This document shows, piece by piece, positions 1-41,044 of a stretch of DNA of 41,044 nucleotides; position 1 is the stretch's first letter; each line of letters starts with the position of its first letter. The notes beneath the pieces are model-generated. The model was not told where the DNA came from, ran no database searches, and saw only the letters and a list, made by a program, of their open reading frames with translations. The position numbers and the translations under genes are program-made. The stretch is from positions 1 to 41,044 of the forward strand of contig JAFEFW010000008.1 of assembly GCA_018240405.1 (NCBI GenBank). The letters are read 5' to 3'. Source of the DNA: Pseudomonadota bacterium (GTDB lineage Bacteria > Pseudomonadota > Alphaproteobacteria > Acetobacterales > Acetobacteraceae).

Positions 1-175
1 CGCGGTCGCCATGCCGCACGCCTTGTGCCGACAGTGCGGCCGCGGCGGCCTGGACGCGGTCGCGGAAGCCGGCCCATGTCCAGGTGTGGTCGCGCCAGAC
101 CAGGGCAGGACGGTCCGGGAAGCGGCGGGCCGTCTGGATCAGCAGGTGGGCGAGGTTGCTTGTGGGTATGGTCAT
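1..175 (-). CDS. AMP-dependent acyl-CoA synthetase/ligase, N-terminal fragment
   Basis: Reading leftward from an ATG at 175, the frame is open to the window edge and gives 58 residues beginning MTIPTSNLAHLLIQTARRFP. The pattern (LxxTARRFPDRPALVWRDHTWTWAGFRDRVQ) is the standard N-terminus of ANL-superfamily acyl-CoA synthetases, which adenylate a carboxylic acid and transfer it to CoA. The ATP-binding and adenylation core lies outside the window, so substrate class cannot be read. It lies downstream of a thiolase on the same strand, which suggests fatty-acid or aromatic-acid catabolism. The 262-base gap and the hairpin at 401-429 suggest the two genes are not tightly co-transcribed. It continues past base 1. 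Confidence 0.8.
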   Translation of the reverse strand, partial: MTIPTSNLAHLLIQTARRFPDRPALVWRDHTWTWAGFRDRVQAAAAALSAQGVRHGDR

Positions 176-379
176 GGACTGTCGGGGTCCAGCACTTGGT
201 TGCACGGTAAGTCGCCGGCCACCACGGTTGGGCTCGCTCCTATCGGACGCGCCCGTTGCGGACTGTGTTGGGACTCCGGCGTTTTCGTCATCGTCCTGCC
301 CCGCCGAAGTGCAGGCCACCGGGAGCGTTCCGTCGCTTCCGATGGCCCGGACAAGCCAGCGCATGATGGTGGTGGGCCT

Positions 380-389
380 GTGACGTCAC
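380..389. promoter_or_regulatory. 10-bp perfect palindrome GTGACGTCAC between thiolase and ligase
   Basis: GTGACGTCAC equals its own reverse complement. It lies about 205 bases upstream of the ligase start (175, minus strand) and beyond the thiolase terminator hairpin. The rest of the 176-400 stretch shows no convincing gene. The palindrome could be a dimeric regulator site for the ligase, but no promoter is clear, so this is tentative. Confidence 0.25.
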
Positions 390-400
390 GTAGCGCACGG

Positions 401-429
401 CAGGCCACCCCGGTCAGGGCGGTGGCCTG
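401..429 (-). terminator. Hairpin terminator candidate downstream of the thiolase
   Basis: CAGGCCACC (401-409) and GGTGGCCTG (421-429) are perfect 9-base inverted arms around an 11-base loop, starting 8 bases past the thiolase stop. No U-run follows on the minus strand, so this is a stem-loop that may stop or stabilise the thiolase mRNA rather than a textbook intrinsic terminator. Confidence 0.5.
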
Positions 430-437
430 ACGACCGC

Positions 438-1610
438 TCAGCGCAACGGCTCCAGGATCGACACATAATTGGCGACGGCCGCGCCACCCATGTTGAACAC
501 GGCGCCGAGGTCCGCCTTCGGCAATTGCATGCCGCCCGGCGCCTGGCCGGTCAGCTGCATCGCGGTGATGGCGTGCATCGATACGCCAGTGGCGCCGATC
601 GGGTGGCCCTTCGCCTTCAGTCCGCCGGACGGGTTGATCGGCAGCTTGCCATCCTTCTGCGTCCAGCCCTCCAGCACCGCGCGGGCGCCCTGGCCCGGCG
701 GCGTCAGGCCCATCGCTTCGTATTCCAGCAGTTCGGCAATGGTGAAGCAGTCATGCGACTCAACGAAGGACAGGTCGGACAGCGTGTTGTCGGCCGCCGC
801 CAGCGCGCGGCGCCACGCCTCAGCGGCGCCTTCGAAGCCGGTGATGTCGCGCTTGCTGATCGGCAGGAAATCGTTGACCTGCACCGCCGCCTTAAACCGC
901 ACCGCCTTGCCCATGGCGCGGGCCGTGTCCTCATCGGCCATGATCAGCGCCACCGCGCCGTCCGACACCAGGGAGCAATCGGTCCGCTTCAGTGGCGGCG
1001 CGACGTAAGGGTTCTTCTCTGATACCGTGCGGCAGAAATCGTAGCCGAGATCCTTGCGCATCTGCGCGTACGGGTTGTCGACCCCGTTCTTGTGGTTCTT
1101 TGCCGCGATCGCCGCCAGCGCGTCGGACTGGTCGCCGTAACGCTGGAAATATTTTTCCGCGATCTTGCCGAACACGCCGGCGAAGCCCGCGGGAATGTCG
1201 GCTTCCTCCTTCTGGTAGCTGGCCTTCAGCAGGATGTCGCCAACCTCCTTGCCGGGGGTCGCTGTCATCTTCTCAACGCCAATGACCAGGGCGAACTTGC
1301 CACGACCGGACAGCAGGAAGTCGCGTGCGCCATAGATCGCCGCAGAGCCCGAGGCACAGGCATTCTCATAGCGGGTGATCGGCTTGAAGCGCAGTTCCGG
1401 CACGTGCTGCAACACAAGTGAGGACGGGAAATCCTGGGATGAGAACCCGTTGTTGAACAGGCTGACGAAGCTTGCCTCGATTTCATGCGGCTCAATTCCG
1501 GCATCCGCGATGGCGGCGCCGGCAACCCGTCCGATCAGGGATTCGATGTCGGGGTCGTCCAACTTGCCGAAGGGCGAGTGTGACCATCCAACGATACAGG
1601 CTTCGGTCAT
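438..1610 (-). CDS. Thiolase family protein (SCP-x-type acetyl-CoA acetyltransferase)
   Basis: The 390-residue protein has the length and fold pattern of the SCP2/SCP-x thiolases, which cleave or condense acyl-CoA thioesters. The acyl-accepting nucleophile is Cys85 in YENACASGSAA. The two conserved histidine blocks are VESHDCFT and GGLKAKGHPIGATG. The C-terminal Cys of classical biosynthetic thiolases (CxGGG) is replaced by NMGGAAVAN, as is common in the SCP-x branch. The start is secured by AAGGAGG seven bases before the ATG. It lies upstream of an acyl-CoA ligase on the same strand, which fits beta-oxidation-like chemistry. The exact substrate is unknown. Confidence 0.9.
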   Translation of the reverse strand: MTEACIVGWSHSPFGKLDDPDIESLIGRVAGAAIADAGIEPHEIEASFVSLFNNGFSSQDFPSSLVLQHVPELRFKPITRYENACASGSAAIYGARDFLLSGRGKFALVIGVEKMTATPGKEVGDILLKASYQKEEADIPAGFAGVFGKIAEKYFQRYGDQSDALAAIAAKNHKNGVDNPYAQMRKDLGYDFCRTVSEKNPYVAPPLKRTDCSLVSDGAVALIMADEDTARAMGKAVRFKAAVQVNDFLPISKRDITGFEGAAEAWRRALAAADNTLSDLSFVESHDCFTIAELLEYEAMGLTPPGQGARAVLEGWTQKDGKLPINPSGGLKAKGHPIGATGVSMHAITAMQLTGQAPGGMQLPKADLGAVFNMGGAAVANYVSILEPLR

Positions 1611-1837
1611 GCTGAGTCCTCCTTATTTCCGGAGAAACTCTACACCGATTGGCAGACCGAGGCGTTGGCGCGGTCCGGCAATAGCGGCCCACGCGCCCTA
1701 CAACTTATAAGGGTGTCTCGTGTCGATGATAGCGGTACGCGACCACAGCCGCGTGGCCATGACGTCGCTGGACGATCAGGATACTATGTGAATTTGACAG
1801 CATCTTAATGGTCGTTGCACATGCAATAATATGTTCG

Positions 1838-1869
1838 AGTGTCGGAAAACTTTACACTTATTCCGTGTA
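1838..1869 (+). promoter_or_regulatory. GTGT/ACAC repeat cluster, possible enhancer site for the sigma-54 promoter
   Basis: AGTGT (1838-1842), ACACT (1854-1858) and GTGTA (1865-1869) form two overlapping inverted repeats in an AT-rich stretch. They lie about 50-80 bases upstream of the sigma-54 core at 1919. That is where bacterial enhancer-binding proteins usually bind. PEP-CTERM genes in other bacteria are known to be driven by RpoN with the PrsK/PrsR system, so a PrsR-like protein is a reasonable guess. The binding site itself is inferred. Confidence 0.35.
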
Positions 1870-1918
1870 GTAGCCGGTGATGCATTCTAAAAAACAGATT
1901 TTCCACATGTTTTTCAAC

Positions 1919-1934
1919 TGGCACAACGTTTGCT
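1919..1934 (+). promoter_or_regulatory. Sigma-54 (RpoN) -24/-12 promoter of the PEP-CTERM gene
   Basis: TGGCACAACGTTTGCT matches TGGCAC-N5-TTGC-W without a mismatch. The GG (1920-1921) and GC (1932-1933) are separated by the obligatory 10 bases. Transcription would begin near 1945, giving an 18-base leader with AGGAG at 1952-1956 and ATG at 1963. The match, position and AT-rich surroundings together make this the best-supported promoter in the window. Confidence 0.8.
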
Positions 1935-1951
1935 GTTGATCCCCCAGCTAC

Positions 1952-1970
1952 AGGAGATCAACATGCAGAC
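1952..1970 (+). promoter_or_regulatory. Ribosome binding site and original start codon, now out of frame
   Basis: AGGAG (1952-1956) lies six bases before ATG 1963, which has ideal spacing. Read as is, this ATG gives 20 codons and stops at a TAG. Adding one base after 1970 would join ATG CAG AC- to CGG TTC ATC CGC CCA TTG. That gives an n-region with two arginines (RFIRPLFTALGF) running straight into the signal peptide of the downstream frame. A one-base loss in codon 3 is therefore the simplest reading. Confidence 0.7.
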
Positions 1971-1985
1971 CGGTTCATCCGCCCA

Positions 1986-2588
1986 TTGTTCACAGCTCTC
2001 GGGTTTGTCGCGTCAGTTGCGGTAGGGCCCGCCGCACACGCAACCGTAGTGACTTATTACCTCGCCACCGGGCATACCAATGCCCAGACCCAGATCGACG
2101 AGACTCACAGCTCGACATGGAGCTTCACTGCTGGACCGGGCTGGGCTTTCGGTGGCGGTGACTTCGATATGAAGGCTGGGCCCCACACCAGCGCTTCTAT
2201 TCGCCTGTCGCTGTACCACGGTATCGACACATCCGGGACAGCCCTTGCAGAGCTTGACCTTTCTAAGGCGGCGTTCTGCGCGTCGCATGGCGGCAACTGC
2301 CAGAGCTTCGAGGACACGCCATTCCACTTCGCCAGCCCTGTGGCGCTCGCAAGCGGCGACACCTACACCGCGACCCTGACCTCATCCGCTGACGATGCGC
2401 AGAGCAAGGCCTATTTCATCAAAGGTGCCGGAGCCGCGGGCCTGTTGGACGCGAACGGTAACACGCCAGTAGTCACCGGCGCTGCGGCCATCGCTGCTGT
2501 GCCGGAACCTGCTTCGCTCTGCTTGCTTGCGGCCGGATTGGGCGTCCTGCCAATCACGAGGCGGGCCGCGCGCAGGCGGGCGGGCTAG
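1986..2588 (+). CDS. PEP-CTERM sorting domain protein, start region frameshifted
   Basis: As it stands the frame can begin only at a TTG (1986) without a ribosome site and encodes 200 residues. Residues 2-18 are a signal-peptide core ending AAHA. The middle is a beta-rich, Ser/Thr/Gly-rich secreted domain with no recognised catalytic motif. The C-terminus is a PEP-CTERM tag: VPEPAS, a hydrophobic stretch (LCLLAAGLGVLPI) and RRAARRR. Exosortase recognises this tag to move proteins to the surface, usually in exopolysaccharide-making bacteria. The promoter and ribosome site point to ATG 1963, one base out of frame, so the gene is either inactivated by a one-base deletion or affected by an assembly error. 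The exosortase gene is not in the window. Confidence 0.8.
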   Translation: MFTALGFVASVAVGPAAHATVVTYYLATGHTNAQTQIDETHSSTWSFTAGPGWAFGGGDFDMKAGPHTSASIRLSLYHGIDTSGTALAELDLSKAAFCASHGGNCQSFEDTPFHFASPVALASGDTYTATLTSSADDAQSKAYFIKGAGAAGLLDANGNTPVVTGAAAIAAVPEPASLCLLAAGLGVLPITRRAARRRAG

Positions 2589-2826
2589 CCGCGTCGGCTG
2601 CCGGATCACACCGGGCACCGGGAGAGAGGGTCGCGCAACGATCAGGTCACGGGCGGAACGGCCACTGGGCGTCCTCGCCGGTATGGCTCCCGGCTGGCGC
2701 CTGCCATGACGAAGCAGCAAGCGCGCGCCTGGATCGTAAAATGCCGTGACAGGCATCGCTTCCGGTTTCCTTGCTGCGGGCGCGCGGGTCAGGGTTGGTG
2801 GCCAGCGAAATGCGCGAAAGCCTCGC

Positions 2827-3057
2827 GTGCCGACTCCTAACCTCCTCGCCCGCAAATCGCTCCACGCCATCGCCGGTGAGGCGGCTGAAACCGACCGCAG
2901 CCTCGTTCGGACGCTCGGCCCAATGTCCCTGATTGGCCTCGGCATCGTCTGCATCATTGGCGCGGGCATCTTCGTGCTGACCGGCAAGGCAGCCGCTGCC
3001 TATGCCGGTACCGGCCAGGTTCGGGATTTCCAGGTGAAGAGTCTCGCGTATGCCTGA
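2827..3057 (+). pseudogene. Amino-acid permease (APC family) N-terminal remnant
   Basis: From a possible GTG start the frame reads PTPNLLARKS, then SLVRTLGPMSLIGLGIVCII and GAGIFVLTGKAAAAYAG. This is the N-terminal cytoplasmic arm and first membrane helix of cationic amino-acid/APC permeases. Homology ends at about 3012. After 15 unrelated residues there is a stop, and the remaining 11 or so helices are absent in every frame downstream. The normal family length is 450-500 residues, so this is a truncated relic. The breakpoint adjoins a lower-GC stretch that ends in a second relic (tspO), which suggests a deletion or insertion event. Confidence 0.7.
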
Positions 3058-3575
3058 CAAGAACGGCGTGGGACCACCATGCTCTACGGCTCTGAAGGCA
3101 AATACTCGGGAAGTGCTAACGCCCTGTTCCATATCGACATGGCGTACGCGGCGGGCAAATGATGTAACCAGTCTGATGATCTCATGGCGGGCGAGCGGGC
3201 ATATCTCTATTGCAGGCCTTGACCTCCTGACCAGAAGACTCAGCGCGGACATCTACATCTGCGTCACCAAATTTGCATCGCCGTAGCGTATCGTATCGAA
3301 TGCAGCAAAATGGGGATTTCGTGACCGCGACATGAAGCGAGATGCGGGAAACGCGTCGCGCACTATTCAAAAATTTGCCGTATTATTTCGTTCCGATACA
3401 CATGCGATTAACGCCGTCGACTTTTGCGGAGTCTCGTGGACGGTCGCACAGTCTTGTAGATATCTGTATGCCCGACGCATTGAACCAGTTACCGGCGAAT
3501 GCGTAATATTCACTCGTCATCTTCCTGTCTCGAGGTCCCGCATGGACGGATTCCCGTACAGTAACCGTCCCACAG
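3058..3575. other. Gene-poor, lower-GC stretch between two gene remnants
   Basis: No frame here shows a recognisable protein family, good start or codon pattern like the neighbours. Base composition is visibly richer in A/T than the flanks (for example around 3360-3400). No terminal inverted repeats or transposase motifs could be identified, so an insertion-sequence origin is possible but not shown. Confidence 0.4.
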
Positions 3576-3899
3576 TTGCTGATTCTGTTGCGCTCTTTCG
3601 CGTTGAACGGTCTGTTGCACAGCGGTTGGAGCCCGACCTTCTTTAAATGGCGGCGCCCTGACCAGGCATTCCTGGTGAACATCGTGCTTTGGCTGTCAAC
3701 TGTTCTGCTGGTTGTGGTGTGTTACGCCGCGCTCTCGCTGGCGGGGTGGCTGATCGCGCCATACGTCGCGTGGGTGACACTTGCCGCCTGCCTGAACCGC
3801 GCCGTCGTTCGCCTGAACCTGCCGGCGGTGCATATTGCCGGGATTGCGAGCCGAGACGCAGTTGACAGCGCCGGGTCCAAGGATTGTGTCGCGCGGTAA
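3576..3899 (+). pseudogene. tspO: TspO/MBR-family protein, C-terminal half only
   Basis: The frame gives ALNGLLHSGWSPTFF, a long hydrophobic helix (IVLWLSTVLLVVVCYAALSL), then AGWLIAPYVAWVTLAACLNR and AVVRLN. This is the last two or three helices of TspO, an outer-membrane/tryptophan-rich sensory protein of about 160 residues that binds porphyrins. The N-terminal half, with its usual WxPPxxxFxxVW motif, is missing. No ATG exists in frame, only a TTG without a ribosome site, so it is called a 5'-truncated relic. It ends 27 bases before the carotenoid oxygenase. TspO and carotenoid genes are neighbours in some phototrophs, so this may once have been a functional pair. Confidence 0.65.
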
Positions 3900-3926
3900 G
3901 TGGTTCAGACGATCGCGGAGTATTCC

Positions 3927-5399
3927 ATGAACGTTGCCGTCCGGCCCGAGGACGCTGTGTCGCATCAGCCGCTCGCCGCGCCATTTCTCGCTGGGTTCCG
4001 GAGCCTGCTCTCGGAAACCACCGGGACCTGGGTTAACTGGGAAGGTGAGGCGCCAAGCTGGCTCTCCGGTGACTTGCTGCGAACCGGCCCAGCCCTTTTT
4101 GAGGTCGGTGGGCGTCCATACCGGCACTGGTTCGACGGGTTGGCGATGCTGTACCGGTTCGCGCTGGCGCCGGACGGCGTCGCGTACACGAACCGCTTCC
4201 TGCGCAGCGAAAGTTTCGCCGCCGCCATCGACGATCACCGGGTCATGCATGGCGGCTTTGCCACCAACAGCGACAGCCCATATTGGCGGAGGGTGATGGA
4301 TCCTGTCATCGGCCGCATGACGGATAACGCCAATGTCAACGTGTTCAAGTTCGGCGAGGATGACTTTGTCGCATTGACCGAAGTACCGCGCGCCATGCGT
4401 TTTGACCGGCAGACCCTCGCGACCCTGGGCGCGTTGACCTGGGACGACCAGTTGAAGAGCCATACGATGACGGCGCATCCGTTGCGCGATGCGTGGCGGC
4501 GGGTGGTCTACAATCTCGAGACCGTCTTTTCTGTTCCAAGCCTGTACCGGCTGACGCGGATGGCCGATGGCGTAACGACACGTGAGGTCGTTGCCGAGAT
4601 TCGGGTGGACCACCCGGCCTACATGCACAGCTTTGCCATGAGCCGGAACTACCTGATCCTGGTCGAGTGCCCGCTGGTCGTGCACCCGCTCCGCATGCTG
4701 CTGCGCAGCGGGCCATTTATCAGCGCCTACCGTTGGACTCCCGAGCGCGGCACCTGCCTGACCGTCGTCGACAAGGACAGCGGCACGATCGTGCGCAGGT
4801 GTCTGGCGGAACCATGCTTTGGCTTTCATGTCGTCAATGCATTTGAGCAGGACGGCACGGTTGCCGTGGATTTCGTCGCCTACCCGGACGCTGCTGTCGT
4901 CGGTGGACTGGCGCTCGACCGCCTACGCACCGGGGCTCGCCAGTGCGCGGGCATGCTGACGCGGTTCACCGTCTCTCTCGATACCGGAACGAGCGCTACA
5001 TCTATCCTCTCGGATTCCCTGCTCGAACTGCCGCATTTTGACTGGCGGCGTCAGACCGGCATCGCCTACCGGTATGTCTGGGCCGTCGGGCAGTCCGGGG
5101 CTGCATTTATCAATGATCTGCAGAAGCACGATCTGCGGTGCGGAACGATCGCGCGATGGAGCGAGCCGGGATGCTACGCCGGGGAACCTGTCTTTGTTGC
5201 CGCGCCCGAAGCCGAGGCGGAGGATGACGGCATCATCCTTTCCGTTGTGCTGGATTCACAGCGGCACCGCTCCTTCCTGCTCCTGCTGGACGCTGCGACG
5301 ATGACGGAACAGGCGCGGGCCTGGATGCCGCACGCCATTCCGTTTGGCTTTCACGGCAACCATTACCCGGTAGCGCCGCGCGCTCAGGCTGACGGATGA
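3927..5399 (+). CDS. Carotenoid oxygenase family protein (RPE65/BCO type)
   Basis: The 490-residue protein is a seven-bladed beta-propeller non-haem iron dioxygenase that cleaves carotenoid or apocarotenoid double bonds. The four iron-binding histidines are visible: His184 (TAHP), His234 (YMHSF), His301 (GFHVVNAF) and His476 (GFHGN). The N-terminal block WLSGDLLRTGPALFEVGG followed by HWFDGLAML resembles the animal BCO/RPE65 branch more than the lignostilbene branch. The ATG at 3927 is chosen over an upstream GTG (3900) because CGGAG lies six bases before it. No carotenoid synthesis genes are visible nearby, only a tspO relic. Substrate (retinal-forming or other) is not decided by sequence. 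Confidence 0.9.
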   Translation: MNVAVRPEDAVSHQPLAAPFLAGFRSLLSETTGTWVNWEGEAPSWLSGDLLRTGPALFEVGGRPYRHWFDGLAMLYRFALAPDGVAYTNRFLRSESFAAAIDDHRVMHGGFATNSDSPYWRRVMDPVIGRMTDNANVNVFKFGEDDFVALTEVPRAMRFDRQTLATLGALTWDDQLKSHTMTAHPLRDAWRRVVYNLETVFSVPSLYRLTRMADGVTTREVVAEIRVDHPAYMHSFAMSRNYLILVECPLVVHPLRMLLRSGPFISAYRWTPERGTCLTVVDKDSGTIVRRCLAEPCFGFHVVNAFEQDGTVAVDFVAYPDAAVVGGLALDRLRTGARQCAGMLTRFTVSLDTGTSATSILSDSLLELPHFDWRRQTGIAYRYVWAVGQSGAAFINDLQKHDLRCGTIARWSEPGCYAGEPVFVAAPEAEAEDDGIILSVVLDSQRHRSFLLLLDAATMTEQARAWMPHAIPFGFHGNHYPVAPRAQADG

Positions 5400-5429
5400 T
5401 CCGCTGCCTCGCGCCTCGCATGCGGATCG

Positions 5430-6119
5430 CTACGTCGCCATGATCAGCTTCGCCAGCGCCACGGGCTCCGTCAGCATCGGGTAATGTCCGGTATCCAGTT
5501 CATACCAGCGCGCCTTCAACGTTTCAGCGGCGCGGCGCTGGTGTGCGACCGGCGGGTTGACGCTCTGCCTGCACCAGATCACGGACGCGTTCCAGGACTG
5601 GTTCCAGAAACTGTCGAGCTTCACCGGCGCGGCCATCGCCGCTACGGGGTGCGGCGTATAGCGCTCCAGCGCCCAGCTCTTGGTCGGCTCATCCAGGGAA
5701 ATGAACATGCGGTTGGCGGCGTCTTCGCGCGATGGCCCGGTTGCGAGGTCGGTCGTGACCGCGGTAGGGCGCTTCACATGATCGGATACCGCTTCGCCGT
5801 TGAACAGCGCCAGGGCGTCGGCCAGTACGATCCGGCCGATCCGGTCCCGTGACGTTTCCGCGACGCGCGCGGCCACCATACCGCCGCAGCTTGTGCCGAC
5901 CAGGACGACGTCGCGCAGGTCCTCGAAGAACAGCAATTCGCTGATCTCGGCAGCCTGCGATTCCGTATCGATTCCCGGCCGCAGCGCGTGCCGGCGTTCG
6001 GCGCAGCCATCCAGAGTTGGCGCGAACACCGTATGACCGGCGGCGCGCAGGTGTGGCGTGACGCGCTGCCAGATCCAGCCGCCCTGGTAGGCGCCGTGCA
6101 GCAGGACATAGGTTGCCAT
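5430..6119 (-). CDS. Alpha/beta hydrolase (EstC/salicylate-esterase-like)
   Basis: The 229-residue protein opens with YVLLHGAYQGGWIWQRV, the oxyanion-hole segment of small carboxylesterases related to plant methyl-esterases and bacterial EstC. The nucleophile is Ser77 in VGTSCGG and the catalytic His is His212 in DTGHYPM. The length of about 230 residues fits the family. An open frame extends upstream, but GGGGGAG just before the ATG at 6119 and the family N-terminus fix the start there. It is convergent with the carotenoid oxygenase (30 bases) and divergent from another hydrolase (60 bases). The substrate is unknown. There is no signal peptide, so it is probably cytoplasmic. Confidence 0.85.
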   Translation of the reverse strand: MATYVLLHGAYQGGWIWQRVTPHLRAAGHTVFAPTLDGCAERRHALRPGIDTESQAAEISELLFFEDLRDVVLVGTSCGGMVAARVAETSRDRIGRIVLADALALFNGEAVSDHVKRPTAVTTDLATGPSREDAANRMFISLDEPTKSWALERYTPHPVAAMAAPVKLDSFWNQSWNASVIWCRQSVNPPVAHQRRAAETLKARWYELDTGHYPMLTEPVALAKLIMAT

Positions 6120-6179
6120 GGTGTCGTCTCCCCCTTCATTCTTCGCCGCAAGCGAAGCACGAGAAGGGAGAAACGCCAA

Positions 6180-7067
6180 ATGCCCAGCCAACCCGTGAGT
6201 TTCTATAGTGAGGGCGTGCGCCTGTCGGGCGACCTGTTCCTGCCGGAGGGGCTGAAGTCGGGCGACAAGCGGGCCGGCATCGTGCTGTGCCATGGCTACA
6301 CCGGCGTGCGGAACCTGTACCTGCCGGACACGGCAAAGGCGCTGAACGATGTCGGCTACGTCGTGCTCACCTTCGACTACAAGGGCTGGGGCGACAGTGA
6401 CGGCCCGAAATCCCGCCTTGCGCCCTATAGCCGCGTGGCGGACTCACAGGCGGCACTGACCTTCCTCGGTGCGCAGGACATGGTGGACGCCGAGCGCCTG
6501 GGCATCTACGGCACCAGCTACGGCGGCGCAACGGTGGTATGGGTGGCAGCTGTCGATCCGCGGGTGAAGGCGGTAGTTTCGGTGGTCGGCATCGGTCATG
6601 GGCGTCGCTGGATGCGCAGCGTCCGCCGCCCGGACGAGTTCGTGGACCTGCTGAAGGTATCGGAAGCCGATCGCGTGCGCCGGGTGATGACCGGGCAGTC
6701 GGAATTCGTCGACCGCAATTCCGTGCTGCTGCCGGACCGGCAATCCGCCGAACTCGCCGCCGCCGCTCGCCGCGGCAACCCCGGTGCCGTGTCCGAAATA
6801 CCGCTGGAATTCATCGATGACACGCTTGGCTTTCACCCGGAGTGGATCGTGGACAAGATTTCCCCAAGGCCGGTGCTGTTCATCACCTGCGACGACGACC
6901 GCCTGGTGCCGCCGGAGGAAAGCGAGTCCCTCTATGCCCATGCGAAGGAGCCGAAGAAGCTGGTCGTGCTAAAGGGCTGGGGACACTACGAGGTGTATGC
7001 CGGGGAGGCGTTCCGGCAGGTAATCGAACCGACGATCGCCTGGTACCAGGAGCACCTGCCCGCCTGA
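6180..7067 (+). CDS. Alpha/beta hydrolase (dienelactone-hydrolase/acyl-peptidase-like)
   Basis: The 295-residue protein has the alpha/beta hydrolase core: oxyanion motif CHGYTG (37-42), FDYKGWGDSDG (65-75), nucleophile Ser113 in YGTSYGGA, acid in TCDDDRLVPPE and catalytic His in GWGHYEVY. This arrangement is seen in serine hydrolases annotated as dienelactone hydrolase or S9-like esterase. A purine-rich AAGGGAGAAA precedes the ATG at 6180. It is divergent from the 5430-6119 hydrolase, and a small stem-loop (CTTCGC/GCGAAG, 6141-6157) lies between them. It may be co-transcribed with the DUF3297 gene 65 bases downstream. Substrate unknown. Confidence 0.85.
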   Translation: MPSQPVSFYSEGVRLSGDLFLPEGLKSGDKRAGIVLCHGYTGVRNLYLPDTAKALNDVGYVVLTFDYKGWGDSDGPKSRLAPYSRVADSQAALTFLGAQDMVDAERLGIYGTSYGGATVVWVAAVDPRVKAVVSVVGIGHGRRWMRSVRRPDEFVDLLKVSEADRVRRVMTGQSEFVDRNSVLLPDRQSAELAAAARRGNPGAVSEIPLEFIDDTLGFHPEWIVDKISPRPVLFITCDDDRLVPPEESESLYAHAKEPKKLVVLKGWGHYEVYAGEAFRQVIEPTIAWYQEHLPA

Positions 7068-7132
7068 CGGCATCGACAGGGCGGCCCGGCTTCGCTATCG
7101 GGGCGGCGGTTCGCATGCCTGAAGGTACCGCC

Positions 7133-7393
7133 ATGTCCGACGACGTCCCGCCCGACCGCCTGTCCAACGACCCGCGCAGCCCGTTCTTCAATGAGGAAAT
7201 CCTGCGGCGGGGCATCGGCATACGCTTCAAGGGGCAGGAGCGGACGAATGTCGAGGAGTACTGCGTCAGCGAGGGCTGGATCCGGGTCGCGGTCGGCCGC
7301 ACGCTCGACCGCAAGGGCAACCCCATGACCATGAAGGTGAACGGCTCGGTCGAGCCGTATTTCCGCGACCTGGAGACGAAAGAGGGCGACTAG
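7133..7393 (+). CDS. DUF3297 family protein
   Basis: This is an 86-residue small acidic protein with the family signature: PPDRLSNDPRSPFF near the N-terminus, GIGIRFKGQERTNVEEYCVS in the middle and GRTLDRKGNPMTMKVNG near the end. DUF3297 proteins are widespread single-domain proteins in Proteobacteria with no established role. ATG 7133 is preferred over ATG 7115 because GAAGG lies seven bases upstream and the family normally begins here. Its last four bases overlap the end of the opposing vapC, so the two transcripts collide. Confidence 0.85.
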   Translation: MSDDVPPDRLSNDPRSPFFNEEILRRGIGIRFKGQERTNVEEYCVSEGWIRVAVGRTLDRKGNPMTMKVNGSVEPYFRDLETKEGD

Positions 7394-7785
7394 ACCCCGA
7401 TCACCGTGTCGCTGTAGCGCATGACACGGGGGTTGGCGGTCAGCAGGCGCAGCGGCACGTTCAGCGCCTGCGCCACCAGCATCCGGTCAAACGGGTCGGC
7501 GTGGATCGGTGGCAACTCCTCAACCGCTGCCGCGTCGAGTGGCGAAATCGGCAGCAGTTCGAAGCCCGCCGCGGCGAAGTAGTCCAACGCCTCCCGTCCG
7601 GAGATCGGCATGTCGTTCGGGCCGCCACGAGCGAGGGCGTGCTTGATGGCGATCTCCCAGATCGTCACCGCGCTGATGACAATGCTGTTGTCTTGATCTT
7701 CGATCAGGCGGCGGGCCTTGCCGGACAGGCGCGGATGGTCCGTCACCGCCCATAGGGCAACATGCGTATCCAGAAGCAGCCTCAC
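7390..7785 (-). CDS. vapC: VapC-type toxin, PIN-domain ribonuclease
   Basis: The 131-residue PIN domain has the acidic metal-binding residues in place: Asp6 (LLLDTHVALW), Glu44 (TIWEIAIK), and Asp97/Asp100 (HADPFDRMLVAQA). VapC toxins cut tRNA or rRNA when not held by their antitoxin. The start is a GTG at 7785 inside the overlap GTGA with the antitoxin stop, so translation is coupled. The protein length is normal and the gene appears intact. Confidence 0.92.
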   Translation of the reverse strand: MRLLLDTHVALWAVTDHPRLSGKARRLIEDQDNSIVISAVTIWEIAIKHALARGGPNDMPISGREALDYFAAAGFELLPISPLDAAAVEELPPIHADPFDRMLVAQALNVPLRLLTANPRVMRYSDTVIGV

Positions 7786-8027
7786 ACGGCACTGCCGATG
7801 AACAGGGCGGCGATGCTGTCCTCGTCGGCATCGATTGTCTCAGGAACGGTGAACTTGCCCTTGGCCACGCCAATCCGCTGTCCGGTTGAAGCACGCTCGA
7901 TCGGAACCAAACGCGCGGCGGGGCGGCCGTTGCGGGCAATGATGATCTCAGCCTCTGCCCCGGCTTCGACCGCTTCGACAAGGCGAGACAACCGGGTTTT
8001 CGCATCAAACATATTTACGATCGCCAT
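7782..8027 (-). CDS. Phd/YefM-type antitoxin of the VapC pair
   Basis: The 81-residue protein begins MAIVNMFDAKTRLSRLVEAV and continues with AEIIIARNGRPAARLVPIE. This is the N-terminal DNA-binding fold of Phd/YefM antitoxins. The C-terminal part (about 50-81) is acidic and would wrap the toxin. ATG 8027 is used; a GTG three bases earlier is also possible, and CGGAG lies just upstream. It precedes vapC with a 4-base overlap, the usual antitoxin-first order. The 12-base palindrome at 8046-8057 is its likely autoregulatory site. Confidence 0.88.
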   Translation of the reverse strand: MAIVNMFDAKTRLSRLVEAVEAGAEAEIIIARNGRPAARLVPIERASTGQRIGVAKGKFTVPETIDADEDSIAALFIGSAV

Positions 8028-8045
8028 CACGCCATCTCCGCTTTA

Positions 8046-8057
8046 GCTAAGCTTAGC
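8046..8057 (-). promoter_or_regulatory. Palindromic operator of the antitoxin/toxin operon
   Basis: GCTAAGCTTAGC is a perfect 12-base palindrome, 19-30 bases upstream of the antitoxin start. Phd/YefM antitoxins bind such palindromes at their own promoters, with the toxin acting as co-repressor. The role here is inferred from position and symmetry. Confidence 0.6.
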
Positions 8058-8159
8058 GAGGACCGGTGGCCACCGTTGTCAAGGCCAAACCAATAGCCGC
8101 GACGCGCCACTGATGGCCGTGGTAGGGTCAGGTCTCGCGCACCCGGGGAGATTGCGTCC

Positions 8160-9380
8160 ATGTCCCAAACCGCCAGCCTTGGCTTTGATCCTCGGAACCC
8201 GGCCTTTGTCGCCGATCCGTACCCGTTCTTCCGCCAGTTGCGCGAGTCGGCGCCGGTCTGGAAGGGCCCGCTCGAGCGTTGGTTCGTCACCGGCTACGAG
8301 GATACAGCGCTGATGCTGAAGGACCGCCGCTTCGGCAAGGACTACACGGATCCGGAAGCCGTCACGCGCCGCTTCGGCCCCACCGCCATGCAGGAACCGG
8401 CTGTGATCGACCTGATGCAGATGATGCTGATGCGCGATCCGCCCGACCACACCCGGCTGCGCGGGCTCGTCACCAAGGCCTTCACCGCCCGTCGCATCGA
8501 AGCCATGCGCATTCGCGTGCAGGAACTGACGGATCGGCTGCTGGACAAGGTGCAGGCCGACGGACGGATGGACGCCATTCGCGACCTTGCTTTCCCGCTG
8601 CCCGTCCTGGTCATCTGTGAGTTGCTTGGCATCCCCGAGGAGCACCATGAGCGATTCATGACCGGCTCGGCCTCGGGCGGTGCGCTGCTAAACCCGACGA
8701 CGCCGACGCGGGCCGAACTCGACGCCGCCAATGCTGGCACGCAAGCCACCGGCGCGTATTTTGAGGCGCTGTTCGAACGCCGCCGGCGCGAGCCCCGCGA
8801 CGACCTGATCACCCAGCTTGTGCAGGCCGAAGAGAACGGCGACCGCCTGACCACGGCGGAACTGCGCGCCAACGTCGCCCTGTTGTTTGCCGCCGGGCAC
8901 GAAACGACCGTCAACCTGATTGGCAATGGGTTGCTGTCGCTGCTGCGGCACCCGGACCAGTGGCAGATCCTGCGCGACGACCCGTCCATGATCCCGAACG
9001 CCATCGAGGAGGTACTGCGTTACGAGGCGCCGGTGCAGGCGGTGTCACGCACCGTCGCGGAACCGGTGGAACTCAGCGGTGTGCCTCTGCGGAGAAGCGA
9101 GATTGTGGTGTCGCTGGTCGGCGCCGCTAATCGCGATCCGGCGGTGTTCGAGAACCCGGATAGGCTCGACGTGACTCGCAAGGACCTGAAACCCCTGTCC
9201 TTCGGCGGTGGCATTCATTTCTGCCTCGGCGCACAGCTCGCCCGCATTGAGGCGGCGGTTGTGTTTGAAACGATCTTGCGCCGGCTGCCGAAATTGCGCC
9301 TGCTGGAGCCGGATGCGCCGAAATGGCGGCCGAGCTTTACGCTCAGGGGGCTGACGTCGCTGCCGGTGGCGTGGAACTGA
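8160..9380 (+). CDS. Cytochrome P450
   Basis: The 406-residue soluble bacterial class I P450 is complete. It carries the I-helix oxygen-activation motif AGHETT (245-250), the K-helix ExxR at Glu284-Arg287 (EEVLRYEAP) and the haem loop FGGGIHFCLG with the axial Cys355. The sequence resembles the CYP107/CYP109/CYP153-like hydroxylases annotated broadly as P450, but substrate cannot be read. GGGGAG lies about ten bases before the ATG. No ferredoxin or ferredoxin reductase gene is adjacent, so the redox partner must come from elsewhere. It is flanked by the TA operon (divergent) and the cupredoxin (convergent, 16 bases). Confidence 0.95.
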   Translation: MSQTASLGFDPRNPAFVADPYPFFRQLRESAPVWKGPLERWFVTGYEDTALMLKDRRFGKDYTDPEAVTRRFGPTAMQEPAVIDLMQMMLMRDPPDHTRLRGLVTKAFTARRIEAMRIRVQELTDRLLDKVQADGRMDAIRDLAFPLPVLVICELLGIPEEHHERFMTGSASGGALLNPTTPTRAELDAANAGTQATGAYFEALFERRRREPRDDLITQLVQAEENGDRLTTAELRANVALLFAAGHETTVNLIGNGLLSLLRHPDQWQILRDDPSMIPNAIEEVLRYEAPVQAVSRTVAEPVELSGVPLRRSEIVVSLVGAANRDPAVFENPDRLDVTRKDLKPLSFGGGIHFCLGAQLARIEAAVVFETILRRLPKLRLLEPDAPKWRPSFTLRGLTSLPVAWN

Positions 9381-9396
9381 CCACCGGCAGCCATCG

Positions 9397-9765
9397 TCAC
9401 CGTACGACCACTTCACCACGCATATGCGGATGTAAGCCGCATATGTATTGGTAGGTGCCCGCCTTGTCGAACCGGTAGGAAAACGTATCTTCGGAGTCCA
9501 GCGTCTTCGACCGGATACTGCCGTCCGTCAGGACGATGGTGTGCGGTATGTCGTCCTCATTGGTCCAGGTCACCCTTGTGCCGGGCTCCACCGTCAGCGT
9601 CTTCGGCGAGAAGGCAAAATTGTCGATGGCAACCTGCTTTTCACCTGACGACCACAGGATCGACGGGCATGACAGCAGCAGCGCGCCGGCGGCCAGCGTG
9701 GTCTTCAGCGCCGTCACCAGCAGTGTCCGCTGCCCGGCCTCGACCAGAAATTTCGGGAACATCAT
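9397..9765 (-). CDS. Cupredoxin (pseudoazurin/amicyanin-like blue-copper domain)
   Basis: The 122-residue protein has an N-terminal hydrophobic export segment (about 14-33) and one cupredoxin domain. The type 1 copper ligands are all present: His75 (DIPHTIV), then Cys109, His112 and Met115 in the loop CGLHPHMRG. It probably carries electrons or binds copper in the periplasm. GGAGG lies six bases before ATG 9765. It follows the metallophosphoesterase by 12 bases on the same strand and so shares the ECF-type promoter at 10750-10777. Cupredoxin plus phosphoesterase plus ECF sigma/anti-sigma is a recurrent neighbourhood in Proteobacteria. Confidence 0.9.
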   Translation of the reverse strand: MMFPKFLVEAGQRTLLVTALKTTLAAGALLLSCPSILWSSGEKQVAIDNFAFSPKTLTVEPGTRVTWTNEDDIPHTIVLTDGSIRSKTLDSEDTFSYRFDKAGTYQYICGLHPHMRGEVVVR

Positions 9766-9777
9766 GCGTCGCCTCCG

Positions 9778-10701
9778 TCATCCAGCCAGCGGCGTGTCGA
9801 CGATCGCCAGCGGCGTATCGTTACGCACCAGTGTCACTTTGGTCGTGCCCAGGAAGTTCTTCAGTTGACCGGGCGGCACCGGCATCGGTCCAGGTCCTTT
9901 GGCCACGCCGGGTCGACCCTGCGGAAACGCGGTGGAGCGGGCGGTATGGAACGCCACATGCCCTTCGATCTTCTGCATGATCTGGTGGATGTGGCCGTTG
10001 AGGACCGTCACGGAGCCAAATCGTTTTAGGTAATCCAGCGCCTGCGCGCCGTCTTCCGTGCCCCAGCCCCAGTTCTCTGCCACGATCCAAAGCGGGATAT
10101 GGGCAAACACCACGATCGGCGTGCTGGCAGTGAGATGCGCCACGTCATCCTCCAGCCATTCCAGTTGCTCATGCCCGAGGTTGCCGAGGCCGGCGCCTTG
10201 CAGGTTGACCACATTGACCAGGCCGATGAAGTGCACGCCGTTCGCGTCGAAGCTGTACCAGCCGTCCCCTTTGGTGCCTTTGCCATAGCGGTTGAGGTAG
10301 CTCCTGCGGTCTTCCTCCAGCACATCGTGCTCGCCGGGCACCGTGTAGGCCTGCAGCTTTGCGCCGGCCAGAATCTGCGCTGCCGTATCAAATTCTGAGG
10401 GGGTCGACAGATGCGTCAGGTCGCCGGTGTGGATCAGAAAGGATGGCTCTTCCGGCAGTGCTGTCACCTGTGCCAATGCCTGGGCGAACGTCGCTGCGGT
10501 ATCGGTGTTGACCGGCTTGTTGAAGCCGATGTGGCTATCACTGACCTGCGCGAAGGTGAATCCCGAGGGCGCGGCCTCGGCAGGCCCGATCAGGTGCGAG
10601 CGCGGTACCCCGCCGGTCATCGTCCATAGCGCGGCGGTACCTGCCCAGCTCATGCATTTCAGGAAGCCGCGCCGGTCCTGGGCCATGTCGTCTCTGCTCA
10701 T
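9778..10701 (-). CDS. Tat-exported metallophosphoesterase
   Basis: The 307-residue protein is a calcineurin-like phosphoesterase of the CpdA/PhoD superfamily. Metal-binding motifs run in order: DSH (55-57), HTGDLTH (GD at 93-94), GEHD (123-126, in place of the usual GNHD), FAHIP and NGHIHQ. The N-terminus has a twin-arginine signal (DRRGFLK, Arg10-Arg11) followed by a hydrophobic stretch, so it should fold in the cytoplasm and act in the periplasm. The start at 10701 follows AAAGGATC, and ATG 10686 is an alternative. Its substrate is unknown. It heads a two-gene operon with the cupredoxin and is divergent from the ECF sigma gene. Confidence 0.9.
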   Translation of the reverse strand: MSRDDMAQDRRGFLKCMSWAGTAALWTMTGGVPRSHLIGPAEAAPSGFTFAQVSDSHIGFNKPVNTDTAATFAQALAQVTALPEEPSFLIHTGDLTHLSTPSEFDTAAQILAGAKLQAYTVPGEHDVLEEDRRSYLNRYGKGTKGDGWYSFDANGVHFIGLVNVVNLQGAGLGNLGHEQLEWLEDDVAHLTASTPIVVFAHIPLWIVAENWGWGTEDGAQALDYLKRFGSVTVLNGHIHQIMQKIEGHVAFHTARSTAFPQGRPGVAKGPGPMPVPPGQLKNFLGTTKVTLVRNDTPLAIVDTPLAG

Positions 10702-10749
10702 GGTCTGATCCTTTCGTCCAGGCGGATCAATGCGATCCGTCCTGTGCGC

Positions 10750-10777
10750 CATACCGACGGGCTGGGAAGGTTATTCC
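10750..10777 (-). promoter_or_regulatory. ECF-type promoter of the phosphoesterase-cupredoxin operon
   Basis: On the minus strand GGAATAA (10777-10771) and GTATG (10754-10750) are separated by exactly 16 bases. The same two boxes with the same spacing face the other way upstream of the sigma gene. Transcription would start near 10740, giving a leader of about 40 bases. The shared motif implies control by the adjacent ECF sigma factor. Confidence 0.7.
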
Positions 10778-10802
10778 GGCATGAAAGAATAAAGCAGGCT
10801 CG

Positions 10803-10830
10803 GGAATAAACCGGGCCGTCGGCCGGTATG
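10803..10830 (+). promoter_or_regulatory. Autoregulatory ECF-type promoter of the sigma factor gene
   Basis: GGAATAA (10803-10809) and GTATG (10826-10830) are 16 bases apart, identical in boxes and spacing to the divergent site at 10750-10777. The -35 boxes of the two promoters lie 25 bases apart. ECF sigma factors commonly read GGAA-type -35 boxes and autoregulate. The start codon is 30 bases downstream. Confidence 0.7.
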
Positions 10831-10859
10831 ATGTCGACGGCTGCGCGGGGAAGGGCGCT

Positions 10860-11420
10860 TTGGCGACCGATGCACGAACGAGACGATTTGAGCTTCTGGC
10901 GATGCCGCATCTCGATGCGGCGTTCAACCTGGCGCGCTGGCTCACGGGCAATGCGACGGATGCCGAGGATGTGGTGCAGGACGCCTACCTGCGCGCCTTC
11001 CGCTATTTCGACGCTTTCCGGGGCGATAATTTCCGCGTCTGGCTGCTGACGATCGTGCGCAACAGTTTCCTGACCTGGGTGCAGGACAACCGCTCCGGCC
11101 GCCTCGTGTTCGACTCTGCGGTGACCGATTTTGCCGGTGCTGATACCTGGCCCGACCCGTCGCCGGGGCCGGAAGCCATGCTGCTGGAGCAGGTGGACCG
11201 CGACACGCTGGCGACACTGGTCGCGCACCTGCCGGCCGAGTATCGGGAGGTATTGATCCTGCGTGAGATCGAGGACCTGTCCTACAAGGAGATCGCCCAG
11301 GTCGCCGGTGTTCCCGCCGGCACCGTCATGTCCCGCCTCGCCCGCGCGCGGCAGGCCCTGCGCACGGCGTGGATGCAACAATCCGGGGAGGGGAAGGTGC
11401 GTGGCGGGAGGAAGTCATGA
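10860..11420 (+). CDS. ECF-family RNA polymerase sigma factor
   Basis: The 186-residue protein has sigma region 2 (about residues 18-85: NLARWLTGNATDAEDVVQDA and WLLTIVRNSFLTWV) and region 4 (about 120-175: YREVLILREIEDLSYKEIA followed by GVPAGTVMSRLARARQAL). There is no region 1 or 3, as in the RpoE/ECF class. The start is a TTG at 10860 with GGGGAAGG five bases upstream; the next in-frame ATG would trim 14 residues. The stop overlaps the anti-sigma start (ATGA). The mirrored promoter pair implies it drives its own gene and the phosphoesterase-cupredoxin operon. Confidence 0.92.
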   Translation: MATDARTRRFELLAMPHLDAAFNLARWLTGNATDAEDVVQDAYLRAFRYFDAFRGDNFRVWLLTIVRNSFLTWVQDNRSGRLVFDSAVTDFAGADTWPDPSPGPEAMLLEQVDRDTLATLVAHLPAEYREVLILREIEDLSYKEIAQVAGVPAGTVMSRLARARQALRTAWMQQSGEGKVRGGRKS

Positions 11421-12169
11421 ACCACAAGACCGCCATGACCCTGCTGCCCGCCGGTGCGGACGGACAGCTTGGGCCATTCCGCCGCTTCCTGCTTGACCGC
11501 CATATCGCCCGGTGCACATCGTGCCGCGCGGAGCAGGAGGCGCTGCACGCGCTCAGCACGGTTGTGCGAACCAGCCTGCCCGTGCACCGGGCGCCGCCCA
11601 GCCTCGCGGCACGGATCGGCGCGGCGTTGCCGCGTGAGGCACCGCCGGAGCCTGTGCGAACGCGGCTTTTATGGCCGCAGCTTGGTTTTGGCGTCGGCGG
11701 CGCACTGGCCGGGGCCGCGCTGACGTTGGCGCTGATGTGGACACCCGCTGCGCCGGATCGGCTGGCGACCGAGGCTGTGGCCAACCATGTGCGCTCAATG
11801 CTGGCGGACCACCTGACCGACGTGACCACCAGCGATCAGCACACGGTCAAGCCATGGCTTTCCGCTCGCCTCGATTTCTCGCCTGTCGCCAAGGATTTCA
11901 CGGCGTCCGGATATCCGTTGGTGGGCGGCAGGCTGGACTACATAGACGGCCACCAAGCAGCCGCCATCGTCTACCGGCGCGACCGGCACATCATCAATTT
12001 GTTCGTCTATCCGTCGAATGAGGCGGACGCGCTGCCGCGGATGGAGCAGCGCGACGGGTTCCATATCGTGCGCTGGCGCAGCGGTGGCCTGAAGTATATC
12101 GCGGTATCGGACGTCGAGGCCGCGCAGCTTCAGGGGTTCGTCACCTTGGTGCGGCAGGCGGCGGGATGA
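11417..12169 (+). CDS. Membrane anti-sigma factor
   Basis: The 250-residue protein is translationally coupled to the ECF sigma gene by a 4-base overlap, with GGGAGG before the ATG. The N-terminal cytoplasmic part has the H-x3-C-x2-C pattern HIARCTSC of zinc-binding anti-sigma domains. A single membrane helix follows at about residues 95-115 (LGFGVGGALAGAALTLALMW). The remaining 130 or so residues are periplasmic and resemble the sensor portion of transmembrane anti-sigma factors. It would hold the sigma factor at the membrane and release it on envelope or redox stress. The signal is unknown. Confidence 0.88.
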   Translation: MNHKTAMTLLPAGADGQLGPFRRFLLDRHIARCTSCRAEQEALHALSTVVRTSLPVHRAPPSLAARIGAALPREAPPEPVRTRLLWPQLGFGVGGALAGAALTLALMWTPAAPDRLATEAVANHVRSMLADHLTDVTTSDQHTVKPWLSARLDFSPVAKDFTASGYPLVGGRLDYIDGHQAAAIVYRRDRHIINLFVYPSNEADALPRMEQRDGFHIVRWRSGGLKYIAVSDVEAAQLQGFVTLVRQAAG

Positions 12170-12246
12170 TCCGCAGCCCGGCTGGATTGGATGACGGCGC
12201 GTCGGCTTGCGCTGCGTCGGGGACCTTACGGTCGTCCAGGCGGCGC

Positions 12247-12474
12247 CTATTCTTGCGGCGATGCAGCATCAAGCCGGCGCATTGCCTTCACGCCAGCCTC
12301 CGCCAGACGGTCCGCGACATAGTGCGCGCAGACCCCAGCGAGGTAGGTCTCGGCCAGCCGCGTCATGCCGGCACCACGGCTGTCCCGAATGGCATCGGCC
12401 AGGATCCGACACAGATCATCGTCCGGAACCGGTTCGAGATGCTCTGACAGGCGAAGGTCGAGCGGCGGCTGCAT
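12247..12474 (-). CDS. Small SOS-box-controlled protein of unknown function
   Basis: This is a 75-residue protein, mostly predicted helical and acidic at the N-terminus, running from MQPPLDLRLSEHLEPVPDDD to a C-terminus rich in Arg and Ala. It has two cysteines (22 and 49). I recognise no family. The frame is open further upstream, but a consensus alphaproteobacterial LexA box ends six bases before ATG 12474 and overlaps a possible -10 box. The mRNA would therefore start at or very near the ATG (leaderless), and no ribosome site is seen. A DNA-damage-induced regulator such as a division inhibitor is conceivable, but function is not shown. It lies downstream of tRNA-Arg on the same strand. Confidence 0.6.
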   Translation of the reverse strand: MQPPLDLRLSEHLEPVPDDDLCRILADAIRDSRGAGMTRLAETYLAGVCAHYVADRLAEAGVKAMRRLDAASPQE

Positions 12475-12479
12475 GGGCA

Positions 12480-12494
12480 GAACATAACACGAAC
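12480..12494 (-). promoter_or_regulatory. LexA (SOS) box
   Basis: GAACATAACACGAAC, or GTTCGTGTTATGTTC on the minus strand, is an exact GTTC-N7-GTTC direct repeat. This is the LexA operator of Alphaproteobacteria. It lies immediately before the minus-strand start at 12474 and overlaps the proposed -10 box, where bound LexA would block RNA polymerase. Confidence 0.7.
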
Positions 12495-12508
12495 ATTGCT
12501 GCGCGCAA
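12481..12508 (-). promoter_or_regulatory. Promoter of the SOS-box gene
   Basis: Minus strand TTGCGC (12508-12503) and TATGTT (12486-12481) with a 16-base spacer resemble sigma-70 -35/-10 boxes. Start of transcription would fall at about 12474-12476, so the message would be leaderless. An 8-base inverted repeat CATAACAC/GTGTTATG (12483-12490, 12512-12519) also spans the site. Confidence 0.45.
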
Positions 12509-12631
12509 CCAGTGTTATGGCTGCACGATGTCGTTCCATAGCCCGACCCGACTTGGCCGTGGCCAGGGTCACGCCGCGCGTTATCCATGCGCGTGTTGCT
12601 GCCGGGCGGGAGGGGCGGCCATCTGACGGAT

Positions 12632-12708
12632 TGGTGTCCCCGGCGGGATTCGAACCCACGGCCCCAGGATTAGGAATCCTGTGCTCTATCCTGCTGAGCT
12701 ACGGAGAC
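12632..12708 (-). tRNA. tRNA-Arg, anticodon CCT
   Basis: The minus strand folds as a full cloverleaf of 77 bases including an encoded CCA (12634-12632). The acceptor is GTCTCCG pairing with CGGGGAC (one G-U), followed by TA and D stem GCTC/GAGC. The anticodon stem is CAGGA/TCCTG with loop TTCCTAA, giving anticodon CCT (12674-12672). The T arm contains GTTCGAATC. This tRNA reads the rare AGG codon. Confidence 0.95.
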
Positions 12709-12749
12709 ACACCGCCCATCTTACCAGCTTCCTGTCGAAAACGAAGCCC

Positions 12750-13754
12750 TTACCGTGGCACCCGTCCCTCGATCGGATACGCCGGATCATTATACCCCGG
12801 CGTCGACGGATGCCCCGGCGAGACCAGCCGGTCCACCAGCGCCTCATCCGCCGCGTCCAGCCGCACGCCCAGCGATCCGATGTAGCTCTCCCACTGCTCC
12901 TCCGTGCGCGGTCCGCCGATTGCCGCGGTGACGAACCGGTTGTTCAGCACCCAGGCGAACGCGAACTGCCCCGGCGTGACGCCTTTCGCCGCCGCATGGT
13001 CGGCGACCTGCCGAGCGATATGCAGGCTCTCGGGCCGCCACTCGGATTCCAGCATGCGGCGGTCCTGCCGCCCGGCGCGCGTGCCGGCGGGCGGCGGCAC
13101 GTCCGGCACGTATTTTCCTGTCAGCACCCCGCGCGCCAGCGGGCTGTACGGCACGACCCCCAGTCCGAAATAGCCGCAGGCCGGCAGGTGTTCCGTCTCC
13201 ACCTCGCGGTTCAGCAGGTTATACAGCGGCTGGCTCGCCACCGGCCGGTCGATCCCGGCTTCGTCGCACAGGCGGCAGATCTCGGCGACGCGCCAGCTGC
13301 GGTAATTCGAGACGCCGAAATAGCGGATCTTGCCGGCGCGGATCAGGTCGGCCAGAGCGTGCACCGTCTCGGCCAGCGGCGTCGTATGGTCCTCCTTGTG
13401 CAGGTAAAGCACATCGATTTCCGCCACGCCCAGACGCCGCAGGCTCGCCTCCACCGCGTACTGCACATGCCGCCGCGACAACCCGCGCGCATTTGGCCCT
13501 TGTCCCGTCGGGTTGGCGCACTTTGTTGCCAGTATCCACCACGACCGGTGCGCCTTGATTGCTCGCCCCGTCACCTCCTCGGACTTGCCGCCGGTATAGC
13601 CGTCGGCGGTGTCGATGAAGTTCACCCCCTGCTCGCGCGCCCGATCGACGATGCGCTGCGCCGTCGGCTCATCAGTGGGGCCGCCGAACATCATCGTCCC
13701 GAGGCACAGCGGCGACACCTTCAGCCCGCTGCGGCCGAGTGAGCGGTATTCCAT
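12750..13754 (-). CDS. Aldo/keto reductase
   Basis: The 334-residue (alpha/beta)8-barrel NADPH-dependent oxidoreductase starts MEYRSLGRSGLKVSPLCLGT, typical of the YajO/Tas/AKR11-12 groups. The catalytic tetrad is visible: Asp49 and Tyr53 (FIDTADGY), Lys78 (ATKCA) and His119 (YLHKEDH). The cofactor site includes GVSNY. A longer open frame reaches 13892, but the family start and GGGGAG place the true ATG at 13754. It is divergent from the chromate transporter pair (55 bases). The substrate is not predictable. Confidence 0.92.
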   Translation of the reverse strand: MEYRSLGRSGLKVSPLCLGTMMFGGPTDEPTAQRIVDRAREQGVNFIDTADGYTGGKSEEVTGRAIKAHRSWWILATKCANPTGQGPNARGLSRRHVQYAVEASLRRLGVAEIDVLYLHKEDHTTPLAETVHALADLIRAGKIRYFGVSNYRSWRVAEICRLCDEAGIDRPVASQPLYNLLNREVETEHLPACGYFGLGVVPYSPLARGVLTGKYVPDVPPPAGTRAGRQDRRMLESEWRPESLHIARQVADHAAAKGVTPGQFAFAWVLNNRFVTAAIGGPRTEEQWESYIGSLGVRLDAADEALVDRLVSPGHPSTPGYNDPAYPIEGRVPR

Positions 13755-13809
13755 CCCGGTTCTCCCCTTACCTCTGTCCAGCGTAACCCGGACCGGCTTC
13801 AATGTCCGC

Positions 13810-14388
13810 ATGCAGCCATCCTCGTCTCCCCGCCCCAAAGCGGCGCAGCCAACCCTGGGCGCGCTGTTCGTCAGTTTCATGAGCATCGGCATGATGAGTT
13901 TTGGCGGCGGCCTCGCCGCCTGGACGCGACGGGAGGTGGTCCAGAAGCGGAACTGGCTGGACGACCGGCAATTCCTCTCCGGCTATGCGCTGTCGCAACT
14001 TGTGCCGGGTGCGACCAACGTGAACCTCGCGGTCTTCATCGGGACGCTGATGCGCGGCACCAGCGGCGCGCTCGCCGCCTTTGCCGGGCTGACCGCGCTG
14101 CCGCTGGCATTGATGCTGACGGCCGGCGCGCTCTATCTCCACGCGCAGTCCACCGCCACCGCCCCCTGGCTCAGCGCCGCTCTCGCTGGCATGGGCGCAG
14201 TCGCCATCGGCCTGAACCTGGGCACCGGCGTGCGGCTGGCGCGGCGCAATCTGCGCGGGGCGGTGCCGATCCTGATCACCGCCGTCGTGACGATTGCTAT
14301 CGGCATCATCGGTATCCCGCTGATTCAGGTGCTGGCGGTGATGCTGCCGGTCAGCATCCTGCTCGCGTGGAAGCTGCCGGGCCGATGA
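13810..14388 (+). CDS. chrA: Chromate transporter, N-terminal-type half (ChrA/CHR family)
   Basis: The 192-residue membrane protein carries the CHR signature: FMSIGMMSFGGGLAAWTRRE, then the LVPGATNVNLAVFIG loop and several helices. CHR proteins export chromate or related oxyanions. Full-length members are about 400 residues with two homologous halves; here the halves are separate genes, the paired short-chain form. The second half starts in the last four bases of this gene (ATGA), so both are made together. ATG 13810 has no strong ribosome site. No chrB regulator is visible. Confidence 0.85.
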   Translation: MQPSSSPRPKAAQPTLGALFVSFMSIGMMSFGGGLAAWTRREVVQKRNWLDDRQFLSGYALSQLVPGATNVNLAVFIGTLMRGTSGALAAFAGLTALPLALMLTAGALYLHAQSTATAPWLSAALAGMGAVAIGLNLGTGVRLARRNLRGAVPILITAVVTIAIGIIGIPLIQVLAVMLPVSILLAWKLPGR

Positions 14389-14906
14389 TCGTCACGCTGC
14401 TGCGCCTCGCCGGCCTGTTCGGGCTGCTGTCGATGCTGGCCTTCGGCGGCGGCGCGGGCGTCATCCCGGACATGCAACGCGCTGCGGTCGACAAATACCA
14501 ATGGATGACTGCCAGCGAGTTCCTGGACATGTTCGCGATCTCCCGCGCCGCGCCAGGGCCTGGATCGCTGATCGTCGTGCTGATCGGTCTGAAGGCCGCT
14601 GGCCTGGCCGGCGCCGCCGTGTCCTTCGTCGCCATGTTCGCGCCGTCCTGCGTCGCCGTGCACGCCGTCGCCCGCACCTGGCACAACGCCGCGCAGTCGC
14701 GCTGGCGCCCGATGCTGGAGCAGGCGCTGGCGCCGATCGCCGTTGGCCTGACCTTCGCCAGCGGTCTGGCACTGATGCGCGGCACGGAACATGGCTGGCT
14801 GCCCTGGACCGTGACAGCCATCGCCACACTGCTGTTCAGCCTGACCGAGATCAATCCGATCCTGCTGCTGCTGGGCGGGGCGGCGGCCATGCTGCTGATG
14901 GGCTGA
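14385..14906 (+). CDS. chrA: Chromate transporter, C-terminal-type half (ChrA/CHR family)
   Basis: The 173-residue partner half of the preceding gene begins MIVTLLRLAGLFGLLSMLAF with GGGAGVIPDM, then the conserved FAISRAAPGPGSL loop and hydrophobic helices to the C-terminus. The two short CHR proteins are expected to form one antiparallel heterodimeric transporter. The 4-base ATGA overlap indicates coupled translation. A stem-loop follows directly after the stop. Confidence 0.85.
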   Translation: MIVTLLRLAGLFGLLSMLAFGGGAGVIPDMQRAAVDKYQWMTASEFLDMFAISRAAPGPGSLIVVLIGLKAAGLAGAAVSFVAMFAPSCVAVHAVARTWHNAAQSRWRPMLEQALAPIAVGLTFASGLALMRGTEHGWLPWTVTAIATLLFSLTEINPILLLLGGAAAMLLMG

Positions 14907-14925
14907 CGGACCAATCGACGGTCCG
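14907..14925 (+). terminator. Stem-loop after the chromate transporter operon
   Basis: CGGACC (14907-14912) and GGTCCG (14920-14925) are perfect arms with a 7-base loop starting right after the stop codon. No T-run follows, so termination strength is uncertain. Confidence 0.4.
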
Positions 14926-15358
14926 CCCATCGCGTGGTTTGTCCGGGCGATTGGGAGCAATGGGATGGGCTGTCGTGTGCGCCAGGCCCGAGTGATTCAT
15001 TGCCCGAAGCCAAGACGCCAAGGAGTCAGGTGCGATCCAGAATCGACCATTTCGTCAAGGATCTTTAACGCCTGTGTGGCGTCGCCGCGCTTTGGCGGTT
15101 CCAGCCGCCCCGTCCAACGCGCCGCTCTCACGAGCCATGTACCACGGCCGCCCGGCATCTGGCGTTCAAGCGATTGCCCCATGCCAGCCACAATCGGTAA
15201 TTGAATTGGTGCGGACGCGAAGGCAGAGTGCCGATAGACAACGGGCCACGGGGACCCCCGTTGCCAGCGTTCCAGACGGAGTGGGTGTGCGACGTTTCCA
15301 AGTCTCGATCCGCGGCGCAACGCTTCGGGCCCCGCAACGCGACCGCGGGTCGTGACGT
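14926..15358. other. Non-coding stretch before the glycosyltransferase pair
   Basis: Nothing here is firmly supported as a gene. A minus-strand frame (14997-15320) contains KRGDATQALKILDEMVDSG, which looks slightly protein-like, but it has no ribosome site and no recognised family. The promoter of the first glycosyltransferase gene should lie in this stretch; no clear box pair was identified. Confidence 0.4.
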
Positions 15359-18300
15359 ATGGCCAAGCCCGCGCCGCAATATAACGAGGAAGCCGAAGCG
15401 CCGGTCATCGACGCGATCCGGATGTTCTTTGATGAGGCCTGGTATCTGGAGCGGTACCCCGACGTTGCCTCAACCGGCATGTTGCCGATACGGCACTTCA
15501 TCCGCCACGGCCTGCCGGAAAAGCGCGACCCGAACCCGTTCTTCGAAGGCGCATGGTATCTGGAACATTACCCGGATGTCGGCGCCAGCGGCATCCACCC
15601 GCTGCTGCACTACCTCGCGGTCGGGGTGTTCGAGAAGCGCAACCCGCATCCGCGCTTCGATGCCGAATGGTATATCGAGGAACATCCCGAGGCACGGGCG
15701 AACCCGCTCTATTTCCATCTTATGATCGGCCGCAAGCATGGCTATCTGACGGAAAAGCCGATCGACATTGCGGATTACCTGCCGTCGGCGCGACCGGCGC
15801 CGTCGCTGCCGCAACGGGTCTTCGTCGACGTAGTCATTCCAGCTTATCGCGGGCTGGCGGAGACGCAGCGCTGTATCGAATCCGTTCTTGCCGACAAGCA
15901 GCGGCCCATGGGACGGATCATTGTCATCGATGATTGTTCACCCGAACCGGAACTGGCGGCCTGGCTGCGGCATCTTGCCGATGACGGCCAGATCTACCTG
16001 ATCCGCAACGAACGTAACGCCGGCTTTGTCGTCTCGGTCAACCGTGGCATGGACGCCGCCGGCGAACATGATGTCGTGCTGCTGAACAGCGATACCGAAG
16101 TGCCGCAAGGCTGGCTGCTGCGCCTGATGGCCCAGGCCTATGCGCATCCGCGCATCGCCAGCGTCTCGCCTTTGTCCAACAACGCAACGATCTGCAGCTA
16201 TCCGGCCAATGCAGGCGGCCCGATCCCGTTCGGTGCAAGCCTGGCGCAGATGGACGGCATCTGCCGGACGATCAACGCCGGCCGCTTCATCGACCTGCCA
16301 ACCACCGTTGGCTACTGCATGTACATTCGCCGCCAGGCGCTGAAGGAAGTCGGCGGCTTCGATGCCGATCATTTCGGCCATGGCTATGGCGAAGAGAACG
16401 ATTTCTGCCTGCGCGCCTCAGCCAAGGGCTGGCAGCACCGTCTCGCGGCAGATGTCTTCGTTTACCACGTTGGTTCGGTCAGCTTTTCCGACCGGGCAAA
16501 GCGCCTGATGGACCGGGCGATGCAGTTGCTGCTGCAACGTTTTCCCGACTACCAGCGGATCGTCGCGAGTCACATCTTCCAGAACGATATCGGGCCGTGC
16601 CGTTTTGCGGTAACGGCGGCGCTGTTCCGCCAGTCCGGCCTGCCGGTCATCATGCATGTCTGCCACAACCTCGGCGGCGGCATCAAACGCCACATTGACA
16701 GTCTCGTCGAGCGCTTTACCGGCAAAGCCCATTTCCTTTTGCTCGGCGGCACTCATCGCGGCGCGACGCTGTCGGTGCCGGCGTTGCCGGGGCACCCGAC
16801 GCTGACTCTGCCGCCGCACCGGTTCGATGACCTCGTATCGCTGCTGCAATCCTTTGCCGTCTCGCGTTTCCACATCCACCATCTGCTCAGCGTCGATATG
16901 GACGTGTCGCGCCTGGCCCGTCGACTGGGTGTGCCATTCGACCTGACGGTTCACGACTATTACGCGATCTGCCCACAGATCAATTTCCTGCCGTTCCGCT
17001 TCAGCCACTACTGTGGCGAACCGGATATTGGCGACTGCAACACCTGCATCGCCAATCGCGACTCATCGGGTGCGCGCGACATCGTCTCCTGGCGGGCCGA
17101 GCGCGCCTGGCAGTTCATCGACGCCGATCGCATATTCTGCCCAAGCAATGATCTACTGCAGCGTCTGCAGCGGAGGGGGTTAGGGGATCGCGCTGTGCTG
17201 GCGCCGCATGAGGCGGTGTCGGCAGGGACCTGGCCCATCCAGCTGCCGAGGTTGGGCAAGAAGCTGCGCATCGCCATCATCGGCACCCTGGTGGACCACA
17301 AGGGCGCCCGGTCCGTCGCCGCCGCGGTCGAGGCCGCCGATCCAGCGCGGTTCGAATTCCACCTGATCGGCCATACCGACGGACCGTTTCCCAAGACCGC
17401 ACTGAAGCGGATGAAGGTGACGGGTAAGTACAAAGAACCTGAGCTGAATGCCCTGATCGCGGCGGCCGATCCACACGTCATCTGGTTTCCGATGTCCTGG
17501 CCCGAGACCTACAGCTACACGCTGAGTGCCGCGATCGCGCGTGGTTGCGCCATCGCCGCCAGCCGTATCGGGTCGTTTCCAGAACGTCTTGCCGGCCGTC
17601 CGTTTACCTGGCTGAGCGGTGTGCCGACGTCGACGCGAGCCTGGCTCGCGCTGTTCGAGGAAGTCCGCGCTGCCATCGCAACGGCTGGACCGCGGCCGGA
17701 GGTCCCGCCACGGCCGGCGGTGGAGGACTTCTACGCCGCGCACTATCTGCGTTCGTCTGGTAAGCCAAAGCGGTCCAGCCCGGCGCCGCGGCGGCCGCGC
17801 ATCATGGTCATTCCGGAACTGTACGAACCCTGGCACCCGACGCCGTGCGCCTCTGTCCGCCTGCTGCAGCCATTGAACCATCCCGACGTGATCGGCGACG
17901 CTGTCGTTCGGGTCACTGATCCAGGTAATGCGCTCGACTATGAAGCGGACGTCATCGTCACCCAGCGCGCCGCCCTGGGTAGCCAGGAAGCCATCAGGGC
18001 GCTCAGCCGCCACGCACGGCGGACCGGCGCGGCGCTGGTCGTCGATCTCGATGATGACCTGCTGAACATCCCGGCATCGCATCCAGACGCCAGGGCGCTG
18101 CGGCCGCGTGCCGCCGTGGTGGCCGCTTCGCTGGATGCGGCCGACTTTGTATGGGTGTCGACGCCGTCATTGGCCGAACTGGTCTCGCAACGACGGCCGG
18201 ATGCGCAGGTGATCGGCAATGCACTGGATGAGCGGCTGTGGAACCGGGCCGAGCGTCCGGGCCCGATTTATGACGAGCCGGTGCGCATCCTGGCGATGGG

Positions 18301-18856
18301 CACGCCAAGTCATGAGGCTGACTTCGACCTGATCCTTCCGGCGCTGCTCCGTCTAAAGGCAGAGTATCAGGACATGGTCGTCATCGACGTCCTCGGCATG
18401 ACCGGGCAAGCCCTGCCTGACGGCCTGAACCGCATCGGCCCGTCGATCCACGGCCGCCGGTCGTATCCCGCATTCGTTGACTGGCTGTGCTCCGTTCATC
18501 CCGGTTGGCATATCGGCCTCGCGCCGCTGCTCGATACGCCATTCAATCGCTGCAAATCGTCGCTCAAGGCGCTGGATTATGCGGCGCTGGGCACGGCGGT
18601 GCTGGCGTCGGACGTTCCGGTGTATCAAGGCTCGCTGGCAGACGGCGTCACCGGTGAGCTGGTGCCGAACGATCCGTACGCCTGGTACGCGCGCCTTGAC
18701 TGGCTGATGCGCCACCAGGCGGACCGTAGGCGGCTGACGCATGGGGTCCGGGAGGCGTTTCTGGCGCATGGCACGCTGGCCAGGCAGGCGGGTCTGCGCC
18801 GAGCGGCGTTGCAGCAGGCGATTGAGCGCGTGCGGCCGAAGGAGAATGCCGCCTGA
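15359..18856 (+). CDS. Multidomain glycosyltransferase A (repeats + GT2 + two GT4-like domains)
   Basis: The protein has 1165 residues. Residues 20-130 hold three copies of an FDxxWYLxxYPDV...HYxxxGxxExRxPxP repeat, found at the N-termini of some bacterial surface glycosyltransferases. Residues 154-375 form a GT2 (GT-A) domain with intact motifs: VVIPAYRG, IDDCS (Asp191-192), LNSDTEV (243-248) and GYGEENDFCLRA. Residues 430-775 are a first GT-B (GT4-like) domain with a Cys cluster (538, 552, 560, 563) and PETYSYTLSAAIARG. Residues 815-1150 are a second GT4-like domain with VVDLDDDLL and HIGLAPLLDTPFNRCKSSLK. It has no membrane helix. It probably adds several sugars in building a surface glycan. 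The ATG at 15359 lacks a clear ribosome site. Confidence 0.88.
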   Translation: MAKPAPQYNEEAEAPVIDAIRMFFDEAWYLERYPDVASTGMLPIRHFIRHGLPEKRDPNPFFEGAWYLEHYPDVGASGIHPLLHYLAVGVFEKRNPHPRFDAEWYIEEHPEARANPLYFHLMIGRKHGYLTEKPIDIADYLPSARPAPSLPQRVFVDVVIPAYRGLAETQRCIESVLADKQRPMGRIIVIDDCSPEPELAAWLRHLADDGQIYLIRNERNAGFVVSVNRGMDAAGEHDVVLLNSDTEVPQGWLLRLMAQAYAHPRIASVSPLSNNATICSYPANAGGPIPFGASLAQMDGICRTINAGRFIDLPTTVGYCMYIRRQALKEVGGFDADHFGHGYGEENDFCLRASAKGWQHRLAADVFVYHVGSVSFSDRAKRLMDRAMQLLLQRFPDYQRIVASHIFQNDIGPCRFAVTAALFRQSGLPVIMHVCHNLGGGIKRHIDSLVERFTGKAHFLLLGGTHRGATLSVPALPGHPTLTLPPHRFDDLVSLLQSFAVSRFHIHHLLSVDMDVSRLARRLGVPFDLTVHDYYAICPQINFLPFRFSHYCGEPDIGDCNTCIANRDSSGARDIVSWRAERAWQFIDADRIFCPSNDLLQRLQRRGLGDRAVLAPHEAVSAGTWPIQLPRLGKKLRIAIIGTLVDHKGARSVAAAVEAADPARFEFHLIGHTDGPFPKTALKRMKVTGKYKEPELNALIAAADPHVIWFPMSWPETYSYTLSAAIARGCAIAASRIGSFPERLAGRPFTWLSGVPTSTRAWLALFEEVRAAIATAGPRPEVPPRPAVEDFYAAHYLRSSGKPKRSSPAPRRPRIMVIPELYEPWHPTPCASVRLLQPLNHPDVIGDAVVRVTDPGNALDYEADVIVTQRAALGSQEAIRALSRHARRTGAALVVDLDDDLLNIPASHPDARALRPRAAVVAASLDAADFVWVSTPSLAELVSQRRPDAQVIGNALDERLWNRAERPGPIYDEPVRILAMGTPSHEADFDLILPALLRLKAEYQDMVVIDVLGMTGQALPDGLNRIGPSIHGRRSYPAFVDWLCSVHPGWHIGLAPLLDTPFNRCKSSLKALDYAALGTAVLASDVPVYQGSLADGVTGELVPNDPYAWYARLDWLMRHQADRRRLTHGVREAFLAHGTLARQAGLRRAALQQAIERVRPKENAA

Positions 18857-19124
18857 CTGACGCAACGACAGCGCTTGAATCGCTCCACCGCCATGACGAC
18901 GGAGAGGGCGAACCGCACACTCTCCCGCCCTGGCTAGCGAAGGCCGACCACCCACGTCTTGCGGCATCGATCGAGCGAACGTGGTTACCGTTCGGCTGTC
19001 GCCCTGGGGGGGCGGCCGATTCCGGCCAGGACGAAAAGCGTGCGCCGTCGTCCCCGCTGCTAGACCGGCTTCCGCCTGCAACGACACGGAAACCACCATC
19101 CATCCGGCTGCAAAGAGGCGGCTC

Positions 19125-22100
19125 ATGACGGTCCGCCCCCGCAAGGCGCCGCCCGCGGCGGCGCAATCCATACCGGAAGACCTCCGCCGCCTCGTCCGCC
19201 AACTGGTCGACCCCAACTGGTACCTGAAAGCCTACCCGGACGTCGCGCAATTCAAAGGCACGCCGGTGACGCATTTTACCCGCCACGGGCTGAGCGACCT
19301 GCGTGATCCCAATTGCTGGTTTGACGGCGCCTGGTACCTGGCCGCAAACCCCGATGTCGAACCGACCGGTGCCATTCCGCTGACGCATTATCTCCGCTTC
19401 GGGGTTCCCGAACTGCGCGATCCCGGCCCGGACTTCGACGCCACATTCTACACCGAGATGCATCCGGAAGCGGCCGCAAACCCGCTGCTGTTTCATCACC
19501 GGACCGGCCATCAGCGCGGCTACGCCACCGAATGGCGCGTCACCGCGGACGACTACCAGCCGTCGCAGCGTGCCAGGCTGGTGCCGCCGCGCGCCGCCGT
19601 CGCCGATGTCATCCTGCTGGGCGACGGCAGTCCCGACCGGCTGCGTCGCTGTCTGGAGCGTGTGCGGGCCGGCGGCGGAGCGCATCTCGGGCGGGTGTTC
19701 GTTCCCATCGGCCTGCACGACAAGCGCGACACCCCGCCGTGGCTGCGTGTGCAGGAAGCGGAGGGCCTGGTCACGTCGATCCGACGGCCACGCCGGGGCG
19801 GCGAGGCAGCACTGATCGAAGCCGCAATCAAGGCCGCCGGCGACCACGACATCGTGCTGCTGAACACCGCGGTCGACGTACCGGAGGACTGGCTGACGCG
19901 TCTCGCCGCACAGGCTTACGCCGATCGGCGTGTAGCCAGCGTATCGCCATTCTCCGATGCCGCCGGCTGGAGCGGATTCCCGTCAAGGGACGGTGGGGCG
20001 CTGTTGTTTGGATTGCCGGCGGAGGCGATCGACCAGGCCTGCCGCACGCTGAACACCGCCCGCGCCGCTGTCGTCCCAGTGCTGGATAAGGCCTGCGCCT
20101 ATGTCCGGCGTGACCTGCTGCGAACCATCGGGCCGCCCGGCGGGCGTGGCTTCGCGGAGGACGACTGGCCTATCGAGTTCAGCCTGCGCGCTGCCCGCGC
20201 CGGCTGGCAGAACCGGGTCGCCTGCGACATGTTCGTGCGCAGCGCCGATGCCGCCCGAGGCTTTCCCACTGCCCGCGATTCCGCCAGCCTCTGCCGGCTC
20301 TATCCCGACTATCCATCCCGTCTCCTCAGCCACCAGCGGCGGGACCGCGCTGGTCCGTTCCGCTTCGCCGTCGTTGCCTCGCTGCTGGTCGAGCAGAAGC
20401 TGCCGGTCATTGCCATGGTGACGCACCTGATGGGCGGCGGCGTGCGCTCGCACATGGAAACCATCGCGGCCCGCATCCAGGGCAAGGCACAGGTGGTGTT
20501 CGTCGAAGGCTGGGTCACCGAACGCGCCGGCCGGCCGGTCACCGACATGCGCCTGTCGCTGCCGATCGGGCGCAGCGGGCACATTGTCAGTCTTGCGGCG
20601 GATCAGGTCGATGAGGCCGTCGCCATGCTGCGCCGGCTCAACGTGTCGCGCGTGCACATCCACCACCTGTTGTGGTTCGAGTTCGACACGCGTGCCATGG
20701 TGCGACGCCTGGGCGTACCGCTCGACGTCACCGTGCACGACAACTACGCGATCTGCACGCAGCTCAACATGTTGCCGCAGGCGACCAGCTTTTATTGCGG
20801 CGGCCCCGACATCGCCACCTGCAACGCCTGCATCGCCATCAGCCCCAGTGCCAACCAGGCGCGCGATATCCTGTCCTGGCGGCTGCGCTATGCCTGGCAG
20901 TTTGCTGAAGCCGACAGGATCTTCTGTCCCAGCCAGGACATGAAGCAGCGCCTGATGCGCTACGGGCTGGCAGAGCACGCGTTGGTGGTGCCGCATGAAC
21001 CCGTTGCGGCCTCCGACTGGTCGCTCGTCCTCCCTACGCTCGCCAAGGGCCCGCTGCGTGTTGTGCTGCTCGGCCAACTCGCCAACCACAAGGGTTCACG
21101 CATCGTTGCACCGGTGGTGGAAACTGCCGCCCCCGGCACGCTGCAGGTCCATTGCATCGGAGAGATAGAAGCGACCTTCCCGCCGCAGGCTGCGTCGCTG
21201 CTGACATCCTCGGGCCGCTACCAGGAGCAGGAGCTGCCGGACCTGATCCGGCAGGCGAAGCCGCATGTGATCTGGCTGCCGTCGGTTGCTCCCGAAAGCT
21301 ACAGCTACACACTCAGCGCCGCGATCGAGGCTGGCCTGCCGATCGTCGCCACCCGCTTCGGCGCGTTTCCGGAACGGCTGGAGGGGCGTCCCTTCACCTG
21401 GCTGGTGGAGCACGACGCGCCGGTGGCGACCTGGCTCGACACCTTCCGGCAGGTGCGTGCGGCGTTGGAACGGCCGCCGGCGAAACTGCCACGTGTCGCG
21501 CGGACGCCGGTTGCCGATTTCTATGCGGAGCAGTATCTCGTTGCGGACCCGGTGCCACGGCTGCCCCATATCAATCGCGGCGCGAAGCCGGTGGTGTCGG
21601 TGGTGGCCGAACGTTTCGACAGCGGCCACCTGTCGCCCTGCGCGTTCATCCGTCTGCTGCAACCGCTGACACATCCAGAAATCGGCGGCGACTTCGCCAT
21701 GGTCCTTGACGACGCCGAGAGCGTGCTGGGGCGGCAGGCCGATATCATCGTTACCCAGCGCCACGCCATACCCGATCGCGCGGCGGCGGACGCGCTGGCC
21801 GCGCAGGCCAGGCGGGTTGGCGCAAGCCTGGTCTACGACCTGGACGATGACCTGCTGACGGTGCCGCCGTCGCATCCCGACGCCACCACGCTGCGCCCCA
21901 AAGCCCGCGTGGTCCGGCACATGCTGGAGCAGGCCGATCGTGTGTCGGTTGCGTCAACCGGGCTGATGCAGCGCCTGGCGACAATCCGTCACGACGCGGT
22001 GCTGGTTCCCAACGGCCTCGATGAGCGCATCTGGGCCTACGGACCGACGCCACCCCGCTGGCAGCCCTGGCCGTTGCGCATCCTGTGCATGGGCAGCACG

Positions 22101-22676
22101 ACGCATGAGCGTGATCTCGCACTGATCCTGCCGGCCCTGGAACGCCTGGCCGCCGAGTGCCAGGACCGCGTGGTGATCGACATCATCGGTATGACGCCAG
22201 TGTTCAAGCTGCCGGATTTCGTCCGCCGCATCGTGCCGCCGTTCTTCGCCACGCAGTCCTATCCGGCGTTCGTGCACTGGATCAACGCGATCACACCGGG
22301 GTGGCATATCGGCCTGGCGCCGCTGGCGGATACCGGTTTCAACCGCTGTAAGTCGCCGATCAAGGCGATGGACTATGCCGCACTCGGCTTGGCCGTGCTG
22401 GCGTCCGACGTGCCGGCCTATCGCGGCTCACTGGCGGATGGCGAGGTCGGACAGCTTGTGCCGAACGACCCGAACGCTTGGCTGGATGCGCTGTCCTGGC
22501 TGGTGCGTGACCAGGTGCAGTGGCGCGACTACGTGCTGCGGTCGCGTCAGGCCTTCCTCGCTCAGGCCAGCCTGACGAGCCAGGCCACGACACGGCGGGC
22601 GAACTGGCTGGCACTCCTGGATGAGCATGCCGGGATACCAGCCGGACCGGCTTGCGGCGAGGCCTCGCGTCGCTAA
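19125..22676 (+). CDS. Multidomain glycosyltransferase B, paralogue with degenerate GT2 domain
   Basis: The 1183-residue protein is collinear with its upstream neighbour: the same N-terminal WYL/PDV repeats (30-135), GT2-like region (160-375), GT4-like domain with the same C-x13-C-x7-C-x2-C cluster and PESYSYTLSAAIEAG, and a second GT4-like domain with VYDLDDDLL and HIGLAPLADTGFNRCKSPIK. In the GT2 region the acidic motifs have changed: IDDCS is now PIGLHD (194-199) and LNSDTEV is now LNTAVDV (246-252). Only the later GFAEDD block survives. That domain is probably inactive or structural. GAGG six bases before ATG 19125 fixes the start. The gap of 268 bases after gene A holds no other gene. 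The pair looks like a tandem duplication. Confidence 0.88.
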   Translation: MTVRPRKAPPAAAQSIPEDLRRLVRQLVDPNWYLKAYPDVAQFKGTPVTHFTRHGLSDLRDPNCWFDGAWYLAANPDVEPTGAIPLTHYLRFGVPELRDPGPDFDATFYTEMHPEAAANPLLFHHRTGHQRGYATEWRVTADDYQPSQRARLVPPRAAVADVILLGDGSPDRLRRCLERVRAGGGAHLGRVFVPIGLHDKRDTPPWLRVQEAEGLVTSIRRPRRGGEAALIEAAIKAAGDHDIVLLNTAVDVPEDWLTRLAAQAYADRRVASVSPFSDAAGWSGFPSRDGGALLFGLPAEAIDQACRTLNTARAAVVPVLDKACAYVRRDLLRTIGPPGGRGFAEDDWPIEFSLRAARAGWQNRVACDMFVRSADAARGFPTARDSASLCRLYPDYPSRLLSHQRRDRAGPFRFAVVASLLVEQKLPVIAMVTHLMGGGVRSHMETIAARIQGKAQVVFVEGWVTERAGRPVTDMRLSLPIGRSGHIVSLAADQVDEAVAMLRRLNVSRVHIHHLLWFEFDTRAMVRRLGVPLDVTVHDNYAICTQLNMLPQATSFYCGGPDIATCNACIAISPSANQARDILSWRLRYAWQFAEADRIFCPSQDMKQRLMRYGLAEHALVVPHEPVAASDWSLVLPTLAKGPLRVVLLGQLANHKGSRIVAPVVETAAPGTLQVHCIGEIEATFPPQAASLLTSSGRYQEQELPDLIRQAKPHVIWLPSVAPESYSYTLSAAIEAGLPIVATRFGAFPERLEGRPFTWLVEHDAPVATWLDTFRQVRAALERPPAKLPRVARTPVADFYAEQYLVADPVPRLPHINRGAKPVVSVVAERFDSGHLSPCAFIRLLQPLTHPEIGGDFAMVLDDAESVLGRQADIIVTQRHAIPDRAAADALAAQARRVGASLVYDLDDDLLTVPPSHPDATTLRPKARVVRHMLEQADRVSVASTGLMQRLATIRHDAVLVPNGLDERIWAYGPTPPRWQPWPLRILCMGSTTHERDLALILPALERLAAECQDRVVIDIIGMTPVFKLPDFVRRIVPPFFATQSYPAFVHWINAITPGWHIGLAPLADTGFNRCKSPIKAMDYAALGLAVLASDVPAYRGSLADGEVGQLVPNDPNAWLDALSWLVRDQVQWRDYVLRSRQAFLAQASLTSQATTRRANWLALLDEHAGIPAGPACGEASRR

Positions 22677-22686
22677 GTATTTGAGC

Positions 22687-23508
22687 ATGCCAAAGCTCGC
22701 CGCACTTTCCGACCGGGGCGTCGTCCGTATCACTGGAGAGGATCGGGGAGTCTTCCTCCAGGGCCTCGTCTCCAACGATGTCGAGGCCGTGGCGCCGGGG
22801 CAGGCAGTGTGGGCGGCCTTGCTCACCCCGCAGGGCAAATGGCTGGCCGATTTTTTCGTGCTGACCGACGGCGAGGCACTGCTGCTGGACGCCGAACGAG
22901 CGCAGGTACCGATGCTGGTGCAGCGCCTGTCCCGCTACCGCCTGCGCATGAAAGTGGCGCTGGCGCCTGATGAGAGTATGCAGGTGTATGTCGGCTGGGA
23001 CGGCGCGCCCGACGCGGGAGGCGTCATCGCTCCGGATCCGCGTTTGGATGGCTTCGCCTGGCGCATCCTGACAACGTCCGCCTTATCGGTGAACGCTACC
23101 GCCGCCGATTGGGACCGCCACCGCCTGGCGCATGGTATCCCGGATGGCTCCCGCGACCTGGAGAGCGACAAGACCGTGCTGCTGGAGGCCGGCTTCGACG
23201 AACTTAACGGCGTGTCCTGGACCAAGGGTTGCTACATGGGCCAGGAACTGACCGCTCGGACACGGTATCGTGGCCTGCTGAAGCGCCGGGTCGTGCCGGT
23301 TGAGATCGACGGCAAGCTGCCCGCGCCTGGGACGCCGGTGTTCCGCGATGGCGCCGAAATTGGCACAATGCGTTCCGGCCTCGACCACACCGGGTTGGCG
23401 GTGCTGCGACTTGACAGCCTGGACGCCAACCTGACCTGCGGCGAGGCGCGGCTCACTCCGCGTATTCCCACTTGGATGCGCCTGCCGGAGAGTTCCAAGG
23501 CCGGTTGA
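22687..23508 (+). CDS. ygfZ: YgfZ/GcvT-domain folate-binding protein
   Basis: The 273-residue protein belongs to the YgfZ/CAF17 family, which uses folate to help build or repair certain Fe-S enzymes. The diagnostic motif KGCYMGQELTART is present, and the N-terminal GcvT-like fold reads ITGEDRGVFLQGLVSNDV. ATG 22687 lies 10 bases after the glycosyltransferase stop. Other in-frame ATGs upstream lie inside that gene and lack the family sequence. It converges with the cytochrome c gene, leaving 7 bases between the stops. Confidence 0.92.
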   Translation: MPKLAALSDRGVVRITGEDRGVFLQGLVSNDVEAVAPGQAVWAALLTPQGKWLADFFVLTDGEALLLDAERAQVPMLVQRLSRYRLRMKVALAPDESMQVYVGWDGAPDAGGVIAPDPRLDGFAWRILTTSALSVNATAADWDRHRLAHGIPDGSRDLESDKTVLLEAGFDELNGVSWTKGCYMGQELTARTRYRGLLKRRVVPVEIDGKLPAPGTPVFRDGAEIGTMRSGLDHTGLAVLRLDSLDANLTCGEARLTPRIPTWMRLPESSKAG

Positions 23509-23515
23509 GGCTTGG

Positions 23516-24433
23516 TCACTCGTCGGTGCTGTGACGCCGTGGCAAGGACAGCAGGTAGGTCGCAATCGCACGACGATCACTATCCGGCAATGCCGACAGA
23601 TTGGTCACCACGTCGGCCATGGTCGAGCCGATCTGCCGCTGCTCCGGCGTCCGTCCCGAATGCAGTGCTTCTGCTATGTCGTCCCGTGTCCATCGGCCGA
23701 TGCCGGTGGGGGTGATATTCGGCACGTAGCCGACGCCCGACTGATCGCTGCCGCCGGCGAAACGGGTGCCATGCCTGATAGACTGCGCCAGGTTGCGCGC
23801 CGAGTGGCATTCGGCGCAGTGGCCGACGCCCTCGGCCAGATAGCGTCCCCGGTTCCAGGCCGGATCACGCGCCGGATCGTCCTCAATCACTGTCTGATCC
23901 AGAAACAGCAGCTTCCAGCCGCCGATCAGCCGGCGGATGGTAAAGGGGAACGGCAGATCATGCGCCGGCGCGTGGCCTTTCACCGGCGGCAGCGTGCGCA
24001 GATACGCCATCAGGTCCTTGACGTCGCTCAGGCGCATATGGGCGTAGCTGGTGTAGGGGAACGCCGGGTAGTAATGCTGGCGGTCGGGCGATATGCCGGC
24101 AAGCAGTGCGTTAGCCAGGTCAATGGTACGCCAGCGCCCAATGCCGTCCTCGGAATCCGGGGAGATATTGGGAGGGTGGAACGTCCCCAGGGGCGAGGGC
24201 AGGTCCATCCCTCCACCCAGGCGCAACCGATCGGCTTGGCCGGGCGAGGCATGGCAGGACGAGCAGTCGCCGGCGGCAAAGATCAACCGACCACGCGCCG
24301 GATCGCCTCCGCGTTCCAGGTCAGCGGCAGCTGCGTCCGGAATCCGAGGGCGCGCCGTTGTTGCCAACCAGCCGCCGGCCCCGGCCGCCACCACGACGAT
24401 CCAGGCGGGGAGTAGCCAGCACCAGGCTCTCAT
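23516..24433 (-). CDS. Membrane-anchored diheme cytochrome c
   Basis: The 305-residue protein has an N-terminal hydrophobic anchor (about 4-24) and two class I cytochrome c domains. The haem sites are CSSCH (57-61) and CAECH (205-209). Likely axial methionines lie in HMRLSD and STMADV. The arrangement, including AGISPDRQHYYPAFPYTSYA, is typical of cytochrome subunits that take electrons from periplasmic alcohol or aldehyde dehydrogenases, whose three-haem versions have one more domain. No dehydrogenase gene is adjacent. The start is set at the ATG directly before the signal anchor; no clear ribosome site is seen. Confidence 0.9.
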   Translation of the reverse strand: MRAWCWLLPAWIVVVAAGAGGWLATTARPRIPDAAAADLERGGDPARGRLIFAAGDCSSCHASPGQADRLRLGGGMDLPSPLGTFHPPNISPDSEDGIGRWRTIDLANALLAGISPDRQHYYPAFPYTSYAHMRLSDVKDLMAYLRTLPPVKGHAPAHDLPFPFTIRRLIGGWKLLFLDQTVIEDDPARDPAWNRGRYLAEGVGHCAECHSARNLAQSIRHGTRFAGGSDQSGVGYVPNITPTGIGRWTRDDIAEALHSGRTPEQRQIGSTMADVVTNLSALPDSDRRAIATYLLSLPRRHSTDE

Positions 24434-24920
24434 GGCCCGACCAATGCGCCGCGGGCGGGTCGGCGCCGGCCGGCACGGCCGAGTGTCATTCGGTGTCGAC
24501 CGCCAGCGCAACGACGCATGAAACCGATATGGCCGGCGCCGGCCGGCCACCCACGCCGCTCGCTAAGACTCAGGTCCGGCGGCCTGCTGCGCACCGTAGG
24601 TCGAATGTCGGCAGCCCTCGTAAACAATGATGGGACGGAGGCGGTGCCGATCATGCCAAGAAGCGCGTCAATGGACTCGCGCCCGCCGCGGCGCCGGCGA
24701 GGCCGCGCCCACGCTTGCCAGGCACCGGCGGTAACACGCCGGTCCCCCCTCCGACAGGCGACGATGACGGCAAAAGGGACAGCCGATATTGCAGGCATGT
24801 GCGGATAACGGTCCCGGCCGCGCCCGGTTGGCCTTGGGCCGCCGACCTGTCGATCTTGTGCCAGGCGCCACCATTTTCCTTCCGCTCGCGCACCGCGAGC
24901 GGTATCAGCGGCGAATAACG
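24434..24920. other. Divergent intergenic region, cytochrome c / ABC transporter
   Basis: This 487-base stretch lies between divergent genes. Open frames here are Arg/Pro-rich in the manner of antisense GC-rich frames and show no family. Promoters for both flanking genes should lie here, but I could not pick out convincing boxes. Confidence 0.4.
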
Positions 24921-25724
24921 ATGCGAGACAGCATGGACGGCGCAGAGCCGCAGCTTGCCCTGGACATAAGCGGCCTCTCGAAAAGCTTCGCCGGCCGTAT
25001 GGCCGTGGATTGCCTCGATCTGCGTGTCAAAGCCGGCGAGTTCTACATGCTGCTCGGCGCCAACGGCGCCGGCAAGACCACCACGCTCCGCATGATCGTC
25101 GGCCTGCTGCAGCCAGATTATGGTGCCATCTCCGTCTACGGCATCAACGCTCTGGCAGAGCCGATTGCTGCCAAGCAGGTGATGGCTTGGCTGTCGGATG
25201 AGCCAATGGTCTACGACAAGCTCACGCCAGTCGAATACCTGGACTTTATCGCCGGGCTCTGGAGCGTGCCGCGCGAGAAGGGCGCCGCGACTGGCATGGC
25301 GCTGCTGGACCTGCTCGGCCTCGCACCGCACGCCGGGTCGCGCTGCGAGAGCCTGTCGAAAGGCATGCGCCAGAAAGTCGCCCTGGCCGGTGCACTGGTG
25401 CATGACCCGAAGCTGATCGTGCTGGACGAGCCGCTGACCGGCCTCGATGCCCATTCGGCCCGCATCGTCAAGGACATCTTGCGCAACCGGCTGCGTGCTG
25501 GCTGCGCCGTCATCATGACCACGCACATTCTGGACGTGGCGGAGCGAATGGCCGATCGCATCGGGGTGATCGAGCAGGGGCGCCTGATTGCCGAGGGCAC
25601 CATGGCCGAACTGCGTGTGCAAGCGGGACGCGACAACGCGGATGAAGCCGGTGCCAGCCTGGAGGAGGTCTTCCTCACCCTCGTTGCTGCGCCACCGCCG
25701 CCGGATGCCGAGGGCGGCGATTGA
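24921..25724 (+). CDS. ABC transporter ATP-binding protein (ABC-2 type)
   Basis: The 267-residue nucleotide-binding domain has Walker A GANGAGKTTT (46-55), signature LSKGMRQK (145-152), Walker B LIVLDEP (165-171) with D-loop GLD, and H-loop TTH. The segment before the signature resembles the CcmA/NatA-like ABC-2 exporters. ATG 24921 is used; ATG 24933 is also possible. The stop overlaps the permease start by one base (TGATG), so it pairs with the membrane protein downstream. The cargo is unknown. Confidence 0.9.
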   Translation: MRDSMDGAEPQLALDISGLSKSFAGRMAVDCLDLRVKAGEFYMLLGANGAGKTTTLRMIVGLLQPDYGAISVYGINALAEPIAAKQVMAWLSDEPMVYDKLTPVEYLDFIAGLWSVPREKGAATGMALLDLLGLAPHAGSRCESLSKGMRQKVALAGALVHDPKLIVLDEPLTGLDAHSARIVKDILRNRLRAGCAVIMTTHILDVAERMADRIGVIEQGRLIAEGTMAELRVQAGRDNADEAGASLEEVFLTLVAAPPPPDAEGGD

Positions 25725-27301
25725 TGCAGGCCGGGACGTTGGCTTGGTTTGCCCAGCAGGAATGGAGGCTCACCTGGCGCGACTGGCAGGCGATGATAAG
25801 GGGACGGCGCCGTGGCGGCATCGCGGTCCTGCTGCTGCTCGCCCTGACCGCCGCGGTGCTGCTGCACGTGTTCGCGGCCATTATGCTGCACCCGAATCCT
25901 GCCCTGGCAGAAGCGCCGGACAAGCAGGTGCTGGTCATCGTCTCTGGCATCGTCGCGATCTCCTGGTCACTGATGCTGTCGCAGGCGATGGAGGCGGTGA
26001 CGCGCGCCTTTTACGCGCGCGGCGACCTCGAACTCATCCTCACGTCCCCGGCGAATGCCGCCCGGCTGTTTGCCGTGCGAATCCTGGCGATGGTCGTCGT
26101 TGCCGCGATGACGGTGCTGCTGCTGTCAGTGCCTTTCGTCAACGTGCTGACCTGGCGCGGCGGCGTGCACTGGCTCGCCATCTATCCGGTGATCATGGCC
26201 ATGGCGATGCTGGCGGTCACGGTGGCGATCCTGCTGGCTGTTGCGCTGTTTCATGCGATCGGCCCGAGCCGGACCCGGCTCGCTTCTCAGATTGTCTCCG
26301 CCGTAATCGGCGCCGTGTTCGCAATCATCCTGCAGTTTGCTGCTCTGTTGTTTATTGGCACGGCGGATCGGCTGGCGTTCCTGACTTCGGCGCGTGTGCT
26401 GGCGGCGATGCCCGATCCGGGCAGCAGGGTCTGGTTGGTGGCCGATGCCGTGCTGGGCGAGGTACTGCCGCTGCTGCTGGTGATCGCTGTGGCCGCTGCG
26501 GTCCTGGCCGTGGTGACGGCGCTGATGGCCCCGCGCTTCGGCGGCATTGTGCTGGCCTGCGCCAGCATCGGTGATGGCGCAGCGGCGAAGCCAGCCAGCA
26601 GGAGCGCTTTTCGTAACACAACGCCGCGTCAGTCCTTCCGCCGCAAGGAATGGATCTTGTTGCGGCGCGATCCATGGCTGCTGTCGCAGACGCTCGTGCA
26701 GGTGCTGTACCTTCTGCCCGCCGCCTATATGGTCTGGCTGGCGTTCGACAAGGGCATCGCGGCGGAGACGATCCTTGTGCCGCTGTTGGTCACCGCGGCC
26801 GGGCAGTTTGCCGGCGGCGTCGCCTGGCTGGCTATTTCCGGAGAGGACGCGCCCGATCTGATCCAGACCGCGCCGGTGCCGCAGGCGTGGCTGCTGCGCG
26901 GCACGTTTGAGGCAGTGACCTCAAGCACTTTGATCGTGTTCGTGCCGTTCCTGTTGGCCCTTGCGGTGCTGTCGCCGGCCGGCGGAGCTGCATGCCTTGC
27001 CGGGATCGTGCTGGCGGCGCTGTCGGCGACGGCAATTCAGCACTCGTTCCGTTTGCAGGCCCGTCGCGGCCGGCTCCGCCGACGGCAGACCGCGTCCCGG
27101 CTGACCACCTATATCGAGGCGCTTTCGTCCATCGCATGGGCGACCGCCGCCGCGCTGGCCTCGACCGGATCATGGCTGGCGGCGTTGCCGATTGGTATCG
27201 CGCTGCTGACGGTCGGGATGGCCTGGCTGGTCGGACCGTCCCGCGGCGGGACCGCGGCACCCTCTCGCGGCTATGAACGCCCGGGGCCCCAACGGCGTTA
27301 G
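25724..27301 (+). CDS. ABC-2 type transporter permease
   Basis: The 525-residue membrane protein has at least ten hydrophobic segments, the first around residues 33-55 and clusters near 70-90, 115-230, 250-280, 320-370, 400-440 and 475-510. This is twice the size of a simple ABC-2 subunit, as in permeases that work as one long chain. GAGGG lies ten bases before the ATG. Translation is coupled to the ATPase gene. The Arg-rich loop RLQARRGRLRRRQTASRL near residue 445 is probably cytoplasmic. Substrate unknown; no accessory gene is adjacent. Confidence 0.85.
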   Translation: MQAGTLAWFAQQEWRLTWRDWQAMIRGRRRGGIAVLLLLALTAAVLLHVFAAIMLHPNPALAEAPDKQVLVIVSGIVAISWSLMLSQAMEAVTRAFYARGDLELILTSPANAARLFAVRILAMVVVAAMTVLLLSVPFVNVLTWRGGVHWLAIYPVIMAMAMLAVTVAILLAVALFHAIGPSRTRLASQIVSAVIGAVFAIILQFAALLFIGTADRLAFLTSARVLAAMPDPGSRVWLVADAVLGEVLPLLLVIAVAAAVLAVVTALMAPRFGGIVLACASIGDGAAAKPASRSAFRNTTPRQSFRRKEWILLRRDPWLLSQTLVQVLYLLPAAYMVWLAFDKGIAAETILVPLLVTAAGQFAGGVAWLAISGEDAPDLIQTAPVPQAWLLRGTFEAVTSSTLIVFVPFLLALAVLSPAGGAACLAGIVLAALSATAIQHSFRLQARRGRLRRRQTASRLTTYIEALSSIAWATAAALASTGSWLAALPIGIALLTVGMAWLVGPSRGGTAAPSRGYERPGPQRR

Positions 27302-27364
27302 CACGCCGGGGGCTGCCGTCTGATCGCGGCTGCGCCTCGCGGCGCTGTGTCACGCCCGGCGTGC
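27301..27364. repeat. Long-loop inverted repeat between convergent genes
   Basis: GCACGCCGGG (27301-27310) and CCCGGCGTGC (27355-27364) are perfect 10-base arms with a 44-base GC-rich loop that can itself pair. It begins on the last base of the permease stop and could act as a bidirectional transcript end. The rest of 27365-27530 holds no gene I can support. Confidence 0.4.
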
Positions 27365-27530
27365 GCCATGCAGCTCTTACGCTCAGAGCCCGGCGGCTAC
27401 GCGCCTTGTGGCGATCATTTGAGCAACGATTCCATTGGCTCGAGACACAGCGGGCAATGACAAACGGGAGGCAATGCGTCCGGTCGGGAGCCGGCGCCCG
27501 CCAGACTAGCGAGACGCCGCGCCCAGGCCC

Positions 27531-29396
27531 TCAATTCACGCTGCTGGAGGTCAACACCGTCTGTTCTGCCGTCTGCTGCCCAAAGCGAGGAAACTCGCCC
27601 ATCGCCAGCGCGTCCAGGCTCGGCATCGGCTCCCGCATCCGGGCGGCGTAGATCCAGGATGCAGACAGCACCTCGGGTACGAAATCGCGTGTCTCGGCCA
27701 CCGGGATCGCCTCGATGAACAACAACGGGTCGCCGTTGTCGCGGATGGCCGCGCCCCAGCGCTGGAAGTTGCCCGGACCGCTGTTGTAGCTGGCGAGGAT
27801 ACGGATCAGGTCGCCGGCGATACCATCCAGTGCCGCCAGATAGGCAACATAGCGCTGGCCGATCTCCAGGTTGGTAGCCGGTTCGTGCAATCGGGCGGCG
27901 CCCATGCCGCTCAGGTCAGCGATGTATTGGCCGGTTGCCGGCATGATCTGCATCAGGCCACGGGCACCGGCGGGAGAGATGGCCGCCGGGTTAAAATTCG
28001 ATTCGGTCCGCGTCAACGCGTAGATCAGCGAGCGGTCGATCCGAAACCCGCCGGACGGTCGCAGCTTTGGCACCGGATAGCGTAAGGCGTCAAAGCGTTC
28101 CGCCGGGCCTTGCAGCAGGCTGGCCAATTGCGCGGCAAAGTCGGGCAGGCCGCCCGCCGAGGCCACCAGTAGCACGGAGCGTCCGAAGGCCGCGTCCTGC
28201 TGGATCTCCGGCCAAAGGGTGCGCAGTTCAGCCTCTGCCCGTTCCGGCTGGTCGATCTGCAGCAGTGCGAAGGCCCGCAGTCCCGCCGGCTTCGCCGCGA
28301 CGGCATCGACGTCGGCCTGCGTCAGCAGACCGCGTGCAGGCATCAGGGCAATGTCCATTCGCAGCAGCCGGCGTGCAATCAGGCCGTGGAACGTAGTGCC
28401 GTCTTCGGCCGCCCGCTTCAGCCAGCGAATGGTCTCCCACGGATCTTGCGCCTGGCGCCAGGCTCGCGAGGCCCAGAAGGCGGTGGCAGCGCGCAGATAA
28501 GGTGCGGTGATGACGGCTTCGGCGCCGCCCTGGAACAACTGGCGGGCCTCGTCATACCGGTCCAGCCGCCAGGCGGCGAGGCCGCCGATATACCAGACCA
28601 GGCTGTTCTGGTCGCTACGCGGCACGCTGCGCAGGCTCTCCTGCGCCAGCGCAAGCGCGGCTTCATCCTCATTGGCGGTGAACAGTGCCTGCGCCATCTG
28701 GCCCTGCAGCCGCGCTTTGGCGACATTGCTCAAGCGGTATGACTTCATCAGTCGAAGCGCCGGAGCGACGCGGCCCTGATAAGCGAGATCGATGGCTGGT
28801 TTCCCGATACCGTCGAAAGACAGCAGACCATTCCGGTCGGCGTCACCGCCATTCGCCACCGGCGGCGGGCGCAGCGACGGCGACAGCGACGGCACCTCCG
28901 GCCTTGGCGGTGCCAAATTGCCGCGCGGCAATTTTGCCAGCAACAACGCGTGGATCTGCGGTGCCTCCGGCTGATCGCGGTATAGCGACAGCCAGTCGGT
29001 CAGGTCCGAAACGGTCGAGCGATAGTAACGGCCGAGGAAGCGGTCGGCCAGCATGGAACCCTTGAGTAACGGGTTCGTCAGGTCATCGGCTGCCTTGACG
29101 GCATCCGGAATTCTATTGCTTCCCTGAAACAGAAAGATGCGACGCAGGGCGGCCGCATCACTTGGCGTCAATGGCTTCGGCAGCGCAACGGATGCGCCGC
29201 CGCGCTGGTTGCGCGGCACAGCGAACGCAGTCTCTTCACCGCGTTGGCCTTCCGATAGTGTTGCCCCTGTACCATTCCCTGATCCGGACGATTGTCCGTG
29301 CGCAGCCGATATAAACGACCCCGCAATGATCGCGGCTCCGGCAAGTAATGCCCGAACCTGAGGAAGGCGGGAGAGCGTGTGACCGATCCCTCGCAT
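27531..29396 (-). CDS. Soluble lytic murein transglycosylase
   Basis: The 621-residue periplasmic enzyme cleaves the glycan strand of peptidoglycan, forming 1,6-anhydro ends. It has an N-terminal signal peptide (about 1-34, ending AAHG). The long central alpha-helical superhelix (about 80-430) is typical of Slt70-like proteins. The catalytic SLT domain sits near the C-terminus: ALTRTESNFNP, with Glu about residue 465, followed by SPAGARGLMQIMPAT and ILASYNSGPGN. Full family length. It lies downstream of the uracil-DNA-glycosylase-like gene with a 110-base gap, so may have its own promoter. Confidence 0.93.
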   Translation of the reverse strand: MRGIGHTLSRLPQVRALLAGAAIIAGSFISAAHGQSSGSGNGTGATLSEGQRGEETAFAVPRNQRGGASVALPKPLTPSDAAALRRIFLFQGSNRIPDAVKAADDLTNPLLKGSMLADRFLGRYYRSTVSDLTDWLSLYRDQPEAPQIHALLLAKLPRGNLAPPRPEVPSLSPSLRPPPVANGGDADRNGLLSFDGIGKPAIDLAYQGRVAPALRLMKSYRLSNVAKARLQGQMAQALFTANEDEAALALAQESLRSVPRSDQNSLVWYIGGLAAWRLDRYDEARQLFQGGAEAVITAPYLRAATAFWASRAWRQAQDPWETIRWLKRAAEDGTTFHGLIARRLLRMDIALMPARGLLTQADVDAVAAKPAGLRAFALLQIDQPERAEAELRTLWPEIQQDAAFGRSVLLVASAGGLPDFAAQLASLLQGPAERFDALRYPVPKLRPSGGFRIDRSLIYALTRTESNFNPAAISPAGARGLMQIMPATGQYIADLSGMGAARLHEPATNLEIGQRYVAYLAALDGIAGDLIRILASYNSGPGNFQRWGAAIRDNGDPLLFIEAIPVAETRDFVPEVLSASWIYAARMREPMPSLDALAMGEFPRFGQQTAEQTVLTSSSVN

Positions 29397-29506
29397 GCCG
29401 TCTCGCTAGCCTCTAGGCCGATGAGACGCAACCCTCTTCTGCGAGATTAGTCCAAAAACACGAGAAACGCGGGCGATTTCACACTCTTGTCGGCTTCACG
29501 TTGGTG

Positions 29507-30301
29507 TCAGGCTAAATCCAGCGCTCGGCGCAGCAAGCGAAGCCCTGCCCAGGCGGTACGGCGAACCGCCGGGGTCCTTTGCATTTCCGCAAGTGATGGC
29601 AGCACCAGCACGGCCGGTGCCTTCGGCAGGCCTGGCATACTGGCCTCAACCCACACTGGAACGGCGCGCCGGCGTGCGGCAGCCGAAGGCAGCAGCGTGC
29701 GCGCGGCGGTGTTGCCAAAGATTACCAGCCGCTCCGGTTGCTGCAGCACAATCAGCCGATGCAGGAAAGGCAGGCAAACAGCCAACTCCGCTGCGCTTGG
29801 CGGTCGTCCACCCGGCGGCCGCCACGGCAGCAGCGGCGTCAACATCACGTCTTCGCGCGTCACGCCGATGCTAGCCAGCATCTGATCAAGCAGCGCGCCA
29901 TCGTTGCCGGCGAAGGGATGGCCGGTGCGGTCCTCGTCCCGCCCAGGCGTCTCACCAACAATCAGCACAGCGCTGTCCCTGGCGCCCTCAGCCCAGACAG
30001 TGTTGGACGCGGTGTCGCGCAGGGCGCAGCCGTCGAAGCCAGCAATCGCCTCCCGGAGCGCGTCCAGCGTGGCAGCCTGGCCGGCGATGGCAAGGGCGCG
30101 TTCAGCAGCTGCAACTCTAGATTGTGGGCCTATTGTGGCGGGTGCGGCAGCGACGACACGTGGTGCCGCACGCTGCACGCCCGCGCCTGCCGGCGCTGGC
30201 AGCGGGTCGACCGCCCGCAGCCGGTCCAGCGGATCGGCGTCGAGAGCCTCGTCAGCGCCCCAGTCTATCTGGAGGCGCAACAAGGCGAACGCGTCATCCA
30301 A
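29507..30301 (-). CDS. Uracil-DNA glycosylase superfamily protein (family 4-like, degenerate)
   Basis: The 264-residue protein shows the family 4 scaffold: GCALRDTASNTVWAEG (91-106), motif 1 GETPGRDEDRTGHPF (116-130), PWRPPGGRPP (159-168), CLPFLHR (176-182) and FGNTAARTLL. Two features are odd. Motif 2, normally (F/L)HPxxLLR, reads LPSLAEMQRTP, so the conserved His is lost. The protein holds only two cysteines (92 and 176), whereas characterised family 4 enzymes use four for a 4Fe-4S cluster. Uracil excision activity is therefore doubtful. The first 60 or so residues are a variable linker. It overlaps the end of the decarboxylase beta gene by 8 bases. Confidence 0.8.
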   Translation of the reverse strand: MDDAFALLRLQIDWGADEALDADPLDRLRAVDPLPAPAGAGVQRAAPRVVAAAPATIGPQSRVAAAERALAIAGQAATLDALREAIAGFDGCALRDTASNTVWAEGARDSAVLIVGETPGRDEDRTGHPFAGNDGALLDQMLASIGVTREDVMLTPLLPWRPPGGRPPSAAELAVCLPFLHRLIVLQQPERLVIFGNTAARTLLPSAAARRRAVPVWVEASMPGLPKAPAVLVLPSLAEMQRTPAVRRTAWAGLRLLRRALDLA

Positions 30302-30908
30302 GCAGATGCTTCCGGAAACGATCTCGCTCGATGTGCGGAACGAGATTTTTCTTGCCGGTGTGTGTGGCCGGACCTTCCTTCACGCGCAGCAGGATGAAGG
30401 TCAGGCCGTGGCTCTCACGCAGCAGCCGGCGCCCTTCCGCCAGATCGGCCTCTGTATTGATTACGTGCACTACCGGGAAGCCGCTGCCGGCGGCGATCAG
30501 GTCCAGCCGAACGCCCAGGCCGGTATGACTATCCTGGTTGCCAGTTTCGCCGTAGTGGCCGTTGTCGACACAGATGATCGTCAGGTTCGGCGGGTTCTGC
30601 AACGCGATGGTCGCCAGCGCGCCGATATTCATCAGCAACTCGCCGTCACCGGTCGCCACCAGCACGCGCCGCTTCGGCTGCGCCAGCGCCAGGCCGAGGC
30701 CCATCATCGGCGCAGCCCCCATCGCGCCGCCGAGGCCGAACAGGCTGGGCGATTCTTCCGTCAATGCCGAGAGTTCCCAGGCGGTGCCGGCCAGGCCGGC
30801 GACCATCAGGAAATCCTTGTGGTTCTCGATCAGTGCCGGCACGGCCTGGCGGCGGTCCAGCACCGGATCGGGCAGCGTCGCAGTCTGCAGTTTGTTCAGC
30901 TTGGCCAT
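30294..30908 (-). CDS. Sulfopyruvate/phosphonopyruvate decarboxylase-type beta subunit (TPP-binding)
   Basis: The 204-residue protein is the C-terminal thiamine-diphosphate domain of the split decarboxylases related to ComE and to Ppd. The TPP/Mg motif reads GDGELLMN, then DNGHYGETG. GGAMGAAPMMGLGLALAQPK precedes it. It should form the active site together with the alpha subunit encoded 12 bases upstream. Enzymes of this type decarboxylate 3-sulfopyruvate, phosphonopyruvate or related 2-oxo acids. Sequence alone does not decide between them. No coenzyme M or phosphonate gene is nearby. Confidence 0.85.
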   Translation of the reverse strand: MAKLNKLQTATLPDPVLDRRQAVPALIENHKDFLMVAGLAGTAWELSALTEESPSLFGLGGAMGAAPMMGLGLALAQPKRRVLVATGDGELLMNIGALATIALQNPPNLTIICVDNGHYGETGNQDSHTGLGVRLDLIAAGSGFPVVHVINTEADLAEGRRLLRESHGLTFILLRVKEGPATHTGKKNLVPHIERDRFRKHLLG

Positions 30909-30920
30909 GGCACGCTCCCG

Positions 30921-31433
30921 CTAAAACTTCTTGGCGCCGATCAGGCGCTGCGTCAGCAGGACGGCAACCTGCTCCGCGCATTGGTAAGCCATGGTGATGG
31001 CGGCGGTGACCATCGGCACCACATCCTCCGGCCGTTCCGCCCGCAGCACGATGACGCCCATCGCCTTCAGCACCGGCTCAACCGCCTGGCCCATCGGGAA
31101 CTGCCAGGGATTGCCTTCGCCGAACTCGCCACGCATCGACACCAGCGTCAGCAGCGGAAATTTGCCGCCCTTGGTCAGCGACAACATGTTGATGACATTG
31201 CCGACGCCAGAGGACTGCATCAGCAGCACCGCACGGCCGCCCCCGAGGTCCGCGCCGGCGCACATCGCCACACCTTCTTCCTCAGTGGTCAGCGGGATCG
31301 AATGAACGTCGGTATCCGCCAGCGAACGGTCGATCAGCACCTTGTGGCCGGCATCCGGCACGTAGGCGAACTGAGTCACGTTATTGGCGCGCAACAGATC
31401 GTACAGCGCTTCCTGCCAGGGGGGTGACGACAT
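30921..31433 (-). CDS. Sulfopyruvate/phosphonopyruvate decarboxylase-type alpha subunit
   Basis: The 170-residue protein is the pyrimidine-binding TPP domain, equivalent to ComD. It includes FAYVPDAGHKVLIDR, the proton-relay Glu region PLTTEEEGVAMCAGA and LLMQSSGVGNVINMLSL. GGAGG lies six bases before the ATG at 31433. It sits 10 bases after the binding-protein gene and 12 bases before the beta subunit, which indicates one operon. The split into two short chains is normal for this enzyme class. Confidence 0.85.
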   Translation of the reverse strand: MSSPPWQEALYDLLRANNVTQFAYVPDAGHKVLIDRSLADTDVHSIPLTTEEEGVAMCAGADLGGGRAVLLMQSSGVGNVINMLSLTKGGKFPLLTLVSMRGEFGEGNPWQFPMGQAVEPVLKAMGVIVLRAERPEDVVPMVTAAITMAYQCAEQVAVLLTQRLIGAKKF

Positions 31434-31443
31434 CGATATCCTC

Positions 31444-32646
31444 CTATTTCGTGACCAGCGGGCAGCCGCCCTGATCCATGGGACGGAACGCCTCATCGCC
31501 GGGAATCCGCGCGACCACCTCGTACAGGTCCCAGGCCGACTTCGACTCCGCCGGCGGCTTGACCTTGAAGCTGAACATGTCATGCACCGCGCGTCCGTCC
31601 GGTCGGACCACGACAGTGCCGAACAGTTCGTCCTGGATCGGCGCTTGGCGCATTGCGGCCAGTACCGTTTCACCGTCGATCGTGTCCGCCGTCTTCACCG
31701 CACGCAGATAGGCGAGGACGGAGGCATAGACACCGGCCTGATTGGCCGTCGGCATGCGGCCATTGAAGCGCTGGCCGAAGCGGGCGGCGAACGACCGTGT
31801 GGCGTCGTTCAGGTCCCAGTAGAATGCCTCGGTCACCAGCATGCCTTGCGCAGCCTGTAGGCCGATTGCCTTGACGTCGACGATCTGGGTGAACAGGCCC
31901 AGCAGTGTCTGTTTCGGCGTGAGGCCGAACTCAGCCGCCTGCTTGACGGCGTTGATCAGGTCGGCGCCAGTATCTGCGAGCGCAACGACCTTGGCGCCCG
32001 AGGTCTGCGCCTGCAGCAGATACGAGGAAAAATCGGTGGTGCCGAGCGGGTGCTTTACCGATCCGAGCACCTTGCCGCCCAGTCTGGTCAGGGTCGCCGT
32101 GGCGTCGCGTTCCAGCGCGGTGCCCAAGGCGTAATCAAAAGAGATGAAGAACCAGGTATCGAGCTTCTGTTGTATCATCGCGCGTGCTGCCGTGTTGCCC
32201 ATGGCGTAGGTGTCCATGGTCCATTGCACGGTCGTCGGCTTGCAGAACTTCCCGGTCAGGTCGGAGGTGCCGACATTTGTCGCGATGAACGTCCGGTGCT
32301 TGTCGAACAGTACCTGATTGATGGCAAGGCCGACCGCAGAGTTCACCGAGTCGGCGATAGCGGCGACGCCGTCGCGGTCGATCCACTCGCGTGCGATCTG
32401 GGCGCCGATATCGGCCTTGTTCTGGTGGTCGGCGGCGATGATTTTCACCGCCAGGCCGCCGCCGGACGCGGCGAACTGTTCCGCCGCCAGTTCCGCCGCA
32501 ACGACCGACCCGGGGCCGGATTGATCGCGGAACGGCCCGCTCATGTCGTTCAGCACACCGATGACGATGACCGGTGGCAACGCGGCATGCGCCGGCAGCA
32601 CCGAAAGCATCGGGAGGAGGACGAGCAGCAGGCAGCGGATCAACAT
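31444..32646 (-). CDS. Periplasmic ligand-binding protein (branched-chain amino acid ABC type)
   Basis: The 400-residue protein has a cleavable signal peptide (MLIRCLLLVLLPMLSVLPAHA) and a type I periplasmic-binding fold beginning VIGVLNDMSGPFRDQSGPGS, the hallmark of LivJ/Peripla_BP_6 proteins. Such proteins capture amino acids, aromatic acids or other carboxylates. ATG 32646 with the signal peptide is chosen over a longer frame reaching 32949. No transporter membrane or ATPase gene follows; instead the two decarboxylase subunits come next at 10 bases. That suggests the bound ligand, or its product, is the decarboxylase substrate. Confidence 0.88.
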   Translation of the reverse strand: MLIRCLLLVLLPMLSVLPAHAALPPVIVIGVLNDMSGPFRDQSGPGSVVAAELAAEQFAASGGGLAVKIIAADHQNKADIGAQIAREWIDRDGVAAIADSVNSAVGLAINQVLFDKHRTFIATNVGTSDLTGKFCKPTTVQWTMDTYAMGNTAARAMIQQKLDTWFFISFDYALGTALERDATATLTRLGGKVLGSVKHPLGTTDFSSYLLQAQTSGAKVVALADTGADLINAVKQAAEFGLTPKQTLLGLFTQIVDVKAIGLQAAQGMLVTEAFYWDLNDATRSFAARFGQRFNGRMPTANQAGVYASVLAYLRAVKTADTIDGETVLAAMRQAPIQDELFGTVVVRPDGRAVHDMFSFKVKPPAESKSAWDLYEVVARIPGDEAFRPMDQGGCPLVTK

Positions 32647-32746
32647 CGTCGCGACGTTCCTGGAAGGCGTGCCGCTGAGGTTACCGGATGCCCCAGAACG
32701 CCGGAAGGCCGCGCGAGCCTCTGGCCGGCATCCCCCCGCCTCGTGC

Positions 32747-33346
32747 TCACGCGAAGCACGATGCCAGAACCTGTGCGAATGCTCTGGCGCGGTGGCTGAT
32801 CGCGTGCTTCGCGTCCGGGTCCATCTCGCCGAAGCTGTCGGTAGCGCCGATGGGCACGAACATGGGGTCGTAGCCGAAGCCCTTGTCGCCGCGCGGCGGC
32901 CAGACCGCCTCGCCGTCGACCCGCCCGACGAAGCTTTCCGTGTGGCCATCCGGCCAGGCGAGGCACAATGCGGCGATGAACCATGCCCGCCGGTCCGGAT
33001 TGCTGCCCATCCGGTCGTTCACCTGCTGCATGGCGGCGGCAAAATCCTTGGCCGGACCGGCCCAGCGTGCCGACAGTACGCCGGGGTCGCCGCCCAAGGC
33101 GGCCACACAGAAGCCGGAATCATCCGACAGCGCGGGCAGGCCGCTCGCCGTTGCCGACGCCAGTGCCTTGATGCGGGCATTGCCAACGAAATCCGGCGCG
33201 TCCTCGGGTGGCTCCGGCAAGCCGAGGGTGCCGGCCGAGACGACATCGACGCCGTGCGGCCGCAGCAGTGCCTCGATCTCCCGCAGCTTGCCAGGGTTGT
33301 GGCTGGCCAGGACCAGCGTCTCGCCGCGCTGCAGCTTTCGGGCCAT
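32747..33346 (-). CDS. rdgB: RdgB/HAM1 non-canonical purine NTP pyrophosphatase
   Basis: The 199-residue enzyme hydrolyses ITP, dITP and XTP to monophosphates, keeping deaminated purines out of nucleic acids. Family motifs are intact: [10 protein letters not shown] near the N-terminus, [13 protein letters not shown] in the middle, [14 protein letters not shown] and SHRARA at the end. The ATG at 33346 shares a base with the rph stop (TGATG), so the genes are coupled. The rph-rdgB pairing is common in Proteobacteria. Confidence 0.96.
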
Positions 33347-34062
33347 CAGTCCCCCAACGCCTGGCGCTGGAAGGCGAACAGGCGTTCGGTACCCTGGCGG
33401 GCGAGCGCCATCAGGTTGTGGAACTCCGCCTCGGAGAACGGGGTCTTCTCCGCCGTGCCCTGGATTTCGACAATGCCGCCGCTGCCGGTCAGGACGAAAT
33501 TGGCGTCGGCGTCGGCCGAGGAATCCTCGTCGTAGTCGAGGTCCAGCACCGGTGTACCGTCATAGATGCCGCAGGAAACGGCGGCGACCTGGCCGGTCAG
33601 CGGCACCGCCTTGATGACGTTCATCTTCACCAGGTGCCGGAAGGCGAGCGACAGCGCGACCCAGGCGCCGGTGATGGCGGCGCAGCGTGTGCCGCCATCG
33701 GCATTCAGCACGTCGCAGTCCAGCGTGATCTGCATTTCGCCCATGCCGGCGCGGTCGACCACGGCGCGCAGGGAGCGGCCGATCAGGCGCTGGATTTCCT
33801 GGGTGCGGCCGGATTGCTTGCCTCGGGCCGCCTCACGGTCGCCGCGGGTGTGGGTCGCGCGCGGCAGCATGCCGTACTCGGCGGTGACCCAGCCCAGGCC
33901 GGTGTTGCGCAGGAAAGGCGGCACGCGTTGTTCAACGCTGGCGGCGCACAGGACTTCGGTGTTGCCCATACGGATCAGGCAGGACCCCTCGGCGTGGCGG
34001 GCAAAGCCGGTGGTGATCGAAACCTCGCGCAGCGCGTCGGCGGCGCGACCGGATGGACGCAT
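33346..34062 (-). CDS. rph: Ribonuclease PH
   Basis: The 238-residue phosphorolytic exoribonuclease trims the 3' ends of tRNA precursors. It begins [20 protein letters not shown], followed by [57 protein letters not shown] and [18 protein letters not shown]. Length and motifs are complete. It is the first gene of the rph-rdgB pair. A longer open frame upstream lacks family sequence. Confidence 0.96.
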
Positions 34063-34207
34063 GGTGTCAGGCTCCCGTTTAGCGGTACGGCGCGGACCAT
34101 ACAGCGTCCGGGGCGTGCCGCAACGGGGGCGGGCGATATGGCGGATTCGCGTGGAGCGGTGCGGCCGTACTGGCGGAAAGATAAGTCCGACCGGTATGCG
34201 ACTTGCA

Positions 34208-34239
34208 GGCACGCCGCTGCCACCTCGTCGTGGCGTGCC
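34208..34239. repeat. Nested inverted repeat in the rph/toxin intergenic region
   Basis: GGCACGCC (34208-34215) and GGCGTGCC (34232-34239) are perfect 8-base arms. Inside them GCCAC and GTGGC can form an alternative shorter stem. The surrounding 34063-34416 stretch (354 bases) has no gene I can support; hrcA, often found upstream of rph, is not present. Confidence 0.35.
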
Positions 34240-34391
34240 CTGCGCGAGCGATGGATTTTGATAGGCTACACGCGGTGACGCGGTATGTGCACACGTCGTA
34301 CGACAATGCCGCTGAACTGCCGAACTCGAACAGCGCGCCGACCGCTGACCTGCTGAAAGCGCCTGGGTCCTGCGAAGCGCACTTGAACTCG

Positions 34392-34409
34392 GGTAACCTA
34401 TGTGTTACC
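34392..34409 (+). promoter_or_regulatory. Operator-like inverted repeat before the toxin relic
   Basis: GGTAACCTATGTGTTACC has perfect 6-base arms (GGTAAC/GTTACC) and ends seven bases before the toxin ATG at 34417. Antitoxin-containing complexes of RelE-type pairs usually repress through such repeats. The intact antitoxin downstream may still bind it. Confidence 0.5.
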
Positions 34410-34416
34410 ATACGAC

Positions 34417-34744
34417 ATGTTCGATCTGCGCTACTACCTGGCAACAGATGGCCGCAGTCCTTCGAAGAATGGTTTTCCGATCTAGATGCCGCTGCGGGGG
34501 CGAAGGTCGCTGTCGCCGTCGCGCGGCTCGAGCAGTGCAACCTCTCGAACGCCAAAGCGGTAGGCGAGGGCGTGCTTGAGTATCGCATCGATTGGGGGCC
34601 GGAATATCGAATCTATTTTGGGCAGGATGGGAATGTCCTGGTGATCCTGCTGACCGGCGGCACGAAGCAGCGCCAGCGGCGGGACATTGAGACGGCAAAG
34701 GCCCGTGGGCTGATTACAAGCGGCGCAAGCCGCGCCGACGCTGA
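34417..34744 (+). pseudogene. RelE/HigB-like toxin (addiction-module killer), two frameshifts
   Basis: The toxin can be followed through three frames: MFDLRYYLATDGRSP, then FEEWFSDLDAAAGAKVAVAV to RIDWGPEYRIYFGQDGN to GGTKQRQRRDIETAKAR, then WADYKRRKPRRR and TGA. Joining them needs one extra base near 34460 and one near 34705. The span of 328 bases plus two is exactly 110 codons. This family (phage Gp49-like/HigB) cuts mRNA at the ribosome. As sequenced, the first frame stops after 22 codons, so no active toxin is made. The antitoxin follows after 11 bases. Confidence 0.8.
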
Positions 34745-34755
34745 CGGAGGCAAAC

Positions 34756-35076
34756 ATGGCGCTAACACGCAGCTTCAAGGAGCTGGTGCAGAAGAGGGTA
34801 GGCGAGGACCAGGCGTTCGGCGTCGCGCTGCTGCGCGAGGGCATCGACACCATGCTCAGCGGCGACATCGATACCGGCAAGGCGATCCTGCGCGACTACA
34901 TCAAGGCGACGATCGGCTTTGAGAAACTGGCCGAAGCCACGGCAACGCCGTCGAAGAGCCTGATCCGCATGTTCGGGCCGCGCGGCAATCCCCAGGCGCG
35001 CAACCTGTTCGGCGTCATCGGCTACCTGCAGAAGCAGGCGGGCGTCGAGCTTCATGTTTCGCAAGCACCACGATGA
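34756..35076 (+). CDS. Addiction-module antidote protein (HigA/XRE-like antitoxin)
   Basis: The 106-residue protein matches the antidotes paired with Gp49-like toxins: MALTRSFKELVQKRVGED, LREGIDTMLSGDIDTGKAIL, then ATIGFEKLAEATATPSKSLI and MFGPRGNPQARNLFGVIGYL, a helix-turn-helix DNA-binding fold. GGAGG lies five bases before the ATG. It is intact while its toxin partner is broken, giving an orphan antitoxin that could still act as repressor or protect against related toxins. The toxin-first order is normal for this family. Confidence 0.88.
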   Translation: MALTRSFKELVQKRVGEDQAFGVALLREGIDTMLSGDIDTGKAILRDYIKATIGFEKLAEATATPSKSLIRMFGPRGNPQARNLFGVIGYLQKQAGVELHVSQAPR

Positions 35077-35157
35077 GGGCATGCGCTTCCGCTGCCGATC
35101 GGGCAGCCAAGTCCCACCTTCGGCGGTCGATCGCACAACGCGTAGCGAGCTTTGCGC

Positions 35158-35179
35158 AGGACCCGGATGAGCCGGTCCT
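35158..35179. terminator. Stem-loop between antitoxin and ABC exporter
   Basis: AGGACCCGG and CCGGTCCT pair with one bulged C and a 5-base loop. It lies 82 bases past the antitoxin stop in a 242-base convergent gap that otherwise shows nothing. No T-run follows, so it is a weak terminator candidate. Confidence 0.3.
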
Positions 35180-35318
35180 AGGGCGCCGGATCATGAGCTG
35201 AATTGGCAGGGCACAAGCCGCGCCGCCAATCTCCGCGTCAAAGTCGCGGCTGCGTCGTCGGCGATGCCGTTACCCCTACAGATGTCGCGGTTGGCCGCCA
35301 TGATGCGCGAATCAGGCG

Positions 35319-38300
35319 TTACCCCGCCACCCCCGCCATCTGGTGCTCCACCAGCCGAGCATAAACCCCGCCCCGAGCCAACAACCCGGCATGCGTTCCA
35401 GCCTCGACCACACGTCCAGCCCCCAGCACCACGATCAGATCCGCCGCCCGGATCGTCGACAGCCGGTGCGCCACAATAACCGTGGTGCGGTTGGCCATCA
35501 GCGCATCCAGCGCGCGTCGGACTGCCTGTTCGCTCAGCGTGTCCAAGTGCGAGGTTGCTTCATCCAGGATCAGCAGCGGCGCGTCCTTCAGGAAGGCACG
35601 CGCAATGGCGATGCGCTGACGCTGGCCCCCAGATAGCTGCACGCCACGCTCGCCGACACGCGTCGCCAGACCCTCGGGCAGCGCCGCGACGAATTCCGCC
35701 AGCGCAGCTCTGGAGAGCGCCAGTGCGATATCGGCGGCGGTCGCCTCGGGGCGCGCGAGGCGCACGTTCGCCTCCAGCGTATCGTTGAACAGGTAGGTGT
35801 CCTGCGCCACCAGGGCGATGCGCCCGCGCAAGCCGTCCAGTGTCAGGTCCCGCAGATCCATACCGTCCAGGCGGATGACGCCGCGGTCCGGGTCCCAGAA
35901 GCGCAGCAGCAGGTTTGCCACCGTTGTCTTGCCGGCGCCGGACGGTCCGACCAACGCGACCGTCGCGCCCGCAGGCATCTCGAACGAAAGCCCCGACACT
36001 GCCGGCATCGCTCTGCCGGGGTAGGTGAACGACACGTCCTCGAACGCCACCGCCGATCCACCAACGCGCGCGGGCGGTGCCTGCTGTCCGTCGCGAATCG
36101 TCACCGTCTCGCCATGCACCACCGCCAGCCGCCGCGTGGAGGCAATCGTGTCGGCCAATTGCCGCCCGACCTGTGCAATTTCGGAAACCGGTAGGAACGC
36201 GGCGACGGAAACCAACGTCACCAGCGGCAGCATGCCAGCAGCCAGTCCGCCGCCCGACACCAGCGCGGCGCCGATCATCACCACGGCGAGGCTGCCGAGG
36301 CCGGTGGCCGCCTCCAATGTGGCGGTCTGGAACGACAAATCGTGCAGCAGCTTCAGACGCAGTGCCTGATACGACTGCACCGCCTGCTGAAATCCCGCTC
36401 GCCGCCGGGCGACCGCGCCGAAGGCGACAAGCTCCGCCAGGCCCTGGATCGTCTCGGTGGTGTAGGCGCTGATCGTGCCCAGCCCCCCGCGGGCGTCCGA
36501 GGCCAGTGCGTCGATGCGCTGCCGTCCCAGGACCGGCGACAGACCAGCATAGAGCAGGAACGGCGCCAGCCCCAGCGCCAGCGGCCAGGCGATAATGCCC
36601 AGCGTCAGCAGCACGGCGGCAGGCACCAGCACGGCGACGATGGCCGGGGCAATCGTGTGAGCGAAGAAATACTCGATCGTCTCGACATCCTGCGTCGCCA
36701 GCGCCACCAGGTCGCCGGAGCGGCGCCGCAGTAGATAGGCGGGCGCCAGTGCGTCCAGCTTGCGAAACAGATCGATGCGCATTTCGGCCAGCAGCGCGTA
36801 GGCCATGGCGTGGGCGATCCAGGACTCCAGCCAATGCAGCAACCCGGCCAGCGGCGCCACCAGCAACAGCCCGACCACCAGCGCGACGGTAGGCTCATGC
36901 GCGCGCACCGCAGCCAGCACCAGGGCGCCGAGCACCGAGACGCCGATGAAGGCGATGACCCGGCCGATGCCGGTCAGCACGGTGACCGCGAGTTGCCCGC
37001 GATACGGCCGCACCACGCGCAGCAGCGTGCGCAGCGTTTCGGGCCAGCCGACCTGCGCCGCTTCCGCCGCCAGGCTGGCCGCGGCAGGGGCGCCAGCCAG
37101 CGCGCTCGTCTCGGTGGCCGCGGCGCTCGGCAAAGCGGCGTCCAGCACCACGTCCTCGCGCTCCGCCACCTGCGGCCCCATCAGGTCGCGGTAGGGGCCG
37201 GGGATGGCAATCATCGCGCGGTGTGTGCCCTGCTGCACCACAGCGCCGTCATTCAGCACCAGGATGCGATCGGCATTGATCACGCTGGACAGCCGGTGGG
37301 CGAGGATCAGTGTCGTCCGTCCCGCCATGAGCCGGTCCAACGCCTGTTGGATGATCGTCTCGTTCTCGGCGTCCACGCTCGACAGTGCCTCGTCCAGCAC
37401 CAGGATCGGCGCGTCGCGCAGCAGCGCGCGGGCGATGGCAATGCGCTGGCGCTGGCCGCCGGACAATGCCGTGCCCCGTTCGCCGATGACGGTCTGGTAG
37501 CCTTGGGGAAGGGCGGTGATGAAGGCGTGCGCGTTGGCCATGGTCGCGGCGGCGACCAGGTCGTCCTGCGTTGCGTCGGGGCGGCCGAGGCGGAGGTTGT
37601 CCTCCACCGTGCCGTGGAACAGGTAGGTGTCCTGAGCGACGACGGCGATCATAGCGCGGACTGCGTCCGGGTCCATGTCGCGCAGGTCGTGTCCGCCGAT
37701 ACTGACGGTGCCGCTGGAGGGATCATGCAGCCGCAGCAGCAGGCGGACGATGGTGGATTTGCCCGCCCCGGAGGGGCCGACGATGCCGACGCGCTCACCG
37801 GCCTCGATAACGAAGGACAGGCCGGTGTGGGCGGGCTGGCGGCCACCCGGGTAGGCGAAGGTGACGGCGTCGAACACGATGCCGATTTCCGGCGTTTCGG
37901 CGGATGACGATCGCTTTCCGATTACGGCCGGTCCCGCCCGCCGGTCCGGCCCGGTCACCGCCGCATCCAGCAACGCGCGGATCCCCACAGCGGCGGCCTG
38001 GCCATTTAGCCCCTGGTGCAGCACCGCCCGCAAATCCCGTAGCGGCCGGAAAATCTCCGTGCCGGCCAGCAGCACGATCAGCAGCGCCTCCAGGCTCATG
38101 TCCCCGTGGGTCACCCGCCACGTGCCCAGCGCCAGCGCGGCGGCGCTGCCAAATGCGGTGCCCAGGTCGGTGAAGCCGCGTGTCAGCACGTTCAGCGCCA
38201 GCACCCAAAATGTGCTGTCGCTCAAGGCGCGTGCCTTGTCTGCGAGCATCCGCCCGTAGGACGCGCTCTGTCCAAATGCCTTCAGGGTCGGCAGTCCCTG

Positions 38301-38906
38301 TACAGCATCCAGGAATTCCTCGCCGAATGACTTGAACGCCGCCTGGCGGGCGCGTGAGGCCACCGCCGTCTTGCGGTGCACGGCGGACGGCAGCAGCAGC
38401 GTGAACAGCGCCGCGCAGAGCATGACGGATGCGACGGGGACGTCCCACCAGGCAATGAAGGCAAAGATGGCGACCGGCGCCACCACAGCCACCGTTACCT
38501 GCGGCAGGTACTGGCCGAAGAACGCCTGCAACTGCTCGACGCCGTCGACCATCGACAGCATCACGCCGCCAGTCCGCTCCGCGCCGAACCAGGCGGGGCC
38601 GAGCGCGACGATTTTGTCGAACAGGGCGAGGCGCAGCCGCTCCTGCACCAGCCCGGCCGTGCCATGTGCGATCATCGTCCGCCTGTGGTCCAGCCAGGCG
38701 CGCAGCAGCACCGACGTTGCCGTTGCCGCGGCCCACCCAGCCAGTACGTCCCATCCCGCGCCGCGGAACACGCCGGCGATGAAAGCGCCCAGAAAGGCGA
38801 ACCGAGCGATACCAACTGCTAATGCCAACAAGCCCAGCGCTGCTGAACCGGCAATGCGCCCGCGCAGGCCGCGCGTCAGCGCCCAGAGCTTCAGGTCGAA
38901 ATGCAT
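35319..38906 (-). CDS. Fused two-unit ABC exporter (CydDC-like, TMD-NBD-TMD-NBD)
   Basis: The 1195-residue protein contains two complete ABC exporter halves in one chain. Half 1 has membrane helices within 15-310 and an ATPase domain (about 345-585) with Walker [10 protein letters not shown] near 375, signature [15 protein letters not shown] and Walker [13 protein letters not shown]. Half 2 has helices within about 640-900 and an ATPase domain to the C-terminus, with Walker [10 protein letters not shown] near 990, [15 protein letters not shown] and [12 protein letters not shown]. Two separate half-size genes (such as cydD and cydC) are more usual. In CydDC the cargo is glutathione/cysteine or haem; here it is unproven. 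No cytochrome bd genes are adjacent. The start lacks a good ribosome site. Confidence 0.9.
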
Positions 38907-39037
38907 GAGGCGGATGGTGCCTCAGCCGTTCGCCAGCGTCGATGGCAGGATGATGGCATCGACAGCCACGGGCCCTCGACCATATGCCATTTCCGTGGCA
39001 AACCATGTTACACATCGACATAATCGTGGCATCAATA

Positions 39038-39047
39038 TTGCATACAA
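39038..39047 (+). promoter_or_regulatory. Possible GntR-type operator before the amidase gene
   Basis: TTGCATACAA is close to the TTGTATACAA-like palindromes bound by GntR-family (FCD) repressors. It sits 34 bases before the amidase start in an AT-rich patch of an otherwise GC-rich divergent gap (38907-39081). TTACAC at 39008 may be a -35 box. No regulator gene is in view, so the assignment is speculative. Confidence 0.25.
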
Positions 39048-39081
39048 CACCCTGTTTCATCGCCCCTGGGGAGGGCACCAT

Positions 39082-39753
39082 ATGCGGATCGACGCGGAAC
39101 CGTACGAGTTCACCTGCGACCTGCGCACCGCCGCGCTGCTGATCATCGACATGCAGCGCGACTTTCTCGAACCCGGCGGCTTCGGTGCCATGCTCGGCAA
39201 CGATGTCAGCCAGCTCCGCCGTACCATCGCGCCCAACATTGCGCTGCTGAGCGCCTGGCGCGGCGCCGGCGGCCTGGTGATCCATACCCGGGAAGGCCAC
39301 CGTCCCGACCTGACCGACCTGCCACCGGCCAAGAAGATCCGCGGCCGCGGCACCACAAGCATCGGCGACGCCGGCCCGATGGGGCGAATCCTGGTGCGCG
39401 GCGAGGCCGGCCACGACATTATCCCCGAGCTCTATCCCGAACCGCTCGAGCCGGTGATCGACAAACCCGGCAAAGGCGCTTTCTTCGCCACCGACCTGCA
39501 CGCCATCCTGCAGAACCGTGGGATCCAGCAGCTTGTGGTGACTGGTGTCACCACGGAAGTCTGCGTTAACACCACGATCCGCGAGGCAAACGATCGCGGC
39601 TATGACTGCCTGTGCGTCGCCGATTGCTGCGGCTCCTACTTTCCCGAGTTCCACGACATGGGCCTGCGCATGATCAAGGCCCAAGGTGGCATCTTCGGCT
39701 GGGTCGCCCCCTCCGAACACGTTCTTCGCGCGCTGAAGGAAATGGCAGCATGA
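39082..39753 (+). CDS. Isochorismatase-family cysteine hydrolase, biuret amidohydrolase-like
   Basis: The 223-residue amidase has the family's catalytic triad: Asp23 (IIDMQRDF), Lys128 (or 131) in DKPGKGAF, and Cys161 in [12 protein letters not shown] cis-peptide VTTE block precedes the Cys. Stretches such as [18 protein letters not shown] and [20 protein letters not shown] are close to biuret hydrolases (BiuH) and to the ureidoacrylate amidohydrolase RutB. Both release ammonia or carbamate from ureido compounds. GGGGAGG lies seven bases before the ATG. Its stop overlaps the start of a permease gene, which fits import followed by hydrolysis of a nitrogen compound. Exact substrate not proven. 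Confidence 0.85.
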
Positions 39754-41044
39754 GCACAAGTATCGGCGCGTTCCGGCCCAGGCTTTGGGCGCCGGGCGAC
39801 TGGAACGCTCTGTTCGGCTTCGGCACGAACATCCTGGTCAATATCCTGGTGCTGACCGGGTTGCTGCGCTTTGTGCTGAAGATGCCGGACGATTTGGTGT
39901 TCGGCCGCATCCTGCCTGCGCTGGGACTGATGCTGTTCCTCAGCACGGTCTATTACGCGTTCCTCGCCTACCGCCTGGCGAAACGCACCGGCCGCGACGA
40001 CGTCTGCGCACTGCCGTCCGGTCTGTCGGTGCCGCACATGTTCGTCGTGACGTTCGTCGTGATGTTGCCGATCAAGCTGGCGACGAACGATCCGGTGCAG
40101 GCTTGGGAAGCCGGCCTGACCTGGGTGTTCATTCAGAGTTTCGTGCTGATGCTGGGCGGCTTTATCGGTCCCTATGTCCGCCGCATCACACCGCGCGCGG
40201 CCCTGCTAGGCTCGCTTGCCGGCATTTCGATCACCTTCATCTCCATGAGCCCGGCGGCCCAGATGTTCACCACGCCGATCATCGGCGTTGTTTGCTTCGC
40301 GGTGATCCTGGCCAACTGGTTTGGCGGCGTTCGTTACTTCGGTGGCGTGCCCGGCGGTCTTGTGGCGATCGCGGTGGGCACCTTGATCGCCTGGGGCTCC
40401 ACGGCCGTCGGCCTGCATTTCGGCGAACTGAGCCTGACCAAGCTGACCGGATCCTTCTCTAATTTCGGGTTCTCCTTCCCGCTGCCGGCCGTCATGCACA
40501 CGTTCGGCGGCTTCAAGTACCTGGGCATTATCCTGGTCACGGCGATCCCGTTCGGCATCTACGACTTGATCGAGGCACTGGATAACGTCGAAAGCGCCTC
40601 GGCCGCAGGCGACAGTTTCCCCACCACGCAGGTGCTGACGGCGGATGGCGTCATCAGCCTGATCGGCTGCCTGATGGGAAATCCGTTCATCAACGCCGTC
40701 TATATCGGCCATCCCGGCTGGAAATCGATGGGTGGCCGGATCGGCTACTCGGCGATGACCGGCATCGTGGTGCTGGTGCTGACCTGGTTTGGCATTATCG
40801 CCGTGATCAGCGCACTGATCCCGGTTGTCGCGATACTACCCATCCTGCTTTACATCGGCATGCTGATCGGTTCGCAGGCGTTTCAGGAATCGCCGCACCG
40901 GCACGCGCCTGCCGTGGTGCTCGCGATCCTTCCGCAGCTTGCCGCTTGGGGAAAAACGCAGATCGACAACGCGCTCGGTGCTGCCGGAACCAGCGCGGCG
41001 CAGGTCGGTTCGGGCAACCTCTCCCAGGTCGGCGTGCTATATGA
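39750..41044 (+). CDS. NCS2/AzgA-like nucleobase permease, 3' end missing
   Basis: The frame starts at an ATG that overlaps the amidase stop (ATGA) and is open to the window edge, giving 431 residues. It has about 11-12 hydrophobic helices, with [20 protein letters not shown] near the start, [17 protein letters not shown], then [20 protein letters not shown] and an [20 protein letters not shown] loop. That central acidic ALDNVESA loop resembles substrate-binding helix 8 of xanthine/uracil (NCS2) permeases. It is translationally coupled to the amidase, so the cargo is probably the amidase substrate or a precursor. The C-terminus lies outside the window. Confidence 0.8.

Follow-up and report, generated by a model that had tools for sequence, protein, structure and literature searches.

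A predicted LexA-controlled small gene in Acetobacteraceae and its relationship to a protein family often encoded beside imuA, imuB or dnaE2

Results

We analyzed a 41,044-nucleotide stretch of Acetobacteraceae DNA, hereafter the window, in which a small gene of 75 codons plus a stop codon begins with ATG on the minus strand (12247..12474). Homologues support the gene, and their alignments place a conserved family core at around residues 13-67. Its neighbors lie outside the system described here: a tRNA-Arg (CCT) gene upstream (12632..12708, minus strand) and, converging on it from the plus strand, a gene for a putative anti-sigma factor with a zf-HC2 domain (11369..12169), which is itself preceded by an ECF sigma factor gene (10860-11420). 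The reading frame of the small gene is also open further upstream, and a mechanical list of open reading frames starts it at the ATG at 12588, giving 113 amino acids. We favored the 75-codon version because the relatives begin nearby and a LexA-like box immediately precedes the ATG at 12474.

This box, an exact GTTC-N7-GTTC (GTTCGTGTTATGTTC, 12494-12480, minus strand), is predicted to bind LexA and is conserved upstream of relatives. A sequence-only reading of the locus had reported it in front of the 75-residue frame, and we found it there, on the minus strand. The same reading counted six bases from box to ATG; the box does lie just before the start codon, but the spacer has five bases (TGCCC) and six is reached by counting to the A. 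The overlap with a -10 element also proved correct: read directly from the sequence, the -10-like hexamer TATGTT (12481..12486, minus strand) sits within the box, with six bases between it and the ATG, and a weak -35-like hexamer, TTGCGC (12503..12508, minus strand), lies across a 16-base spacer. Given this placement, the transcript is expected to start at or adjacent to the ATG. A stricter consensus promoter scan called no site at these two hexamers, and no Shine-Dalgarno-like sequence was found before the ATG. Alphaproteobacteria are known to make leaderless transcripts (PMC7566282).

GTTC-N7-GTTC is the LexA consensus motif stated for Caulobacter (PMC12700426). It occurs once in the window, where 0.82 occurrences are expected, and at least once in 56 of 100 shuffles. 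Because one match in 41 kb is what chance predicts, the case for SOS control must depend on the relatives of the gene. In the whole genome the motif is found 179 times, compared to 83 for the reversed pattern, and in 36 of the 179 boxes the second GTTC is preceded by a T (21 when this pattern is reversed). Among these 36 are the boxes of imuA, where the box overlaps the ATG, and of a second small protein (L035). Exact boxes also lie upstream of lexA and recA. Since lexA, recA and imuA are all boxed, GTTC-N7-GTTC can be used as an SOS motif here; the fetched stretch of dnaE2 contains no exact box.

Other genes of this genome lie close to boxes of the same kind. Five proteins of 194-255 residues (L011, L012, L029, L037 and L042) are similar to each other over approximately 100 N-terminal residues, as measured by blastp within a set of six sequences, where E-values are optimistic and the link of L042 is weak. 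For four of them (L011, L012, L029 and L042) a GTTCN6TGTTC box lies 16-67 bases from the start, with the gene read opposite to the box, and the box of L037 overlaps its start; the box of L029 is identical to that of the window gene. Pfam returned nothing above noise for L011, L029, L037 and L042, and the five genes are a candidate second SOS family. Near further exact GTTCN6TGTTC boxes we observed genes whose products resemble, by eye, radical-SAM DNA-repair proteins, ribonucleotide reductase and a topoisomerase IV subunit (L023/L024, L036, L033 and L044). Two small cysteine-containing open reading frames, L028 and L043 (84 and approximately 97 residues), lie directly behind LexA-like boxes and match no family above noise.

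A protein search of 60 genomes, including that of the window, returned a homologue of the window protein in nine of the 59 others, all from the same genus and each 65-68 residues long. All nine sister genes have a box at -39, exact in three and with one mismatch in six; as background, the loci collected up to that stage contain 0.017 exact boxes per 96 positions, with real boxes counted. In all nine, the TTG of the box can act as -35 and TAGCNT or TAACCT as -10, with the ATG approximately six bases further on. The ratio dN/dS is 0.03-0.28 among 16 sister pairs with more than 80% identity and, judged from these values, the sister frame is under purifying selection. Between the window gene and its same-genus sisters the ratio is 0.39-0.79, near saturation, and in the single tree that we built the window copy has a long branch. 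Together with the frequency of the motif by chance, these values speak for the possibility that the box is a fortuitous match on a gene outside SOS control, or that the window copy is a paralogue in decay. A related idea, that the window copy has a shifted promoter and is decaying, was dropped when closer relatives were found to share its layout.

These closer relatives came from searching 398 genomes of the same family with a profile of the window group, which returned matches in 39 genomes and 19 genera (own genome included; some matches are genes of the wider family X described below). Of the 44 places listed, 26 were new and were examined, four were already known, and 14 were left out, mostly the weakest matches and several of them belonging to the X set. 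In 23 of the 26 new members an exact box lies no more than 90 bases upstream of the start; the span tested in the other three (L201, L207 and L220) contains none. Seven share the layout of the window gene, with the box at -20 to -22 (L198, L211, L212, L213, L215, L217 and L221), although starts were picked throughout by script as the nearest ATG and some box distances may be off; in L198, L211, L212, L213 and L221 the box likewise contains TATGTT. The nearest relatives of the window protein are L197 and L202-L204 (54-62% identity), while L198, at 52% identity, starts 12 residues before a conserved EPVP, compared to 13 in the window protein.

Conservation of both box and frame in relatives had been set beforehand as a test that could refute SOS control. 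Both are conserved, with boxes in 9/9 sisters and exact ones in 23/26 new members, and the comparison supports the leaderless layout proposed by the sequence-only reading. By its exact box, conserved in relatives, the window gene has what is on sequence grounds the promoter of an alphaproteobacterial LexA regulon member. A chance box or a decaying paralogue, already refuted for the most part, is in our view extremely improbable: L197-L200 and L202-L204, all from other genera, are 51-62% identical to the window protein, with open frames and exact boxes, the start of L198 falls in nearly the same place, the box position is common to seven members, and the tree with the long branch predates the finding of the closer relatives from other genera.

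The second small protein with a T-type box, L035, is matched by homologues in 23 of the 34 genomes searched within the genus (own included), and profile-profile comparison joins its family, which we call X, to the window group. Aligned with hhalign, ten rows of the window group and 14 rows of X share 61 collinear columns (E = 3.5e-10), and 25 window-group rows, none of them from the nine sisters, share 62 columns with 91 X rows (E = 1.5e-12). Against single X proteins, the best blastp E-value of the window protein is 3.4e-05, in a small set. The window protein is, by these full-length collinear alignments, a divergent member of X, an unnamed Acetobacteraceae family. As the earlier reading had stated, no recognizable family emerged for it, with nothing above noise in Pfam, NCBIfam, PHROGs or PADLOC; X proteins have no Pfam match above noise either. 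The L035 profile matched 123 of 398 genomes of the same family and four of 289 of the class (own genome counted in both). The window genome carries three X-family genes, the window's included, each solitary and under an exact box. In a genome of another family of the class we also observed a distant X-like protein (L078), with the exact box GTTCACTAAATGTTC at -32.

To describe the surroundings of X we used 181 loci, which cover part of the X matches among those listed; their 147 hits reduce to 119 unique genes, a count that takes in fragments and near-copies. In 79 of the 119, imuA, imuB or dnaE2 lies no more than 300 bases away on the same strand, in the arrangements imuB-X-dnaE2 (43), X-dnaE2 (13), X-imuB (9), imuB-X (8) and X-imuA (6); 55 genes had first been classed as solitary, and 15 of these were reassigned to X-imuA or X-imuB. 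The cassette genes were identified with NCBIfam and Pfam: the error-prone DNA polymerase model scores 1395 bits for the cassette polymerase, ImuB has IMS domains, and the ImuA model matches with an E-value of 2e-14, below its cut-off. Annotated plasmids show such associations too: the order is imuB-X-dnaE2 on those of Komagataeibacter saccharivorans and of Gluconobacter oxydans, it is X-imuB-dnaE2 on that of Roseomonas gilardii, and in all three X is annotated as a hypothetical protein. On one Gluconobacter oxydans plasmid (L183), a gene for an SOS response-associated peptidase lies near the X-bearing imu cassette, on the opposite strand.

The distribution of boxes follows these arrangements. 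None of the 51 X genes behind imuB has an exact box, compared to 40 of the 68 elsewhere, that is, leading an operon or solitary (38/66 without the window gene and L035, which was found through its box); the genes are related, and therefore these counts are not independent samples. A box with one mismatch only, weak evidence in either class, precedes 13 of the 68 and 11 of the 51, and 15 of the 68 lack a box in the span that was tested; of these and the three unboxed subgroup members, several look truncated. Thirty of the 40 exact boxes lie at -38 to -40 in one orientation, and in most the TTG of the box can act as -35. A Shine-Dalgarno-like sequence precedes two of the 40 boxed genes, compared to 16 of the 51 behind imuB.

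At the level of genomes, imuB is present in 114 of the 123 X-bearing genomes, 299 of all 398, and 185 of the 275 in which X was not found (P-value 9e-09 for the last compared to the X-bearing, Fisher test, uncorrected for kinship and with genome lists compiled by hand). Conversely, X was not found in 185 of the 299 imuB-bearing genomes with one profile, which divergent copies can escape; X is therefore inessential to the mutasome. When X was compared with its neighbors, hhalign gave no credible match to ImuA, ImuB or DnaE2 (the best was one DnaE2, E = 0.028, 19 columns, probability 1.8).

The operon link holds for the wider family. Beside the window gene itself there is no imuA, imuB or dnaE2, which sets it apart from components of the cassette, and these genes have no match in the ten first loci of the window subgroup or in the 26 new ones (flanks mostly 1.5-2 kb). 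As no subgroup member was found beside a cassette, the link depends on the family at large and may fail to extend to the subgroup. In the window genome, imuA-imuB and dnaE2 lie on two separate contigs (C111 and C199), where we found no X-family member; the window protein and the two other solitary members would therefore act in trans.

We also considered that X might be a gene of the mobile-element kind, such as one for addiction, for anti-defense or for a small regulator, that travels with SOS cassettes on plasmids. X does occur in 30 plasmid records, nine typed as mobilizable and four as conjugative, and its copy number is variable, with up to seven matches per genome. Nevertheless, purifying selection is strong (median dN/dS 0.125 in 38 pairs of X genes behind imuB), and we noticed no constant partner except the imu genes. 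One X query had no match in phages, PADLOC gave none and PHROGs none above noise; within the window subgroup, two queries had no match in plasmids, and the L212 protein had no relative in viral contigs. We regard the mobile-gene explanation as quite unlikely. The X-like copies L121, L130, L134 and L153 have unusual ends: in L121 and L153 the X part continues into a longer frame, and L134 has no clear start. L130, L134 and L153 all come from one genome (G335), which has seven X matches, and some of the copies look disrupted.

Since damage-induced small proteins of alphaproteobacteria include cell-division inhibitors, the earlier reading had suggested such a role for the window protein, one that we compare to that of SidA or DidA of Caulobacter. 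The protein is indeed small and LexA-boxed, SidA (29 residues) and DidA (71 residues; PMC4211646) are small as well, and hydropathy rises to a membrane-like 1.6 in four of 27 subgroup proteins. However, the maximum in the window protein is 0.72, which indicates no transmembrane segment, only one of 102 X proteins reaches 1.6, and in the wider family the gene is set beside imuB and dnaE2. The suggestion thus found no support, as the window protein has no transmembrane segment and operon structure ties its family to error-prone DNA synthesis, and we consider a division inhibitor highly unlikely.

Structure models show a pair of helices flanked by short strands. Their confidence is moderate (pLDDT 77.5 and 77.8), and comparison with known folds found no match. 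Over its first ten residues the model of the window protein is of low confidence (mean 54), as would be the case for a short linear motif. Motifs that bind the sliding clamp follow the consensus QxxLF or QxxLx[LF], the latter including the hexapeptide-like QxxLxL. QxxLF occurs within the first 14 residues of four of the 27 subgroup proteins, a pattern noticed post hoc, with a shuffle mean of 0.08 and none of 2,000 shuffles reaching four; two of the four carriers, L217 and L221, are close relatives. The window protein has QPPLDL at residue 2, which resembles the hexapeptide form, but this form is not enriched in the subgroup, where 519 of 2,000 shuffles reach the observed count. The motif is absent from all 102 X proteins and from most subgroup members. 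These observations bear on an explanation in which a flexible N-terminal motif would dock on DnaN and control polymerase exchange or replication, apart from the Imu proteins, and we find it doubtful. A further idea, that X resembles the N-terminal motif of RecA (helix plus strand, as in the ImuB motif that binds ImuA), was dropped when hhalign gave 9.05 against a shuffled median of 9.28, in an insensitive test with one RecA sequence.

Discussion

Our results point to X as a small soluble protein of the SOS regulon with a functional tie to translesion synthesis by ImuA-ImuB-DnaE2, a reading to which we assign a probability of approximately 0.6. The window copy is best read as a stand-alone, putatively leaderless version of X. 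LexA on the box would block the -10 region; after DNA damage, cleavage of LexA would allow transcription to start at the ATG, and the leaderless mRNA would be translated. LexA binding, induction and the leaderless start are what the promoter layout and its conservation suggest for the window gene. More tentatively, as the step is drawn from operon structure, the X protein may then take part in translesion synthesis as an accessory or a regulatory subunit. It is conceivable, though we consider it speculative and rather improbable, that X exists as operon-internal and as stand-alone leaderless LexA-controlled forms, and that in some lineages the latter gained an N-terminal clamp-binding motif and set the access of translesion synthesis to the sliding clamp after damage.

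The closest known system is the LexA-regulated ImuA-ImuB-DnaE2 (ImuC) mutasome, in or beside whose cassette X is encoded and with which it shares the SOS motif. X would be an additional small protein of this system, and the window copy differs in lying away from the cassette. The available text of PMC6511836 (2019), PMC12926913 (2026) and PMC3765255 (2013) contains no mention of an X protein. No such protein appeared, by title or beginning of the abstract, among the matches listed for literature on imu genes, LexA or SOS small proteins, leaderless LexA control and clamp-binding SOS proteins, a search mostly of open papers rather than subscription ones that leaves absence unproven.

Three groups of known proteins invite comparison. 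YolD is small, SOS-induced and usually encoded beside a Y-family polymerase gene (PMC6511836), as are UmuD-type partners; the window and X proteins match no such family in Pfam or NCBIfam, and their partner would be the ImuB-DnaE2 system. SidA and DidA are alike in being small damage-induced alphaproteobacterial proteins, induction being predicted for the window protein. Both are transmembrane and act on the FtsW/I/N complex, SidA under LexA control (PMC4211646), unlike the window protein, which has no membrane segment. Standalone ImuB-C domain proteins are likewise encoded with error-prone polymerases (PMC3765255). The two ImuB proteins that we scanned, however, keep their C-terminal region (weak DUF6504 match), and X has no Pfam match above noise.

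What is new here is an unnamed LexA-boxed family attached to a mutasome operon. X is part of this operon across many members of a single bacterial family and persists besides as LexA-boxed genes of its own, which makes it a candidate for a missing subunit or a brake of the mutasome. The window gene, with a LexA box over the -10 of an apparently leaderless gene, may in addition offer a clean natural case in which to study tight SOS repression.
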